DNA of 64,000 bases from Arcticibacter tournemirensis (GTDB lineage Bacteria > Bacteroidota > Bacteroidia > Sphingobacteriales > Sphingobacteriaceae), in assembly GCF_006716645.1 (NCBI RefSeq), contig NZ_VFPL01000001.1, forward strand, positions 3,534,001-3,598,000. The letters run 5' to 3'. The notes under the pieces are model-generated. The model saw only the letters and a program-made list of their open reading frames with translations. It searched no databases and was not told the DNA's origin. Made by a program: the position numbers and the translations under genes. Shown here one piece after another: positions 1-64,000 of this stretch (the stretch's first letter is position 1; every line of letters begins with the position of its first letter).

Positions 1-217
1 AATACATAGGAATAACAAAAAATATATGGGGCGAATCATGCTGAATAGAATTATATCGTGTCGTAAAAATAGAAGTTATTCTTTAGTGGTGTTATTCGTA
101 AATTATCAGATTATGAACGAAGATTAACTATAATTTTCTATAAGAATCATCGCCAACATTTGGAGCGATTAGCATTCTAAAAGGAATATTTTGTATTTTT
201 GTTCAAAAGCGACTGCT
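1..217. promoter_or_regulatory. AT-rich upstream region of the PIN toxin operon
   Basis: No gene is visible here. A TATTTTTG element at 194-201 matches the Bacteroidota -7 consensus TAnnTTTG and lies 16 bases before the antitoxin ATG at 218, so transcription probably starts very close to the gene. No clear -33 TTTG at the usual spacing was found, so the promoter call is tentative. Confidence 0.35.
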
Positions 218-451
218 ATGGAATTGATTTTAAAAACCGATAATAGCATCAAGATGGCTAAAGTAATGGCATTAGCTAAGAAACTGGGTATTACTGTAGT
301 ACAAAAAGATGATACCCAAAAAAAAATAGCACCAGTTCCTCCGAAAGGGAAAACAGCTTCCGTCACTGATTTACTGGAAGCTTTTGGAAAGGACCCCGAC
401 TTTCCTTCAACGGAACAAGTACGCTCCAAATCCTGGCCCTCTGCATGGTAA
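218..451 (+). CDS. Small antitoxin-like protein upstream of PIN toxin
   Basis: A 77-residue protein starting at the ATG at 218; a TTG start at 191 in the same frame is less likely. It shares the 7-base overlap ATGGTAA (445-451) with the following PIN-domain toxin gene, the coupling typical of type II toxin-antitoxin operons. The N-terminal half (MELILKTDN... then KVMALAKKLGITVVQKDD) looks like a short beta-strand and helix DNA-binding segment. The middle is Lys/Pro-rich (PVPPKGK) and the C-terminal part (VTDLLEAFGKDPDF) could wrap the toxin. I do not recognise a named antitoxin family; the role is inferred from position, size and overlap. Confidence 0.55.
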   Translation: MELILKTDNSIKMAKVMALAKKLGITVVQKDDTQKKIAPVPPKGKTASVTDLLEAFGKDPDFPSTEQVRSKSWPSAW

Positions 452-813
452 TTTTTGACACAAACATACTTATCGAGCTTTATAGAGGTAATCATCAAAT
501 AAGAGAACGCGTTCTTGAGTTCCATACTGATGTGTTCTACATTAGCAGTATAACCGTCGCCGAGTTTTTGGCTGGAGCAAAGAACAAGAACGACTTCGCT
601 GTTATTGCCAAACAGCTTGACAAGTACACCCACCTCCCCATTACAGCGGAAATAAGTGAGCTCTTTTTAGAACTCTTTCGAAAGTACAATTTAAGCCATA
701 AACCGGGAATACCAGATATGCTCATTGCAGCAACGGCTTTATATTATGATCTACCATTATTTACCCTGAACAAGAAGCATTTCGTTTATTTAGATAACAT
801 TAAACTTCTTTAG
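445..813 (+). CDS. Type II toxin, PIN-domain ribonuclease (VapC-like)
   Basis: A 122-residue PIN-domain protein. The acidic metal-binding residues of the family are visible: D5 in MVIFDTNILI, E40 in ITVAEFLAGA, and D91 in IPDMLIAATAL. The terminal TLN motif is at residues 107-109. PIN toxins are Mg2+-dependent RNases that cut tRNA or mRNA when the antitoxin is lost. The ATG lies inside the end of the antitoxin gene, so translation is coupled. The gene ends 20 bases from the converging aminopeptidase gene. Family assignment is firm; the RNA target is unknown. Confidence 0.85.
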   Translation: MVIFDTNILIELYRGNHQIRERVLEFHTDVFYISSITVAEFLAGAKNKNDFAVIAKQLDKYTHLPITAEISELFLELFRKYNLSHKPGIPDMLIAATALYYDLPLFTLNKKHFVYLDNIKLL

Positions 814-832
814 GTTCAATACTCTAAGGGGT

Positions 833-2509
833 TCATTTCCCTTCAACAGCAACGTAATACATCTTCACTATCTCCCCCTTATCCAATAAAGCAACATTAC
901 TTTTACTCAATTTCAGGGTTTTCGGCTGCGTTGTTGGATAAATCTTTAATTTCTTGTCGCCTTCTTTTAGTACTAAAGGCAGGTTAAAACCGCGGATGCA
1001 GTTCGTCCAGCGATAAGTTACCTGTGAACGGTCCTTGTTGAAGTTCAAAACTAAAGAAGGCACCTGAGTAGTGGTAAGATACTGTTTAAAAACTTGCTGG
1101 TAGTCAAATCCCGCTTTCCCGGAAACAAACCTGACAATTTGATCAGCAGTTACAGTTTGATGGTAAAAAGTTGTATTCAGTCCCCGTAGAATGCTTCTGA
1201 AAAGTTCGTCGTTATCAATACTGTGCCTGATGGTTTGAAGCATATTCCCGCCTTTTGGATACATGTCGCCACTGCCCTGGGCATTCACGTTATAAGCCGG
1301 AATAATGGGCGTATCATTCTTTATGCCTGTCCTGATCCCTGTATTATAAGCGTTCCCGGCGTCCTTTCCGAAATGATAATCAACATAGAGGGTTTCCGAG
1401 TAATTAGTAAAACTTTCGTGGATCCACATGTCGGCTAGATCCTTGCTTGTAATGTTATTACCAAACCATTCATGCCCGCTTTCATGCACGATTATAAAAT
1501 CCCACTTAAGTCCGAGGCCAGTACCCGATGCGTCGCGTTGCCGGTACCCGGGTTTATACCAGTTCCCATAAGCGACAGCACTCTGATGTTCCATGCCTGT
1601 ATGAGGTACATCTACGAGCTTATAGCCGTCTTCATAAAACGGATACGGTCCGAACCAATGCTCAAATGCCTTAAACATTCGCTCTACCTCACCGGGCATA
1701 TAAGCCTTTGCTTTAGCAAGGTTATAGTCGAGCACCCAGTAATTCAGGTCAAGTTTCCCTTTTTCTCCGGCATATGATCCATCAAAATGGACATATTTAC
1801 CGATATAGGGAATAATGTTATAGTTGTTAATTGGATTAACCACCGTCCACTTATAGGTAGCTGTTCCGTCGGCATTCTTTGTTTGCGACTCAAGCCTTCC
1901 ATTTGCTACTGCAACCAAAGTATCCGGTACGGTCATAGTCAGCGATGCCCCCTTATCGGGTTCATCCGATTGATGATCCTTGCATGGATACCATATAGAC
2001 GCTCCTAAACCCTGACAGGTTACCGTCATCCAGGGCCTGTTGAGTGAATCGCGGGCAAAGGTCCACCCGCCGCTCCAGGGCGGCCTGACGCTTTCCTGCG
2101 GCTTACCGGAAAAATATACCCGTAGACGATGTGTTGAATTTATTTCCTGTGATTGAGTTAATTTCACATGCCAGACGTTCCCCTCCCTCTCAAATTTAAG
2201 CCATTCCCTGCTGTCAAGCCGGATACTGTCGATGTTTAATGGTTGCTGCAAGTCGAGCTGAAGAGTTTTTGGGTGTTGAGCCCGGGTAACCTTATAGGTG
2301 ATTATATTCTCGCCTCTGGTAGTTTTTGCCAGATAGTCGGGCTTCACTGCGATAGCGTAGTGCTGAACGTCCCACCAGGCACGTTCTGATGTAATACTAC
2401 CTCTTAATGTATCTGCATGAGTGAACCCCTTGGGCTTACTCCACTGTGCCTGGGAACTGATTCCAGTAAGCAGCCCTGCTATAATGAACATTCCTGTCCG
2501 TAAACTCAT
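833..2509 (-). CDS. M1-family zinc aminopeptidase, exported
   Basis: A gluzincin aminopeptidase that removes N-terminal residues from peptides. In the longest frame (start 2590, 585 residues) the zinc site HESGH is at 369-373 and the third ligand E392 follows 18 residues later (WIHESF), the M1 signature. The exopeptidase motif GMEH (332-335) replaces the classical GAMEN. I prefer the ATG at 2509 because it is followed at once by a signal peptide (MSLRTGMFIIAGLLTG, cleavage near SSQAQ); the extra 27 residues upstream would bury that signal. The protein is shorter than four-domain M1 enzymes and lacks the ERAP1-like C-terminal domain. It lies downstream of permease and peptidase genes on the same strand, which suggests peptide scavenging in the periplasm. 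Confidence 0.88.
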   Translation of the reverse strand: MSLRTGMFIIAGLLTGISSQAQWSKPKGFTHADTLRGSITSERAWWDVQHYAIAVKPDYLAKTTRGENIITYKVTRAQHPKTLQLDLQQPLNIDSIRLDSREWLKFEREGNVWHVKLTQSQEINSTHRLRVYFSGKPQESVRPPWSGGWTFARDSLNRPWMTVTCQGLGASIWYPCKDHQSDEPDKGASLTMTVPDTLVAVANGRLESQTKNADGTATYKWTVVNPINNYNIIPYIGKYVHFDGSYAGEKGKLDLNYWVLDYNLAKAKAYMPGEVERMFKAFEHWFGPYPFYEDGYKLVDVPHTGMEHQSAVAYGNWYKPGYRQRDASGTGLGLKWDFIIVHESGHEWFGNNITSKDLADMWIHESFTNYSETLYVDYHFGKDAGNAYNTGIRTGIKNDTPIIPAYNVNAQGSGDMYPKGGNMLQTIRHSIDNDELFRSILRGLNTTFYHQTVTADQIVRFVSGKAGFDYQQVFKQYLTTTQVPSLVLNFNKDRSQVTYRWTNCIRGFNLPLVLKEGDKKLKIYPTTQPKTLKLSKSNVALLDKGEIVKMYYVAVEGK

Positions 2510-2924
2510 TTCGGATATGGTTAAATTTATTACTACGATAACCGGTATATTCCGGGCAATCGCGACTTCAAACTTACCAGAATGAGTCAATTTATCATTC
2601 GTATATTTTAATAATTTTAAGCCCTATTTTAACATCGCAATCAATCCATGTATGTAGTTTAGCAAATTTTGGCTGTCAATCTGTTGTCCTTACTGGATAT
2701 TTTTGCGGTATGGCAACGGGTTGTCTCCGGTATTGCTGCGCTACATAAACGCTTTTGCTACGCTTTTGGCAGGCATCATCCAGGCTTCACGGACGACTTT
2801 TTGTTGAAGAAATGGCCTCCGTGAAGCCTGGATGAACCGTAGATGATGCGCGGCCATACCGGACCGAATCCGCAGCTAACACTGATCCGTTGTATTCCCA
2901 AATTATCTGGGATCTCTGTGGCAT
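2510..2924. repeat. Intergenic region with nested inverted repeats
   Basis: A gene-free stretch between two minus-strand genes. It holds a perfect 18-bp inverted repeat (arms 2776-2793 and 2818-2835, arm sequence TCATCCAGGCTTCACGGA, 24-nt loop). Outside it is a second pair, CGGTATGGC at 2706-2714 and its complement at 2853-2861. The whole 2706-2861 block could fold into one long hairpin. There is no T-tract, so a simple rho-independent terminator is not indicated. A dispersed palindromic repeat or small non-autonomous element is possible. Confidence 0.6.
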
Positions 2925-4340
2925 TTACCGACTGTCATCCGATCTTTCCAGCCAAAGCACAAAATAATAAACCGGAATCCCGGATAGCGTAATAATCAGT
3001 CCGGGCCAGGTATAATTTGGTTTGTAAATGATTAACAAACCACAGAATGCAATTCCCATGACGATATAAAGAATAGGTAACACCGGATAACCGAAAGCTT
3101 TATATGGTCTTTCGGCATCCGGTCTTTTCTTTCGCAGAATAAAGATGCCGATAATGGTCGCCATGTAGAAGACGACAACCACAAAGGAGATCATGTCAAG
3201 CAAATCGCCGTATTTGCCACTGAGGCACCACAAAGACGCAACGACACATTGTAACCAAAGGGCAGTCTCCGGCACAGAATTCTTATTTAAGGTGCCAACC
3301 TTCTTAATAAACAAGCCGTCGCGCGCCATCGAATAATATACCCTTGCTCCCGACATAATAATGCCATTATTACAGCCAAAGGTTGAGACCATAATCATCA
3401 GCGCTATAATAATTGTTCCTGCCTGTCCGAAAATCACATGGGAAGCAGAAACTGCCACCCTGTCGCGATCTGCAGCAGCTATCTCCTGCATAGACAGTAC
3501 TCCGGTATAAACGATATTGGTAGCGATATAAATGACAGTAACAATCAAGGTACCCAGGGCCAGACTAAGGCCGATATTTCTTTTAGGATTCTTTATTTCA
3601 CCGGCGATGAAAGTAACATTATTCCACGAGTCGCTACTAAAAATAGAGCCTACCATCGAAGCTGCAATTGCACCAAAAACAGCGACACTGGTATATCCGG
3701 CAATGCTTCCATCGGGATTGAGTTTATGAATATCCCACATATTCGTCCAGTTAGCTCTCCAGACGTCTCCTTTCAGTGCAAAAAGGCCAAATACAATAAG
3801 ACCAAGTAAACTGAGGATTTTGGTCATCGTAAATACTGTCTGAATTACTTTACCACTATTAATTCCTCGTGTATTAATGTAGGTAAGAAGCGTAATAACC
3901 AGTATAGAAAGGAGTTGTGCGGGCGATATCTTCAAAAACCCGAGGTCTGCAGCAACGCTGTTCTCACTGAAAACCGGAAATATATAAGCGGTAAATTTCG
4001 CAAAGGCGACCCCCACCGCTGCAATAGTCGCGGTTTGAATCACCGTAAAAAAACTCCAGCCATACATAAAGCTGACAAGGGAATTATACGCCTCTTTCAG
4101 ATAAATATACTGTCCTCCGGCCTTGGGAAACATAGCACTAAGTTCGCCATAACTTAAAGCAGCGGTAAGGGTCATAAAACCAGTTATAAGCCATACGACA
4201 ATGAGCCAGCCTGCACTACCTACATTCCTGCTGATATCGGCGCTTACTATAAAAATCCCTGAACCTATCATGCTCCCGGCCACCAGCATAGTGGCATCCA
4301 TCAGACGTAATGATGGCTTGAACGACGTGTTTTCACTCAT
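2925..4340 (-). CDS. APC-superfamily amino acid permease
   Basis: A 471-residue inner-membrane transporter with about 12 hydrophobic segments and almost no soluble domain. The first helix carries the APC fingerprint GSMIGSGIFIVSAD (about 22-35), the unwound TM1 that binds substrate amino and carboxyl groups. The following FPKAGGQYIYLKEAY motif and the later GCNNGIIMSGARVYYSMARDG are typical of LAT-like/YkbA-type members. It would exchange or take up amino acids with protons or another amino acid. It lies upstream of the M1 aminopeptidase and downstream of a DUF885 peptidase on the same strand, which suggests uptake of hydrolysis products. The substrate cannot be read from sequence. Confidence 0.88.
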   Translation of the reverse strand: MSENTSFKPSLRLMDATMLVAGSMIGSGIFIVSADISRNVGSAGWLIVVWLITGFMTLTAALSYGELSAMFPKAGGQYIYLKEAYNSLVSFMYGWSFFTVIQTATIAAVGVAFAKFTAYIFPVFSENSVAADLGFLKISPAQLLSILVITLLTYINTRGINSGKVIQTVFTMTKILSLLGLIVFGLFALKGDVWRANWTNMWDIHKLNPDGSIAGYTSVAVFGAIAASMVGSIFSSDSWNNVTFIAGEIKNPKRNIGLSLALGTLIVTVIYIATNIVYTGVLSMQEIAAADRDRVAVSASHVIFGQAGTIIIALMIMVSTFGCNNGIIMSGARVYYSMARDGLFIKKVGTLNKNSVPETALWLQCVVASLWCLSGKYGDLLDMISFVVVVFYMATIIGIFILRKKRPDAERPYKAFGYPVLPILYIVMGIAFCGLLIIYKPNYTWPGLIITLSGIPVYYFVLWLERSDDSR

Positions 4341-4358
4341 AAAATGTTTCTGCCCCTG

Positions 4359-4512
4359 TTAAGTTGTAAGTAGTAAGTAATAAGTTGTAAGTAGTACGTT
4401 ATAAAGTTGTAAGTAATATGTTGTAAGTACCTAGTTGTAATAATAAGAAAAAAATGGCTCGTTACATAAGTTAGAATAAAGGCTTTTTACATATAACTTA
4501 TTACTTACAACT
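4359..4512. repeat. Cluster of GTTGTAAGT-type short repeats with an inverted copy
   Basis: Between the permease start and the DUF885 stop there are several near-copies of TAAGTTGTAAGTA in direct orientation (about 4359-4440) and one inverted copy (about 4493-4514, TAACTTATTACTTACAACTT) that runs into the DUF885 stop codon. The block is very AT-rich and can form hairpins in several registers. A diverged relative appears at 61329-61355 (AAGTTATACGTAATAAG), so this may be a dispersed repeat of the genome. Confidence 0.6.
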
Positions 4513-6317
4513 TAAAAGTCATAAAACCTCCAACTGGTTATAAAATCCCTCTTCAGGGGTTGATTGATCAGAATAGCCCTGAGCATTTCAACGGGCATAC
4601 CATTTTCTTTCATGACGGCATCGTTAAACTGTTTGTCGGTCATCTTTCCGCCATCAACAAGCTCTCTTTTCAGACTTAAGAACTGCAGACCTCCCACAAG
4701 GTAGGCGACCTGGTAAAGAGGACTGTATCCCCCGACAAAGGAGCGCCGGACTTCTCCAATAGCGTTAGCCCGTTCGTGCCCTACCCGATCAACCAGAAAG
4801 TCTATACATTGCTGAGGCGTCCATTTACCCAGGTGGTAATTCAGAGAGAACAGGATTCGTGCACAACGATGCATTCTCCAGAACAGCATACCAATACGTT
4901 CTTCAGGTGTTTTTGCAAAGCCTTTCTCATACAACAATAACTCCCAGTAAAGCGCCCATCCTTCCGTCCAAAAGGGTGTATTAAAATTATCGCGGTAGGA
5001 CTTGTATCTGCTGTTCATAAAGAACTGGAGGTTATGACCGGGAATTAGTTCATGCTGAACTGTTCCTCTTGAAAAATAAGGATTATTCCCCCGCATGCTC
5101 ATCAGCTTATCATCATGGCTCATATCATCCGTTGGATAAGAAATACTGATCTCACGCCCTCCGGTAAAGAAGGGATTAACCATCTGCCTCTCAGGGCTCA
5201 TCATGATCATCTCCCACGTTTCTTCCGCCAATGGAGGAATGGTAATGAGCTCTCTCTCTTTAATAAAACTGATCGCATCGTTATATAATTTCAAGATGAG
5301 CTCAGGCTGCTTACCGGCCGGAACGAAGCTGTTCTTTACTTTCTCCTGCGCCTTTTTCCATTCCTTTCCGAAACCCATTTCTCCCGAAGCTTTCAGCAGT
5401 TCATTATCGCACCATTCAAATTCTTTATTCGCCAGCGCAATAAGTTCTTCCGGCGTATAAGGTATCATATCAACCTTAAGCTGCCTTATCAGTTCTTCCC
5501 TGCCAATAGGCCGGCCTATTATTCCGCTTCCATCATCCTTCTGGTGTATGGTTACGCGTTCTTTAGTAAGAAACAATTTCGCATAATCCTGTAATGCCGA
5601 ATCAAGTCTGCGATACGGTGCTGGAACCCACCAACTGAAAAGCGGATCGTATCCCGAATAAAAATCAAATACCCCCTTTAAACGCGCTTGCAATCCCTTA
5701 ACGGCCTCGCCACCACACAAAGCCAGGGACTTTTCAAGGAATGGTGTCTTCTTCTCCAATAAGGCGGCCGCATCATTCACGGCCTTCACCATTTCATTCA
5801 ACTGTGCTGCCAGTTGTTCGGCGTCGAAAGACACTCCCCTGCGTCGCCCCTGCTCTATCTTGTAAATCTCATCATCGAAAGGGATATACTGGCTTATTGT
5901 TTGATAGTCGTCTTCCTCTTTTGTGAGCTTTCGGATATGATCTTCAATGTTTCTCTTCAAAAGGATATAATCAACTTTTCCGTTGATATTCATTGCATCA
6001 AAATCAGTTACCTGCAGTATCGAAAGATACGCACGGTCAATGTCAAGTAGTCTTCGTCTTTGCTCCGGAGAATTCAAAACCGGTTTGTAAGAACGGCTGT
6101 ATGAACGGGTGACTTCTCTAGGTGAATAGAAAGCCTCAATGGCCCTGAGATCCTGCTCATACCGGATGATGTTTCCGGCCATTTCACTGCTTTCCTCATA
6201 CAAATTAAAGCCGGACGCGGGACTTTGCTGTCCATTGACAGTATTTAAAAGTGATGTAGAAAGCAGCATTGCGAAGATTTTCTTTAAACTTTCCTGGTAA
6301 AAAGGTTTCATTTTCAT
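4512..6317 (-). CDS. DUF885 family exported metallopeptidase-like protein
   Basis: A 601-residue DUF885 protein with an N-terminal signal sequence (KKIFAMLLSTSLLNTVNGQ). The family's metal-binding motif HELIPGH is at 422-428, followed by TEGWALYWELL (E452 as likely third ligand). Family members are distant zinc peptidase homologues with few characterised examples; some hydrolyse dipeptides or peptide esters. Neighbours are a POT peptide transporter upstream and an amino-acid permease downstream on the same strand, which supports a peptidase role. Start: ATGs at 6317 and 6311 are both possible and both keep the signal peptide. Confidence 0.8.
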   Translation of the reverse strand: MKMKPFYQESLKKIFAMLLSTSLLNTVNGQQSPASGFNLYEESSEMAGNIIRYEQDLRAIEAFYSPREVTRSYSRSYKPVLNSPEQRRRLLDIDRAYLSILQVTDFDAMNINGKVDYILLKRNIEDHIRKLTKEEDDYQTISQYIPFDDEIYKIEQGRRRGVSFDAEQLAAQLNEMVKAVNDAAALLEKKTPFLEKSLALCGGEAVKGLQARLKGVFDFYSGYDPLFSWWVPAPYRRLDSALQDYAKLFLTKERVTIHQKDDGSGIIGRPIGREELIRQLKVDMIPYTPEELIALANKEFEWCDNELLKASGEMGFGKEWKKAQEKVKNSFVPAGKQPELILKLYNDAISFIKERELITIPPLAEETWEMIMMSPERQMVNPFFTGGREISISYPTDDMSHDDKLMSMRGNNPYFSRGTVQHELIPGHNLQFFMNSRYKSYRDNFNTPFWTEGWALYWELLLYEKGFAKTPEERIGMLFWRMHRCARILFSLNYHLGKWTPQQCIDFLVDRVGHERANAIGEVRRSFVGGYSPLYQVAYLVGGLQFLSLKRELVDGGKMTDKQFNDAVMKENGMPVEMLRAILINQPLKRDFITSWRFYDF

Positions 6318-6366
6318 CCCGATAACATATATAAAATGATAATTACTTAAACTACTGCTGCGATTT

Positions 6367-7833
6367 TTACTGCCCGTGTGACTGGCTGGCCACTAATAAT
6401 TCATCTTCAGGAGAATGAATATAGCTGCGTTCCTTTATTCTTCCCGCGACAAAAAAGTACAGTATTATAAAAGCGCACAGCAGTCCTATAAAAAACCAGT
6501 AATAATCTGCGCCTTTAAGCCCCGAAAACACTCCATCCTGAGCGATGTTGCGGTTTACCATGCCTGTAAAGAAGTTACCAATCGCTGTCGTCATCAGCCA
6601 GAGAGCAGCCATTGTGCTTTTCATTGAGGGAGGCGACTGCGTGTAAGCATATTGCAGACCCGTTACCGATATGAGCACTTCAGATGCTGACAGCAGCGCA
6701 TAAGCGAGGATCTGCCACCATATCGAAGGCCTCGCTCCTCCATCTACAGATACCTGGATAAGCGCTATGATTAGGAATGATATGGCCGTTACGACCAGTC
6801 CTGCGCCTATTCGCCTTACGGGAGTTGTCTTTATGCCCATCTTATCGAAAAAAGGATAAATCCAGTAGTTGAATACCGGAATGAACAGCAGCAGAAAAAA
6901 TGGGTTAACCGTTTGTACCTGTTCGGGCAGAACCTGAAAACTAAAAATAGTTAGGTCCAGTTTCGTTGCCTGAAGCACCCACTCCGACAAACTTTGATCC
7001 CAAAGAGCCCAGTAGACCGGAATAAAAGCAAAGACTGCCATTACATTGTAGACCGATTTGATATCTTCCACCTTACGTTCGTCGAATTTCCCCTTGGCCA
7101 CATCCAATAAAGGTTGACCTTTTTTTCTGCGGCGAAAATTGATCAGAGCGTAACCTGAAATAAACAGAAAGTTGTTTTTGTTAATACCTGAAGGGGGGAT
7201 CTTTACGTACTTTTTTCTTCCACTAAAAAAGATCACAGTAGCCAGGGCCATCAATAATCCCGGAATACCAAATGCCCATGAAGGACCATATTTAGCATAT
7301 ACCCACGGAATCATGATAGTAGACAAAACAGAACCCGAGTTAATACTAAAATAAAACCAGCCATACATGCCCGCCATCAGGTGTTTATTGGATTCGTTAA
7401 ACTGATCGCCGAGATTAGCAGACACACAGGACTTTATACCTCCGGCACCCACCGCAACAAGCAGGAGTCCCAGCCTGAACTTATCCAGATCGTCCTCAAA
7501 GAGCGAAAGACAAAGATGCCCCAGACAATAAACGATCGAAACGTATAAGATCACCCGGTACTTCCCAAAAAACCAGTCGGCGGCAATAGCGCCAGCGAAA
7601 GGCAGGGCATAGGCCAGCGAAACGAACAGGTGCGTAATCTCATTCGCTTTAGCCTCGGCGACGTTTTGTAATCCAGGGTTAAGAGACGGGTTAAAAAACT
7701 GGGCAACCAAAAACGTAGCCAGGATAGACCGCATACCGTAAAAACTAAATCTCTCTGCGCCTTCATTAGCAATAATAAAAGGAATACTCGCGGGATACGT
7801 TGCTGCCTTTTTTCCGGTATGATTCATACTCAT
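6367..7833 (-). CDS. POT-family proton-coupled peptide transporter
   Basis: A 488-residue major-facilitator protein of the proton-dependent oligopeptide transporter (PTR2/POT) family. TM1 carries the signature NEGAERFSFYGMRS, a variant of the ExxERFxYYG proton-coupling motif. The next conserved block is AGAIAADWFFGKYRVILY, and WALWDQSLSEW corresponds to the family's conserved Trp/Gln region in the C-terminal bundle. It would import di- and tripeptides across the inner membrane. It is followed on the same strand by the DUF885 peptidase, and the Xaa-Pro aminopeptidase gene starts divergently 120 bases away. The cluster reads as peptide uptake plus hydrolysis. Confidence 0.9.
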   Translation of the reverse strand: MSMNHTGKKAATYPASIPFIIANEGAERFSFYGMRSILATFLVAQFFNPSLNPGLQNVAEAKANEITHLFVSLAYALPFAGAIAADWFFGKYRVILYVSIVYCLGHLCLSLFEDDLDKFRLGLLLVAVGAGGIKSCVSANLGDQFNESNKHLMAGMYGWFYFSINSGSVLSTIMIPWVYAKYGPSWAFGIPGLLMALATVIFFSGRKKYVKIPPSGINKNNFLFISGYALINFRRRKKGQPLLDVAKGKFDERKVEDIKSVYNVMAVFAFIPVYWALWDQSLSEWVLQATKLDLTIFSFQVLPEQVQTVNPFFLLLFIPVFNYWIYPFFDKMGIKTTPVRRIGAGLVVTAISFLIIALIQVSVDGGARPSIWWQILAYALLSASEVLISVTGLQYAYTQSPPSMKSTMAALWLMTTAIGNFFTGMVNRNIAQDGVFSGLKGADYYWFFIGLLCAFIILYFFVAGRIKERSYIHSPEDELLVASQSHGQ

Positions 7834-7953
7834 AAAAATGGTTCTTATATTACACGATTAATTAGCGGTTATTCACCAATTCATTTCATTTTTTATCATT
7901 TTTACCAGTTCCCGGGTGCTTTTAATACTTTTACTCAAAAAAACAGTTTTGCT

Positions 7954-9342
7954 ATGTTTTCAAAGGAGACTTATATCCATAGAAGAAAAGAACTGAAGAA
8001 TAAAGTACAAGAAGGCATTCTGCTCTTTCCGGGAAACGACGAAAGTCCTATGAACTACGCTGACAATGCCTACAGCTTCAGGCAGGACAGCACCTTCCTG
8101 TACTATTTCGGGATTAGTATGCCGAAGCTCGCGGCAGTGGTAGACCTGGACAGCGGAGAGGAAATTCTATTTGGCGACGAAATGACTCTCGATGAAATTG
8201 TATGGATGGGAAGGCAGGAAACGTTGAAAGAAAAAAGCCTGAAAGCTGGCATGGAACAGGTGCTGCCTTTGGAAAGCCTGCATACATTCCTTCAAAAAAT
8301 AAGACATCAAAAACGGAGCATTCATTACCTACCTCCCTACCGGCCTGAAAATGTTCTTCGATTGCTTCACCTGCTCGGCATCGAACCGGCTTCCTGCAAA
8401 GAGAACGCCTCACTTGATTTTATTAAAGCTGTAATATCGCAACGTTCGATAAAATCTTCTGAAGAGATTAACGAGATAGAAAAGGCAGTGAACATTACCA
8501 GGGAGATGCATTTAACTGCCATGAAAGTGGCTGCAGCCGGAATGAGCGAAAACGCAATTGCTGCTGCCATTCATGCCAAAGCCCTGGACGGAGGAGGCAA
8601 CATCGCCTACCCTATTATTCTGACGGTCCATGGTGAAATTCTCCATAACCATCATCATGAAAATATCCTGAAGGATGGGCAGTTGGTACTTAACGATTCA
8701 GGGGCTGAAACAGCTATGGGTTACGCAGGCGACCTTACCCGCACATTTCCTGTATCGACGAGGTTCACTGAAGCGCAAAAAGAAGTTTACAACATTGTTC
8801 TTAATGCCCTCGAATCATCCACAGCTCTGTTGAAACCAGGCATGAGGTACCTTGATGTTCACCTGCATGCTTGCAAAACGCTTGTAAACGGGCTCAAAGA
8901 ACTAGGGTTAATGAAAGGCGATACGAATGAAGCTGTAGCAGCCGGAGCTCATGCCATGTTCTTTCAATGCGGCACAGGTCACATGATGGGACTTGATGTA
9001 CATGATATGGAGGACCTGGGCGAAGAATACGTTGGCTATACAGATAACCTCAGGAAAAACACCAATCAATTCGGTTTAAAGTCTCTCCGATTAGGAAGGG
9101 AGCTGCAATCCGGATTCGTCCTTACGGTCGAACCCGGAATCTATTTTATTCCTGAACTAATTGACAGATGGAAAGCCGAAGGGCGCTTTAATGAGTTTAT
9201 AAATTATACTAAACTCGAACAATACCGCAATTTCGGGGGAATACGAATAGAAGACAACTACGTTATAACCGATGGCAGCGCGCAGCTTCTCGGCAAACCT
9301 TTAGCTAAAACCATTCAGGAGATAGAGGCACTAAGGGGCTAA
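7954..9342 (+). CDS. Xaa-Pro aminopeptidase (M24B, aminopeptidase P)
   Basis: A 462-residue cytosolic metallopeptidase that removes any N-terminal residue linked to proline. The N-terminal domain is the aminopeptidase P type (RRKELKNKVQEGILLFPGND...). The pita-bread catalytic domain shows the two-metal ligands: D and D in NDSGAETAMGYAGDLTRTFPV (an 11-residue spacing), His in GTGHMMGLDVHD, Glu in TVEPGIYF and Glu in GGIRIEDNYV. I set the start at ATG 7954; the reading frame continues upstream to 7819, but that part overlaps the divergent transporter gene and adds a non-family extension. The gene converges on the GH88 gene with only 12 bases between stop codons and no visible terminator. Confidence 0.93.
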   Translation: MFSKETYIHRRKELKNKVQEGILLFPGNDESPMNYADNAYSFRQDSTFLYYFGISMPKLAAVVDLDSGEEILFGDEMTLDEIVWMGRQETLKEKSLKAGMEQVLPLESLHTFLQKIRHQKRSIHYLPPYRPENVLRLLHLLGIEPASCKENASLDFIKAVISQRSIKSSEEINEIEKAVNITREMHLTAMKVAAAGMSENAIAAAIHAKALDGGGNIAYPIILTVHGEILHNHHHENILKDGQLVLNDSGAETAMGYAGDLTRTFPVSTRFTEAQKEVYNIVLNALESSTALLKPGMRYLDVHLHACKTLVNGLKELGLMKGDTNEAVAAGAHAMFFQCGTGHMMGLDVHDMEDLGEEYVGYTDNLRKNTNQFGLKSLRLGRELQSGFVLTVEPGIYFIPELIDRWKAEGRFNEFINYTKLEQYRNFGGIRIEDNYVITDGSAQLLGKPLAKTIQEIEALRG

Positions 9343-9354
9343 GATAATATGTTT

Positions 9355-10554
9355 CTATTTTGACATCGCTTTATAGCGTTCCATTGCTTCTACAAAATAA
9401 TAATCGGCATAAGTAAGCGGAACATCTACCTCCGACTTTTGAGGAAGGTGCCCGACACTGTGCATCAGAATAAATCCGCCATTTGTTCCGGGCGCAGCTT
9501 TATACTGGCTGGAAGACAGGGTCGTGATCATCGTTTCTGCAGCGTTAAAGTATTTTGCGCTTTCTTTCTTATCCACATAAGAGCAGAGCTCAAGCAACGC
9601 AGAAGCCATCACCGAGCCAGCTGATGCATCGCGCAACGCATCAGGAACATCAGGAGCATTAAAATCCCAGTAAGGTATTTTGTCGGCAGGCAGATTAGGA
9701 TGATTTAGTATAAATTCAGCAATATGCCTGGCTTGTTCAAGATATCTTTTATTCTTCGTTTCGCGATACATCACGGTATAACCGTATAAACCCCACGCCT
9801 GTCCGCGTGCCCAGGCCGACTCATCAGCATAACCCTGTGCTGTTCTCTTTTTCTGTACCGCGCCTGTTTCAGGATTATAATTGATCACGTGGTAGGAGCT
9901 GTAATCAGGGCGGAAATGATTCTTCATTGTCGTTTCTGCATGCGTTATCGCGATGTTATAAAATGAAGAGTCGCCGGTCACTTTTGTAGCCCAAAAGAGC
10001 AGCTCAAGGTTCATCATATTATCTATGATAACGAGATAATCAGACTTTTCTGAATCCCATGACTTGATACAACCTACTTTAGGATCAAAACGACTGGCGA
10101 GTGACCGCGCGCTGTTGATCAGAATATCTTTGTACTCCGGCTTTGGATTAATGCGATTCGCATTGCCAAAGCTGCAGAACATCATGAAGCCCAGATCGTG
10201 CGTGGTCTTATTATATTGTTCTTTCTCAAGAACAGTGAGTACACGTTCAGCCTCCGTCAATAGAGTCTGATCTTTTGTTTGCTCATAAAGATACAGCAGT
10301 GTTCCCGGATAAAAACCACTGCACCACCAGCCGGATCCGCTTGTTTCAAACTTCCCGGTAGCTGGAAAATATGTTTTGGGAAACCTGTCGGGCGGAAGGT
10401 TCTTCATCATTACTTTATATTGAGCAGAAGCGCCCTGAAAATTCTTATTGATCGTTTGAACCAGATCAGATTTTGGCTTTAGTTGTTTATTTACTGAACA
10501 GGCTGTTAAAACAGATAACAGGCAAAGAGTAATTAGTAAGTGTGCTCTCTTCAT
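9355..10554 (-). CDS. GH88 unsaturated glucuronyl hydrolase, lipoprotein
   Basis: A 399-residue (alpha/alpha)6-barrel enzyme of glycoside hydrolase family 88. It removes 4,5-unsaturated uronic acid from the ends of oligosaccharides made by lyases. The two catalytic aspartates are visible at D120 (TTHDLGFMM) and D178 (IIDNMMNLELL); RGQAWGLYGYTVMYRET is a further family block. The signal peptide ends in a lipobox, LLSVLTAC, with C19. The start overlaps the BNR_4 gene stop by ATGA (10551-10554), so the two are translationally coupled. A lyase-like propeller feeding an unsaturated-uronate hydrolase is a logical pair. It is the last gene of the PUL operon. Confidence 0.9.
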   Translation of the reverse strand: MKRAHLLITLCLLSVLTACSVNKQLKPKSDLVQTINKNFQGASAQYKVMMKNLPPDRFPKTYFPATGKFETSGSGWWCSGFYPGTLLYLYEQTKDQTLLTEAERVLTVLEKEQYNKTTHDLGFMMFCSFGNANRINPKPEYKDILINSARSLASRFDPKVGCIKSWDSEKSDYLVIIDNMMNLELLFWATKVTGDSSFYNIAITHAETTMKNHFRPDYSSYHVINYNPETGAVQKKRTAQGYADESAWARGQAWGLYGYTVMYRETKNKRYLEQARHIAEFILNHPNLPADKIPYWDFNAPDVPDALRDASAGSVMASALLELCSYVDKKESAKYFNAAETMITTLSSSQYKAAPGTNGGFILMHSVGHLPQKSEVDVPLTYADYYFVEAMERYKAMSK

Positions 10555-11894
10555 AATTTATTTCTATATTGGTTATTCTTTTTAAATGGGCTCCATTCGA
10601 GAACCTTGACCATTGAAGGCGCAACATTGGCCTTTCCTTCTCCATCTATTTGTTCCACTTTTTGAATAAAGAGATTTAACCGTTGCTTGTCCTTCCATAG
10701 CTCCGTATCATAACCTGGCTCCCATGAGCCTAAAGAATCCTGGCTAAGATCGATAATTTTCCATTTAGCATTCCCTAATGACCGAATTGTTACAGCGGAC
10801 GCACGACTTCCTCTCTCTTCGTCGCGAAAGACCATTAATAACGAAGCTTTCCGGCCAGTGCCTTTCACCATTACCTGCGGTCGCGATATGGGAATTCGTT
10901 TAGTGCCCACGCCGCTTAAGCTGAATGGTTTTTTTCTGAAGTCGAGTGACAGCGTCTTCCAACTTTTTCCTTCTTTATAAATCAGATGATATTGAGGTAT
11001 ATCTGTTCCTGGCTCACGCCAATACGTAGCAATAAAAGGATTTCCTTTTTTGTCGGCACACATAGATGTTTGGTTGATTAGCTCACTTTGACGCGGTATT
11101 TTGCAAGCGTATTCGGCACTCTCCGCCGTAATTGGCAAAATATACTTCTCACCTGTTGACCTCTCCCATGTTTTGCCGCCATCTGTGGAACGGGCATAAC
11201 ACATATCATGGTTGCTCGCCACGTCGGGACTTTCTCTCCAGACCCAAGAAATGTGAATCGTACCAGCGGCATCTACATAAGACTGCCAATAGGCATTTCG
11301 CCGTCCTTCCCCGTCAATAAGATTACGGTGCAACTGGTTCCACTTCTGAGTCCCTATATCATACTTATTGATCACCAGATTCCCCTGCCCTGATTGGCCG
11401 TTGCGGTAAAGGAAAAGAAGGTTCCCGTCTGGCATGCGGTAAAATTCCGGATAAGTAACCCTTTCTTCAAGCATACCGGTCATCGGCATTTTCGGTGTAA
11501 GATCTAAAGAACCGGGACTTACGCTCCGGCAATACCGGAGGGCATTACTATGATGATCCCAGGAAACGTGAAGATATCCAGAGCCATCCACCATTAAGCT
11601 AATGGTATTATGAGCATCTGTTACTTTACCCTTGTACTCAGTTCGTTTTAACGTCCAATTTGTATCAGCTGACTTTCTCTTTCCAACCACAACGTAGCCA
11701 TCATTGTCATAATAAGCGATATATTGAGTATCCCTAAAAGTAACAAGCGAGTTTCTTCTGAATATCACTGCATTAACCGAGTTACTTGCCCACGCCTCGC
11801 CTACATCTACCAACCTCACTTTAGCCGGCAGGCCTTGCGCCTGAGCTGCGGCCAACACTAGAAACAAAGGCACGATACAAAGAAGACCTCTCAT
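10551..11894 (-). CDS. BNR_4 seven-bladed propeller enzyme (GH145/PL27-like)
   Basis: A 447-residue exported protein (signal to about AAAQAQ20) of the BNR_4 group, a beta-propeller fold shared by GH145 alpha-L-rhamnosidases, PL27 rhamnose-glucuronate lyases and PL24/PL25 ulvan lyases. Visible conserved features are DAHNTIS (H95), YLHVSWDHHSNALRY (H114, H115) and the bladed DGGKTW repeat (Asp-box). In these families a His is the key catalytic residue. Overlap with a GH88 gene favours a lyase (PL27-like) that leaves unsaturated glucuronate. Absence of sulfatases argues against ulvan. The family is seen; the reaction is inferred. Confidence 0.7.
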   Translation of the reverse strand: MRGLLCIVPLFLVLAAAQAQGLPAKVRLVDVGEAWASNSVNAVIFRRNSLVTFRDTQYIAYYDNDGYVVVGKRKSADTNWTLKRTEYKGKVTDAHNTISLMVDGSGYLHVSWDHHSNALRYCRSVSPGSLDLTPKMPMTGMLEERVTYPEFYRMPDGNLLFLYRNGQSGQGNLVINKYDIGTQKWNQLHRNLIDGEGRRNAYWQSYVDAAGTIHISWVWRESPDVASNHDMCYARSTDGGKTWERSTGEKYILPITAESAEYACKIPRQSELINQTSMCADKKGNPFIATYWREPGTDIPQYHLIYKEGKSWKTLSLDFRKKPFSLSGVGTKRIPISRPQVMVKGTGRKASLLMVFRDEERGSRASAVTIRSLGNAKWKIIDLSQDSLGSWEPGYDTELWKDKQRLNLFIQKVEQIDGEGKANVAPSMVKVLEWSPFKKNNQYRNKL

Positions 11895-11895
11895 C

Positions 11896-14358
11896 TCATT
11901 TAATGGTTCTTATTGTAAGGGTGCCACTTTTAAGTCCTTTAGATTTTACAGTTAACTGCATTGCTCCTGATTTTTCCGAAGACTGGACAATTTCGGTCAG
12001 CATCCCTTTGAAGACATGCATCTGCGGATGATGAAATAACTCAAGGCTGGTAGCATCTCCATTAGCTGCAGCTTTGTGGCGGCCATCTCCTTTTACTTTG
12101 AACTGCAGTAAATTGGTGGCCTGGGGACAAAGATTCCCTTCGGCATCACAAACTTTCGCGGTTATGTAGGCAAGATCTTTGCCATCAGCAATGATTTCCG
12201 TTCTGTTTGCACTCAGCTCAATATGGTGTGGTTTTCCGGCAGTTTTAACCTCCTCTGAAGCAACAGCTTTACCATCCTTATCGTAAGCAACCACTTTAAT
12301 AACGCCGGGCTCATATTTAACGTCGTTCCACATCAGGCGGTAACGTGTTTGATTATTCGTATTGCTCTTACTTTGCCGGCCCATACTCTTCCCGTTTACA
12401 AATAGTTCAGCTGATGGATAATTCGTATAACAGAAAACCGGTGTAATTTCGCCTTCCCGGCCTGGCCAGGTCCAGTGCGGAAGGATATGGAGGGTTGGCT
12501 TGCTAGTGTTCCACTTGCTGCGGTACAGATAGAAACGGTCCTTTGGAATGCTTGCCAGGTCTATGATCCCAAAATAGGAGCTATGAGAAGGCCATTTAGA
12601 ATCGTATGGCGTTGGTTCGCCGAGATAATCAAAGCCAGTCCACACGAACTCCCCGATCACAAAAGGAAGGTCATCCTGTTTTACAAATTCGTCATCAGGC
12701 ACCTGCGACCAGTTGCAATATTCAAAATCATAGGAAGAGCTTTGATTATCATCATACTGCTTCATCTTCTGAAACCCGACAGGGAACTTATATACACCTC
12801 TGCTGCTCACGGTCGACGCGGTTTCGGTCCCCAGAATAAAACCCTGCGGCAGAGCATTATTAGCACGTTCATACCATGTTGGCTTATAATTGAATCCTGG
12901 AATATCCAGTACCGCTGCGAAGTTCTTTGTCAGGGCGTCGTTAATCCGGTCCATACCTACAGTAACAGGCCTGGTAGGATCTTCTCTGTGGCAAATATCC
13001 TGAAGCCGCTTGGCTATTTTATTTCCACCTTCTGCGCTTTGATCGGGCACTTCGTTCCCGATGCTCCACATTACAACGGATGGACTATTCCTATCGCGAT
13101 GGATCATATTGACCAAGTCCTTTTCAGCCCATTCATCGAAATACTGGCTATAGCCATTTTTAACCTTAGGGGTTTTCCATTCATCGAACGATTCCACCAT
13201 CATCATGAATCCCATCTCGTCACATAAAGCCACCAGTTCAGGTGCAGGCATATTATGAGAGGTACGGATAGCATCGCAGCCCATGTCTTTTAGCAGGGTT
13301 AACTGGTGGCGGAGGGCAGCTGTGTTTACAGCCGTTCCCAAAGGACCAAGGTCATGGTGATTACATACGCCCTTGAATTTCCTTATTTCTCCATTTAAGG
13401 AAAAACCTTTGGCGGCCTCATATTTAATAGACCTGATCCCAAAACGTGTTTTATACTCGTCCTTGAGCGTTTTTCCTTCGTAAAGCCTGGAGACAGCCGT
13501 ATATAACACCGGTGTTTCAGGTGACCACAAGAAGGGATTCTTTACAACCAGGTTCTGTTCGAACTCAAGATCATCAAATTCCTTAAGGTTCGATGTAAAC
13601 GAAGCAACCACTGTTTCACGGGCATCGCGAATCTCTGTTTCCAAACGCAGATCTGCCGCCTTTCCGGCGGGCGCCTCCACTTTTGTCTTTAAGTTAACTT
13701 TTGCGAATTCCTTATTTATAACTGGAGTGGTAAGATAAGTGCCCCATACCGGAATATGTACGTCTTCCGTTACAAACAAATGAACATTACGGTAAATACC
13801 CGCTCCCGGATACCATCTTGATGACTGAGAAAAATTCTCGAGTCGCACTGCAAGCGTATTTACTTCGCCGGCCGGATTCAGAAGGGATGTAACATCCAGG
13901 TGAAAGGAATTATAGCCATAGGGCCAGAAGCCCGCTTCTTTCCCGTTAACATATACACGGGCGTTGCTCATAGCACCGTCAAATAATAAGACAGCTTTTT
14001 TACCGGGAAGGAAACCTGGCACCATAAATTTCAGTCTGTACCAACCGGTTCCGACAAAAGGAAGTCCCCCTGTCCTGCCCGACTTAACACTAGCTTCCTT
14101 TTCAAGGTTCTGCTCTATCCGCACCTTCTGCAGATCATTATTCCCATCAAACGGGCCCTTTATAGCCCAGTCATGGGGCACAGACACCGTTTTCCACTTC
14201 AAATCGTTAAAGCGGGATTCTACGGCATCGGGATAATCCCCCTGCTTAAACTTCCAGTTCTTATCCAGAAGATATTCTTTTCGTATGCTTTGTGCGGCAA
14301 CCTGAACTGTCAGTACCGAAAAGAGGAGAAGATGGGCAATATGTTTTATTCTTATCAT
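11896..14358 (-). CDS. GH2 glycoside hydrolase (beta-galactosidase/glucuronidase type)
   Basis: An 820-residue exported GH2 enzyme: signal peptide to about VAAQ23, sugar-binding jelly roll (about 25-200), Ig-like domain, TIM barrel (about 315-620) and C-terminal Ig-like domains (DUF4982 type). The acid/base is E436 in VVMWSIGNEVPD. The likely nucleophile is E512 in ILGTETAST, followed by GEFVWTGFDYLGEPTPYDS, which aligns with the LacZ GGFVWDW block. Members with this layout are exo-acting beta-galactosidases, beta-glucuronidases or alpha-L-arabinopyranosidases; the sequence does not decide. It starts 99 bases after the GH43 stop and ends one base before the BNR_4 start. Confidence 0.85.
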   Translation of the reverse strand: MIRIKHIAHLLLFSVLTVQVAAQSIRKEYLLDKNWKFKQGDYPDAVESRFNDLKWKTVSVPHDWAIKGPFDGNNDLQKVRIEQNLEKEASVKSGRTGGLPFVGTGWYRLKFMVPGFLPGKKAVLLFDGAMSNARVYVNGKEAGFWPYGYNSFHLDVTSLLNPAGEVNTLAVRLENFSQSSRWYPGAGIYRNVHLFVTEDVHIPVWGTYLTTPVINKEFAKVNLKTKVEAPAGKAADLRLETEIRDARETVVASFTSNLKEFDDLEFEQNLVVKNPFLWSPETPVLYTAVSRLYEGKTLKDEYKTRFGIRSIKYEAAKGFSLNGEIRKFKGVCNHHDLGPLGTAVNTAALRHQLTLLKDMGCDAIRTSHNMPAPELVALCDEMGFMMMVESFDEWKTPKVKNGYSQYFDEWAEKDLVNMIHRDRNSPSVVMWSIGNEVPDQSAEGGNKIAKRLQDICHREDPTRPVTVGMDRINDALTKNFAAVLDIPGFNYKPTWYERANNALPQGFILGTETASTVSSRGVYKFPVGFQKMKQYDDNQSSSYDFEYCNWSQVPDDEFVKQDDLPFVIGEFVWTGFDYLGEPTPYDSKWPSHSSYFGIIDLASIPKDRFYLYRSKWNTSKPTLHILPHWTWPGREGEITPVFCYTNYPSAELFVNGKSMGRQSKSNTNNQTRYRLMWNDVKYEPGVIKVVAYDKDGKAVASEEVKTAGKPHHIELSANRTEIIADGKDLAYITAKVCDAEGNLCPQATNLLQFKVKGDGRHKAAANGDATSLELFHHPQMHVFKGMLTEIVQSSEKSGAMQLTVKSKGLKSGTLTIRTIK

Positions 14359-14457
14359 TGTTTAAAGAAGTAAAAGAATTCTTTTCATGAAGGGTAAGAT
14401 TGACAATAATGAGCAGCTAATATAATAAAAGCCTCTAGCTGCATAAGAGTTAAGATT

Positions 14458-15465
14458 TTATTTATTTTCAACTTTTACCTGCCCTGTTTTAATATTCAGC
14501 TTCCAGGGCTTCGGTTCGGGTAACTTCAGCTTTCCCTCCCCGATTTCAACAGGCATCCATAAATACCTTGAATCCCACTGAGAGGACGGGCGCCACTGGT
14601 CGCCCATAAAAATCACGGTTGTATCTTTTGATCCCGCCACCTTTATCAGCATAGTCGACTGCGAACCATAGGTTTTACTTTCCGGAGGTGCAATGTCTTT
14701 AAATTCAGACCATGGGCCTTCTAAAGATTTAGCAGTCGCAAATTTATTAGGATTGGGATCCCAGCCCGTCAATGCTGATCCTATTGCGTAATACAAGCCA
14801 TTATAATGAACGATCGCACCACCCTCTAATGGGGCACTGATGAAACAGGTTTGTTCGGCAACGTTCAGGTAATCATCAGAAAGCTTTGCGATATAAAAAC
14901 CTCTTGTCGGGCGGCTTTCAAACACCAGGTAAGAGGTGCCATCATCATCTATAAATTGTCCTATATCCCTGCTTTCCAACCCGAGTGGCCTGAAACTTTT
15001 GACGAATTTGTATTCCCCGTCCACTTTATCACTGACGGCGACGCCCACTCTCGCGAACTTATAACTCCTGTCGTCGAGGTGCATATACATCACAAACTTT
15101 TTCGTTCTGTTGTTATAATACACTTTGGGACGCTCGAGTACCCAACCTGCACCAAGGTTTTCGGGATCAGGAAACTGGATCTTTTTCAGGAACTTCCAGT
15201 TCACTAAATCTGTTGATGAATAACACCCCACATACCGAAACTCCGGAAGGTTATCTTTTGCCCGGTATTCGCCGAACCAGTAATAGGTGGCCCCTAGTTT
15301 AATGATTCCTCCTCCGTGGGCCTGGATATGGTTACCATGGTCATCCGGCCATACGGCGCCAGGATATATGGTTTTTCCGTCCTTGTCCTGAGCAGTGAGT
15401 GAAACTGAAGATATAAAAAGGACCGTAAAAACTAACAATGCTGTTCTGAAGTTAGTAGAGTTCAT
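14458..15465 (-). CDS. GH43-like exo-beta-1,3-galactanase candidate
   Basis: A 335-residue exported five-bladed propeller of the GH43 group. The motif IQAHGGGIIKLGATYYWFGE (47-66) replaces the usual early catalytic Asp with HGGG, as in GH43_24 exo-beta-1,3-galactanases, where the standard base is missing. E111 in VLERPKVYY is the probable acid, and EGGAIVHYNG is a further conserved block. The signal peptide ends near SLTAQ25. If the subfamily call is right, it takes galactose from the beta-1,3-galactan backbone of arabinogalactan. A related subfamily (GH43_34) shares the HGGG motif and is the main alternative. Located 18 bases downstream of the DUF2264 gene. Confidence 0.75.
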   Translation of the reverse strand: MNSTNFRTALLVFTVLFISSVSLTAQDKDGKTIYPGAVWPDDHGNHIQAHGGGIIKLGATYYWFGEYRAKDNLPEFRYVGCYSSTDLVNWKFLKKIQFPDPENLGAGWVLERPKVYYNNRTKKFVMYMHLDDRSYKFARVGVAVSDKVDGEYKFVKSFRPLGLESRDIGQFIDDDGTSYLVFESRPTRGFYIAKLSDDYLNVAEQTCFISAPLEGGAIVHYNGLYYAIGSALTGWDPNPNKFATAKSLEGPWSEFKDIAPPESKTYGSQSTMLIKVAGSKDTTVIFMGDQWRPSSQWDSRYLWMPVEIGEGKLKLPEPKPWKLNIKTGQVKVENK

Positions 15466-15483
15466 TTTTAAGTGTATGTATTG

Positions 15484-17529
15484 TTAAAATTCTATAGTTT
15501 TCTTTTGCCCGTTTACAAAAGTTAAAACGACTTTTCCCGATCCTTTGCTATAGTTAATATTGGTAACAGGCACCAGTTCGTCGTTTTTCCATTTTTCACC
15601 TGACTTCTTCCACAACATCAAGGTTCCATAAATGTCGTCTCTATCTGAAGACGGATCAAAAGTGTTTTCAACGTTGATCACCACGCTTTTGTCGGATACG
15701 GGATTCAGTCCTTTTGAATAAACCGTCTCGGATTTATTCCATCCACAGAGCGGAACCAGCGCCAGCTGGTAAATTCCATTATCGACAATCTTAACTTTGT
15801 ATCCCCTTACACTAAGAGTTCGTTCTTTAAGAGCCTGTGAAACTGCCGGAAGTGCGTAATGTCCCAACCGGATTTGACTGGCTACAGAACTGGTATTCCT
15901 GTCTATCCGTAATATGCCATTGGGCAGAGTAATTTCAGCCAGATTTAACTTAACATTTTCATTGGAGGCAAATACTGCATCGCGGTAATAAACACCATCT
16001 GCGTATTTCTTGAAAGTGTACATACGTAATGCTTCCCAACTGGTCTGGCCACTTTTGTAAACATATGCCATGGAAACTTCTCCATTTATGCCATCGGCCT
16101 GCCATGGAAACGCGCTGTTATAGGATAATCTTGTATAATTCTCCGTGCCCTGATACACTCCTACTGTTTTGCTGAAGCACCATGCCCGTATTTCAGATGC
16201 TCCGATATCAGGGTAGTTTGTTATAAGCAGATTCGATTTATCTGCATATTTGTTATAAACGTTTCCTTTCTGTAGTTCGTCCTGCCATGCGCCCTCATTT
16301 TCTGCAGCGGTCCAAAAAGGGCTTTGTGAAGGAATAAGCAATCCAAGAAATAATTTCCCTAACCAGAACACACTCCCCCTGCAGCTATAGGACTGAACAG
16401 CCGGTTCAAAGGCTCCGTAAAAACCCAGGGTTGGTATGCTGTCCTGGAGAAAACCGGGCCTTTCAAGAAACTGAAGAATTGTACCTGAAGCAATGCGCCT
16501 CATCCATCCATAGTTAACGTTGGGACGGGGACTAAGCCCCATTAAGGGAAAAGGGACAGCTGCTCCCATCCGATAGGAGATACTGCGTCCCCACATGATC
16601 ATTTCTCCTTTTCTTGAAAACATGAATGGGTAATTATCCTGAAGATCATTAAAATTCTTCTCCAGTCGTGCCGAATATTCGGGATAATATTTTTTTCCGA
16701 AATATTCAGACCATATTTTCCCGTACATCTGGAAAGCCCACATGCTGTAATAATCGTAATAAGGACTGTCGTTATACCAGCCCTGTCCATCATACTGAGA
16801 CAAAGACTTCTCTACCAGGTCTTTCAGCAGATTCTCATTAACAGTGTACCCTCGGCTTTTATAGAAGCTGAGGATCAGGATATTAAAATAGCGCCAGTTC
16901 ATCCCGATAGTTGGGCCATCACCATAGCTCAGCATGGTTTTTGCCAGCCTTTCCTTCACCTCTCCGCTAAGCGGGTCCCAAAAGATTTCAGGTGATGTCA
17001 GCAAGGACGCCGCTAAACCTCCAAACTCAACCAGGGTCTGGCTGGGCCCGCCATTCGCAGCACGTGGCGCTATGTAAGTATCACTCTGCGGGTCGACCAG
17101 CATCGATAACTGGTGCCGGTAGTAATCGCCCACTTCTATTCCATTCAGTTCCAAATCAGGTTGCTCCTTCAAAAGCGGACCTGCAATGAACATCGTACGG
17201 CACAGCCCCTCAAGCTTCTCTACAGCTACCTGTCCGGTATTTCGGGGATAGCTCTTTCCGGGCTGCTTCGGAAACTTCATCGGATCGTTAAGTTGATGAA
17301 CATAACTAAAAGCGCCCGACAATAAGTACAGGCCTGCTTCCTTCCAGTGTCTTCTTGTCATGCCGGTAAAGGGGCTCTTTTTTCGATCGGGGTTATTAAC
17401 CTGAAAGACTTCCTTTCCATGCACGTTTTTTTTCAAACGTGAAATACTGTCTGCCTGGATTACCTGGCCTGTAGCTACACCGACAATACAGGCGATACCC
17501 AGAGTTAAAAAAATTTTAATACCCCTCAT
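15484..17529 (-). CDS. DUF2264 protein (GH154-like, possible beta-glucuronidase)
   Basis: A protein of about 681 residues carrying DUF2264, an (alpha/alpha)-barrel domain (for example NGGPSQTLVEFGGLA, GMNWRYFNILIL, QYDGQGWYNDSPYYDYYSMW). To my knowledge B. thetaiotaomicron proteins of this type were assigned to GH154, exo-beta-glucuronidases acting on arabinogalactan; treat this as recalled knowledge to be checked. Start choice: ATG 17529 gives MRGIKIFLTLGIACIVG, a clean signal peptide, with GGAGG 9 bases upstream. An ATG at 17547 overlaps the GH16 stop (ATGA) and adds six residues. The gene is coupled to GH16 and GH43 in the same operon. Confidence 0.75.
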   Translation of the reverse strand: MRGIKIFLTLGIACIVGVATGQVIQADSISRLKKNVHGKEVFQVNNPDRKKSPFTGMTRRHWKEAGLYLLSGAFSYVHQLNDPMKFPKQPGKSYPRNTGQVAVEKLEGLCRTMFIAGPLLKEQPDLELNGIEVGDYYRHQLSMLVDPQSDTYIAPRAANGGPSQTLVEFGGLAASLLTSPEIFWDPLSGEVKERLAKTMLSYGDGPTIGMNWRYFNILILSFYKSRGYTVNENLLKDLVEKSLSQYDGQGWYNDSPYYDYYSMWAFQMYGKIWSEYFGKKYYPEYSARLEKNFNDLQDNYPFMFSRKGEMIMWGRSISYRMGAAVPFPLMGLSPRPNVNYGWMRRIASGTILQFLERPGFLQDSIPTLGFYGAFEPAVQSYSCRGSVFWLGKLFLGLLIPSQSPFWTAAENEGAWQDELQKGNVYNKYADKSNLLITNYPDIGASEIRAWCFSKTVGVYQGTENYTRLSYNSAFPWQADGINGEVSMAYVYKSGQTSWEALRMYTFKKYADGVYYRDAVFASNENVKLNLAEITLPNGILRIDRNTSSVASQIRLGHYALPAVSQALKERTLSVRGYKVKIVDNGIYQLALVPLCGWNKSETVYSKGLNPVSDKSVVINVENTFDPSSDRDDIYGTLMLWKKSGEKWKNDELVPVTNINYSKGSGKVVLTFVNGQKKTIEF

Positions 17530-17543
17530 GACAATAACCTCCA

Positions 17544-18401
17544 TCATTTTTGATACACCCTAACATAGTCGACCTCAAACCGGCGTGGAAATATGGTTCC
17601 AGAGGGATCACCACCGTTATCCCCGCCGATAGCAAGGTTCAAAAGAATATAATGTGGTTGTCTGAAAGGGTTAAATCCACTGCCGTCGACATTAACGAGA
17701 TCATCCAAAGTCACTTTATTAAGCAGTTCATCATCAACGAACAAGCTGATACTATTCTGATCCCAGTCCATACGCCAGATATGAAATTTAGAGGACCACG
17801 AGGGATCCTGAAAATCTTTTACAGCTTTGGTTTTGCTATACCATTTTGCCTTATTTTTCACCTGGGTTCCGCAGGCAATATTTGCCAGGATATTGCCTTT
17901 GTAATATTCCATAATATCAATTTCTCCATTTGAGGGCCATGGCCGGCTAATCCCCAAAGTCCAAAATGCAGGCCACATCCCTGGGCTGATATCTATGCGG
18001 CCCCTCATTACAAACCTTCCATACTTCCAGTTATGAAGACCTCTTGTATTTATACTCGAGGAGGTATACTCAACGTTTCTGCGACCAGACCTCCAATCGG
18101 TTCTGCTTTCACTATAACGGGGATTAGGAAACATTTCTTTGCGCGCCTCGATAATCAGCAAACCTGAATCACAGAAAGCATTATCCTTCTGGTACCACTG
18201 CAATTCATTATTTCGTACGAAGCCCTTCTCAAATTCCCAGTTTCCTGGATCAGGTATACCTTTAATATTAAATTCGTCAGCCCATACCAACTTGTACCCA
18301 TCGTCCGTAACGGTGACTGCAGGGTTCAAACTCTGGGACATCATCTCTGTAGTTAGGGCCATTAAAGCACAAGTCAACAAAAGATTTAACCTTTTTATCA
18401 T
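17544..18401 (-). CDS. GH16 endo-glycanase (laminarinase/endo-galactanase)
   Basis: A 285-residue exported GH16 beta-jelly-roll enzyme. The catalytic signature is GEIDIMEYY with E160 (nucleophile), D162 and E165 (acid/base). Flanking blocks WADEFN and GMWPAFWTLG are typical of the laminarinase-like subfamily GH16_3, which also contains endo-beta-1,3-galactanases. With galactan exo-enzymes next to it, endo-galactanase activity is plausible, but endo-beta-1,3-glucanase cannot be excluded. Signal peptide to about MMSQS24. It lies 101 bases after the DUF1735 gene and overlaps the longest DUF2264 frame by four bases. Confidence 0.88.
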   Translation of the reverse strand: MIKRLNLLLTCALMALTTEMMSQSLNPAVTVTDDGYKLVWADEFNIKGIPDPGNWEFEKGFVRNNELQWYQKDNAFCDSGLLIIEARKEMFPNPRYSESRTDWRSGRRNVEYTSSSINTRGLHNWKYGRFVMRGRIDISPGMWPAFWTLGISRPWPSNGEIDIMEYYKGNILANIACGTQVKNKAKWYSKTKAVKDFQDPSWSSKFHIWRMDWDQNSISLFVDDELLNKVTLDDLVNVDGSGFNPFRQPHYILLNLAIGGDNGGDPSGTIFPRRFEVDYVRVYQK

Positions 18402-18502
18402 GATGTCATTTTAACTATTTTCCAAAATTGCCTGTTTCGCATTTTTAATTACAAACCTCATTTACACTTCAATGGCCCTTATATATATTTCCATATACAA
18501 CC

Positions 18503-19615
18503 CTACAAACTTTGAGGATAGGAATACAGAAGAACCTGTTTGGTCTTAAATCCCTGTTCATTCTGGATATAGTTGATTACAGAACCCAGTGTAATTTTGG
18601 TCGTTTCTGTAAGCTGAAAATTGAGTATCTGTTGAGGTGCTTTGGTTAACAAAACGTACTTGATGTTCGGATTTCCTGCTATATCCTTATAATCCGGCAA
18701 GGAATCAACATTCATCGCAACTACCGAGTACGCGGGATCTTTCAAGAAGTGCTCACCGCCAGACCAATCGCCACCAGACAAATCGTAGTAATAATTACCC
18801 GCAGGCAAAGTAACAGTCTGATAGATCTTACCATTTAATATCTGCGGCGATCCCCATCCCGATTCCATATTTAAAAGTCCCGAAGAGAACCCACCATACC
18901 CACCGTGACTCAACACAGAAGCATTTGTTTTCCAATCGGCTAATGTGCCCCATCGTGTCTGACCAGGTTGCAGGGCCGCAGCAGCAAACGGATTTCCAGG
19001 ATTTTTCAGATAGCTGCTGCCCACCCAATCTTTACGCGGGCCTACTACCAGGGCATTGACGTCCAGGATCATGATGGTTGTGCTCAACCTGCTGATAAGG
19101 GTATAGTGAGTCGGATTCGCAATTTTCACAGCTAGTAATAACTTTTTACCCGCATATTCCGTCAGCTTCAGCTGATCTATATTCAGCGATACCCGGAAGG
19201 TCGCACCTCTTTGCCCTGCGGCTACTTCCAGCTTCGCAGGCAATGTGAACATTGAAGCAGGCATCTGTTTATACAAAGCGCGATCATAGGTTCCGTTCGA
19301 AAGCATCTTAGTCGTAGTATCGTTATCTACACTGATATCAACAGAATACGGTCCGCTTTCCGAACCGGTCAGGGAAGCACCCATTATTATATGAATCTTC
19401 TTTCCTGGCCTGTCAACGATATAATTATAAGTAGAAGTATCCGTACCCGCAGGTACTAAATAATTGTTATCTACACCACCCGATCCGATATTGGCCTGTG
19501 GCATATAAACGCCGGTTATACCAAATGCTTGGTCTGAATCGGCCTTATCGCACGCTTCAAATCCAGTAGCGAAGTATAAAAGCAGCAGCATGGCTGCGGG
19601 ATATTTTAGTTTCAT
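18503..19615 (-). CDS. DUF1735-type surface lipoprotein of the PUL
   Basis: A 370-residue lipoprotein with lipobox ending at C22 (YFATGFEAC). The N-terminal part (ITGVYMPQANIG... SVDNDTTT) matches DUF1735/BT_3987-like Ig domains; the C-terminal part (GWGSPQILNGKIYQTVTLPAGNYYYDLSG) looks like a DUF5013-type carbohydrate-binding jelly roll. Such proteins sit beside SusD on the cell surface and bind polysaccharide (SusE-like role). The start at 19615 is chosen because the earlier in-frame start would overlap the susD gene and shift the signal peptide inward. It follows susD by 28 bases. Confidence 0.75.
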   Translation of the reverse strand: MKLKYPAAMLLLLYFATGFEACDKADSDQAFGITGVYMPQANIGSGGVDNNYLVPAGTDTSTYNYIVDRPGKKIHIIMGASLTGSESGPYSVDISVDNDTTTKMLSNGTYDRALYKQMPASMFTLPAKLEVAAGQRGATFRVSLNIDQLKLTEYAGKKLLLAVKIANPTHYTLISRLSTTIMILDVNALVVGPRKDWVGSSYLKNPGNPFAAAALQPGQTRWGTLADWKTNASVLSHGGYGGFSSGLLNMESGWGSPQILNGKIYQTVTLPAGNYYYDLSGGDWSGGEHFLKDPAYSVVAMNVDSLPDYKDIAGNPNIKYVLLTKAPQQILNFQLTETTKITLGSVINYIQNEQGFKTKQVLLYSYPQSL

Positions 19616-19643
19616 AATACTGTTTTTAGGAATTAATAGAACG

Positions 19644-21329
19644 TTACCAGCCATTGTTTTGTACCAATGCTCCCTTCGATTTGATCACTTCTGTTTGCGG
19701 GAACGGATAAAAATACATTCTGGATGCATCAAACACCCTGTTTTCCACTACTACAGGAGTATATACAAACTGGCCAGCGTCTTTTGTCACCATTACCCCC
19801 TTTATCGGCTGAGCTAGAACCGCGGTGGCATCTTTCCATCTCAGCAGGTCCCAGTAACGATAGTTCTCGAAAGCCAGCTCTATCCTCCGCTCGTGCTTAA
19901 TGGCTGTTCTCAAAGTAGCCTTATCGGAAGTCACCAGAGCCGGCATAACCACTCCAGTTCTTGCCCTTACCATGTTTACAGCTTGTAAAGCATTCATCCC
20001 GTAACCGTTATAATCACTCGGTCCGTATGCCTCATTCATCGCTTCGGCATATTCAAGTAATACACCAGCGTAGCGAATCACAGGAAAATTATGCGTTTTA
20101 GTCGTGCCCGTTGTAAGGTTAAGCCCGTCTGCCAGAAATTTCTTTAAGTAATATCCTGTTCTGCTAGCGTTAGGCTTACGCATATCATCCGTAGCCCCCT
20201 GGGACTGATCGATCACCCGTCCATTCCAGGTACTACCATTGGTCACTACCGTCATAGACAGCCGGGGATCTCTGTTATTATAAGGATTTGCAGGATCTGG
20301 TGTCCCCTTGTACTCATAGGCCGATACCAGGTCTTCGGACGGTGTAACACCACTCGCCCCACCTGCGGTTGCAATCGGATAATTCCTTCTCTCCAGATTA
20401 TTGTCGGCAGGATAACGAATAGCCCAGATGGTCTCACTACTGTTTAGCATATTGGATTCGAGGAAGTAATTCCTGTAATCACTATGAAGGCCATAAGCTC
20501 CCACTCCCTGGCCAAATACTATTACATCGTTCAGCGCAGCCGCAGCCTGCTTCCATTTATCGATATTACCGGTAGTGTTGTATAGCGGACTGGCTGCATA
20601 CAGCAATGCGCGAGCCTTTAACGCAAGTGCAGCGCCTTTTGTCAACCGGCCGTCGTTGTTGGCGAACCTGGAGGTTTTCCAGTTTACCTGTAAACTGTCT
20701 TTATATGCATCTACCTCGCTGACAATAAAGCTAACGATCTCATCATAAGTATTTTTTGGCAACAAGGTATTTTCCTTGGCATCCAGGGTGCGTGTCACAA
20801 GAGGTACCCCGCCATAACGCTTACTCAGCTCAAAGTAATACCATGCCCGCAGTATATGCGCTTCGGCCCTGTACCACCCGAGATTCAGGACATCGTTCTG
20901 ATAATTCTCCTTCCCTACGGCAGAAACAGTATCTCGGTTCAGCGCCAAAAAGGTCTTATAGTTGCCGGACTGCTCGAGGAAATAATTCGCAGAGCGGATC
21001 CCTACATAATAAGCAGCATAGTAATTATCGGGATTATTAATTGCATTCCAACTGCCATTGTTAAAGAGCATTACATTTGACGCTGGAGACGTTTGGACGG
21101 CCTCATCCGAAACCGCCGCAAAGAGATTATTATCGATCATTGTAAACTCGTTGCGCAAATTGCTGTAAGGCGCATTGGCAAGAGACGTGAGGGTAGCATA
21201 GTTAGTGTTCAGCGTCTCCTCTGTTTGTGACAGGTCTATCCTGGTATCCAGGAAATCTTTTCCGCAGCCTATCGCTCCTATGGCCACAGCAATTGTGAGA
21301 ATACTGATATATATACGTTGTACGTTCAT
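19644..21329 (-). CDS. SusD/RagB-family lipoprotein (second pair)
   Basis: A 561-residue SusD-like lipoprotein with lipobox AIGAIGC (C22), then GKDFLDTR, the usual SusD opening. TPR helices follow (ARALLYAASPLYN) with the C-terminal RagB block (ERRIELAFENYRYWDLLRW). SusD proteins cap the SusC channel and bind the glycan at the cell surface. The gene follows its susC partner by 9 bases, so the two are probably co-translated. Its glycan specificity cannot be read from sequence. Confidence 0.92.
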   Translation of the reverse strand: MNVQRIYISILTIAVAIGAIGCGKDFLDTRIDLSQTEETLNTNYATLTSLANAPYSNLRNEFTMIDNNLFAAVSDEAVQTSPASNVMLFNNGSWNAINNPDNYYAAYYVGIRSANYFLEQSGNYKTFLALNRDTVSAVGKENYQNDVLNLGWYRAEAHILRAWYYFELSKRYGGVPLVTRTLDAKENTLLPKNTYDEIVSFIVSEVDAYKDSLQVNWKTSRFANNDGRLTKGAALALKARALLYAASPLYNTTGNIDKWKQAAAALNDVIVFGQGVGAYGLHSDYRNYFLESNMLNSSETIWAIRYPADNNLERRNYPIATAGGASGVTPSEDLVSAYEYKGTPDPANPYNNRDPRLSMTVVTNGSTWNGRVIDQSQGATDDMRKPNASRTGYYLKKFLADGLNLTTGTTKTHNFPVIRYAGVLLEYAEAMNEAYGPSDYNGYGMNALQAVNMVRARTGVVMPALVTSDKATLRTAIKHERRIELAFENYRYWDLLRWKDATAVLAQPIKGVMVTKDAGQFVYTPVVVENRVFDASRMYFYPFPQTEVIKSKGALVQNNGW

Positions 21330-21338
21330 AATAGCTCA

Positions 21339-24212
21339 TTAAAAGGTTAACGAAACACCTGCATTAAATGACTTAAGGCCAGGATAACCAGTTGTGGTTT
21401 CAGGATCTATATTAAAATTCTTACTTAACGAGGACCAGGTTACCGGGTTCACAGCGCTAATATGCACTCTTAACTTCTCAACATGGGCCTTACGTAACAA
21501 GCCGGCCGGGAAACTATAGCCCAGTTCAACATTACGCAGCCTCAGAAAACTGCCGTCCTTGATCCAAAAAGATGAGCTACGATAATTATTCTCGTTGCCT
21601 TTAGTCGTCAGCCTCGGGTAATCGGCAGCAGCCCGGGTATCAATGCCCTGATCGGGATAATATGCCCAGGCGTTACCTGCTATCGGATATATATTGGCAT
21701 TGTTCACAAAAGCCACTACCTGCCCGCGTGCTGCGGATAAAATATCTATATCATTGCCAGACACTCCCTGAAATAAGGTGTAAAAGTCAAAATTCTTATA
21801 ACGCAGCCCTAAATTGAACGAATAGGTTAGCGTGGGCAGATTGGAATTACCAACTTTGGTGATATCATTCTGATTTACCAAACCGTTATTGTCGAGGTCT
21901 TTATACCTGATGTCTCCAGGCTGCACCGCACCAAAATTAGGAACAGGGATACCAGCCTTTAGTGTCCCGTTTTCATTAAAATCAGCAATATCGAATAAGC
22001 CATCTGCTACAAGGCCCATTTGTGCCGCAATAGGCAGACCCGTAGTGCTGCTGAATGAATTAACCGGGGGAATTTCAGCTTGATAATCAATAGTATTCCG
22101 CGCGTATGCAGCCATAGCGCCAGCATCTACTGCAACGGGGCCTGCTTTTGCCAGATAGTTAACAACAAGCTCAAAGCCTTTATTTGTTACCTTCCCGAGA
22201 TTAGCATAGGGCAGCGCTGCACCATACAGTGCCGAGAGCTCGTTGTTCTGTACTACAATACCAGAACGTTTGTCCAGAAACACGTCGCCCGATAACGAAA
22301 TCCTGTTCAATATTGTGAGGTCCAGGCCGGCATTATATTTCATGCTCTCTTCAGCTAAGATGTCAGGATTGGCTGCATAATTGGGCACTATACCTCCTAT
22401 ACCGGTTAGAGAGTTATTGCCAGTATAATAGGTACCGCTGCTGATAAAATACTGCTGGTATAAGAACCGGCCGCTAAAAGTCTGATCGTTACCCGATTTT
22501 CCTGCCGAGGCGCGAAGCTTTAAAAATGTAATCATTTTATTGTCGCTCAGGAAAGACTCGTTACTGATCACCCATCCTGCACCTGCCGCCGGGTAGAATC
22601 CCCATCTATTACCGGGAGCATAGTTATCCGATCCGCTCCATCCAAAGCCCAGATCCAGAATATACCGTTTGTCGTAGGCGTAATTCAGCCGGCCGCCGAT
22701 ATTGTAGTTATGATAGAAAATATTAAGGCCTGTATTCTGGCCGGCAGTATTCTGTCCCTGATCTATCGTATAATCACTGCCCCAATAATTAATCGCCGCA
22801 GTAACGGCATGCCCACCGAATGTCCTGTCATACCCCGCCCCTAAATTAATCTGCTTCCAATCGTATTGGTTAACAGGGCTGGTTGCATTAGAGACAATAT
22901 CAGTTGTAAGATCGGTTGTGGTCTTTGCACCATTAAAAAACCGTGCATAGGTAGCTGTCTTACTTGAATTGGTCCGGGTCCAGGTATTGAAGGAGACCGC
23001 CTGCCGCAGATAAAGACCAGGAGTAACGAAGTCAAGCCGCTCCTTTAAATTAAAATTAGCCTGAAGCGTCCTATCATGCGTGGAAGTCCAGCCGAGCGCA
23101 TTCAAAGAAGCAATCGGGTTATTTGGAAATAATGAGGTACCCGACCAGTTGCCCGTAACATCTTTTATAGGATAAATATTAGCAGGATAATTACCCATAT
23201 CGGCCCATAGCGATCCCCCATTGTAGTTTGGATAACGACGATCCTCTATCCGCCCGCCCAAATCGACTTTTGCTTCGAATATCTTAAAAAATCTAAAATC
23301 CAGGTTTGAGCGGATATTAAATCTGTCGATCTCTGCATTCGATTGAAAGTCATTACTTTTAATATCGTACAAGCCACCCTGATTCATATAGTCAAGTACC
23401 ACCGAATATCGTGTAACGGTATCACCTCCAGTTAAAAGCACATTTGCATTGGTATAGGGGCTGTTTTTCCTGAGCGCTTCGCCATACCAGTCAACATCGG
23501 CCCCTGTTCCGTTCCGGTAATCATTAAGCTGGGCTTCTGAATAAGCTGGTGTCCAGTTAAACTTGTAGGCATTTAAGGAATAATTATCGTTGCTGACGGC
23601 CTGATTATACAACCTTGCATAATCGAAAGACCGGTAAGGTTTGTTTATGTCTATTGCAGACTGCATACCCGACTGTAGCTGGGCTTGTACTTTCGGCCGG
23701 CCTGGAGATCCACGCTTCGAAACAATCCATAGCACCCCATTGGCGCCCCTCATACCAAATGTAGCCAGGCTTACAGGGTCTTTCAGCACAGAAATGCTTT
23801 CGATCTCTGAAGGAGACAGGTATTGAAAATAAGAGCTGGATACCTGAAATCCATCGACATAAATAATAAGGCCGGCATTGTCAAAACTGCCGCGCCCCCT
23901 GATAAATAGAGCCGCATTATCATATCCCGGTTCTCCTGATCCCTGCCTCACTGTGAGTCCCGGCAACCGGCCATATAAAGTATTGGTAATGTTGGCAACC
24001 GGAGTTTTTTCGAGTATTCTCCCGTTGATAGTTGAAGGAGGCATCACGTCCCTCTCTTTTGCTACCTGGAAGAACGGCGCAGGCATAGAACCGGTGGTAG
24101 GCAGAACAAGTGTAGTATCTGCCGGGCGTTGGGCAAAAGCCTGGCTGGTACAATAACAGATGCTGAACAGCAGCAACCATACACCAGACGCCCTTAGCTT
24201 ATATATGTTCAT
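21339..24212 (-). CDS. SusC/RagA-like TonB-dependent receptor, N-terminally reduced
   Basis: A 957-residue outer-membrane receptor with signal peptide (WLLLFSICYCTSQAFA), plug (GRLPGLTVRQGSGEPGYDNA, SILKD-equivalent SISVLKDPVS, GMRGANGVLWIVSKRG) and a C-terminal beta-barrel ending in GVSLTF. It lacks the carboxypeptidase-regulatory-like domain found at the N-terminus of most SusC proteins, and the usual TonB box VVVVGYG is not visible. Only about 45 residues separate the signal peptide from the plug. It may use a divergent TonB box or depend on the other SusC of the operon. It follows the first susD by 28 bases. Confidence 0.88.
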   Translation of the reverse strand: MNIYKLRASGVWLLLFSICYCTSQAFAQRPADTTLVLPTTGSMPAPFFQVAKERDVMPPSTINGRILEKTPVANITNTLYGRLPGLTVRQGSGEPGYDNAALFIRGRGSFDNAGLIIYVDGFQVSSSYFQYLSPSEIESISVLKDPVSLATFGMRGANGVLWIVSKRGSPGRPKVQAQLQSGMQSAIDINKPYRSFDYARLYNQAVSNDNYSLNAYKFNWTPAYSEAQLNDYRNGTGADVDWYGEALRKNSPYTNANVLLTGGDTVTRYSVVLDYMNQGGLYDIKSNDFQSNAEIDRFNIRSNLDFRFFKIFEAKVDLGGRIEDRRYPNYNGGSLWADMGNYPANIYPIKDVTGNWSGTSLFPNNPIASLNALGWTSTHDRTLQANFNLKERLDFVTPGLYLRQAVSFNTWTRTNSSKTATYARFFNGAKTTTDLTTDIVSNATSPVNQYDWKQINLGAGYDRTFGGHAVTAAINYWGSDYTIDQGQNTAGQNTGLNIFYHNYNIGGRLNYAYDKRYILDLGFGWSGSDNYAPGNRWGFYPAAGAGWVISNESFLSDNKMITFLKLRASAGKSGNDQTFSGRFLYQQYFISSGTYYTGNNSLTGIGGIVPNYAANPDILAEESMKYNAGLDLTILNRISLSGDVFLDKRSGIVVQNNELSALYGAALPYANLGKVTNKGFELVVNYLAKAGPVAVDAGAMAAYARNTIDYQAEIPPVNSFSSTTGLPIAAQMGLVADGLFDIADFNENGTLKAGIPVPNFGAVQPGDIRYKDLDNNGLVNQNDITKVGNSNLPTLTYSFNLGLRYKNFDFYTLFQGVSGNDIDILSAARGQVVAFVNNANIYPIAGNAWAYYPDQGIDTRAAADYPRLTTKGNENNYRSSSFWIKDGSFLRLRNVELGYSFPAGLLRKAHVEKLRVHISAVNPVTWSSLSKNFNIDPETTTGYPGLKSFNAGVSLTF

Positions 24213-24240
24213 ATATGATCTTATTAATGGGTTAATGATA

Positions 24241-25986
24241 TTAGTATCCCGGATTCTGAATCAGATATCCTTTATTTATTTCAGACTGCGGAAAAGGGTT
24301 AAGATATTGCTTCGGCGACCAGAAGCCCTGGTAGATGATCCGGATACTGTAGTTGGTATTACCTGTTGTTTTAAGGGTGGTATTATTATTATAACCAAAT
24401 CCCCTTACCGGGCCGCCAATTAAACCATTTCCAATATTGGGTAGTTTCCAGTGCTTCATCTCATGCAGTCGAAAGTTCTCCTTATGAAACTCAATGGCCC
24501 ATTCCCGCTGGATTAGCAGGCGGAGTTTGTCCCTATCTGTTTCGGTAATAGCGGGTAGCCCGGCGCGCTCATGGATCTTATTGAGCTTAAGCAGGGCATC
24601 AGTTGCCTGGCCCATTTCGTTATAAGCCTCGGCGGCGGCGAGATAAGCAAATGCCAGCCGGAATATAGGAAACTCGAACCATCTCCTGGTACCAGCCTTA
24701 TAGTAGAACTTTACACTGCGGGCAGCACCATTACTATAGCCAAGCCCGATGCTGGTATTGCTCCAGTTTGCATCACCCGGATTATTCCATGCACTCCTTT
24801 CGTAAGGCATAAAGTCAGCCTTAAAGCGTGGCTCCATTTCATCCATACGCTTCAGATAATCGGCAAAGGGCGTAATAGCGTCCAGTGCGGGCCAGGTTTG
24901 ATCGGTGCCATCCTGCTTATAATAATTCTCCAGTTGTGACGGTAATAAAGTAAAACCTGCAGCTGAAGAGTGTTCGCCGTTGATCCGCGGATAATAGAAG
25001 GCCGTCATAGGCAATGTATTCCAGCCCCCGTTATCGCCTGATGTATTTACAAATTTAAAGGCAAGCAGCACTTCAGGGTTACTGGGAGTGGAGGTCGCTG
25101 TACCATAATCGTCAAGCGGATTATTAGTGTCTATAATATAAGCAGCTGCATTTGTTTCAGCCTCTCTGATAACAGCCTCAGCTGTAAGTGCCGCAGTTTT
25201 CCATCGGTCAGGATCAACGTTTCCGAGGCAGATGAGATCGTTTCTTTCCCCCAGACTTAGATAAGGACTGGCGGTGTTAAATAACGGGCGTGCAGCAAAC
25301 AGCTGAATTTTAGCTTTAACGGACAAAACAGCAGCTTTGGTCATCCTGCCTTCCCAGTTTCCGGGCCATTCAGAAGGTAGCACTGGCAACGCTTCATCGC
25401 ACCAGGTTACCACCGAATCTAAAACAGCCTTTGCCGAACTTCTCGGAATAGCCAGGTCGTCGGTGGTTGTAAGGCTGTGGCTTACAATTGGCACTCCTCC
25501 GTACATAATAAACATCTGGCAATAACGATAAGCAATCAGTGCTTTCATTTCTGCTTTAATTATCGCCTTGTCTGCATCGCTCATGTCTCTGACCTTATTA
25601 ATATTTTCCCTGATCAGGTTTGCCTGCCGGATAAAATTGTAATTGGAATTAAAGCCTTCCATGTCTTCATTGGTACTTGTCGAATTCAGTCCGCTGATCA
25701 CGATATTCCGCGCAATACCCCAGGCGTGCCCATAAAAAAGGCTGCCGGTCATATTGTCCTGGATCATGGCATTCCATGGATCGTTCCTGTAAGGCAGGCC
25801 TTGCGAAAGGCAGCCCTTATAAGCAGTTCTTACAGCAAGAAGCGCCTTTTCGGTTGTACCGAATGTTGAATCTATGGTCGTAGAGCCTGAAACAGCAGGG
25901 ATCTGCAAAAAGTCCTTCTGGCAGGCTATGAAAGTCGTAATTAGTCCTATGACAGTTACTATTATTAAAATACTCTTAATCCTCAT
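24241..25986 (-). CDS. SusD/RagB-family lipoprotein (first pair)
   Basis: A 581-residue SusD-like protein. Start at ATG 25986, which gives MRIKSILIIVTVIGLITTF and lipobox FIAC (C22), then QKDFLQIP. TPR blocks (AKIQLFAARPLFNTASPY) and the C-terminal REWAIEFHKENFRLHEMKHW RagB motif are clear. It would bind glycan at the surface as partner of the susC directly upstream, with a 21-base gap. A longer frame from 26004 adds six residues and is less likely. Confidence 0.92.
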   Translation of the reverse strand: MRIKSILIIVTVIGLITTFIACQKDFLQIPAVSGSTTIDSTFGTTEKALLAVRTAYKGCLSQGLPYRNDPWNAMIQDNMTGSLFYGHAWGIARNIVISGLNSTSTNEDMEGFNSNYNFIRQANLIRENINKVRDMSDADKAIIKAEMKALIAYRYCQMFIMYGGVPIVSHSLTTTDDLAIPRSSAKAVLDSVVTWCDEALPVLPSEWPGNWEGRMTKAAVLSVKAKIQLFAARPLFNTASPYLSLGERNDLICLGNVDPDRWKTAALTAEAVIREAETNAAAYIIDTNNPLDDYGTATSTPSNPEVLLAFKFVNTSGDNGGWNTLPMTAFYYPRINGEHSSAAGFTLLPSQLENYYKQDGTDQTWPALDAITPFADYLKRMDEMEPRFKADFMPYERSAWNNPGDANWSNTSIGLGYSNGAARSVKFYYKAGTRRWFEFPIFRLAFAYLAAAEAYNEMGQATDALLKLNKIHERAGLPAITETDRDKLRLLIQREWAIEFHKENFRLHEMKHWKLPNIGNGLIGGPVRGFGYNNNTTLKTTGNTNYSIRIIYQGFWSPKQYLNPFPQSEINKGYLIQNPGY

Positions 25987-26007
25987 GATGCTCGTTGTTA
26001 GCATTTG

Positions 26008-29000
26008 TTAGAACTGGACATTAACACCAAAATTATAGGTTCTGGTAAGCGGAAAAAGATAACCCGATCTGTTCTTGCCCGTATCGGCCTGCTCCGGGTC
26101 GATGCCGTCTATCAGGTCAGATCCCCAGGTCACCAGATTATTTCCGTTAGCGTATACACGCAGAGCTTTGATGCCCGCGCTTCGCAGGAATTTCACCTGC
26201 TGGAACGAGTAACCCAGTTCCAGGTTTTTCAGCCGCTGGAAATCGTTTTTCTTTAACCAGAAATCACTTAACCTGACGTTATTCGACTGGCCGCCCGACA
26301 TCGATATCGCAGGGTAGCTGATTGGCTCCCCATTGGCAACTTTCTCAGGCGTCCAGCGTCCGTCAAACATATATTGCAGTACCGCACCACGGTTCTGGGC
26401 AAAAGGTGTGCTCATGATATAATCGTACTGCGGGAAAGAACCTCTGGCCGTGCCTATGAACAGAGCTGAGATGTCAAACCCTTTATAAGAGAACCCCACG
26501 TTAAGATTATAATTTATCTGCGGCAGGTTGGAATAACCTACAGGTACAAGATCCTGTTCGTTAATGGTTCCATCACCAGTAACATCTCTGAACTTCAGGT
26601 CTCCGAGCCTTGCCTGGTTGCCAAAACTATTGAAAGGACGGTTGTTCAGCTCTTCCTGTGTATTGTAGAACCCATCGGTAAGCAAACCCTTGTATTGGCC
26701 GATAGCATAACCAGTCTCGTTCATCCATTCATAAGGAAAGGGTGCCTCGGCACGATAATCGATCTTGTTTTTTGCAAACGAAAAGTTTCCTCTTATGGAA
26801 TAACCCCAGGCACCTATCTTGTCGTTCCATCCGCCTTCCGCTTCAAAACCCTTGTTACTCACCTTGCCCAGGTTCAACGGAGCTGTGTTACTTTGGTTTA
26901 CACCAAATGTGCCCGGTATCACACCCGATGTTACCAGGATATTATTCCTTTTTTCCTGGAACCAGGAGCCGACGAGCGTTAATCTGTCTCCAAGGAAATT
27001 AAGGTCAACAGAAACATTGGTTTTCCTGGCCCTCTCCCATGTAACCTCCGGATTTCCCAGAGCGCCTTCAATTGCTCCTCCGACTCCTGGATTCACACTC
27101 GTCCCGTTGCTGTTACCGAAGTTATATCCCCCGGCACTGCCCCATGTGTTAGGAAGAAATAAATAACGCCTTCCCCCTATCTGATCGTTACCCACCTCGC
27201 CATAAGAACCACGTATCTTGACGAAGGATAATACATCGTTCTTTCTAAAAAACGGTTCATTGGATATTATCCATCCACCGGATATAGCTGGAAAATAGCC
27301 GAACCGCTTCCCCTTTGCAAAGTTCTCCGTCCCATTTATCCCAGAGCTGAATTCTATAAGATATCGTTCTTTAAAATCATAAGAAGTTCGGGCTACCAAA
27401 CCCATAAGTCCCGAGGGGGTATTAAAGGCCTGACCATTGGCTGTATATCGCTGTGCATTGCCCAGTATAAGGGCGCTTACATTATGATCACCAAAGCGAC
27501 GGGAATAATTTACCGCCGCCTCAACATACAGTTTACGCCACGTAGAATTCTGTTGATTGTCAGCTGCCGTAGTTGGATTAACGATACCTCCAACATATAT
27601 AATACGTGCGGGATCGGAGGGATCTCTCATTGCACTGTAAGTCGGAATACTGTTGGTTTGAGTAAAGCCTTTAACATAACTGTCATCATAAGCCAGCCTG
27701 ACATGCGATTCCAGGCCCGGCGTGAGATAACTCATAGTGTGCCTTAGAGTAAGCACACTACTTAATGTTGTAGTATTGACACGACGGCTGCCACCGGTTA
27801 GCAAGGCAGCAAGCGGCGAAGCTCCGCTACCGCTTTTATTCCCGAGCGGATTGGTAAATGATCCGGCTTCTCCTATATAACCTGTTATCAGGCGTCCGTC
27901 TACGATACCCGGACCCACAAAGGGACTATTCTCGAGGATGCTTTGTATAATGGCCTGGTATCGATCCCCGAAATTAGGTGAAGAACTTGTACCGATGATC
28001 TTGTTAACTGACGACTGGCCACCCAGGTTGAAGCTTAATTTGAAATTTTTAATGATGTCTATATCGAAATTAGATCGGAAGTTGTATCGGGTATACTCAG
28101 GATTCGTATTTGCACCGCCATATTCTGTATTGGACAAAATACCGTTCTGATTAAATATACCAAGAGAAGTAAAATACTTTACCCGGGCCGATCCTCCCGA
28201 AACGTTCAGATTATACTGGCGCTGTCTTCCAGTCCCTCCGAATTGTTCCTTATAATAGTCATTATCTGTGTAATAAAGAGCAGGGCTGTTAAGTAGTGCC
28301 TGTTTTTGTTCATTAGTAATAAGCATGGCTCCCACTTCCTCCGGTGTATAGTCGCGGTTGTTCTGAAACTTCCAAAGCTCGGCGTCTGAGAAGTACAATG
28401 CATCGAAAGAACGATTACCGGATGACTGCGCATTTCGAATAGCTTCATTCCGGAGTACAGCAAAATCATAAGAATTTACCGTTTCAAAAATGGAGTTGGC
28501 TTTGGTAAAACCTTCATTAACAGAAAAACTGAACTGGGGGCGGCTTGCCATGCCTCTTTTCGTAGTTATGATGACCACGCCGTTGGCCCCCCTTATCCCG
28601 TACACTGCAGTAGCGGACGCATCTTTCAGGATGCTTATACTCTCAACTTCATTCGCGTCCATTGCGTTCAGCACAATGTAGGGTTGTTCGGCAGGTTGCT
28701 GAATTCCGTCTATTACGATTAGCGGATCGGCACCATTCAATGTCGCTATGCCCCGTATACGAATAGTGGTTGCATTCTGTCCGGGCTCTCCTCCATTCTG
28801 CACACCGCTGATACCCGACGTTCGGCCTATCAGCATATTGGAGATGTTTGCTACTGGTGTTTGGGTAAGTTCTTTACTGGTGATCACACCCACTGCCCCG
28901 GTAACGGTAGGCTTTCTTTGCTGGCCATAGCCAACCACCACCACGTCTGCTAAACCGAACGGCAGAGGCTCAAGTTTTACCGTAATATTAGTCCGTGTCC

Positions 29001-29304
29001 CCATTGAAACCTCCTTAGTGGCAAATCCCATAAAACGTACCACAAGGACGGCATTCTGTGGTCCGCGGATAGAAAACCGGCCCGTTTCATTGGTTTGGGT
29101 TATGATACTGGTATTCTTTACCTGGACAGTAGCGCTAACTAGAGCACTGTCATCTGAAGACAAAACCCGACCGGTCATTAGTACTGTTTGAGCCAACGCG
29201 GATATAGAAACCAAGCAGCAGAGAAACAATAATAAGAGGCGAATCCTTACTGCGGGAATCAACCGCCCTACATAGGTACAGACAATTTCTAACGAGCATT
29301 TCAT
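26008..29304 (-). CDS. SusC/RagA TonB-linked outer membrane protein (first pair)
   Basis: A 1098-residue SusC with all expected parts: signal peptide (LLLLFLCCLVSISALAQ39), carboxypeptidase-regulatory-like domain (about 40-110, VLMTGRVLSSDDSALVSATV), TonB box DVVVVGYGQQ (120-129), plug (TPVANISNMLIGRTSGI, SISILKDASATAVYGIRGAN) and beta-barrel with terminal aromatic residue (NVQF). It imports oligosaccharide using TonB energy. It is the first large gene of the PUL operon. A 32-codon ORF ends one base upstream, and a mercury transposon lies about 210 bases upstream, between this gene and the HTCS regulator. Confidence 0.95.
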   Translation of the reverse strand: MKCSLEIVCTYVGRLIPAVRIRLLLLFLCCLVSISALAQTVLMTGRVLSSDDSALVSATVQVKNTSIITQTNETGRFSIRGPQNAVLVVRFMGFATKEVSMGTRTNITVKLEPLPFGLADVVVVGYGQQRKPTVTGAVGVITSKELTQTPVANISNMLIGRTSGISGVQNGGEPGQNATTIRIRGIATLNGADPLIVIDGIQQPAEQPYIVLNAMDANEVESISILKDASATAVYGIRGANGVVIITTKRGMASRPQFSFSVNEGFTKANSIFETVNSYDFAVLRNEAIRNAQSSGNRSFDALYFSDAELWKFQNNRDYTPEEVGAMLITNEQKQALLNSPALYYTDNDYYKEQFGGTGRQRQYNLNVSGGSARVKYFTSLGIFNQNGILSNTEYGGANTNPEYTRYNFRSNFDIDIIKNFKLSFNLGGQSSVNKIIGTSSSPNFGDRYQAIIQSILENSPFVGPGIVDGRLITGYIGEAGSFTNPLGNKSGSGASPLAALLTGGSRRVNTTTLSSVLTLRHTMSYLTPGLESHVRLAYDDSYVKGFTQTNSIPTYSAMRDPSDPARIIYVGGIVNPTTAADNQQNSTWRKLYVEAAVNYSRRFGDHNVSALILGNAQRYTANGQAFNTPSGLMGLVARTSYDFKERYLIEFSSGINGTENFAKGKRFGYFPAISGGWIISNEPFFRKNDVLSFVKIRGSYGEVGNDQIGGRRYLFLPNTWGSAGGYNFGNSNGTSVNPGVGGAIEGALGNPEVTWERARKTNVSVDLNFLGDRLTLVGSWFQEKRNNILVTSGVIPGTFGVNQSNTAPLNLGKVSNKGFEAEGGWNDKIGAWGYSIRGNFSFAKNKIDYRAEAPFPYEWMNETGYAIGQYKGLLTDGFYNTQEELNNRPFNSFGNQARLGDLKFRDVTGDGTINEQDLVPVGYSNLPQINYNLNVGFSYKGFDISALFIGTARGSFPQYDYIMSTPFAQNRGAVLQYMFDGRWTPEKVANGEPISYPAISMSGGQSNNVRLSDFWLKKNDFQRLKNLELGYSFQQVKFLRSAGIKALRVYANGNNLVTWGSDLIDGIDPEQADTGKNRSGYLFPLTRTYNFGVNVQF

Positions 29305-29305
29305 C

Positions 29306-29404
29306 TTAACTAGTTTTAGGTTTTCGAACGCATAATAACGACTCTAAGCAAAACAGTCCGGCCAAACCCGGCGGGACGATAACATGTAGTAAAACTTTCA
29401 TCAT
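29306..29404 (-). CDS. Possible 32-residue leader ORF upstream of susC
   Basis: An ATG-ATG start at 29404 opens a frame of 32 codons (MMKVLLHVIVPPGLAGLF... RKPKTS) whose TAA ends one base before the susC ATG. The peptide is hydrophobic with a basic C-terminus and contains two Cys. The tight spacing would allow reinitiation or coupling onto susC. There is no homology evidence available to me, so it may also be chance in an untranslated leader. Confidence 0.35.
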   Translation of the reverse strand: MMKVLLHVIVPPGLAGLFCLESLLCVRKPKTS

Positions 29405-29468
29405 ATGGTTATTAATGTTTATAATTTGAAATTAGAAATCAAATTTAGGCACGCGGTTGCATCCGCCC

Positions 29469-29496
29469 GGGGGGGGTAAATCACACAAAAAGGGGG
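29469..29496. promoter_or_regulatory. Paired G-tracts, candidate HTCS operator of susC
   Basis: Eight G (29469-29476) and five G (29492-29496) are separated by 15 bases (TAAATCACACAAAAA) in an otherwise AT-rich region, about 165-190 bases upstream of the susC start. On the coding strand these are C-tracts. Two equal blocks about two helical turns apart fit binding of a dimeric AraC-type regulator such as the adjacent HTCS. This is inference only. Confidence 0.3.
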
Positions 29497-29512
29497 AAGA
29501 TCTGATAATCTA

Positions 29513-29517
29513 TAACC
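29513..29517. repeat. Left target-site duplication of the Tn3-family element (taacc)
   Basis: TAACC directly precedes the left terminal inverted repeat and is repeated directly after the right one at 39312-39316. Five-base duplications are the hallmark of Tn3-family transposition. Confidence 0.95.
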
Positions 29518-29555
29518 GGGGTTCCAATAGTATTTGGACGAAATGTATCGCTAAG
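29518..29555 (+). repeat. Left terminal inverted repeat of Tn3-family element
   Basis: Thirty-eight bases from GGGGTTCCAA to ATCGCTAAG, identical as reverse complement to 39274-39311. The last five bases overlap the tnpA stop codon region, a compact arrangement usual in this family. Confidence 0.97.
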
Positions 29556-32517
29556 CATTTACCCTTAATTGCCTCAAGTTCCCATTCAAGCCATTTTCAT
29601 CAAAATCGAAGAAATATTTTCCGAGCCTGTTGATATGCGAAAACCTTGCGGGGGACAAATGAACGATATCATTTTGGTTTACATTAAATCCTTCTTTCTG
29701 CAATTCATTCAAGACCTCCTGCATGTAAATTGTATTCCAAAGTATAACACTATTGGTGGCTACATTTAGGCATAACGCCTGCTCTTGCTGTTGTTCTTCT
29801 TGTTTCTTCCTGATTTTGCCGTCCCCTCCAAACCAGAGGAAGTTTCGTAGGGAATGCAGAGCTTCACCTTTATTCAGTTGCGTATTGATCTTTCGCCTCA
29901 AAGTCTGGCTTAACAGGTATTTCAGTATGAAAATGGTTTTAATAAGCCTGCCGTATTCTTGCAAGACATATGTTAAATTATTTTGCCTTGGGTACGACTG
30001 GAGCTTGCCTATAAACAACGAAGAGGTAACATATCCCGATTTCATGGAACCCGCCAACCTTAACAAATCGTCCCATCTGCCTGCGATATAATCCGGATTC
30101 ACCACACCGGTAAATTTCAAGGAGGGATATTCGAAATCCTTGCCTTTGATCTTAGAAAGTTTTTGATCTTTAATATCCCTTAGCCTCGGTGAAAACTGCA
30201 TTCCCAATAAATCGAACAACCCAAATACCAGGTCTGTATAACCGGATGTATCTGTAGTATGTTCCAAAATATTAAGTTCAGTTTCATTATTTAGGATTTC
30301 ATCCAATACGTACATGGCATCTCTTTCAGTCGAGGCGATAACTTTACTTCCGAACTGGGAATATTGGTCTGCGGTGTGCGTATAAAACGTGACCCCCTTG
30401 CCATACCCAAAATATTTCAGTTGGGCTTTTGCATTTCTTATTTTACCGCTTACGGGGAAACGCTGTCCATCGGAAGAAGAAATGGTACCGCCTCCCCAAA
30501 GATTAGAAAGCCATTGTTTGTGGTGATAGTTTACTAAATGATTATTGGCAAGTTTTAGCGTGTCTTCTCTTTGATAACTTCGGATCGACCACAACAGATC
30601 ATAGTATTCGATGTTGGCACTCCGGGCCATATCCACCCAAGGTATGTTACAGGCATTGCTTAAAAGCGAGGCATAAACACGGTGTATCTGACCAATCTCC
30701 GGACACTTTCCATCATGTATCGAAGTAAGGTGATTAGTAAAATTTGTCCATGAATTGACTTCCATTAAAATCTCTGGAAGGTCTACCAGTGGCAAACGGG
30801 AAGAAATAGCGTTTTCAAGCTCATATACGGAATCCGGAAGTTCCTGTGCCTGCAACCGGGGGACTACAAGTATGCCGTCTTCAAGCCGGACTTCATCGGT
30901 TCCGACCAACAGGTCATTTACCAAAGGCAGCAAATCTTCGAGTTCTTTGATTTTACCGTTAATATGAGTCAAGGCATCCGGGGAAATATACAGCTGGCCG
31001 CAGAGCTCCTCTTTTTTGATTTTCCACTGTTCTTTGGGGATCAGGTACCCATCAAGATCAGCATACCTGCGGGAATTGGAAACAAAAACGTCACCGGAGT
31101 TGAGTTTGTCTTTTAGCTTAAAAAGCACGCACCATTCGTATGATTGTTTGATTACTTCCCCCTTATCGTCAAAAACATACTTTGCCCAGGTGGGGGTTAT
31201 GAAATCTAAGGGGGCGTCATCTGGTATTTTCTTACGGGAACCGTTTTGAAGGCCAAGTACAATCTCGATTGCGTACAAGAAATTATCGTCCCGGATTCCA
31301 GAAAAAAAGGCCAGCGTTTTAAGGAAGTTTCCGCTGAACTGTCTAAGCCGGTTAAAGTGGTTGTCTAGGAAGGAGAGGAAATTGCTCCTGGCAGGTTTTA
31401 AGATTTCCTGGGTAACGGAGATCGCTTCGTCAAGCTCGACTTTTGAGATATTGCTAAATACCTTTGTCCTGATTTGTTCCGGAGGGATTTTTTCGTCGGC
31501 AACCATGGTTGCCACAAAGCTTAGGGTAGCCATCGCATTATCTTTGGCGTTTACGGTCTCTTGTTGATAGATTTCAAGTGACCTTCTGCATTTATGGAGC
31601 ACGTCGTCGAGATAGGCTTCAAACATATCTAAAACCGAATCTGTAACGTCGATGAGGTTCTGGGCAAGAAATGCAATTAGAATTGGATACCTCTTTTCAG
31701 GGTTCATCCGCTGGATTTCCTGATTGGTAGACCTGCGGGCTTTTTGGGAAAGGAACTTTTTACGGTTAGGGTTTAGTACGGTTAGATCCCAATCTGCTAC
31801 ACCTATATTAATAAGGTACTGATATTTCGTCAATACATTGTTCAACGTAGAAGGGGTATTGGAATTGGGAGGCTCTTTTAGCCAGCCAAAACAGGTGAAA
31901 GAACTTCCTTCTTCGATCATGAGCAAAGCATCTAACCGTATTTTTAGTTCAGGATTTAAAATTACGGATAGCCTCGTGTAAGTTTCTGTATATGCCTGGC
32001 CACGCACGGAGACCACCATTCTTTCAAGGGTTCCAATTGCGGGCCTCAATATCCGGTTTTGGATAAGTTTTTCACAAGCTAGATCCAAAAGCAGGGTCGG
32101 TTTATCATGTTCCAGCGAACGTTCCAGAAGCCAGGCCTCAAGCTGAACGGCATCCATGGGCGCAAATCTTGAAAAATGGAGGTGTTTTAGTATAGACTGC
32201 AAGTGATCCGCACGGGTATTCCTTCTAGTGCTATAGTTTTTCAGGTCGGACGGAAGAGCCTGTAGTTGTTCAGACAAACGTTCAAGAACAAGTTTGGGCA
32301 TACTCGTTTCCCACTCATCGGTAAGGAAACCCATAAACCTGATCAGGCAAAGCTGACATGCAAAGCCCAGCCTTTGTTCATTTCCTCGCTGTTCCTTAAT
32401 TAATGCAATATCGCTATCTGATAAATAAAAGTACCGGTTCAGATCTTCCGGAGAAATGGAAGAAGGCACGTACTCATAGCGTTCTCTTTCTGTATGTGTA
32501 AGGAACTGGCCGGCCAT
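29551..32517 (-). CDS. tnpA: Tn3-family transposase
   Basis: A 988-residue transposase of standard Tn3 length. The N-terminal DUF4158-type DNA-binding region (FLTHTERERYEYVP, FYLSDSDIALI) is present. The catalytic core shows the DDE motifs: SSSDGQRFPVSG, HTTDTSGYTDLVFGLFDLLG and LNKGEALHSLRNFLWFGG. It carries out replicative transposition at the 38-bp ends. Its stop codon overlaps the left inverted repeat, and it follows tnpR by 15 bases on the same strand. No frameshift or stop interrupts it, so it appears functional. Confidence 0.97.
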   Translation of the reverse strand: MAGQFLTHTERERYEYVPSSISPEDLNRYFYLSDSDIALIKEQRGNEQRLGFACQLCLIRFMGFLTDEWETSMPKLVLERLSEQLQALPSDLKNYSTRRNTRADHLQSILKHLHFSRFAPMDAVQLEAWLLERSLEHDKPTLLLDLACEKLIQNRILRPAIGTLERMVVSVRGQAYTETYTRLSVILNPELKIRLDALLMIEEGSSFTCFGWLKEPPNSNTPSTLNNVLTKYQYLINIGVADWDLTVLNPNRKKFLSQKARRSTNQEIQRMNPEKRYPILIAFLAQNLIDVTDSVLDMFEAYLDDVLHKCRRSLEIYQQETVNAKDNAMATLSFVATMVADEKIPPEQIRTKVFSNISKVELDEAISVTQEILKPARSNFLSFLDNHFNRLRQFSGNFLKTLAFFSGIRDDNFLYAIEIVLGLQNGSRKKIPDDAPLDFITPTWAKYVFDDKGEVIKQSYEWCVLFKLKDKLNSGDVFVSNSRRYADLDGYLIPKEQWKIKKEELCGQLYISPDALTHINGKIKELEDLLPLVNDLLVGTDEVRLEDGILVVPRLQAQELPDSVYELENAISSRLPLVDLPEILMEVNSWTNFTNHLTSIHDGKCPEIGQIHRVYASLLSNACNIPWVDMARSANIEYYDLLWSIRSYQREDTLKLANNHLVNYHHKQWLSNLWGGGTISSSDGQRFPVSGKIRNAKAQLKYFGYGKGVTFYTHTADQYSQFGSKVIASTERDAMYVLDEILNNETELNILEHTTDTSGYTDLVFGLFDLLGMQFSPRLRDIKDQKLSKIKGKDFEYPSLKFTGVVNPDYIAGRWDDLLRLAGSMKSGYVTSSLFIGKLQSYPRQNNLTYVLQEYGRLIKTIFILKYLLSQTLRRKINTQLNKGEALHSLRNFLWFGGDGKIRKKQEEQQQEQALCLNVATNSVILWNTIYMQEVLNELQKEGFNVNQNDIVHLSPARFSHINRLGKYFFDFDENGLNGNLRQLRVNA

Positions 32518-32532
32518 AGGATCAGTTATTAA

Positions 32533-33135
32533 CTATTCTTGTTTTGCCTTGGGCTTTCTGACGGCCCGGTCTACGTTTAAATAATCAAGATAATGATAGA
32601 CGGTCGCCCTGCTGATGCTTACTGCCTCACAAATTTCATTGATAGATTTTTTTTCATCGAGATACAGGTGCTTTACTGCAGCAGCTTTTACCTTTGCCTC
32701 TTTGGTCAGGCCTTTCTTTCTGCCTCCGACCCTCCCACGGCTCCGTGCTGCCGCCAACCCGGCGAGCGTCCGTTCTTTGATTATTTCCCGTTCAAATTCA
32801 GAAAGCGAAGCGAACATATTAAAAATCAAACGGCCTTGGGCTGTAGTGGTATTAATCTGGTCTTGAAGGCTAAGAAATCCAATGCCTGCTGTTTTGAAAT
32901 CCGATACCAACGTAAGCAAGTGTTTTAGGGATCTGGCCAGACGGTCAAGTTTCCATACGACAATGGTGTCCCCCTTTCTTAAGTTAGAAACCATTTCTGA
33001 TAATTTGGGTCGTTCCTCCAGTGAAGCGCTTAACTGCTCCTGATAAATTTTTTCGCATCCCGCTTTTTTGAGAGCATCAATCTGGAGGTCTAGATTCTGG
33101 TCTTGGGTCGAAACCCGGGCATAGCCAATCATCAT
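32533..33135 (-). CDS. tnpR: Serine resolvase of the Tn3-family element
   Basis: A 200-residue small serine recombinase. The nucleophile S9 lies in IGYARVSTQDQN, followed by VWKLDRLARSLKHLL and EFEREIIKERTLAGL, the long E-helix. A C-terminal helix-turn-helix (SINEICEAVSISRATVYHYL) binds the res site. It resolves the cointegrate after replicative transposition. A second ATG at 33132 would give the same protein minus one Met. A palindrome 20 bases upstream is a good res candidate. Confidence 0.95.
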   Translation of the reverse strand: MMIGYARVSTQDQNLDLQIDALKKAGCEKIYQEQLSASLEERPKLSEMVSNLRKGDTIVVWKLDRLARSLKHLLTLVSDFKTAGIGFLSLQDQINTTTAQGRLIFNMFASLSEFEREIIKERTLAGLAAARSRGRVGGRKKGLTKEAKVKAAAVKHLYLDEKKSINEICEAVSISRATVYHYLDYLNVDRAVRKPKAKQE

Positions 33136-33154
33136 AAGTTTAATAAAACGTCTT

Positions 33155-33181
33155 ATTAGTATATTAATTAAATATACTAAT
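33155..33181. promoter_or_regulatory. Candidate res crossover palindrome
   Basis: Perfect 11-bp inverted repeat (ATTAGTATATT at 33155-33165, AATATACTAAT at 33171-33181) around the AT-only spacer AATTA, just upstream of tnpR. Tn3-family res site I has this form: two arms around an AT core. A weaker pair (TAATAA/TTATTA) lies directly beside it. Subsites II and III would be expected in 33182-33300 but were not resolved by eye. Confidence 0.5.
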
Positions 33182-33306
33182 ATTTTATACTTATCAAGAA
33201 AAGCCGATTCTTTTAAATTTTGCCTTTCAGTGGCGTTTATCGAAAATTTCTGATTTCCGTTTATAGGTATACTTTAACGACCGTTTTACTCTCATCAACT
33301 GATGAT

Positions 33307-33340
33307 GAAAAAAGCCCGAAAAAAGTTTTTTTTCGGGCTA
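33307..33340 (-). terminator. Rho-independent terminator of the mer operon
   Basis: On the minus strand the hairpin AGCCCGAAAAAA/TTTTTTCGGGCT (33313-33339) is followed by a T-tract (the A-run at 33308-33313 on the plus strand). It sits about 27 bases after the Cys-rich peptide stop codon, separating the mercury operon from the transposition genes. Confidence 0.85.
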
Positions 33341-33366
33341 TATCTTGAATGAATTTTGTTTCCTGA

Positions 33367-33615
33367 TTAAAGCTTTGAAGAAGCTTTTTTCAGCGAAGCT
33401 GTCTCTTGGGATTTTTGACAGCAAGAAGGAAGAGTTACTTTCTTCTGATCTGCAAGCTTACACTTCGAAGTACCCTTATCCGGGCAGTTCTTTACCAGTT
33501 TACACTTAGCTGTTCCTTTGTCCGGGCATTTATCCTGTAAGGGATTAAAAGCATACATCGACCCTCCTGTAAAAAACATTACAGCAGTTACTAATCCTAA
33601 AACTTTCCTTTTCAT
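33367..33615 (-). CDS. Small exported Cys-rich protein of the mer operon
   Basis: An 82-residue protein of no family I recognise. A signal-like N-terminus (KVLGLVTAVMFFTGGSMYAF) is followed by a duplicated motif, CPDKGTAKCKL (30-40) and CPDKGTSKCKL (44-54), and a vicinal pair in LPSCCQK (C65, C66): six Cys in the mature part, with many Lys. As the last gene of a mercury operon, a periplasmic thiol scavenger or Hg(II)-binding protein is a reasonable inference. It is separated by six bases from the glutaredoxin-like gene and followed by a strong terminator, so it belongs to the operon. Confidence 0.7.
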   Translation of the reverse strand: MKRKVLGLVTAVMFFTGGSMYAFNPLQDKCPDKGTAKCKLVKNCPDKGTSKCKLADQKKVTLPSCCQKSQETASLKKASSKL

Positions 33616-33621
33616 ATATAT

Positions 33622-33891
33622 TTATATTAATTGTCCTACTCCTGCCTGGCTTAATTGCTCCCTGGTAATACCGCCTTCAGCGATATCTACCTTCTGTCCA
33701 TTTACAATAACGGTTGGAAGCACGGTTACCTTATATTGCTTTAACTTATCTGTATAAAATTCCGGGTCTGTCTGCTTAGATAAATCATAAACTTCTACCT
33801 CGCAATTACTACAAGCCATCGACTGAACTAATTCTACTACCGGCTTGCAAACCGGGCAACCTGCTGTAAATACTTCTATCTTTCTTTTCAT
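33622..33891 (-). CDS. Glutaredoxin/thioredoxin-like protein of the mer operon
   Basis: An 89-residue thioredoxin-fold protein without signal peptide. It has an N-terminal CPVC active site (C12, C15, in FTAGCPVCKPV), a second pair CSNC (C27, C30) at the end of the first helix, and cis-proline P59 in VTVLPTVIVNGQ. The single-domain size fits glutaredoxin or thioredoxin-like DUF-type proteins. In this operon it could reduce or transfer mercury-bound thiols in the cytosol. It lies 15 bases after the CsoR-like gene and 6 before the Cys-rich gene. Confidence 0.75.
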   Translation of the reverse strand: MKRKIEVFTAGCPVCKPVVELVQSMACSNCEVEVYDLSKQTDPEFYTDKLKQYKVTVLPTVIVNGQKVDIAEGGITREQLSQAGVGQLI

Positions 33892-33906
33892 AATACCTTA
33901 AAATAT

Positions 33907-34311
33907 CTAGATCAAAGGTCGGGTGGTACCGGGGGAGGTCTCCAAATCTTTTTTGAAGATATTCATCAGATCGTAAGCAGATTGAATTTCCTTCATTTTT
34001 TGGGTTAATTCCTCTTCAGCTAGTGTTGGAAACTGTAGTCTCAAAGATTCTATCGTTTGCTCCTGACCGCAGTTACCCGGGCAGGCCTGTATCACTTCAG
34101 AAATTTTAGCGGCCAATGATTTTCGAAAAGCTTCATCAACAAGAAGAGTTTGGGCTGTTTCAAGGGCTTTTGTAACTGCTTTAAATTGATTTAAGATTTG
34201 CTGGGGGTCTTTATCCTCGTCTAGCATTTTGACAATGCCTTCCACCTGCCCTTTAATGGTGTTCAGTCTATTTTTAACATCTCGTGTTAAGTCTTTAGGT
34301 AGCATATCCAT
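33907..34311 (-). CDS. CsoR/DUF156-like metal regulator lacking usual ligands
   Basis: A 134-residue protein. Its first 70 residues match the CsoR/FrmR fold (VKNRLNTIKGQVEGIVKMLDED, then ILNQFKAVTKALETAQTLLVDEA). The canonical Cys-His-Cys metal ligands are absent; by alignment to the GQ anchor their positions are P36, E60 and S65. Instead a CPGNC pair (C77, C81) lies after the last core helix, followed by a C-terminal helical extension (to 134) that typical 90-residue members lack. It may sense Hg(II) through these Cys, or no longer bind metal. It sits 43 bases after merA, inside the operon. ATG 34305 is an alternative start. Confidence 0.7.
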   Translation of the reverse strand: MDMLPKDLTRDVKNRLNTIKGQVEGIVKMLDEDKDPQQILNQFKAVTKALETAQTLLVDEAFRKSLAAKISEVIQACPGNCGQEQTIESLRLQFPTLAEEELTQKMKEIQSAYDLMNIFKKDLETSPGTTRPLI

Positions 34312-34354
34312 AAGGCAAGTTTAGTGGCTGTTGGGGGTGGTCTGCAAATAATAC

Positions 34355-36013
34355 TTAGCTGGCACAGCAACTAAGGGTTGCAATATCTTTCCCAAAGGCG
34401 ATAGCTGCAAGTTTGATTCCCTCGCTAAGGGTTAAATAAGGGTGAAAGGTTTTTGCCAGTTCATTCACAGTTATTCCGTATTTGACGGCTAAGGTGAGCT
34501 CCATGATCAGCTCTCCACCTTCGGGAGCTACGACCCTGGCCCCGATCAGTTTGTCTGTTTGGGTATCTCTTATAAGTTTTATAAAACCACGGGTATCTTT
34601 TGCAGCCTGACTTCTTGGAACCTCCGTTAAGGGCATCTTGCTTACTTCGAAAGGCAAACCAAGTGCCGCTGCTTCCACTTCATCAAGGCCAACACCTGCT
34701 ACTTGTGGGTCGGTAAATACTACCCAGGGTAAGGAAGAATAATCAGCTTTACTTCCTGCTCCTTTAAAAGCATTCTCTACAGCCATCTTGCCCTCGGTTG
34801 CGGCAGTATAGACATACGCAGGCGTATTAATTACGTCACCTACTGCATAAATGCCGGAAACGTTGGTTTCCATCATCGCATTAACTACGATATGTCCATT
34901 CTTAGTAGTTTCTAAACCAATTTTATCTAAACCTAACTTGCTTGTATTCGGGCGGGTACCGGTTGCTATTACAAGGTGACCAGGTTCAACCAGGGTAATC
35001 TCTTTTCCATCCGGATCTTTGCAATGAATCAATATTGAAGAATCCTTTTTTTCAAATTTTTGTGCCCGAACATTTGGTAAAACAGCAATGCCCTCCCCCT
35101 GCATTTGCTTTTGAAGTTCCTGGCTGATATCGGGAGCTTGCGACCGAAGTACTCTGTCTGTAAACTCAATAATTCGAACCTTTACACCCAAGCGGGAATA
35201 AGCCATTGCAATTTCAAGACCTATATATCCTGCGCCCATTATGGTTATACTTTCAGGCTTTTCCTCCAGCTCAAACAAGGATACATTCGTCAAATAACCT
35301 ACTTCCTGCAATCCTTCAATATTGGGTATATTGGTAGTGGCGCCGGTAGCAATGATAAATTTCAGTGCTGAATATTTCGTCTCTCCATTTACAACAATGG
35401 TTTTGGTGTCCAGGAATTCTGCCCATCCTTCAACCATCCGGAAATTATCAAAGTCTTTGACGATATCCATATATTTTTTCTGCTGCAGCCGGGATACCAT
35501 TTCCGTTTTCTCCCGGATGACTTTAGCGAAATCAATGCTTGCTCCGTAGGGATTTATTCCATCAAAGTTGGAATGAGAAGCATGATAAGCCGTTTCTCCT
35601 GCCCGGATAAGGATTTTAGACGGTACGCAACCCACATTTACACAGGTTCCACCAAATGGCAATCCTGCGTTTACCATTAAAATTGATAAACCAAGCTCAT
35701 GGGCTGTAATTGCAGCCGAAAAAGCAGATGAACCACCTCCTATAAGGATCAGGTCATAAAAGGTAGGTTCTGCAGGAGCATTAAGAACCGAGCTTGTACC
35801 ACGGGCCTGATACTTTTTCGTACTGTTAATCGTACTGATAATGTCTTCATCGGTTGTCATTTGCCCATTAAAGGTAATTTCTCCTTTTCCGGACTCGTGG
35901 TTTACCGAGGCAACCGTTATTCCTTCCTTATTCTTCAAAAGGCTCTCGATACTTACAGCACAATGCTTGCAGGTCATACCTGTGATATCGACTTCTATCT
36001 TTCTATTTTCCAT
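34355..36013 (-). CDS. merA: Mercuric reductase with N-terminal HMA domain
   Basis: A 552-residue flavoprotein that reduces Hg(II) to volatile Hg(0) with NADPH. The N-terminal heavy-metal domain has GMTCKHC (C15, C18). FAD binding begins at LILIGGGSSAFSAA, the redox-active pair is C124/C129 in GGTCVNVGCVPSK, the NADPH site is TIMGAGYIGLEIA, and the C-terminal delivery pair is C549-C550 (SCCAS). All key cysteines are present, so it should be active. It follows the MerP gene by 19 bases. No merB (organomercurial lyase) is seen in the element. Confidence 0.97.
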   Translation of the reverse strand: MENRKIEVDITGMTCKHCAVSIESLLKNKEGITVASVNHESGKGEITFNGQMTTDEDIISTINSTKKYQARGTSSVLNAPAEPTFYDLILIGGGSSAFSAAITAHELGLSILMVNAGLPFGGTCVNVGCVPSKILIRAGETAYHASHSNFDGINPYGASIDFAKVIREKTEMVSRLQQKKYMDIVKDFDNFRMVEGWAEFLDTKTIVVNGETKYSALKFIIATGATTNIPNIEGLQEVGYLTNVSLFELEEKPESITIMGAGYIGLEIAMAYSRLGVKVRIIEFTDRVLRSQAPDISQELQKQMQGEGIAVLPNVRAQKFEKKDSSILIHCKDPDGKEITLVEPGHLVIATGTRPNTSKLGLDKIGLETTKNGHIVVNAMMETNVSGIYAVGDVINTPAYVYTAATEGKMAVENAFKGAGSKADYSSLPWVVFTDPQVAGVGLDEVEAAALGLPFEVSKMPLTEVPRSQAAKDTRGFIKLIRDTQTDKLIGARVVAPEGGELIMELTLAVKYGITVNELAKTFHPYLTLSEGIKLAAIAFGKDIATLSCCAS

Positions 36014-36032
36014 AACCGGAGTTCCAGATGAT

Positions 36033-36368
36033 TTATTTAACTGTCACAGCTTTATAACCTGCCTTTTTTATCGACTTTATAATTTGCTCCGGGCTCGTTT
36101 TTTCCGGATCATACTTTACTACAGCTATATCTCCCGGGTACTCCACCGTTTGTTCGAGTACACCCGATTGACTTTTTAAAGCTTTGGATACGTGACTTGC
36201 GCAGCCTGCGCAAGTTATACCTGTTAGCTTTAACCGTAATACTTCTGTTTTACGAACATTGGCATGGGTCTCTGATGCCTTTGCTTCACATGAACCACAA
36301 CCGCACATTTGAGAGGTGGCAAAGAATAGTCCGGAAACAACCGTTATTAAAATTGCTTTACTTATCAT
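36033..36368 (-). CDS. merP: Periplasmic mercury-binding protein, MerP-like
   Basis: A 111-residue exported HMA-domain protein. Signal peptide MISKAILITVVSGLFFATS is followed by a short Cys-containing stretch (CGCGSC), then the HMA domain with GITCAGCASHVSKAL and the typical ending SIKKAGYKAVTV. It binds Hg(II) in the periplasm and hands it to the membrane transporter. ATG 36368 is preferred; the frame extends to a GTG one codon upstream. The additional CGCGSC cluster before the HMA domain is not usual for MerP and may add a metal site. Confidence 0.88.
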   Translation of the reverse strand: MISKAILITVVSGLFFATSQMCGCGSCEAKASETHANVRKTEVLRLKLTGITCAGCASHVSKALKSQSGVLEQTVEYPGDIAVVKYDPEKTSPEQIIKSIKKAGYKAVTVK

Positions 36369-36386
36369 CACTTTTCGTTTTTAGAA

Positions 36387-37004
36387 TTATTTAATTTCAG
36401 CTTGTACCTTATACCCTGTTGAATTAATTGCCTGTACCAGCTGCTCTTTGTTGGTCTTAGCAGGGTCAAATTGGACAGCGGCAGTACCTTCTTTAAAATC
36501 AGCGTTTACCTGATTTATCCCGGGCAGCTGATTAACACTATGCTCGATATGCTCTCCACAACTTTGGCAGGTCATACCCCTTACTTTGAAACTTACTTGC
36601 TGAAAATTCTTATGGGCTATATTAATCGAAGTGTTCACCTTGCTAATCTCCTTTGAAGAATAAAAAACATGCCCATAATTGGGAAAAGCAAGCATGGCCA
36701 CCGCAAAGAGCGTAACAATACCAAGAAACTTTTTAGACTGTAAAAAGGAAGGTTTTTTTTCATCCTCACAGGCACAATCTACGGCGTTCACTGGTTTAGG
36801 CTTCAATTTCCGGTACCAAGCAAAAGCAAGCACGGCCAGGGTAAGGGCAATTAATACCGGTCTGAAGGGCTCCATCCACGAGAAGGTAGAAGCTACACCG
36901 GAAACTCCCGTAACAAGGGCTAAAATTGGGGTAATACAACAAAGCGATGCTGCTACAGCTGTTAACAATCCAGCTCCCACTAATCCTGATTTCTCTGTTT
37001 TCAT
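36387..37004 (-). CDS. merTP: Fused mercury transporter MerTP
   Basis: A 205-residue fusion of a MerT-like membrane part and a MerP-like domain. TM1 holds the vicinal pair C22-C23 (AASLCCITP) that receives Hg(II). A cytosolic loop pair C77/C79 (DCACED) follows TM2, TM3 is LGIVTLFAVAMLAF, and the C-terminal HMA domain (about 136-205) has GMTCQSC (C146, C149). The fusion form is common in Bacteroidota mercury operons. The start overlaps the arsR stop by ATGA (37001-37004), so translation is coupled. Confidence 0.93.
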   Translation of the reverse strand: MKTEKSGLVGAGLLTAVAASLCCITPILALVTGVSGVASTFSWMEPFRPVLIALTLAVLAFAWYRKLKPKPVNAVDCACEDEKKPSFLQSKKFLGIVTLFAVAMLAFPNYGHVFYSSKEISKVNTSINIAHKNFQQVSFKVRGMTCQSCGEHIEHSVNQLPGINQVNADFKEGTAAVQFDPAKTNKEQLVQAINSTGYKVQAEIK

Positions 37005-37381
37005 ATCTGTTCTGCTTTTTTGCTTGACTCTGTTATATGTGAAAATAGGGGCTTTAATAATTTCAGATGCTTAGGCTCAATAGAGTAGAATATCGTTTGA
37101 GCTACCTTACGGGCTTTAATAATTCTACCATCTTTCATTTTTCGTAGATGTTGTGAAATGGCCGGAATGCTCATGCTAAGAATATCAGCCAGGTCGCAAG
37201 GACATAGCTCGCCTTCTTCCTCCAAAAGGAAAAGAATTTTAAGCCTGGCTTCATTTCCCGCAAGTGCCAGAATGTTGCTTAATCCTGTAAATACGATTTG
37301 GTTAGTACTTAAAAGTTCTTTACACTCTTTTATCTGATTGGCGTCTGCCAGGACTCGTATACATGTATTTTGATTTTCCAT
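37001..37381 (-). CDS. ArsR/SmtB-family repressor of the mer operon
   Basis: A 126-residue winged-helix metal sensor. The metal site ELCPCDLADIL (C60, C62) lies in the alpha-3 position typical of ArsR/CadC sensors. The recognition helix is in MSIPAISQHLRKMKDGRII, and the wing in QTIFYSIE. Extra Cys at 7 and 20 could complete the site, as in CadC. It is the first gene of the mercury operon and replaces the classical MerR, so control is expected to be by derepression. A candidate operator lies 28 bases upstream. Confidence 0.92.
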   Translation of the reverse strand: MENQNTCIRVLADANQIKECKELLSTNQIVFTGLSNILALAGNEARLKILFLLEEEGELCPCDLADILSMSIPAISQHLRKMKDGRIIKARKVAQTIFYSIEPKHLKLLKPLFSHITESSKKAEQI

Positions 37382-37408
37382 TAAGACAAAGGTATAAATA
37401 TTATTTCA

Positions 37409-37432
37409 TTATTTAAGCAAATACTTTAATAA
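37409..37432. promoter_or_regulatory. Candidate ArsR operator of the mer operon
   Basis: TTATTTAAGCAA followed directly by ATACTTTAATAA forms an imperfect inverted repeat with 9 of 12 positions paired, in the arsR-VOC divergent intergenic region. ArsR/SmtB repressors bind AT-rich 12-n-12 repeats of this sort. The site lies 28 bases upstream of the arsR ATG. Confidence 0.4.
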
Positions 37433-37712
37433 GATTTCATTTTATTTCCATTCAACCCGATATAGTGGGCTTCATTAATTAATTTTAACTAATCATTATA
37501 CTAGGGCAATCATTTTAAAAATCAATCATGGCTACAATAACACCTATATTCCGAATGTTCGACTATGACAAGGCAGTTGAATTTTATATAGACTGGCTGG
37601 GTTTTAAAATTGACTGGGAAGACAAACCGGACAATACGCCAATTTATATGCAAATCTCACTCAATGGTATTATTCTTCATTTGACAGAACATCATGGCGA
37701 TGTACCGACCCC

Positions 37713-38690
37713 TTATAAGTTGGACAATAATAATGAATTAGTTGTGTAATATTTGTTTATATCTGGGGATAATTCGGAGGCCATTTTATTGATATCTTGT
37801 AGTTCCGTTCTTTCTGCCCTTTTCTTTTCGGTTATATGAATATTCTGTTCCCACTTCTGTAACGGGGTCATACCAATGTTTCGGTGATTTCTTCTGTTAT
37901 CGTACCAGGAGCGGTGCGCTGCAAGTGTGTGCTTTGCGTGATAAAAGCTGTCGAACTCAAACCGGTCTACCACTTCCCGCTGAACAATGCTGTGGAAAGC
38001 CTCGATATAAGAGTTTTCTTCTGGTGTAGCAATGTGAGTAAACTCCTGATTAGCTTCGGCAGCTCTTAAGTATTGCTTCACGCTGTTAGCGATAAACTGG
38101 GATCCATTATCATTTCTGATAGTAACTCCTTTGATACCGTATTGCTGCCTGATTCTTCTGAAAGCGTTAATTACATCCAACTGCCGGATGCTTTTCTGAA
38201 AGATCTGATCAACCGTTTTTCGGGAAAATACATCCAGAATGGTTAACAGGTAATAATTTCGTTTATCGGCATGCACATAGATGTATTTAATATCCAAGCA
38301 AAGATATTCCATTGGATAAGAGGCCTGAATCTTACGGTGCTGAACGAACTTGCGTTTTCCGCTTGTCCGGATCACTTTGCCTAATAAGAGGTTCTGTTCA
38401 TCCATTAACCGGTAGACCTTTTTCTCATTGATATAATATTCCTGTTTACGCAACTCCTGGGTGACATTTTCATAACCGTAACAACAGAATTCCTGCGATA
38501 AAATGTCTTTTATTTCTTCAACTACTACCTGGTTTTCCACCCTGGAGCCATCTAGTTTAAAAGTATGGGTACTGGGCTTTGCACCCCGCTTACCGTTTCT
38601 GTTTTTATAATAATACACACTGCCAGGCATACCCATCCAGGATAAAAGCGTGCTGGAAGGAACCATATGATTGAACTGAGAGACGATCAT
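37713..38690 (-). CDS. IS3-family transposase OrfB (DDE integrase)
   Basis: A 325-residue catalytic subunit. N-terminal HTH_21-like region (CCYGYENVTQELRKQEYYIN) precedes the rve core with D133 (CLDIKYIYVH), D194 (IRNDNGSQFI) and E230 (EENSYIEAFHS). The 35-residue spacing between D194 and E230 is the IS3 signature. Its ATG overlaps the orfA stop by four bases (38687-38690), so expression by coupling or frameshift is expected. Confidence 0.95.
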   Translation of the reverse strand: MIVSQFNHMVPSSTLLSWMGMPGSVYYYKNRNGKRGAKPSTHTFKLDGSRVENQVVVEEIKDILSQEFCCYGYENVTQELRKQEYYINEKKVYRLMDEQNLLLGKVIRTSGKRKFVQHRKIQASYPMEYLCLDIKYIYVHADKRNYYLLTILDVFSRKTVDQIFQKSIRQLDVINAFRRIRQQYGIKGVTIRNDNGSQFIANSVKQYLRAAEANQEFTHIATPEENSYIEAFHSIVQREVVDRFEFDSFYHAKHTLAAHRSWYDNRRNHRNIGMTPLQKWEQNIHITEKKRAERTELQDINKMASELSPDINKYYTTNSLLLSNL

Positions 38691-39001
38691 CTTCTTGTCT
38701 TGGTTTGAATGGGAGTTTTTTTTAAAAGCTCAGATTTTACTTCTATCTCCAGGGCCTGTCTGGCAATGATCCGTTTTAACCGCTCATTCTCCTCTTCCAG
38801 AGCTCTTACCTCCGGATCCACCCGGTGATAGGCTGGCTTCAAACCTTCCATGCCTTTACTCTGATACTTCTTCTTCCATCTGGCATACAGTGAGGGTGCT
38901 AAATTATACTTACGGCAAGTGGATGTGATTCCCTCTCGTTCGCCTTCTTGAATGATAGAAAGCCTGTCTTCAGGGGTGAACGCCCTTCTTTCTCTTTTCA
39001 T
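38687..39001 (-). CDS. IS3-family transposase OrfA
   Basis: A 104-residue DNA-binding subunit. Helix-turn-helix region RLSIIQEGEREGITSTCRKYN and LYARWKKKYQ recognises the IS ends. It is followed by a leucine-zipper-like coiled coil (RALEEENERLKRIIARQALE) used for multimerisation with OrfB. Gene order and overlap with orfB are standard for the family. Confidence 0.93.
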   Translation of the reverse strand: MKRERRAFTPEDRLSIIQEGEREGITSTCRKYNLAPSLYARWKKKYQSKGMEGLKPAYHRVDPEVRALEEENERLKRIIARQALEIEVKSELLKKTPIQTKTRR

Positions 39002-39273
39002 GATTCCCTAATTTAATCGTTCTAAATTGTTTTTAAAATTTAGTCCAGTCTTTTAGGGGGCTAGTACAGCGACTGTTCACCGGGCGCAAGAGCTTATATT
39101 GATAAGTTTGAGAATCTCAAAGATTTCCATAAACAACTTTTGAGTAAACCATATAAATTCAATAGACCAGGACTCGAAAAAACACTTTGGAAACCAAAAA
39201 ACTTATGTATGGATGTAATTGACCCATTTGGAAATAGATTATCATTTAATAGTTGACTTACTACTGGAAATCT

Positions 39274-39316
39274 CTTAGCGATACATTTCGTCCAAATACT
39301 ATTGGAACCCCTAACC
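39274..39316 (-). repeat. Right terminal inverted repeat and TSD of Tn3-family element
   Basis: Positions 39274-39311 are the exact reverse complement of the left end. The following TAACC (39312-39316) matches the five bases before the left end. The HTCS stop codon lies 39 bases beyond. Confidence 0.96.
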
Positions 39317-39355
39317 TAACTAACTAAAACTAATGCCTGGTAAGCTCAGATCATA

Positions 39356-42300
39356 TTATTCTTTAATCAATCTGTCGTTCAATTTTAGTTTCTTGCTGTA
39401 GGCCTTTCTGTATTTTTTCATATATTCAGACGGCTTCATTTCAAATAGCTTAGAAAATTGCTCACGGAAATACTTAATATCATTAAAGCCTGTCCTGAAA
39501 GCCGCCTCATTGACATTGCAGTTGCTGTTGATTAATAATTCAGCAGCCTTTCGGAGACGGATAAACCGCATAAACTCATTGACAGACCTGCCGGAAATCG
39601 ATTTAACTTTCTTATAGAGGTTAGAATGGCTCATTCCAATTTCTGACGCAAAGACTTTAATATTGAAATCGGGATCCTCCAGATGATCTTCAATAATTTT
39701 AATACAACGGTTTAGAAATGTGCTATACTCCGATGATATCTGAAAGTCATTTGACCGTAACGTCACTTCATTAAAGAAATATTTCTGCAGATTACTTCTG
39801 CTTTTTAAAATTCCAGCCACACGGGCGACCAAAAGCTCCTTTTCAAATGGCTTTGTGATGTAGTCATCTGCTCCCCCTTCAATTCCCTTTAGTTTTATTT
39901 CCGATGAGGAACTTGCGGTAAGTAATATAAAGGGAATATGATTGAGAGAAGGATCTTCTTTTATAGTTGTACAGAGTTCTATACCGGTCATCCCGGTCAT
40001 TACAACATCGGATATTACAATATCGGGCTGAAATTTCTTTATAAGAGCGAGACCTTCATCACCGTTCCCGGCTTCAAAGACCTGAAATTCTTTTTCGAAT
40101 ATTTGTAATATATAGTGTCTTATCTGCGGATTGTCGTCTACTACCACCATTACAGGTTGAGTTGAGACCAGCTCTTCTGAGGCCTCCGGTCGCTCTCCGG
40201 GGATTATTTCTGAAGGTTCTTCACGGGAATCATCGTGTATCAGTTCCTCCAAAAAGGCCGAGCTTTCGCCAACATCTTCAAAGACATAGCAGGAATTGAA
40301 ATGAGTTCTCCCCTTCCGAAGAGCAAGTTCAAACCGTGTACCTTCACCAAATCTGCTTGTATACGAAATGCAGCCGCAATGTGCATTCACGAATTTTTTC
40401 ACCAAATATAAACCGATACCAAAGCCACTCTTCCGGCTATTTTCTTTGACCCGAAAAAAGGGGGTAAAGAGCCTTTCGCTGGCATTCCCGGGAATTCCGC
40501 ATCCTGTATCCTTTACAATAATTCTGAGATCTGGTTCATCATCTTTTATTTCTACAGATACACTACCTCCATCCGGAGTAAATTTAAGAGCATTTGCAAT
40601 CAAATTGAATAACACAACCTCCATCTTTTCGCGGTCGACGTACATGTCGATCTCCCCCTGTTCTGATAAAAACTCGTACTTAATTTTCCTTGAATTTGCC
40701 TGCTGACTAAAGCACAGGAACACTTCTTTACAGAGATCAACTAAGTTCAGCCTTACAATCTTCAGCCTGTCCTCTTCACTCTCGGCTTTGCGGAAAAGAA
40801 GAAGCTGATCTACCAGACTTAAAAGCCGTCTTGAATTGCGATACACCACCGTCAGCTCTCCACTATCAATCATCCTTCCCTGGCTATAAAGCATTTCCTT
40901 TACCGGGTTAATAATGAGTGTAAGCGGAGTACGGAATTCATGCGCAACATGAGTAAAGAACGATAGTTTCTTTTCGTTCAGTTCCTTTTCCTGCTCAACC
41001 TGTAGATTGGCAAGCTTTATCTCATATAACAGGTGAGCTTGTTCCTTTTGATATCGCAAATAAGCATAAATACACAACACAAAGGCCGCTGCGTAAAACA
41101 AGTAGGCCCACCATGAACGCCACCAGGGCGGTAAAACAGTTATTTCCAATACGCGTTCGGTTCCAACCCATAAGCCTTCTGCGTTTGTAGACTTAATCCT
41201 CAAACGATAATGCCCTTCCTGAAGTCTGGAATAGTTAGCCGTCCGGTTATTACCGCTATAATTCCAGTCTTTATCCCATCCCTCCAGATAGTAAGCGTAT
41301 CTGATCTTATCAGCGGCGGTATATTCTAAGGTTGCAAAGTCAACCGATAGCACAGCTTTGTCATAGGGCAGTTTAAGCTTTTCTATTGAGTAAATACCCT
41401 CTGCCGGTTTAAGATAAGGATCTTTTTCAATCGGGATATTATTTACTTTGACGCCTGTAATAAGCAGAGGAGATACACTTTTATTGGCAGTGATCTTTCC
41501 CGGATAAAAGATATTAAACCCTTTTATTCCACCAAAGGCAAATTCGCCGCTGCTTAGTCGGATAGCAGCATTATAATTAAACTCGTTGCTCTGGAGCCCG
41601 TCCGATGCATAAAAGTTCTTAAACTTTTTGTTGCGGAGGTTAAACTTCGAGAGACCGCTAAACGTGCTCAGCCAGAGGTTCCCGCTGTTATCCTCCAGAA
41701 GATTTAATACGGCGTTCCCCGGCAAGCCTTCTGCTTCTGTAAAACGGATATACGAACCGGTACGCCTGTTAAAGTTCAGAAGCCCCCCTCCTTCTGTACC
41801 GATCCAGAAGTTTTTATTCGAGTCTTCCAGGATGGTTCTGACAGCGAACTTAATTGGAAAAACTTTATGCTTTTTATCCTTAAAGTTAATTTTTATTAAA
41901 CTTTCAAATGTCCCGGCCCAAAGAGATCCTTCCCTGTCTTCAAAAAGGGTAAGTACATTTTTAAGATTCGCATCATAAAGCTCAAAACGGTCGCTATCTC
42001 TGTTATAACGATATAAACTTCCATTGGTACAGGTACCGGCCCATAAATTTCCTTTGCTGTCTTCGTAGAGCGTCCACACATTCCGGTCTTCGTACCCGTA
42101 AGCAGAATTATAACACTGGTAATGTATAAACGAATTATCTTTATTATTGAATCTGTTGATTCCGCCTCCATAAGTAGCAACCCATATAACACCACGGCTG
42201 TCTTTGACGATGCGGGTAACATAGTTACTGCTTAATGTCCTGTTATTGCCGGCTTCATGAATATAGCTTTTAAAAACATTTTTCCTTCTGTTCCAGTAGC

Positions 42301-43438
42301 TTAACCCATCTCCGTCTGTACCCACCCAAAGATTACCTGTTCCATCCTGGCAAAACGACAGAATAAAATTACTATTAATGCCCCTGGTGTTAAGCGGATC
42401 ATATGATACCGTCATGAATCGGTTCTTCTTCTGATCCATCAGATTAATTCCTCCCCGCAAAGTCCCGATCCACATCCTGAGGTCTTTATCCTGAAATACA
42501 GCGTATACGGCAGCACTGGTAAGTGTACCCTTATGCCTTCCTGGCCTGAGACGGTTAAATTTACCAGATTTGACATTTAGAATATCTATTCCCTCTCCAT
42601 CCGTAGCTATCCATAAGTTACCTTTCGAACCGAGGAAAAGGTTGGTTACGGTTACTCCCGGCGAAAAACCCGCAGCAGAGGTATGTTCTGTCAGAGTTTT
42701 CTTCCTGATATTAAATCGGTAAAGCCCGTTTTCGCTGCCTATCCAGATATTTCCGATCAGGTCAGGCTGAATACATTTCCCGGTCCTGATCTGATTATCC
42801 ACCAGTTTTACGGCACTAAGCTTCTCATCAAAAACCGCTATGCCTTCGCCCTGAATGAACAACCATACCCTCCCGGAGGCATCCCTCTTTATTCCCTGAA
42901 CATTATAATCAGTGATAAGCCCCTGCATGGTTTTTAAAGGAACCTGAACCGCTATATCTCCTTTTTTTGACAATAATAGTCCTTTGCCCGCCGTACCGAT
43001 AAAAATATCTCCGCCACTACTGGTTTCAAAACTACTTACAGGGTTTGAGATCTTTAAAGCATGAGATGCGTTTCGCGGACGGTAATATAGAGGAGAGAAT
43101 GATGCAGTGATATTACTGAACATTACTGCCCCCTGCCCCGTCCCCACCAAAATATTTCCCTTCTTGTCTTCGTTAACGGCAGTAATCCAGTTATATATAA
43201 GAGACGTAGAATCGTCCAGACGGTTACGGAAAACTTTGAAACTATACCCGTCATACCGGTTTAATCCGTCAAAGGTACCAAACCACATAAACCCTCTGCT
43301 GTCCTGGAAAATACAGGTTACAGCATTGTTCGAGAGGCCGTGCTCAATACCAAGATATTGCAGCTCCGGTGCAACCGTCGATTTAACACTTATAGACAAA
43401 AACAAGAAAAAAAAGAGAAAGTAAATTTTCTTCATCAT
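39356..43438 (-). CDS. Hybrid two-component system regulator (HTCS)
   Basis: A protein of about 1360 residues combining sensor and regulator. Signal/TM start (KKIYFLFFFLFLSIS), 14 or so Reg_prop blades (for example GLSNNAVTCIFQDSRGFMWF) forming the periplasmic sensor, Y_Y_Y domain (about 690-770) and one TM helix (WWAYLFYAAAFVLCIYAYL) come first. Next are the HisKA H-box HVAHEFRTPLTL (about H835), ATPase N-box NLIANALKF and G-box DTGCGIP, the receiver with phospho-acceptor near D1146 (IVISDVVMTGM), and an AraC HTH (FASEIGMSHSNLYKKVK). HTCS proteins bind an oligosaccharide and activate the adjacent PUL. ATG 43438 is chosen over the in-frame GTG at 43444. The susC it likely controls is now 10 kb away because of the transposon. 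Confidence 0.95.
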   Translation of the reverse strand: MMKKIYFLFFFLFLSISVKSTVAPELQYLGIEHGLSNNAVTCIFQDSRGFMWFGTFDGLNRYDGYSFKVFRNRLDDSTSLIYNWITAVNEDKKGNILVGTGQGAVMFSNITASFSPLYYRPRNASHALKISNPVSSFETSSGGDIFIGTAGKGLLLSKKGDIAVQVPLKTMQGLITDYNVQGIKRDASGRVWLFIQGEGIAVFDEKLSAVKLVDNQIRTGKCIQPDLIGNIWIGSENGLYRFNIRKKTLTEHTSAAGFSPGVTVTNLFLGSKGNLWIATDGEGIDILNVKSGKFNRLRPGRHKGTLTSAAVYAVFQDKDLRMWIGTLRGGINLMDQKKNRFMTVSYDPLNTRGINSNFILSFCQDGTGNLWVGTDGDGLSYWNRRKNVFKSYIHEAGNNRTLSSNYVTRIVKDSRGVIWVATYGGGINRFNNKDNSFIHYQCYNSAYGYEDRNVWTLYEDSKGNLWAGTCTNGSLYRYNRDSDRFELYDANLKNVLTLFEDREGSLWAGTFESLIKINFKDKKHKVFPIKFAVRTILEDSNKNFWIGTEGGGLLNFNRRTGSYIRFTEAEGLPGNAVLNLLEDNSGNLWLSTFSGLSKFNLRNKKFKNFYASDGLQSNEFNYNAAIRLSSGEFAFGGIKGFNIFYPGKITANKSVSPLLITGVKVNNIPIEKDPYLKPAEGIYSIEKLKLPYDKAVLSVDFATLEYTAADKIRYAYYLEGWDKDWNYSGNNRTANYSRLQEGHYRLRIKSTNAEGLWVGTERVLEITVLPPWWRSWWAYLFYAAAFVLCIYAYLRYQKEQAHLLYEIKLANLQVEQEKELNEKKLSFFTHVAHEFRTPLTLIINPVKEMLYSQGRMIDSGELTVVYRNSRRLLSLVDQLLLFRKAESEEDRLKIVRLNLVDLCKEVFLCFSQQANSRKIKYEFLSEQGEIDMYVDREKMEVVLFNLIANALKFTPDGGSVSVEIKDDEPDLRIIVKDTGCGIPGNASERLFTPFFRVKENSRKSGFGIGLYLVKKFVNAHCGCISYTSRFGEGTRFELALRKGRTHFNSCYVFEDVGESSAFLEELIHDDSREEPSEIIPGERPEASEELVSTQPVMVVVDDNPQIRHYILQIFEKEFQVFEAGNGDEGLALIKKFQPDIVISDVVMTGMTGIELCTTIKEDPSLNHIPFILLTASSSSEIKLKGIEGGADDYITKPFEKELLVARVAGILKSRSNLQKYFFNEVTLRSNDFQISSEYSTFLNRCIKIIEDHLEDPDFNIKVFASEIGMSHSNLYKKVKSISGRSVNEFMRFIRLRKAAELLINSNCNVNEAAFRTGFNDIKYFREQFSKLFEMKPSEYMKKYRKAYSKKLKLNDRLIKE

Positions 43439-43849
43439 TAGCACAATATCAGGTCATAATATGGAGCAACGAATATACGATTTTCGCTGCAATATTGGAA
43501 GTACCGCTGTTTTAAACTTAAAGAAGATGCGATGACACTTAGAATTTCCAGCGCTATCAGGACTAAATTCCCAGTTTGCATCAAAGGTTTTATGGCTGCA
43601 TACGTCAGACTGCTGCGCGTTTGCAGTAATAAAAACAGGTAAATAGTGAGAGATAAAAGCAATATATAGAGAAGTCTCTTCATTGTATTCAGGCATTAAA
43701 TATCACAATAAAGATAGGTACGACCTTACAATAATAGTTCTTATTAATTACCCCACAACAACACTTATTTAACTGAGAGATGATATGGCCTTCACCAGGA
43801 GAAAAGTTTTCCATGAACACCCATTTTACATAAGCAATTTTCGATTCAG
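43439..43849. other. Upstream region of the HTCS gene, no confident gene
   Basis: About 410 bases between the WG-repeat gene stop and the HTCS start. A minus-strand frame at 43438-43683 (81 codons, MKRLLYILLLSLTIYLFL start) is hydrophobic and could be a small membrane peptide, but it touches the HTCS start and has no recognisable family. An overlapping frame at 43454-43696 is equally unsupported. The region probably holds the HTCS promoter. Confidence 0.4.
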
Positions 43850-44464
43850 TTATTTACCGTTATTCTCAATCACATTTCCTTTTTTGTCAATATAATACCA
43901 TTCATCGCTTTGCCAGGTAGGGTGCTCATCTCCGGGAAAGGCGAATACTTCTTTACATTTCATACTGACCCTGGCTTTCCCATTTTCAAAAGGAAAAGCA
44001 CAATCAAATTTAGGCTCAACTATAACCCTGGATGTTAGGGAATCAGCGTATCCGATTTTCCCGTCTTTTACTATTCGATATATTCCTTCGCTGGTATAAT
44101 CCGGTCCGTTATCGAAAGGATATATCTTATAAATATGATTGCCCTTTTTGTCAATTAATACGAAATCAGGGTCTGCAACAATTCCGTATTCTGTAATCGT
44201 GTCGGTATAAGCAGCATAATAATCGCCTAAAACTTTGTTACCTTTTTCATCAAAATACGCATAGAGAGACGTTTCCTTATCTCTCTTTAAGATAAGCATG
44301 GAGGAGTCACTTCCGGGCGTACAACCCACTTGCAGTATAAAAACAACGATAATAACAAGATGCAGGTATTTTTGATAGATTCTCTCATATACCGGCTCTG
44401 TTCTTCCAGCCTTTATTTCTAAAGGATATAAATAGGCGCCATTATCTATAAATTTCCTTTTCAT
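43850..44464 (-). CDS. WG-repeat lipoprotein
   Basis: A 204-residue protein with WG-type beta repeats: YAYFDEKGNKVLGDYY, FVLIDKKGNHIYKIYPFDNG, YRIVKDGKIGYADSL and WYYIDKKGNVIENNGK. A hydrophobic stretch ending in a lipobox (VIIVVFILQVGC) suggests export as a lipoprotein, but it is preceded by about 34 charged residues, unusually long for a signal peptide. Either the true start is downstream at a non-ATG codon, or the segment is an N-terminal anchor. Function of WG repeats is unknown. It lies between the GH51 gene and the HTCS regulator on the same strand. Confidence 0.65.
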   Translation of the reverse strand: MKRKFIDNGAYLYPLEIKAGRTEPVYERIYQKYLHLVIIVVFILQVGCTPGSDSSMLILKRDKETSLYAYFDEKGNKVLGDYYAAYTDTITEYGIVADPDFVLIDKKGNHIYKIYPFDNGPDYTSEGIYRIVKDGKIGYADSLTSRVIVEPKFDCAFPFENGKARVSMKCKEVFAFPGDEHPTWQSDEWYYIDKKGNVIENNGK

Positions 44465-44609
44465 TCCGCTTTATCACGCCAGAAGTAAAAAAATTCACCG
44501 ACACATAAATTACAGTTTCCGAATTTAATTCCTAAATTTCATCCTTCGTTTTCTCCTGTAATAAGTTCACGTGCCCGTTCATCCAGAATAAAATCTATAC
44601 TGATGACTA

Positions 44610-46595
44610 TTATCCAGACACTTTTATCCTGATCACATTAACAGAATACGGTTTTAAAGAAATATCCAATTTATTACCCTTCACTTGTACTGCCTTTTGT
44701 TCGGGCGCTATCGCCAGAGGTTCTTCAAAGGAATTAACCTGATCAAGCTTGTTGCTGCTTAGCTCGGTCAGAGTTCCTCTGCTTCCCTTTGCACCCTCTA
44801 TTATGAAATCTGCATCCTGGGCTTTACCTAAAGTATTCACGACTTTCAGGATCAGTTCATTTGTTCTTTTATCTAAACTGGCCGAACCATACAGCCCCTT
44901 CTGTCCTGCAGCTGCCTCATTTCCGAAAAGCATAGGAACAACAACAGATCCTTTATTTACCGAGAACAATTTCTGCACCTGGTAATTAGCGGTTCCATAC
45001 GAACGAAGGTTATCCACCCAGATCAAATCGGGCGTCCATTGCCAGCCCTCTGCATGGGCAAACAAGGGTGCATACGATGCCATTACCACCACATCGGCGT
45101 TACGTTCCAGACCGGTCATGAAGGCCGCTTCAGCGAGAGCGCACTGCCAGTTGTTCTTATTATCCGGACTAGCAATATTCACGCTCTGCGCTGCATATTC
45201 ACCGGCGAAAATCTTCGGACCCTTACGGTTATAACTATCATAGCGTTTCGCATTATCTAAAAACCATTTAGGAGCCCGGTAGTAATGCTCATCAATAATG
45301 TCGGCATTCATTGCCCTCAGTTCCCTGTTGAGGTAGTCAAAACGGTCGCCGTTGGGATCCGTACCCGAACTATTCACTATTTCAATCTCAGGATATTTAG
45401 CTTTGATCGCTTTGGTAAACACTTTTAGGCGTTCAATATAAAGAGGGCCCCAGTTCTCATTCCCAACACCCAGCATCTTCATATTGAAAGGAGCAGGATG
45501 TCCCATCTCAGCACGCTTTTTACCCCATTCAGAATTAACAGGACCGTTAGCAAACTCTATCAGATCAAGGGCGTCGTCAACAAATGGGTCTAGCTGGTCA
45601 AGAGGGACAACTTCTCCGGTATTAAACTGGCACGCCATCCCGCAGTTTAAAATTGGCAGAGGCGCCGCTCCAATATCTTCACATAACTGGAAGTATTCAA
45701 AAAAACCCAGTCCGAACGACTGATAATAATCCGGAGTAAGGCGGTGTTTAAACTCAACGTTCCAGCGGTTAATCAACAGATCGCGATCCTCCACTTTCCC
45801 TATAGTCTTTTTCCATTGAAAACGTTCGTCGATATTACGGCCTTCCACGATACAGCCTCCTGGAAAGCGAAGGAAACCAGGTTTCATATCTGCCAGCAGT
45901 TGCACCATATCAGCCCTCAGGCCACCGGGCCTCTGCTTCCAGGTATCTTGAGGAAAAAGAGAGATCATGTCGAGATCCACAGCTCCCATACCATTCAGCC
46001 AAACGTTCAGATGTGCTTTCGGATCAGTTACCGACGCTTTGAAGCTTACTGCGTATTTTTTCCAATCATGGCCCTCGGGAACCACAGTAGCTTCACCTAT
46101 TACAGCGCCCTGAGAACCAACAAGCTCAACCTTCAGAGTAACCTTACTTCCTGCAGGCCGCCGGGCCCATACCGAAAAATCATACCCATTGTCCTTCTTT
46201 ATTCCCATTCCCCTGAACCCTTCGTTCGAAAGACCATATCCGGCTTCGGTTTTCGATTCAAGATGTATATAGCGGCGGTTGGCTTTATCAAAAACTGCTA
46301 AATTATTAACCACTAAACTGCCAACAGCTCCTTCCTTTTTCTGCTCTTTCCAGCCCATTAAAGCGTTGTCAAACTCAAACGACCTGTTTTTCACCAACTC
46401 AGCATATAGGCCTCCGTCGGCTCCGAGGTTGATATCTTCAAAAAAGATCCCCCACATGGTGGGCTGTATAGTTGCTTTTACTTCGTTTGTCCTGACTGTA
46501 AAAACGTTTTTGTCCTGTCCTTTTACTGCGCCTGTGAATGCTACAGCACATAGGCTTAAAATACATAAACTGATATATCTTTTTTTCATTTGCAT
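44610..46595 (-). CDS. GH51 alpha-L-arabinofuranosidase (661 aa)
   Basis: An exported GH51 enzyme (signal to about TGAVKGQ27) with a carbohydrate-binding jelly roll (about 70-215) before the catalytic barrel, as in plant-type arabinofuranosidases. Acid/base E380 is in LGVGNENWGPLY and nucleophile E466 in KIFAGEYAAQS. It releases alpha-L-arabinofuranose from arabinan, arabinoxylan or arabinogalactan side chains. An alternative ATG at 46589 removes two residues. It follows the GH127 gene with a four-base gap, so co-translation is likely. Confidence 0.92.
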   Translation of the reverse strand: MQMKKRYISLCILSLCAVAFTGAVKGQDKNVFTVRTNEVKATIQPTMWGIFFEDINLGADGGLYAELVKNRSFEFDNALMGWKEQKKEGAVGSLVVNNLAVFDKANRRYIHLESKTEAGYGLSNEGFRGMGIKKDNGYDFSVWARRPAGSKVTLKVELVGSQGAVIGEATVVPEGHDWKKYAVSFKASVTDPKAHLNVWLNGMGAVDLDMISLFPQDTWKQRPGGLRADMVQLLADMKPGFLRFPGGCIVEGRNIDERFQWKKTIGKVEDRDLLINRWNVEFKHRLTPDYYQSFGLGFFEYFQLCEDIGAAPLPILNCGMACQFNTGEVVPLDQLDPFVDDALDLIEFANGPVNSEWGKKRAEMGHPAPFNMKMLGVGNENWGPLYIERLKVFTKAIKAKYPEIEIVNSSGTDPNGDRFDYLNRELRAMNADIIDEHYYRAPKWFLDNAKRYDSYNRKGPKIFAGEYAAQSVNIASPDNKNNWQCALAEAAFMTGLERNADVVVMASYAPLFAHAEGWQWTPDLIWVDNLRSYGTANYQVQKLFSVNKGSVVVPMLFGNEAAAGQKGLYGSASLDKRTNELILKVVNTLGKAQDADFIIEGAKGSRGTLTELSSNKLDQVNSFEEPLAIAPEQKAVQVKGNKLDISLKPYSVNVIRIKVSG

Positions 46596-46599
46596 GTTG

Positions 46600-48606
46600 C
46601 TATTTTGTTAAAAGATCTACTTCTTTAACGCGGGCCGGAAACCAGACGGTCATCTCCCCTTTGCCACGGTTGGCCCATGCATAGTAAGGAATTACAGTCA
46701 CAGGCTTGTTAACCGTATGAATACTTTTGCCATCTGCAGAAACGTTTACGCCCAAAGCTTCTCCTTTCAATACAGTCACGCCGTTCAGAAGATCCTTTTG
46801 AAAGACTGGTTTAAACACCGTTTCTTCGGGCAGAATAATATTACTCGTCCGTCCGTCATTGTCCTTCCATTCTGCACAATAAATCAGTGGTCCCCGTTGA
46901 ATAGCCACTTTTCCCTGGTCGTCTTTTACTTTCTCCGATGCTTTTACCATTCTTACTTCCATGGGTAGGCTTACTTCAACCTTGTCATTATCCTTCCATT
47001 TACGGTTTATTACGGCATACCCTTTCTCTAGACTGTAGCTGGTTACTTCACCATTTACTTTAAGTACGACAGAAGCTAACTGGCTTCCTTGAAAAGAATA
47101 AAGGTCTGAAGGAACTGCCTCATTACGTGCCCATCCCGGGATACGGATCCTTAGTTTAAAATCGGCCGTGCTTTTTGGCTTAACAGTGAAGAGCAGTCCT
47201 CCTTCCCAGGGATAATTATTCTGCTGGATCAATTGCACCGGTTTTTTATTTACCACGAGATTTGCACTGCCATTAATAAACAGATTTACATAAACGCCGT
47301 CTTCACTTTGTGCATAAACATAACCTGGAACTGAGGGGATTAAACGGGCTACATTGGTTGGACAGCAGGAACATTCAAACCAACCTGATCTCTCAGCTTC
47401 CAGTCGCGGGTAATGAAATGTATTCTTCACCTGCATGGCATTGGTATAAAAGAACGATTTTCCATCGAGTCCAACTCCCGAAATTAATCCGTTATACAGC
47501 GACTTCTCCAGGACATCAATATATTTTGCATCGCCATGCAATTGAAACATACGTTGATTCCAGTACACATTGCCAATAGCAGCACATGTTTCGTTATATG
47601 CCGTTTCATTTGGAAGCTCATAGTCAGCTCCGAACTGTTCGCCATCCGGCACGGCACCAATACCGCCCTGAACATATAATTTCCGGCCTACCATATTATT
47701 CCAAATCCGGTCAATCGCCTGCAGATATTCTTTATCACCTGTAAGCGCCGCTACATCCGCTACCGCAGAGTATAGGTACATTGCCCTTACCGCATGTCCC
47801 AAAGCCTCGTTCTCCTGTGTTATTGGCCGTGCATCCTGCCAGTAGTTGCCATTTTCCCATGAATTGCCACTCTTTTTCTTATACTCCCTCTTTCCCCTCT
47901 GGTCAATAAAGAATTTAGCCAGTTCCAGATAGTCCTTCTTCCCGGTTATGCGATACAATTTCACCAGTCCCATTTCAACAATCTCATGTCCCGGAGCCAC
48001 CGAACGCTTGCCCGGACCAAAAGTTCGTGTCAGAAGGTCGGCGTTCTTTACAGCAATATTCAGGAAGTTTCTCTTACCTGTAGCAAAAAAATGTGCAGCA
48101 GCGGCCTCGAACATATGTCCCGAATTATAAAGCTCGTGACTATTATCATGTTCCTTTACCCAGCGTTCGTCGCCCGACCAGGAATGAGGATGCTGCGGAT
48201 CGATCGTCCGCGCTGTATAGAGATAGCCATCAGGCTCCTGTGCTTTAGATATGATAACGATCAGAGAATCCAGGTATTTATCAAGTTTTTTGTCGGGATG
48301 TACAGCCAGCGAATAAGAAGCCCCTTCTATCGTCTTATAAATATCAGTATCATCAAAAGGAAACGTAGTACAGAACTTTCCGCTCTTTTCGGCAGCCATT
48401 ACGAAGTTCTTAACCCTCCCGGTATTCTCACAGCGTTCAAATGAGGCGGGAATAGTGGCTGTTCTGTTCGTCTCAATTCTTGATTGCCAGAATTGGTCTG
48501 TCAGTTTTACACTCGTAAATGGTATAGCCTGTATGGCATAATCCCTCTGCTGGCCATACACCGATAGCATGCCAGAAAAAACAACAAGCAAAAATGTCCT
48601 TTTCAT
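46600..48606 (-). CDS. GH127 beta-L-arabinofuranosidase
   Basis: A 668-residue exported enzyme (signal to about LSVYGQ) of GH127, formerly DUF1680, a retaining enzyme that uses Cys as nucleophile. The zinc-site residues are visible: E339 and C341 in AYNETCAAIGN, C414 and C415 in WFECSCCPTNVAR, where C414 would be the nucleophile by comparison with HypBA1. It removes beta-L-arabinofuranose from extensin, arabinogalactan or rhamnogalacturonan II. ATG 48606 is preferred to the upstream TTG at 48612. It lies between two GH51 genes, giving alpha and beta arabinose removal together. Confidence 0.93.
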   Translation of the reverse strand: MKRTFLLVVFSGMLSVYGQQRDYAIQAIPFTSVKLTDQFWQSRIETNRTATIPASFERCENTGRVKNFVMAAEKSGKFCTTFPFDDTDIYKTIEGASYSLAVHPDKKLDKYLDSLIVIISKAQEPDGYLYTARTIDPQHPHSWSGDERWVKEHDNSHELYNSGHMFEAAAAHFFATGKRNFLNIAVKNADLLTRTFGPGKRSVAPGHEIVEMGLVKLYRITGKKDYLELAKFFIDQRGKREYKKKSGNSWENGNYWQDARPITQENEALGHAVRAMYLYSAVADVAALTGDKEYLQAIDRIWNNMVGRKLYVQGGIGAVPDGEQFGADYELPNETAYNETCAAIGNVYWNQRMFQLHGDAKYIDVLEKSLYNGLISGVGLDGKSFFYTNAMQVKNTFHYPRLEAERSGWFECSCCPTNVARLIPSVPGYVYAQSEDGVYVNLFINGSANLVVNKKPVQLIQQNNYPWEGGLLFTVKPKSTADFKLRIRIPGWARNEAVPSDLYSFQGSQLASVVLKVNGEVTSYSLEKGYAVINRKWKDNDKVEVSLPMEVRMVKASEKVKDDQGKVAIQRGPLIYCAEWKDNDGRTSNIILPEETVFKPVFQKDLLNGVTVLKGEALGVNVSADGKSIHTVNKPVTVIPYYAWANRGKGEMTVWFPARVKEVDLLTK

Positions 48607-48634
48607 ATACAAAACGTTTGGTAGAATCTTCCGT

Positions 48635-50185
48635 TTATTTGAGCTCGAGCATCACTACAGAAAGCGGTGGCAGCTCTGCCTTTAGCTGACTGCCTTTTTT
48701 GCTAGCTCCATTAAATTTAGCCGGAGCAACTTTAGCCGGATTGTCAAAGCTGTTATAATCATTAAACCTCTCAGAAGTAACAATTTGCCCCTCTACCCTG
48801 CTCCACTTAACACCTTCAAGAGCCGAGCTTACAGTGATCTTTTTTGACGGATCAAGATTTACCAGGGAAATATGAATTACCCCCTTAGAATCGATGGATG
48901 CAGAAGCGTTGACTGCAGGGATCTTATCATTTCCTGATGTATAATCCGGACTGGTAAACTGGACAGGTATCAATTTCGCATCCATGTGTGCTTTGTAAAG
49001 ATCAAATACGTGATAAGTTGGGGTAAGCAGCATTTTCTCTTTCTCGGTGAGGATCAAGGCCTGCAAAACATTGATCGTCTGAGCCAGACTCGCAACCCTT
49101 ACCCGTTCGCAATGATTATTAAAGATATTCAAGGTTGAACCTGCGATCAGCGCATCACGCATTGTATTCTGCTGATACAGAAATCCGGGATTCGTTCCTG
49201 GTTCCACATCTGTCCATACTCCCCATTCATCCACAACCAGGGCTACCTTTTTCTCGGGATCGTACTTATCCATTATTGCCGAATGCCGTTTTACAATCTC
49301 ATCCATCGCAAGGCAGTTCTTCATCGTATTGAAGTATTCCTTCTCATCGAACTGCGTTGCAGAACCCTTTTTACTCCATTTACCTGTAGGGATTGTATAA
49401 TAGTGAAGTGAAAGTCCCCACATCTGACTGGCCGGTACATTCTTCATCATCACTTCCGTCCAGTTAGTGTTCCAGTCGCTGGCGCCGCTGGCAATCTTTT
49501 TCAGCGGAGATCCCGGATAATCACGGGCATAAGTAGCATATCGTTTATATTGATCAGAATAAAACTCGGCGGTCATATTGCCGCCACAGCCCCAGCTCTC
49601 ATTTCCTACTCCCCAGAAGGATACTTTCCATGGTTTTTCATGTCCGTTTTGTTTCCTGAGGTTGGCCATCGGACTCACTCCATCGAAGTTGAAGTATTCT
49701 ACCCATTTAGCCATTTCCTCAACTGTTCCGCTGCCTACGTTGCCGGCAATATAAGGTTCACAGTTTAACAGTTCACAGAGTTCCATGAACTCATGCGTAC
49801 CGAAACTATTATCCTCTGTTACTCCACCCCAGTTGGTATTCACCATCTTGGGACGCTGCTCGCGGGGACCAATTCCATCGCGCCAGTGATATTCGTCGGC
49901 AAAACATCCTCCCGGCCAGCGCAGGTTAGGGATGTTGATCTTTTTCAATGCATTTACCACATCCATTCGGATCCTTCCCTGCTTAGGGACGTTCATATTT
50001 TCATCAACCCAGAAGCCGTCGTAAATACAGCGGCCCAGGTGTTCCGAAAAATGTCCGTAAATGTGTCTGCTGATTGTTTCTTTTGCACCAGAGGTATTTA
50101 AATTCAGGGAAATTGAATTTTGTGCTAAGGATGCCGTAAAGGAAGTTGTAATTAACGCGAAGAGAAAAATAAAGAGTTTCTTCAT
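48635..50185 (-). CDS. GH51 alpha-N-arabinofuranosidase (516 aa)
   Basis: A compact GH51 enzyme with signal peptide ([14 protein letters not shown]). Acid/base E196 is in [14 protein letters not shown] and nucleophile E320 in [13 protein letters not shown]; the [13 protein letters not shown] block is family-typical. Unlike the 661-residue GH51 downstream it lacks the N-terminal binding domain and belongs to the classical AbfA type, so the two probably have different substrates. It is the first gene of the GH51-GH127-GH51 run; HigBA starts divergently 181 bases away. Confidence 0.93.
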
Positions 50186-50350
50186 GAGTATGGTTTTTAA
50201 TGGCTATTAGTCTGGTTATACTTAGATAACAGGTCTAAAGATAAAAACCATTTCTTTAAATGTCAAAAAAACAATTAATAAAAACTCAACAGTGTCGTTT
50301 AGGTATGAACTAATCAACAAACAGATGTAACCATATTGGTAACATTTGTT

Positions 50351-50364
50351 TATATTTGTACAAA
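50351..50364 (+). promoter_or_regulatory. Promoter -7 element and palindromic operator of higBA
   Basis: TATATTTG (50351-50358) fits the Bacteroidota TAnnTTTG element. It overlaps a perfect palindrome TTTGTACAAA (50355-50364) that ends two bases before the toxin ATG at 50367. An imperfect palindrome TGTAACCATATTGGTAACA lies just upstream (about 50326-50344). Binding of HigA here would block transcription directly. Confidence 0.5.
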
Positions 50365-50366
50365 CG

Positions 50367-50678
50367 ATGCGCGTTATAGCTGTTAAAACTTTAAAGGACT
50401 ATTCAACCGGCTACCACCAGGCAGAACAAGCTTTGTTAAGTTGGTACCAGGAAGCCTCGGCAGCTTCGTGGAATAGTCCAAATGAAATAAAGGCACAGTA
50501 TCGGAATGCATCCATACTTACGAACAAAAGAGTCGTTTTTAATATTCATGGTAATAGCTACCGCCTGATCGTGGATATTGAGTATAGACTTAAAATAATA
50601 TTTATAGTATGGTTTGGAACGCACCAGCAATATGACCAAATAGATGCAAAAACAGTAAGCTATGTTAAAGCCAATTAA
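50367..50678 (+). CDS. higB: HigB-type mRNA interferase toxin
   Basis: A 103-residue protein of the HigB_toxin family, with the typical opening MRVIAVKTLKDY, the central SWNSPNEIKAQYRNASIL block and the closing RLIVDIEYRLKIIFIVWFGTHQQYDQID. These RelE-fold enzymes cut mRNA on the ribosome. The toxin gene comes first and the antitoxin second, the reversed order characteristic of higBA. ATG 50367 is chosen; the frame runs upstream to 50346 but that extension crosses the operator. Confidence 0.92.
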   Translation: MRVIAVKTLKDYSTGYHQAEQALLSWYQEASAASWNSPNEIKAQYRNASILTNKRVVFNIHGNSYRLIVDIEYRLKIIFIVWFGTHQQYDQIDAKTVSYVKAN

Positions 50679-51021
50679 AACAGAGGAACAATATAATGAT
50701 GCGTTGGCTCACGTTTATGAGCTTATGCAAACTGATATAAAAGAAGGATCTTCAGCATCAGATGAACTTGAGGTGCTCAGTATTCTAATTAAAGAATATG
50801 AGCTGGTGCATTATCCCCTATCCTCTCCCAATCCATTGGAAGCTATTAAATTTCGTCTCGATCAGATGGGCATGTCTGAAAAAGAGCTGGGCGATATTTT
50901 AGGCTATCGCTCCCGAAAATCCGAAATCCTGTCGGGTAAGAGAAAATTGAGCCTTGCTATGATCAGAAGATTAAACGAGGTGCTGCACATACCGGCTAAT
51001 GTTCTAATCCAGGTATATTAG
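50662..51021 (+). CDS. higA: HigA antitoxin, Xre-type HTH
   Basis: A 119-residue antitoxin that overlaps higB by 17 bases. The N-terminal part (KTEEQYNDALAHVYELMQ, then LSILIKEYELVHYP) is the family's toxin-binding region. A C-terminal Xre helix-turn-helix follows (KFRLDQMGMSEKELGDILGYRSRKSEILSG). It neutralises HigB and represses the operon. It converges on the DUF3823 gene, with a hairpin terminator in between. Confidence 0.92.
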   Translation: MLKPIKTEEQYNDALAHVYELMQTDIKEGSSASDELEVLSILIKEYELVHYPLSSPNPLEAIKFRLDQMGMSEKELGDILGYRSRKSEILSGKRKLSLAMIRRLNEVLHIPANVLIQVY

Positions 51022-51037
51022 GCGACATCCCGATAGA

Positions 51038-51063
51038 AGTAAGCAGACCAAAGTCTGCTTACT
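51038..51063. terminator. Bidirectional hairpin terminator between higA and DUF3823 gene
   Basis: A perfect 11-bp stem AGTAAGCAGAC/GTCTGCTTACT with loop CAAA lies between two converging stop codons (51021 and 51092). There is no strong T-tract on either side, but position and symmetry support a shared terminator. Confidence 0.65.
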
Positions 51064-51091
51064 AAGATAAACCATCCAATAACCGGACGCT

Positions 51092-51787
51092 CTAAAATTC
51101 AACCTTCATAACGGGGGAAAAAACGAGATCTTCAACACCCGCTATCTTCACGCCAATCCTGGCAAACACATAATTCTGTGCAGGTACCATGGCCGGTACA
51201 GACACACTCATGTTCACGTTAGTCCAGTCGGTAGAAGGACTTATAGCAAGGTCGGCATTTGCTATCTGAGTACCGCCAGAAACGAACTGAGTTTTATTGA
51301 TATACAAAGTCACTCTTTCTATATCTTTGGCATTTGCATCGCTTATAATCTTATCAATACGGCAATGCGCTGTAATATTTCCTGAGTTGTACGTAAACTG
51401 AGCGTTCCTTACCATATAGTAAGGAATAACTTCAATGTCCATCGTTTGATTCCCATTGAGAGTTAAATTTGTGGTATCTTTTGAGGCGCCGTTAGACATG
51501 GTCATAAAAGGCCCCTGCCCTGAAGGGAAGACCAGCTTGTATTGAGCATCGAAAAGAAGTGCAGAAAATCCGCCGTCCTGTTTAATGGCTACATCTATCG
51601 CTGTCAGTTTTCCCCATCCGCTTTCCCATAATTGGAAGCGCACCTGGCCCTCTTCCACGTTTACAGGCTCTCCCTGATAGGTAATTCTTCCCTGGAAAGT
51701 CGATGAGGGTGCGTCATAATTATCCTTTGCGCAGGAGGCAAGGACTATTAATAATACCGCCAGTATATAATTAAATTCCTTTTTCAT
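51092..51787 (-). CDS. DUF3823 lipoprotein of the second PUL
   Basis: A 231-residue lipoprotein (lipobox VLASC, C19) with a DUF3823-type N-terminal domain (FQGRITYQGEPVNVEEGQVRFQLW) and a second beta-sandwich (about 120-231). Such proteins occur directly after SusD and are thought to be surface glycan-binding partners. It follows susD by 27 bases and closes the operon. Specific ligand unknown. Confidence 0.8.
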   Translation of the reverse strand: MKKEFNYILAVLLIVLASCAKDNYDAPSSTFQGRITYQGEPVNVEEGQVRFQLWESGWGKLTAIDVAIKQDGGFSALLFDAQYKLVFPSGQGPFMTMSNGASKDTTNLTLNGNQTMDIEVIPYYMVRNAQFTYNSGNITAHCRIDKIISDANAKDIERVTLYINKTQFVSGGTQIANADLAISPSTDWTNVNMSVSVPAMVPAQNYVFARIGVKIAGVEDLVFSPVMKVEF

Positions 51788-51814
51788 AATTCATTCATTG
51801 AGTATACGATATAG

Positions 51815-53692
51815 TTATTGGTTCGGGTTTCTCACGATCTTAGGATTATTATTAATCACATCATCTCCTATATAGGAGTAATAATTCCCCAGCCGGAAAC
51901 GATCAGCCCCCGTCACCTTTCCAGGTCGCGTGATTCTGAATACCCAGCGGCCGTTTTCAGTCGATGAAGGATTGTATATTTTATAGGGGATTAAACCATA
52001 GGGTTGCGTATTTCGTTTAGTAGCAGCTCCAATATTGGTTGTGAGCTCTGCTGCCGACATGGCGTTTCCGTCCCATATAATATGAGCAAGCCTCCAGCGC
52101 TTCATATCGTAGAAATAGTGGCCTTCAAAGGCAAGTTCCACCCTTCTCTCATGCGCAATACGATTGAAGGATAAGTCGGCTGTGGTGAGCGGTGTCGTGA
52201 GACCGGCCCTTGCCCTTACTTCATTAATATACGGGAGGGCAACAGCGGGGCGACCCAGCTCAAAGGCTGCTTCCGCCGCGTTAAGCAATATTTCCGCATA
52301 ACGGTAACGGATGAACCATACCTCACTTTGAACGCCACGCTGGCCTGAACCTTTGGCAGGATCAAGATACTTGCGAAGATAAAATCCGGCTTGAGCCGTA
52401 AACTCTTCACCATCCACAGGGCCATCGAATCCTACAACCTGCTCGTTGCCCGTTTTTCCGGGGAGCTGAGCCTCTCCTCCTCTCCGGGACGCCGTTACGA
52501 TGCTGCCGTCAGCCAGTTGGAATCCTCCCCAGATATCCACTTGCCTGCCTTTAAACGATGTTCCTGGTAATATTACCGTTCCGCCTAAGCGTGCGTCCCT
52601 TCCGGCAAAAAGATCGGTCGGTCCCGCATAACTTTTAGAAATATCCAGGGGAGCGAAGGTATTATCCAGTTTTTCAAAAGATTCCACAAGATTTAACGAA
52701 GGATTGATCCTTCCGCCCTCTTCCTCTTCTGCCCGGTAACGAGGTTGGTTCACGATTGTAAAACCATGCACCTTAGCCGTTTTGAGTCTGAAGTCCTCTA
52801 CAAAAATCGGTTCGGGGTTACTGTTCTTATCGTAGAACAAGCTGGAGAAGTTCTCAGAGAGATCAGGCTTCCTGGTATAGAGGGAATATGTGCCCGCGCT
52901 TCCGCTAATAATTTCCTGGGCCGCAGTCAGCGCTTTTTCATAATACGAGTTTGCCATGGAAGCAGGAATTCCTACTTCTCCCCCCGGCAAGGATACCTGC
53001 GGAGTATTTACACCATATTTAGCAATTGAAGCTGCGTATAACGCGGCTCTTGATTCCATAGCCAGGGCGGCGGCTTTGGTTGCCCGCGACTTCTCTTCTA
53101 TATCAACCGGCAACACCGACTTTACTGCTTCTGCCTCACTGATAACAAAATCATAAATTTCCGATTCTTTAGAACGCGGGAATTGCAGATAGGTAGGATC
53201 TCCGCTATAGTTGTACTCCAGAGGTTCTAATATTAACGGCACGCCCCCCATTCTCTTTACCAATTCGAAATAATAAGAAGCGCGAAGGAACCTTGCTTCT
53301 GCAACAAAACGATCTCTGAGTGAGCTTTCAATAGCTGTGGCTGCCGAGCACTTTTGAATAAACAAGTTCAGGTCGCGGATATAGCCATAATCCCAGCTGC
53401 TCCACCAGCCGTACCCATAGTCGTTATTCTGCACCATCCCGTAGTCACCGGCGGCAGAAGGGAAAGACTCATTAAAATCGGCATCGGAGAGAGATTGCCA
53501 GTTTTCCAGGGATCCGAAATCGTAATACCGGTTGTATAAGTCGCCGAGCACAGCCAGAATGCTAATCTGATCTTTCCAAACTGTTTCCTCTTCAAGAATG
53601 CTCGTTGGAGGCCGGTTGAGGAAGTCGTCCTCATTACAACTCACAGCCAGAAATAAAAACAGGAATATGATGGCATTAAATATCTTTTTCAT
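51815..53692 (-). CDS. SusD/RagB-family lipoprotein (second PUL)
   Basis: A 625-residue SusD with lipobox FLAVSC (C19) and the opening NEDDFLNRPPTS. TPR blocks (AALAMESRAALYAASIAKY) and RagB ending (HERRVELAFEGHYFYDMKRW) are clear. It is the partner of the susC 16 bases upstream. Longer than the two SusD proteins of the first PUL, with an insert between about 290 and 420. Confidence 0.93.
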   Translation of the reverse strand: MKKIFNAIIFLFLFLAVSCNEDDFLNRPPTSILEEETVWKDQISILAVLGDLYNRYYDFGSLENWQSLSDADFNESFPSAAGDYGMVQNNDYGYGWWSSWDYGYIRDLNLFIQKCSAATAIESSLRDRFVAEARFLRASYYFELVKRMGGVPLILEPLEYNYSGDPTYLQFPRSKESEIYDFVISEAEAVKSVLPVDIEEKSRATKAAALAMESRAALYAASIAKYGVNTPQVSLPGGEVGIPASMANSYYEKALTAAQEIISGSAGTYSLYTRKPDLSENFSSLFYDKNSNPEPIFVEDFRLKTAKVHGFTIVNQPRYRAEEEEGGRINPSLNLVESFEKLDNTFAPLDISKSYAGPTDLFAGRDARLGGTVILPGTSFKGRQVDIWGGFQLADGSIVTASRRGGEAQLPGKTGNEQVVGFDGPVDGEEFTAQAGFYLRKYLDPAKGSGQRGVQSEVWFIRYRYAEILLNAAEAAFELGRPAVALPYINEVRARAGLTTPLTTADLSFNRIAHERRVELAFEGHYFYDMKRWRLAHIIWDGNAMSAAELTTNIGAATKRNTQPYGLIPYKIYNPSSTENGRWVFRITRPGKVTGADRFRLGNYYSYIGDDVINNNPKIVRNPNQ

Positions 53693-53708
53693 AATATTAA
53701 AATTTAAC

Positions 53709-56700
53709 TTACAAAGAGAGGTTTACTCCCAGGTTTACAAATCTGTTCTGCGGATATTGCAGTCCGTTAGGATCGATAATCTCTGGCTCAACGCCCACTT
53801 TTTTCATATTGTCGATAGAGAAAAGATTATAACAGTTCACATAAAACCTGGCCCTTTGTATTTTTACTTTCTGGATCCATTCCTTTGGAAGCGTATAGCC
53901 AAGCTCAATAGTCCTGGCCCTCAGGTACCATACGTTTGTCGTCCAGAAGGTTGATAGCCTGTTATAATTACTATGGTCTCCGTCGTTGTACCTTAACGCC
54001 GGATACTTTCCGGGAATCCACTCGCTGTTTACATCAAAAGGATCCGCCCGATGCCACCTGTCCTCATAAAATTGCTTCAGCAATGCCCCGTTGTTCTGGA
54101 AAGGCCAGCGCATTTCCCAGTTCTGAGTAAACGTATAAAGTGAGCCACCCGAAAAATCGGCACTAAAGTCGAGCGATTTCCATCCCAAAGTAAAACTCAG
54201 GCCATAGTTTATAACGGGGTTCCTGTCTGGAGTATATCCTATGGGGCGCTCATCGTATCCGTCTATTCTTCCGTCGCCGTTCTGATCCTTATAAATCAGA
54301 TCTCCCGGCAGCAAGGTACTGTTGCCTTTTCCGTCTATATTAACGGGATAGTTATTAATCTCCTCCTGCGACTGGAACTGCCCGGCCGTTTCATATCCCC
54401 ACATGATGTTACTCCACCGATCCTCAACAGAAGTCCGGTAATGCTCCAGTGAGTTACCCCAGAGTGGCTTATAGGTATTAAGACTTTTTGGACGCGCGAA
54501 CGAAAAGTTAACTCCAAGGGTATATTTGACCTCACCAGAATTCCCCTGGTAATTCAAGGCCGCTTCATACCCCGTCACCGCGTCGCTGTTAACATTCTCT
54601 TCCGGAAGTGAATACCCTATTTCCGACGGCACCAGTTCATCATATTTCCGTCCCCGAAGCCCTGTCCGCTTGCGATAAAAATAATCCAGAACACCCGTCA
54701 CCTTATTATTTAAGAGCGAAAAATCTGCCCCGATATCAAACATTCTGCTTTTAAACCACGAAATCTGATTAACGGGAATTCCTTTATCCCTCGCTGTGAT
54801 AATAGCATTTCCGCTAAGTACCACTGTTCCCACATTTCCATAATTGTAACCCGGAAGATAATCATAAGGGCCTATTCCAATATCGTCATCTCCCATCACC
54901 CCGTAAGAAGCACGAAATTTCAAATCATTCAGAATGCCGTCATCTCCCAGGATCTTTTTAGCGAAATCTTCTTCAGTCACCCTCCATCCCGCTGAAACCG
55001 AGGGAAAATAGCCTACCCTTTTGCCGGGTGCGAACTTCCAGGAGGCATCGCGCCTGCCCGAAACCTCGAAATAGTATTTATTGGAGTAGCTGTAGTTCAG
55101 CCTGCCAATGTAACCTATACGGGCCTCTTCCAGTGAGCCGTCGTCATAGCGGTCCATGGTCGTAAAATAAATGAGAGGGAGAACGTTTGTAGCAGGCACT
55201 GCGTGCACCCAGGTGCTTAGTTCGGTCCTTTCAATCCAGTCAGTAGCGAAGGTTGCACCAACAGTGTGTTTCCCAAAGGTGTTGTTATAATTTAACTGAG
55301 CCTGATAGGTGTTCGTGATCTTCTTTTCCGTTCCCCGTTCTCTCCATGGATTGGTACTGCCACCCGTCACCCTGTAGGTATCATCTGCAGGATTATAGGT
55401 GTAGGTTTCATAAGTATACTCGTGACCATTCATAACCTTATCAGCGATGTAATAGGAATACACCCCTCTCGCCGTAAGCCCTTTCACCCAGGGCACCTGA
55501 TAATCAACATTAAAGTTCGTTTGAAGCACTCTCCATTCTTCACGCCAATAGCCAGCGTGCTCCTTGTTCAGGTAACCCCAGTTCGTTTCATTATGCCCGA
55601 TATCATTTATGTAAGCCGGATTATCATTTGCAAAAGGTCGCTCGGTAGGCAGATTCCGCAGGATTGCGAAACGCGGCTGCCAGTAATCATCCCCTCCGGG
55701 TACTCCCGGATTATCCCTGGTTTCAATCCTTCCGTTGATCTGAACGCCAACCTTGAGTGATTCAGCAATTTTTGCGTCGACATTGCTCTGAATGTTGCTC
55801 CTGTCGAAGGTAAATTCTCTCCCGAGAACGGATTGCTGATCCAGACGGGTTGCCGATAAATAATAGTTGATCTTGTCAGACCCTCCTGTAGCATTCAGGT
55901 TAACAGACGTAAGCGGCGCATTTCCTTTTACGATAAAATCCTTCCAGTTGAAGCTTTGATAACCGTATTCAGTGCCCTGGCGGTACTTCTCAAGCTCTGC
56001 GAGTGTAATGTTGGTAGAATGGCTGAGAGAGTTCATTTCCGCGTCAGCCTTAGCCAGCATATAGTCGTACGAACTGTTCACTGTTTCCGGGAACCTCGAC
56101 CAGTTCTGCCAGCCTGTGTAGGCATCGAGGTTCACTGTATTGCGCGTTCCCGTTTTCCCACGCTTGGTAGTCACCACAACGACGCCGTTCGCTGCCCTAA
56201 CCCCATAAATGGCGGCAGAAGCGTCCTTCAAAACACTGATGCTCTCTATATCCGTAGGAGAAATATTGTTAAACTGACCTGCGTCCTGCTGGATGCCGTC
56301 AATCACATACAACGGATTTCCGAGGTTACGGATCTGGATATTGGCGCTCGCACCAGGACGACCATCTGCCATACGGAACGATACGCCCGGCAACTTTCCG
56401 GCAAGCCCCGAACTAACAGTAGAACCCCCGTGTACCCGATCGAGGTCCTTGCTTGTGACTGAGGCAATGGCACCCGTTACCGATTCCTTTTTCTGAGTAC
56501 CATAACCCACTACGACAACTTCTTCAAGCGCAGATTCTGATGACGCAAGTGTAACGTTAACGGACGTTCGATTATTTACAGCAACTTCTTTAGTGTTAAA
56601 ACCGATATAAGTAAAAGTGAGAGTTCCCGAGCCATTTGGCAAGGAGAGTGAATATTCCCCTTTCGTGTTTGTGCTCGTCGCAGTCCTGGTGCCTTTTAAT

Positions 56701-56894
56701 CGAACACTAACACCAATAAGCGGCTCACCCTTTTCATCTGTCACCTTTCCGCTCACCGCTACGGACTGTGCGTGTACGAATTGACCGGTACACGACAATA
56801 AAAGAACAAGTAAGATAACAGTTGATTGCCGCATGAAAAAGAGGCGTCGATGCAGGCCTCTTACGGCTTCCGAATAATTAAAACAGCTTTTCAT
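53709..56894 (-). CDS. SusC/RagA TonB-linked outer membrane protein (second PUL)
   Basis: A SusC of about 1061 residues. After a long basic N-terminus the signal segment is STVILLVLLLSCTGQFVHAQ. The carboxypeptidase-regulatory-like domain (VAVSGKVTDEKGEPLIGVSV), TonB box EEVVVVGYGTQKK, plug (SVLKDASAAIYGVRAANG) and barrel ending GVNLSL follow. ATG 56894 is chosen; an in-frame TTG at 56903 is less likely. An ISL3-family element lies 129 bases upstream and may have displaced its regulator or promoter. Confidence 0.94.
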   Translation of the reverse strand: MKSCFNYSEAVRGLHRRLFFMRQSTVILLVLLLSCTGQFVHAQSVAVSGKVTDEKGEPLIGVSVRLKGTRTATSTNTKGEYSLSLPNGSGTLTFTYIGFNTKEVAVNNRTSVNVTLASSESALEEVVVVGYGTQKKESVTGAIASVTSKDLDRVHGGSTVSSGLAGKLPGVSFRMADGRPGASANIQIRNLGNPLYVIDGIQQDAGQFNNISPTDIESISVLKDASAAIYGVRAANGVVVVTTKRGKTGTRNTVNLDAYTGWQNWSRFPETVNSSYDYMLAKADAEMNSLSHSTNITLAELEKYRQGTEYGYQSFNWKDFIVKGNAPLTSVNLNATGGSDKINYYLSATRLDQQSVLGREFTFDRSNIQSNVDAKIAESLKVGVQINGRIETRDNPGVPGGDDYWQPRFAILRNLPTERPFANDNPAYINDIGHNETNWGYLNKEHAGYWREEWRVLQTNFNVDYQVPWVKGLTARGVYSYYIADKVMNGHEYTYETYTYNPADDTYRVTGGSTNPWRERGTEKKITNTYQAQLNYNNTFGKHTVGATFATDWIERTELSTWVHAVPATNVLPLIYFTTMDRYDDGSLEEARIGYIGRLNYSYSNKYYFEVSGRRDASWKFAPGKRVGYFPSVSAGWRVTEEDFAKKILGDDGILNDLKFRASYGVMGDDDIGIGPYDYLPGYNYGNVGTVVLSGNAIITARDKGIPVNQISWFKSRMFDIGADFSLLNNKVTGVLDYFYRKRTGLRGRKYDELVPSEIGYSLPEENVNSDAVTGYEAALNYQGNSGEVKYTLGVNFSFARPKSLNTYKPLWGNSLEHYRTSVEDRWSNIMWGYETAGQFQSQEEINNYPVNIDGKGNSTLLPGDLIYKDQNGDGRIDGYDERPIGYTPDRNPVINYGLSFTLGWKSLDFSADFSGGSLYTFTQNWEMRWPFQNNGALLKQFYEDRWHRADPFDVNSEWIPGKYPALRYNDGDHSNYNRLSTFWTTNVWYLRARTIELGYTLPKEWIQKVKIQRARFYVNCYNLFSIDNMKKVGVEPEIIDPNGLQYPQNRFVNLGVNLSL

Positions 56895-56963
56895 ATAATG
56901 CAATTTTAGAATAGTTCCATCGCAGGATCATTAGCCGGTAGAAAGCAAAAAAATAGAATCCCC

Positions 56964-56985
56964 TCAGGATATTTGATTATCCTGA
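56964..56985. promoter_or_regulatory. Inverted repeat upstream of second-PUL susC
   Basis: TCAGGATA (56964-56971) and TATCCTGA (56978-56985) form a perfect 8-bp inverted repeat about 70 bases upstream of the susC ATG. It may be a regulator site or a leader hairpin; no further support. Confidence 0.35.
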
Positions 56986-57066
56986 AAATGGCAGATAGAG
57001 AATTGATACCGTCTTTAAAAACGGATCAACCCGTAAAGTTGTGGACTAAGAGGTAAATAAATAACT

Positions 57067-57426
57067 TTGAAGGCAAAAAGAGCTTTGGAGAAAGAACTGT
57101 TATCCCTGTTATTGCCTGATGGTCTGACCGAGTTGTTCGATGTAGATCGGATCGAGAAAAAAGAAGACCAGATCCATTTGTACTTATCACAGAAGAATAC
57201 ACCGCCTGCAGGTCATGAAGGCAGTTTGTTATCCAAAGGCTTTTTCGATGAGATCACCGTGCGTGATTTCCCCCTTCGCGGCAAAGCCTGTTTTCTGCAT
57301 TTGAAACGACGTAAATGGGTGGATAAGAGCACCGGTACAGTCATCTTCCACGATTGGAACCAGGTAGCTGAAGGCACTCGAATGACCACCGAGCTTGCCG
57401 CTTTTTTAAAAGGATTTGATCGATAG
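57067..57426 (+). CDS. ISL3/ISAon1-type transposase, N-terminal ORF
   Basis: A 119-residue protein with a TTG start directly inside the left IS end. It has no Cys zinc finger; the visible blocks are GLTELFDVDRIEKKEDQIHLYL and GKACFLHLKRRKWVDKSTG, the N-terminal region of ISAon1-type transposases. It overlaps the next ORF by 11 bases. Joining the two would need a +1 shift, so either separate translation with reinitiation or programmed shifting is possible. Confidence 0.8.
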   Translation: MKAKRALEKELLSLLLPDGLTELFDVDRIEKKEDQIHLYLSQKNTPPAGHEGSLLSKGFFDEITVRDFPLRGKACFLHLKRRKWVDKSTGTVIFHDWNQVAEGTRMTTELAAFLKGFDR

Positions 57427-58402
57427 ATATCCCTTGGGTATCCAAACCATTGCCAAACTTTTTGGACTGGAGGGCAAGCGACTGGAAGAACATTACGTGC
57501 GCCACCTGAGTGATTTTATGAGCTGGCAAGCACGGGAACATGCCCCTGACTGGCTCTTATTCCCTGAGAACGTTGGACCTTATCTAAGTATTGACGAGAC
57601 CAGTCTGTCACAGGGAGAGCTCTATACCGTGGTGACTAACAAGCAGGCAAAAGGACGTAAAGGTGCCCTGGTAGCCATTGTCAAAGGTGTCAGGAGTGAT
57701 CAGATCATTCAGATACTGAAGAAGATACCCCGCCGTAAGCGCTATATGGTTGAGGAGGTAACCCTGGACCTGGCTGCCACCATGGAACGTATTGTTATCC
57801 GCAGCTTTCCCCGGGCTAAACTGGTCTCCGATCGTTTTCATGTTCAGCAACTGGCTACCGATGCCGTTCAGCAGCTGCGTATTGAACATCGATGGCAGGC
57901 CATCGATCAGGAGAACCTGGAAATAGAACTGGCTAAAGAACTTCACAAAGAGTATGTTCCGGATTTGCTGGAGAATGGCGATACTCCAAAGCAGCTATTG
58001 GCACGGAGCCGGTACCTGTTATTCAAAGACGAAACTGCCTGGACACCCTCTCAGCGACAACGGGCTGAAATCCTTTTCCGTATTTACCCCGATCTGGAAA
58101 AGGCCTACAGGATGAGCCGTAACCTCTCTCATATCTTCTCATCTACCAAAGAGAAGGAGCTGGGGTATACCCGCCTGGCCCAATGGTACGATCAGGTGGA
58201 AAAGGCTGGCATCAAAGCCTTCTCATCGCTTAGAAGAACTATCCAAAATCATTACATTACTATCCTTAATTACTTTGACAACCGAAGCACAAATGCTTCT
58301 GCTGAGTCCTTCAACGCCAAAATCAAAGCACTTAGAAGTCAATTCAGGGGAGTGAAAAACGTCGACTTTTTTATGTATCGTCTGATGAAAATTTATGCTT
58401 AG
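57416..58402 (+). CDS. ISL3-family transposase, catalytic ORF
   Basis: A 328-residue DDE_Tnp_ISL3 protein. Catalytic Asp in YLSIDETSLSQGELYTVVT, second Asp in AKLVSDRFHVQQLA, and Glu in NASAESFNAKIKALR near the C-terminus fit the family. The start is a TTG inside the previous ORF. The stop lies in the right inverted repeat. It appears intact. Confidence 0.9.
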   Translation: MIDRYPLGIQTIAKLFGLEGKRLEEHYVRHLSDFMSWQAREHAPDWLLFPENVGPYLSIDETSLSQGELYTVVTNKQAKGRKGALVAIVKGVRSDQIIQILKKIPRRKRYMVEEVTLDLAATMERIVIRSFPRAKLVSDRFHVQQLATDAVQQLRIEHRWQAIDQENLEIELAKELHKEYVPDLLENGDTPKQLLARSRYLLFKDETAWTPSQRQRAEILFRIYPDLEKAYRMSRNLSHIFSSTKEKELGYTRLAQWYDQVEKAGIKAFSSLRRTIQNHYITILNYFDNRSTNASAESFNAKIKALRSQFRGVKNVDFFMYRLMKIYA

Positions 58403-58433
58403 TCCACAACTTTACGGGTTGATCCTTAAAAAC

Positions 58434-59597
58434 TTATATAAGCGTTAGCTCGACGAACTAAGGCACTTCGCTCGTGAACTAGTAATAGCAGGGATGAGAA
58501 CCAGCGGAGATCTGTTAACGAATAAATACAGGATTAATAGTTCGACGGTTATGATGTAATTTTTTTTCATAGTTGGTTAATAATGTTTTGGGATCAGATC
58601 CCAGGTAGCATTTTGTATTTCAAAGGAAAGGAATTTACAAGCCGAACATACATCATATTATCTCAAAACTTCGATTTTTTGTCTCAAACTTGTTACATAT
58701 ATCGACATCTCTAGAGTCATTGTATAGATATTGGGAGAAAAGAAACATTCTCACTCGTTTGTACAAAGCGAAACTATTTCTAATCAATTGCGTGAAAAGA
58801 TAAAGGACATTCAGCAAAATTGGGAACGAATGGTAAATCAGGAATTATTATGAGCTCCAATTTTGAGACAAAAATGTTACAAATCAATTTATTGTATATC
58901 ACACAAAAAAAAATTTACCTTAGTTGTAGTTAACCTTATAATTATAACAATCTTACGATCAGAGGCATTTAAAACTTATTAAAATCTAGACATTAACAAT
59001 TTACCTTTTGAATCTACCTCAGTGCTTAATTATTATATCCTGGGAGATAGTTCTACGATAACCTCCCTGACTGCAAGTACTCCACCATTCTTATCAGTTG
59101 AATTTCTCGGATCATCTACCGATATCGGCACAGCTTACAGTCAGATCTTAACAAAAAAACCGATGTGGTTTTTATCGACGAAAACCTTATTCAGGTTAGT
59201 GAAGAAGGGCCTTCCGTATTGAGGAAGGCTTCGATGCTGATATTCACCTCTGGTAAAAGGCAACCCGATAACTAACAGCTATGTGAATCTATCGGTTGGT
59301 CATCCGTCCAAAGAGCTAACATCTGGTCTTTATTATTCCCACTAATCCACTGCTTATGTTCCGCCCAGAGCCCGCCTTTTGTATATAAAGGCGGACTTTA
59401 TGCACGATTTAGCCAGTAATCCGGTTGTCTTCTTTATACTGTGTTTAAATTGCGAATTTGTCTTGACCTTTCTGTTGTATTATCTCAACTTTACTTTGCA
59501 AACCGGCAGCTCCGGCGCCCATGACCCTCTGGACCTTCGATTCAATCATTCTCCCCCGGGCCTTAACGACGCTTCAGTTAGCCCTTTAATAACGATT
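58434..59597. other. Decayed intergenic region with response-regulator remnant
   Basis: About 1.2 kb without an intact gene. At about 59020-59275 fragments in shifted frames read PFLSVEFLGSSTDIGTAYSQ and then KTDVVFIDENLIQVSEEGP, resembling the receiver domain of a LytTR-type response regulator with at least one frameshift. A short open stretch ending at about 58852 (QLREKIKDIQQNWERMVN) has no family. TGGGATCAGATCCCA (about 58592-58606) is a palindrome. A hairpin CCGCCTTT/AAAGGCGG (59372-59394) could be a terminator. Confidence 0.45.
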
Positions 59598-60608
59598 ATG
59601 GCAATTTTAGAGAAAAATGGTGCCCTGCGCGGAACGGCAGGGACGGTAGTATTCCGAAGGTTCCGTACCCATACGGTAGTGCAGAAGCTTCCCGAGAGAA
59701 AGAAAGGACAGACCCTGGCCAGCCGCGCCAGCGCCTGCGAGTTCGGACTGGCCAGCACCTCGGCGGCCTCTATCCGCGATGCCCTGAAGCCTGTCTTCCG
59801 CAACCGTCACGACGGGGCCATGGTGAACCGCTTCAACAGTGCGGTATACCACAGCATCTTAGGCAGCAGAACCGCTGCCCGGGGCAACCGTGACCTGCAC
59901 GATGGCGACCTGGACTGCCTGAAAGGTTTTGAATTCAATGCTGAAAGTCCCCTGAGTGAAGCCCTGAAGGTAAAACAGGTGGTATCCCTTAGCCCTGAAG
60001 GCAGGATCCGCATCCAGATGGATGCCCTACACAGCAATACAGACCTGAAGGTACCGGCAAAGTTCAGGGAGATGACCGGCAGGTTCCGGCTGCGCTTTCT
60101 GGTCACAGCCCTCAACTTCCGCAGCGAATACTATGAGTATGTGGCTGTAAAGGATGTGACAGTGATCAACGGGATGGCCCTGGAGGCACAGGACTTCGAA
60201 ATGGAAGGAACTATTCCCCAGGGATGTATGGTGTTGGTAACCTTATCGCTGGAATGCCTGATGCGGAATAGTACGGATAATAGCATCGAGCTGATCAATA
60301 CCCTCTCGTTCAGTCCGGCAGCCATTTTAGCGGCGTTTCAAATCGCTGAGGCGACGCCTATGGGTCAATCGGCAGAAGCAAAGAAGCAGGCCTGGGACGA
60401 TTATTCAATGATGGAAGGGTACAACGGGAACACCTTGTTAGTGAAAATGGCCGAACTGGCAGAACTGGCGGCTGCAGGTCAGAAGAAACAGCGGCGGGGG
60501 AAGCGATCCGGGGGTGGCTCTGAAGAACGGGATCCGGGGGGAACCCGGCAAAAGCCGGCCAGCCATGAAGATACTCCTTTTGTAATCGGAAAGAGATTCG
60601 GTTTCTGA
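59598..60608 (+). CDS. Hypothetical protein, GC-rich, no clear family
   Basis: A 336-residue protein starting at ATG 59598; the frame is open back to 59379, but that part is low-quality sequence following a hairpin. The opening MAILEKNGALRGTAGTVVFR resembles the G-rich N-terminus of DUF6266-type proteins common in Sphingobacteriaceae, but I cannot confirm this. The middle is beta-rich (VKQVVSLSPEGRIRIQMDAL), and the C-terminal 45 residues are disordered and basic (KKQRRGKRSGGGSEERDPGG). The gene is visibly richer in G and C than its neighbours, suggesting transfer or different selection. No signal peptide. Function unknown. Confidence 0.65.
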   Translation: MAILEKNGALRGTAGTVVFRRFRTHTVVQKLPERKKGQTLASRASACEFGLASTSAASIRDALKPVFRNRHDGAMVNRFNSAVYHSILGSRTAARGNRDLHDGDLDCLKGFEFNAESPLSEALKVKQVVSLSPEGRIRIQMDALHSNTDLKVPAKFREMTGRFRLRFLVTALNFRSEYYEYVAVKDVTVINGMALEAQDFEMEGTIPQGCMVLVTLSLECLMRNSTDNSIELINTLSFSPAAILAAFQIAEATPMGQSAEAKKQAWDDYSMMEGYNGNTLLVKMAELAELAAAGQKKQRRGKRSGGGSEERDPGGTRQKPASHEDTPFVIGKRFGF

Positions 60609-60679
60609 AATCAGCAAGGCGAAAAATTATCTCTCAAATCTTTCCTCTTTCGTAATATTTATTAATTTTATACCAAGTT

Positions 60680-60687
60680 AAGGAGGA
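60680..60687 (+). promoter_or_regulatory. Strong Shine-Dalgarno site of the sigma factor gene
   Basis: AAGGAGGA ends five bases before the ATG at 60693. Such a near-consensus site is uncommon in Bacteroidota and settles the start codon. Confidence 0.75.
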
Positions 60688-60692
60688 GACCT

Positions 60693-61304
60693 ATGAGCGA
60701 ACTTTACCCTAATGATGAAAAAACATCGCTTCTTCAGTTAAAAAACGACGATCAAAAGGCTTTTGAGCACCTTTATCAGCTTTACAGTTCCCGTATCTAC
60801 GGCAAGATCCTCAAGCTTACCAAATCGGAAATCATCGCGGGAGAGTTACTGCAGGATACCTTTGTGAAGGTCTGGGAAAAGCGGCAGCTTATAAACGAAG
60901 AGTTTCCCTTCAAGGCCTGGTTGTACCGTGTTGCCGAAAACGAAGTTTATATGTTTTACCGTAAGCTGGCCCGCGACAGGAAGTTGCAAGAGTATATTAT
61001 CGAAACGTTCGAAGAAAGTCACTCCCCAACCGAAGGAAATTTCCTTCTCAAAGAAAGCAATGAGCTGCTTCACCGCGCGGTGAAAATGCTCCCTCAGCAA
61101 TGCCGCCAGGTCTTTACATTATGCCGAATCGAGGGCAGAAGTTACGAGGAAACCGGCAGTCTCCTCGGTATCTCACCTTCTACAGTAAGCAATCACCTGG
61201 TAAAGGCAGGCAAAAGCATCCGAAATTATATCCTTGAATCAGGAAGAGAACATATATCCCTCATCCTGCCCTTTTTTTACCTTCAATTCTCCCTTTTCTG
61301 TTAG
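60693..61304 (+). CDS. ECF sigma-70 factor, FecI-like
   Basis: A 203-residue extracytoplasmic-function sigma factor. Region 2 (DQKAFEHLYQLYSSRIYGKIL, LQDTFVKVWEKR, AWLYRVAENEVY) and region 4 (MLPQQCRQVFTLCRIEGRSYEETGSLLG) with its HTH (ISPSTVSNHLVKAGKSIRNY) are complete. It would direct transcription of the downstream TonB-dependent receptor operon when released by the FecR protein. The FecR gene starts 218 bases downstream. Confidence 0.94.
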   Translation: MSELYPNDEKTSLLQLKNDDQKAFEHLYQLYSSRIYGKILKLTKSEIIAGELLQDTFVKVWEKRQLINEEFPFKAWLYRVAENEVYMFYRKLARDRKLQEYIIETFEESHSPTEGNFLLKESNELLHRAVKMLPQQCRQVFTLCRIEGRSYEETGSLLGISPSTVSNHLVKAGKSIRNYILESGREHISLILPFFYLQFSLFC

Positions 61305-61522
61305 ACAACAATCGGTCTTTCACTAGTATTAAGTTATACGTAATAAGCCGTAAGATTCAAGTATAAATATGCTGATTGTCTTCGTTCTTAAAAAACAACA
61401 AGTCGTTTTACCTTTAACATAGCACTTGTATTTTCCTTATATTAAATAAACATTAATTTTATTTTAACTGAGAGTAGTGTGTTTTTTCCCCTGAAGCATA
61501 TCAGGGAATAAAGCAGCTATTT
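61305..61522. promoter_or_regulatory. Region between sigma factor and FecR genes
   Basis: AT-rich, no ORF. Contains a diverged copy of the AAGTTGTAAGTAATAAG-type repeat (61329-61355). The FecR promoter is expected in 61430-61500 but no clear TAnnTTTG element was identified. Confidence 0.35.
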
Positions 61523-62773
61523 ATGGACCGCCCGGAAGAAATTAACAGGCTTTTTAAGAGGTTTATTGAAAATAAAAGTTCTCAGAAGGAACTTAAAGAA
61601 CTGTTTACTTATTTCCGTACCTCCAGCGAAGAGGAACTGCGATTTCTGATTATGCGCGAAATAGAACCGCAGGAAGACTCTGAAAATCAAAACGTTAATT
61701 CATCAACACAGAGTCCGGAAGAAGAAGCTAAAATGCAGGATCTGTACCGGCAGATATCAGCAACCATTAATACGGAAAGTTCCGGGAAAGGGCGTATAGC
61801 CCAATGGAACAGATGGCATGTCAGTGCTGCAGCGGCAGTAGCAATCATTTTCATCGCAACCGGCTTATATCTATGGAACCGGACAACGAGTCCGATACCC
61901 ACCGGGGGTGACAAGAAGGCGCAGACCGCCGACATCCCGCCGGGCACTAATAAAGCGGTACTGACGCTGGCCGATGGCAAAAAGATTGCCCTTGATGATG
62001 CAAAGACCGGTGAACTGGTTCAGCTTTCGGGCATTTCTGTCACCAAAACGGCCGACGGTCAGATCGTCTACAATATGCAAAACGCGGGACCAGATAAACC
62101 ATGTCAGCAAAAGGAGGTTCACTATAATTCTATCACTACACCCGCTGGAGGTCAATTTCAGGTGATCCTGCCCGACGGCACGAAAGTATGGTTAAACGCC
62201 GCTTCGGGTATTCGTTTTCCTACGGTTTTTAGCCCCGAAAAACGGAAAATACAAATGACAGGGGAAGTATATTTCGAAGTAGCCGCCAAAAAAATACCTT
62301 TTATTGTTAGCACCAGAGGACAGGATGTTGAGGTATTAGGAACGCAGTTTAATATAAATGCCTATCCCGAAGAGAAAGATATCCGCACCACTTTACTCGA
62401 AGGAAGCGTGAGAGTGTCACCAAAAACAGCAGTAAAATCCAATGCGCTACGATCTCAGATCTTAAAACCGGGGGAACAGTCGGTTAATAATCCCAATACC
62501 CACTCGCTTTCAGTGCATACTGTCGATCCCACGGAAGCAATTGCCTGGAAAAACGGATTGCTGACGTTTAACGATACCGACATTGGTACCATTATGCGCC
62601 AGATAAGCCGCTGGTATAATGTGGATGTAGAGTACGTGGGTGATGTGAAAGGAAAACAATTTGCCGGATCCGTTTCAAGATACGACAATGTATCTCAGGT
62701 ACTTGCTATGCTTGAATCAACCGGCGTGATTCATTTTAAAATAGAAGGAAGGAGGATTACCGTTATGCCATAA
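61523..62773 (+). CDS. FecR-family anti-sigma factor
   Basis: A 416-residue inner-membrane protein: cytosolic helical part that holds the sigma factor (about 1-90), one TM helix (SAAAAVAIIFIATGLYLW, about 96-113), periplasmic FecR domain (TPAGGQFQVILPDGTKVWLN, FEVAAKKIPFIV) and C-terminal DUF4974 (LLTFNDTDIGTIMRQISRWY). It relays the signal from the STN domain of the outer-membrane receptor to the ECF sigma factor. The receptor gene starts 121 bases downstream. Confidence 0.94.
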   Translation: MDRPEEINRLFKRFIENKSSQKELKELFTYFRTSSEEELRFLIMREIEPQEDSENQNVNSSTQSPEEEAKMQDLYRQISATINTESSGKGRIAQWNRWHVSAAAAVAIIFIATGLYLWNRTTSPIPTGGDKKAQTADIPPGTNKAVLTLADGKKIALDDAKTGELVQLSGISVTKTADGQIVYNMQNAGPDKPCQQKEVHYNSITTPAGGQFQVILPDGTKVWLNAASGIRFPTVFSPEKRKIQMTGEVYFEVAAKKIPFIVSTRGQDVEVLGTQFNINAYPEEKDIRTTLLEGSVRVSPKTAVKSNALRSQILKPGEQSVNNPNTHSLSVHTVDPTEAIAWKNGLLTFNDTDIGTIMRQISRWYNVDVEYVGDVKGKQFAGSVSRYDNVSQVLAMLESTGVIHFKIEGRRITVMP

Positions 62774-62894
62774 ACCCTGCGTCTGCCCGGTAATTCAAAA
62801 ATCCGGAAGTGCTTGCTACACTCCCGGAAATTTCGGGTTACCCTTGAAAAAATTGCTGCTAACAATCCGAACAATAACCCAAACATTCAAATGT

Positions 62895-64000
62895 ATGAAA
62901 TTTTTCGATTCTCCGAATCGCAGTATTCTGTATTGCGGTCGGTTTAAGATTCTGCTCACAATGAAACTAACGTTGATTATCATTTTAAGCGCCATATTGC
63001 AGGTTCACGGCGTTGGCTATGCTCAAAAAGTAAGCATTAGCCAGAATGATATTACGCTTCGTCAGGTATTTAAGGAGATAAACAAGCAAACTGGATATAA
63101 GTTCCTGTACAGCACCGAGATGCTGAAGAACAGCAAACCTGTTAGCGTCCATTTCAAGAATGCTCCCCTGTCGGATATCCTTGAAAAATGCTTCGAAGAA
63201 CAGGCGCTTACCTTTAAAATTATCGATAAAACGATTATTGTAAAACAGAAGGAACAGCCGGCGATCACGAATAAACCGGCGCCTCCAAGCCTGCAGATAG
63301 CCGTGAAAGGAAAGGTCACCGACGAGAAAGGAGCGCCCCTGCCCGGAGTTAGCGTAAAGGTGGAAGGAACTTCCATTGGTGTCAGCACTGATTTAAATGG
63401 CAACTTCTCGATCGCCCTTCCCGACAACCGCCACAGGCTGCTTTTTAGTTTTATCGGTTTTGCGAGTCAGACGGTCACTATTAGCGGGCAGACTAATATT
63501 CATGTTGTACTAAAAGAAGAAATGACCTCTCTGAATGAAGTTGTGGTCGTGGGATATTCGTCGCAGAAGAAAAAGGATTTGACGGGTGCAGTTTCCATAG
63601 TGAACGTGGAGGAAATGACAAAACAGCCCTCTCCTTCCATAAGCAACCTGCTGCAGGGCCAGGCATCCGGAGTGACCATCCTGGGTTCCGGGCAGCCCGG
63701 CGAAGCGCCCCAGATCAGGATCCGCGGACTGAACACTTTTGGAAACAATACCCCTCTGTTCGTAATAGATGGGGTTCCTACGCAAAATGTTTCGGATATT
63801 AATCCGAACGACATAGCATCTATGCAGGTGTTAAAGGATGCCGGCTCGGCATCTATCTACGGTTCAAGGGCGTCAAACGGGGTCATCATTGTCACTACAA
63901 AAAGCGGAACCGGTAAAGTTAAGATTCAATACGATGCCTACTATGGGACACAGCGGCCTAAGAGTGGCAATGTATGGGACATTCTTTCGCCGCAGGAAAT
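62895..64000 (+). CDS. SusC-like receptor with STN signalling domain (partial, runs off window)
   Basis: At least 368 residues, cut by the window end. Start ATG 62895 (MKFFDSPNRSILYC...) or the internal ATG before KLTLIIILSAILQVHG. Signal peptide ends near GVGYAQ, then an STN domain (ITLRQVFKEINKQTGYKFLY), carboxypeptidase-regulatory-like domain (KGKVTDEKGAPLPGVSVKV), TonB box NEVVVVGYSSQKK, and plug (MQVLKDAGSASIYGSRASNG). The STN domain contacts FecR, so this is a transducing receptor regulated with the two preceding genes. Confidence 0.92.
   Translation, partial: MKFFDSPNRSILYCGRFKILLTMKLTLIIILSAILQVHGVGYAQKVSISQNDITLRQVFKEINKQTGYKFLYSTEMLKNSKPVSVHFKNAPLSDILEKCFEEQALTFKIIDKTIIVKQKEQPAITNKPAPPSLQIAVKGKVTDEKGAPLPGVSVKVEGTSIGVSTDLNGNFSIALPDNRHRLLFSFIGFASQTVTISGQTNIHVVLKEEMTSLNEVVVVGYSSQKKKDLTGAVSIVNVEEMTKQPSPSISNLLQGQASGVTILGSGQPGEAPQIRIRGLNTFGNNTPLFVIDGVPTQNVSDINPNDIASMQVLKDAGSASIYGSRASNGVIIVTTKSGTGKVKIQYDAYYGTQRPKSGNVWDILSPQE

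Follow-up and report, generated by a model that had tools for sequence, protein, structure and literature searches.

What is a set of three small genes, for a CsoR-like regulator, a thioredoxin-like protein and a Cys-rich protein, doing directly behind merA: is it the tail of a mercury-resistance operon, or a unit with a control of its own? The question is raised by seven ORFs on the minus strand (33367–37381) of the window, a stretch of 64 000 nucleotides from Arcticibacter tournemirensis (contig NZ_VFPL01000001.1, positions 3 534 001–3 598 000). The initial annotation had located these ORFs correctly, and profile scores bear out the families that it gave to five of them. Most likely, the trio is a module for soft-metal/thiol stress that has a new CxGxC sensor and is coupled to an ArsR-controlled mer operon.

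The mer genes themselves, all on the minus strand, begin with an ArsR/SmtB metalloregulator gene (arsR, 37001–37381; NF033788, 80.8 bits, cut-off 55), followed by a merTP fusion (36387–37004; NF033556, 270.1 bits, cut-off 180), a gene for a 112-residue HMA protein that looks exported by eye (36033–36371; PF00403, 59.4 bits) and merA (34355–36013; TIGR02053, 504.8 bits, cut-off 454.45). The 112-residue protein had been called MerP; it stands as a MerP-like HMA protein, but its identity as MerP was rejected at 38.7 bits against an equivalog cut-off of 92.55. An HMA domain is present in MerTP as well and, at the N-terminus, in MerA (PF00403), whose active site reads CVNVGC (within GGTCVNVGC) and whose C-terminal Cys pair is CC (LSCC). 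No MerR, MerD or MerB was found in profile scans of 12 transposon ORFs, in line with the earlier reading; a MerB search of the whole genome gave no match, but no control match either, and hence does not show absence. ArsR control and a lack of merR are already published for Bacteroidetes mer operons (Boyd and Barkay, 2012; PMC3466566, consulted in part), and are thus a known condition of this group rather than a novelty. A sigma-70 promoter scan of the region was uninformative (eight matches against 9.6 expected).

The cassette lies inside a complete mercury-resistance transposon of the Tn3 family, 9794 bp long (29518–39311, no strand assigned). Its terminal inverted repeats are perfect over 38 of 38 bp (29518–29555 and 39274–39311) and are the sole matches to the repeat genome-wide at up to three mismatches, and a 5 bp target duplication (TAACC) flanks the element on both sides; a sister copy in a Dyadobacter MAG has ACTGT at both ends. 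On the minus strand it encodes a 988-residue Tn3-family transposase (tnpA, 29551–32517; NF033527, 859.4 bits, cut-off 500; PF01526) and a 200-residue serine resolvase (32533–33135; PF00239, 159.3 bits). Its further cargo consists of a truncated glyoxalase-like passenger gene on the plus strand (37528–37749; PF19581, 72.0 bits, covering only profile positions 15–72 of 133) and, on the minus strand, a transposase orfB and orfA pair (37713–39001; PF00665, PF13276, PF01527) that we ourselves name IS3-like. Tn501 and Tn21 are Tn3-family mercury transposons with transposase, terminal repeats, 5 bp duplication, serine resolvase and mer cargo. The window's transposon shares all of these features with them, whereas ArsR and CsoR-like regulators here replace MerR. 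A megablast search with the whole element returned zero matches among 72 556 plasmid records. Neither the enclosing transposon nor the two C-tract motif copies described below had been part of the initial annotation.

Gaps within the tail are short, at 43 bp between merA and csoR, 15 bp between csoR and trx and 6 bp between trx and the Cys-rich gene (cysR), in agreement with the tight spacing reported before. The Trx-like protein (33622–33891, minus strand; 89 residues; PF13192, 29.4 bits, cut-off 24.8) is thioredoxin/glutaredoxin-like, carries a CPVC motif, and has C12, C15 and C30 invariant in a seven-row alignment. The 82-residue Cys-rich protein (33367–33615, minus strand) looks secreted by eye and contains CPxxGTxxC repeats; it matched zero models in Pfam and NCBIfam at E-values up to 0.1. 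Six of its cysteines (C30, C38, C44, C52, C65, C66) are invariant in a 12-row alignment that leaves out the shorter relatives in loci L100, L140 and L147 (locus numbers are ours), which have fewer cysteines. The single terminator claimed for the end of the gene set is present as a hairpin with a 12 bp stem and a T tail (33313–33339, minus strand), of a class that shows no excess over shuffled sequence (five observed, 4.5 in shuffles).

As had been proposed, the two regulators belong to different families, ArsR/SmtB (NF033788) and CsoR-type (PF02583). The latter, of 134 residues (33907–34311, minus strand; PF02583, 61.3 bits, gathering score 22.8), possibly starts at Met3 (34305), as its relatives do. 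It scores under the cut-offs of RicR, RcnR and FrmR, which are the CsoR-type models listed; a fold comparison ranked CsoR, InrS, CstR and FrmR at the top with weak E-values, and sequence similarity to solved family members is low (best E 3.7e-05). We aligned 27 rows of its subgroup, leaving out L004 (cut by a contig end), L139 (split fragments), L142 (interrupted) and L039 (a near-copy of L036). Only seven columns are invariant, and Cys77-x-Gly-x-Cys81 has both its cysteines in all 27 rows, as the sole cysteines in 24. The canonical Cys-His-Cys Cu(I) site is absent from every row (Cys36, His61 and Cys65, each 0/27), which rules out an ordinary CsoR copper sensor. The window's own protein reads CPGNC at C77–C81 and has a proline (P36) in place of the sensing cysteine, C36 in Mycobacterium tuberculosis CsoR. 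The alpha-2 glutamine Q42 is kept in 27/27 rows and an arginine at position 15 in only 18. Q42 aligns with chain residue 84 of Streptomyces lividans CsoR, presumably Q81, if the numbering is shifted by the offset that the ligand residues imply. That glutamine is needed for DNA binding (PMC3902906, consulted in part).

The subgroup resembles CsoR, RcnR, FrmR and CstR (DUF156) in its PF02583 core, its two long helices, the invariant Q42 and, by prediction, G/C-tract sequences near promoters. Unlike them, it lacks the other two ligands and the cysteine (C35 in FrmR) that the consulted part of PMC5016687 gives as conserved throughout DUF156, and instead has the invariant CxGxC, followed in the predicted model by helices 84–96 and 99–125. 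In L143, and also in L141 as judged by its sequence, the regulator is joined to an HMA-like domain. Excluded from the family were L150 (G189 contig 9), a weak match of 47 bits without CxGxC, and all matches of 45 bits or less, two of which were read (L151, L152) and likewise have no CxGxC.

Two predicted promoter/operator sites, both on the minus strand, accompany the trio. O1 lies in the merA–csoR gap ahead of csoR (34316–34348; TTTGCAGACCACCCCC...AACTTG), and O2 lies ahead of trx (33913–33946; TTTGGAGACCTCCCCC...CTTTG), where it overlaps csoR at its 3' end. O2 matches the C-tract motif TTTGGAGACCNCC without mismatch, and 26 nt separate its first TTTG from its second. O1 has one mismatch and CTTG in place of the second TTTG, and so fails the stricter joint test for both elements; only 4 nt lie between its end and the first ATG, which for a transcript from it would mean either no leader or translation from Met3. 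A 16-letter pattern written to fit O1 had, at up to one mismatch, O1 and O2 as its sole matches in the genome, O2 being the new one.

Across 29 csoR loci (495 kb), TTTGGAGACCNCC at up to one mismatch matched 16 times, always beside csoR or the trio, against two matches in the 62 MerTP stretches that lack csoR (842 kb). Requiring in addition a TTTG 25–26 nt after the first gave 11 matches against zero; at three mismatches this joint motif gave 20 (16 of them near the trio) against six. Relaxed to two mismatches without the second TTTG, TTTGGAGACCNCC was unspecific (46 against 60). All of these counts are for a motif defined on the very loci in which it was counted, and these include near-copies (the window and L002; L141, L142 and L143; L036 and L039), with L142 and L039 retained. 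In plasmid L169, of the same genus as L036–L039 and fetched later, the only two TTGN6ACCC matches lie ahead of csoR and grx. Inverted repeats upstream of csoR showed no shared flanking palindrome, the C-tract being the common feature, and no motif was found near the trio in L073, L138 and L149. The two copies in the window suggest that the trio is a separately regulated unit, more than the mer operon end that the initial annotation had drawn.

In the window's own class the regulator recurs together with mercury genes. Among 395 genomes of the window's class, 63 have MerTP and 11 have the CsoR-like regulator, all 11 of these with MerTP and 10 with it within 3 kb of the regulator; the Cys-rich gene occurs in seven, every one among the 11. 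The idea that the trio recurs next to merA holds narrowly, since the full set was seen beside merA in three places only: the window, L002 (which has the same transposon) and L003. Its parts recur more widely, one or two partners being usual elsewhere. Of the 30 mapped loci, 23 have at least one partner labelled close to the regulator and seven have none (L035, L067, L073, L138, L139, L148, L149). In L060, L067, L073, L076, L085, L095, L144, L146 and L149, the csoR-like gene, with one partner or none, is close to a gene like merA (identified in mapped loci by phmmer label). The regulator, whether accompanied by partners or alone, was also found with neither MerTP nor MerA in the stretch read, in the Hymenobacter plasmids L036–L039 (mapped) and L169 (by annotation) and in L137–L141, L143 and L148, contrary to the proposal of a purely Hg-handling module. 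The Hymenobacter plasmids rule out a mer-only trio: all five stretches pair the regulator with a glutaredoxin-like gene, and each also holds genes for RND efflux, a multicopper oxidase or a P-type ATPase. Copper-type neighbours occur in L138, L139 and L140. That the module stands without mer near other heavy-metal genes (L036–L039, L138–L140, L169) means that Hg may not be the signal.

On balance we favour, with some confidence, a model of two layers, an ArsR-controlled mer operon and a separately switched CsoR-like/Trx/Cys-rich module with a CxGxC sensor, in which we infer DNA binding, the ligand sensed, that each regulator represses, and what the Trx-like and Cys-rich proteins do. ArsR would control arsR-merTP-merP-merA from a promoter upstream of arsR, while the CsoR-like repressor would bind O1 ahead of csoR and O2 ahead of trx-cysR. 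Cys77 and Cys81, in the turn that follows the long helix 2, would capture a thiophilic metal, Hg(II) here and probably Cu(I)/Ag(I) in related loci, or report thiol damage, and either event would release the DNA. In the cytoplasm, the induced Trx-like protein may then handle metal-blocked or oxidized thiols; outside the inner membrane, the exported Cys-rich protein may bind metal.

The company kept without mer in the five Hymenobacter stretches and in L138–L140 would fit another reading, in which the trio serves against copper/silver or thiol (persulfide, disulfide) stress in general and hitch-hikes on a mer transposon, its regulator sensing sulfur/redox like CstR, or Cu(I), with no specific Hg role. 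CsoR-family proteins that work by thiol chemistry exist, namely CstR and TTHA1953, the latter repressing the thioredoxin gene soxW among others and having two cysteines, C39 and C68 (PMC10318464, consulted in part), which we take to be CsoR positions. Action through cysteine chemistry is what we propose here too, but in this subgroup the two cysteines (C77 and C81) follow helix 2, with metal genes as neighbours. We consider the hitch-hiking explanation rather unlikely in view of MerTP in all 11 regulator-positive genomes, the motif ahead of cysR-merTP-merA in L095 and, with two mismatches, ahead of cysR-merTP in L056, and the fusions to an HMA-like domain (L143, L141).

Tight spacing, a terminator at the very end and the imperfect O1 would suit a simple read-through tail of one ArsR-controlled operon with functionless C-tract sites. 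This is improbable, as the conserved motif immediately precedes trio genes across several gene arrangements, 11 of its 16 close copies carry the correctly spaced TTTG, and it is rare in MerTP loci without csoR; in L003 the trio even diverges from arsR-merTP-merA with the motif in the shared gap. Slightly more improbable still is a regulator that senses no ligand, a constitutive DNA-binding or structural protein whose Cys pair only stabilizes the fold. Loss of all three canonical ligand positions and the low similarity to solved members speak for it, but the pair is kept in 27/27 rows where so few columns are invariant, and the gene also turns up in metal loci elsewhere in the phylum, in classes other than the window's.

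More tentatively, and with rather less than even confidence, the two-layer model may be extended to a CsoR branch unnamed in print by the searches made: a mercury/soft-metal repressor with a CxGxC dithiol and its own C-tract regulon (Trx-like protein and exported Cys-rich protein, joined in some loci by merTP-merA or by a P-type ATPase) that adds a second control layer, alongside ArsR, to the mer systems of Bacteroidota and is carried between genera by a Tn3-family transposon. No mer-linked CsoR or Bacteroidetes mer transposon was among the matches listed in the open-licence literature. Bacteroidetes mer operons share the ArsR-like regulator and merA with the window, but csoR, trx and the Cys-rich gene are absent from the complement tabulated in the consulted part of PMC3466566 (arsR, merR, merP, T, C, F, E, G, H, B, D, TRASH), where 'CsoR', 'thioredoxin' and 'glutaredoxin' have zero occurrences. 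If true, this reading would give a metalloregulator family whose sensing cysteine was called universal a new sensing site, place the Trx-like and exported CPxxGTxxC families in a CsoR-like regulon, and show mercury resistance being controlled in a way that departs from the MerR model; its O1/O2 regulon prediction is open to direct test.

Finally, when further neighbouring genes were scanned against Pfam, beta-propellers came up in L145 and L146 but no common partner did, and none of 29 candidate viral stretches carried the regulator. There were also three Nocardia/Streptomyces plasmid matches, at 32–36% identity.

All seven open reading frames of the mer cassette lie on the minus strand where the initial annotation had placed them: ArsR (37001-37381), MerTP (36387-37004), a MerP-like HMA protein (36033-36371), MerA (34355-36013), a CsoR-like regulator (33907-34311), a Trx-like protein (33622-33891) and a Cys-rich protein (33367-33615). 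ArsR, MerTP, MerA and the core of the CsoR-like protein pass curated cut-offs, the MerP-like protein falls below the MerP equivalog cut-off, and the Cys-rich protein had no match in Pfam or NCBIfam. The terminator expected at the cassette end was recovered as a terminator-like hairpin 3' of the Cys-rich gene, a type of site that is not enriched overall. By eye, SusC/SusD-like genes neighbour the region; together with the relatives, they point to a host in the Bacteroidota, class Bacteroidia. Control by ArsR-like regulators is already published as the state of Bacteroidetes mer operons (PMC3466566), and that text mentions neither CsoR nor thioredoxin nor glutaredoxin; the main text of a 2021 mer survey names neither ArsR nor CsoR (PMC8261052). 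No mer-linked CsoR appeared among the literature matches listed, from searches covering mostly open-licence papers.

A complete Tn3-family transposon (29518-39311) carries the cassette; it has perfect ends of 38 bp, a 5-bp duplication (TAACC), a transposase and a resolvase, and each end occurs once in the 5.66-Mb genome. A sister transposon with identical gene order is found in a Dyadobacter MAG (L002, 6313-14794), where the regulator is 93% identical to that of the window. Its ends lie at 6313 (2 of 38 positions mismatched) and 14757, and it is flanked on both sides by its own 5-bp duplication (ACTGT), so the cassette-carrying transposon moves as a whole unit. Parts of the gene it splits match a heavy-metal P-type ATPase, and there is also a weak match to an HMA domain. 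Within the window transposon, an IS3-like element (37713-39001) lies where a glyoxalase-superfamily passenger gene (from 37528) is truncated, at 37749; a stretch at about 39080-39254 looks, by eye, like the remainder of that frame, the region spanning 37528-39254 in all. Elsewhere in the window there is an ISL3-type transposase gene (57416-58402, PF01610).

How closely are the last three genes, the trio, tied to mer? In a sample of 395 genomes of the same class, searched with profiles built partly from MerTP loci and counted without correction for relatedness, MerTP was present in 63 (E up to 1e-20) and the regulator in 11 (E up to 1e-8), all 11 among the MerTP-positive genomes and 10 with MerTP within 3 kb (the exception, G134, at about 258 kb). 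The Cys-rich gene occurred in seven, all of them regulator-positive. Nine further loci outside the class (> 65 bits) were read from a phylum sample of 395 genomes that partly overlaps the first, and six of these (L142, L144-L147, L149) had MerTP labelled within the fetched stretch. Among 400 genomes of the order, three more carried the regulator (L138-L140), none with MerTP nearby. Six Bacteroidota plasmid records contain the regulator. In that of Adhaeribacter it adjoins arsR-merTP; in the five from Hymenobacter, csoR-glutaredoxin sits beside RND efflux, multicopper oxidase or P-type ATPase genes, with the Cys-rich gene directly following in three (L036, L037, L169) and no mer genes in the stretches read. 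As to merA itself, only 16 of 71 MerTP stretches (L040-L110) gave a MerA match, one of them weak and some stretches ending at contig ends; thus MerTP often occurs without merA nearby. GDCCVxC-type genes adjoin merTP or the regulator in six loci (L035, L056, L079, L100, L141, L142), the model match having been tested in L079.

Gene orders were mapped in 30 loci: the window, L002, L003, L035-L039, nine MerTP loci and L137-L149. The regulator occurs with both partners in eight (window, L002, L003, L036-L039, L140), though L038 has its Cys-rich gene 5.7 kb away and L039 has an altered copy of it behind the glutaredoxin gene; the regulator occurs with only the Cys-rich gene in seven, only the Trx-like gene in eight and neither in seven. 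Looking for the trio next to merA in other genomes, as had been suggested, recovered the full arrangement in L002 and L003, while the other mapped loci lack it there. Placement also varies: the regulator follows merA in L060, L073 and L076, lies between arsR and cysR-merTP in L056, L085 and L095, stands beside a MerR-type gene in L144, and is divergent from arsR-merTP-merA in L003. Given these varied orders, the partial trios and the stretches read without mer genes, the trio recurs as a loosely assembled soft-metal module, mer-linked yet not mer-confined.

The regulator was the sole PF02583 match in each of five genomes tested (its own and four others). Among 27 aligned relatives, drawn from genome contigs, plasmids, MerTP loci and profile searches, C77 and C81 (CPGNC, CPGDC and similar) are invariant, and 24 rows have no other cysteine. 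At the three positions aligned with the ligands of M. tuberculosis CsoR, which we take to be C36, H61 and C65 (the third placed by extending the alignment), Cys, His and Cys are each found in none of the 27. The first of these cysteines is described as conserved across all DUF156 proteins (PMC5016687); this branch lacks it and therefore departs from the rule as stated there. Q42 is kept in all 27 rows and, with an inferred numbering offset, appears to align with Q81 of S. lividans CsoR, a residue without which DNA binding is reported to fail (PMC3902906). Within the RLxR region, 18 rows retain the Arg at position 15. A predicted model of the 134-residue protein (23-row alignment input; pLDDT 82.8, pTM 0.56) has helices at 6-31, 36-76, 84-96 and 99-125 and places CPGNC in the turn following helix 2; Foldseek ranked CsoR, InrS, CstR and FrmR highest, with E-values of at least 0.15. 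The sensor chemistry of this CsoR branch is probably new. In L143 (2791-3456) an HMA-like (MerP-like) domain is attached to the regulator, and L141 (7983-8609) reads likewise; the genome of L141 holds a second, interrupted copy of the regulator (L142, 8268-8783), whose neighbours are a Trx-like gene, a GDCCVxC gene and merTP.

Sequences upstream of trio genes share a C-tract. In the 130 bp ahead of trio genes, TTGN6ACCC was counted 24 times, spread over 17 of 29 loci, whereas its density in the remaining sequence of these loci predicts 0.40. Allowing one mismatch, TTTGGAGACCNCC has 16 matches in 495 kb, some in near-copy loci, all adjoining the regulator or trio; 14 lie no more than 200 bp ahead of a trio gene, and the other two precede a P-type ATPase gene in L035 and directly follow csoR in L079. 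The control, 842 kb from 62 MerTP stretches that lack the regulator, has two. At two mismatches it is unspecific (46 versus 60 control matches). Requiring a second TTTG 25-26 nt after the first gave 11 matches at trio loci versus none in the control, and at three mismatches 20 (16 near the trio) versus six; five TTTGGAGACCNCC matches, including O1, the predicted promoter/operator of csoR, have no second TTTG. Bacteroidetes promoters have TTTG at -33 and TAnnTTTG at -7, a spacing that the motif resembles, with the C-tract within the spacer. In the whole genome that the window comes from, the 16-letter pattern with up to one mismatch matches only O1 (34333-34348), which leaves almost no leader before csoR, and O2 (33931-33946), ahead of trx; two mismatches add three, and a reversed control pattern gives three. 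Three loci (L073, L138, L149) had no motif near the trio. In plasmid L169, examined after the motif was defined and from the same genus as L036-L039, 12.3 kb contain only two TTGN6ACCC sites, ahead of csoR and grx.

ArsR would govern the mer genes, while the CsoR-like repressor, binding at O1 and O2, would govern its own gene and trx-cysR until metal captured by C77/C81 released it. The Trx-like protein would then act on metal-blocked thiols, repairing them or stripping off the metal; the Cys-rich protein, once exported, would retain metal on the outer side of the inner membrane. In Thermus, thioredoxins and small thiols reportedly have a role in Hg(II) resistance. The trio is most likely a separately regulated, mobile soft-metal/thiol module. 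The distinct Hg-handling module with two regulators that was first envisaged is partly supported: the regulators do belong to different families and the tail recurs, while a purely Hg-handling role is not supported, given the Hymenobacter stretches read without mer genes.

In L056, L085 and L095, where csoR lies behind arsR, the motif (two, three and one mismatches, respectively) is 3' of csoR and ahead of cysR-merTP, with merA also downstream in L085 and L095; the mer genes there may therefore belong to its predicted regulon.
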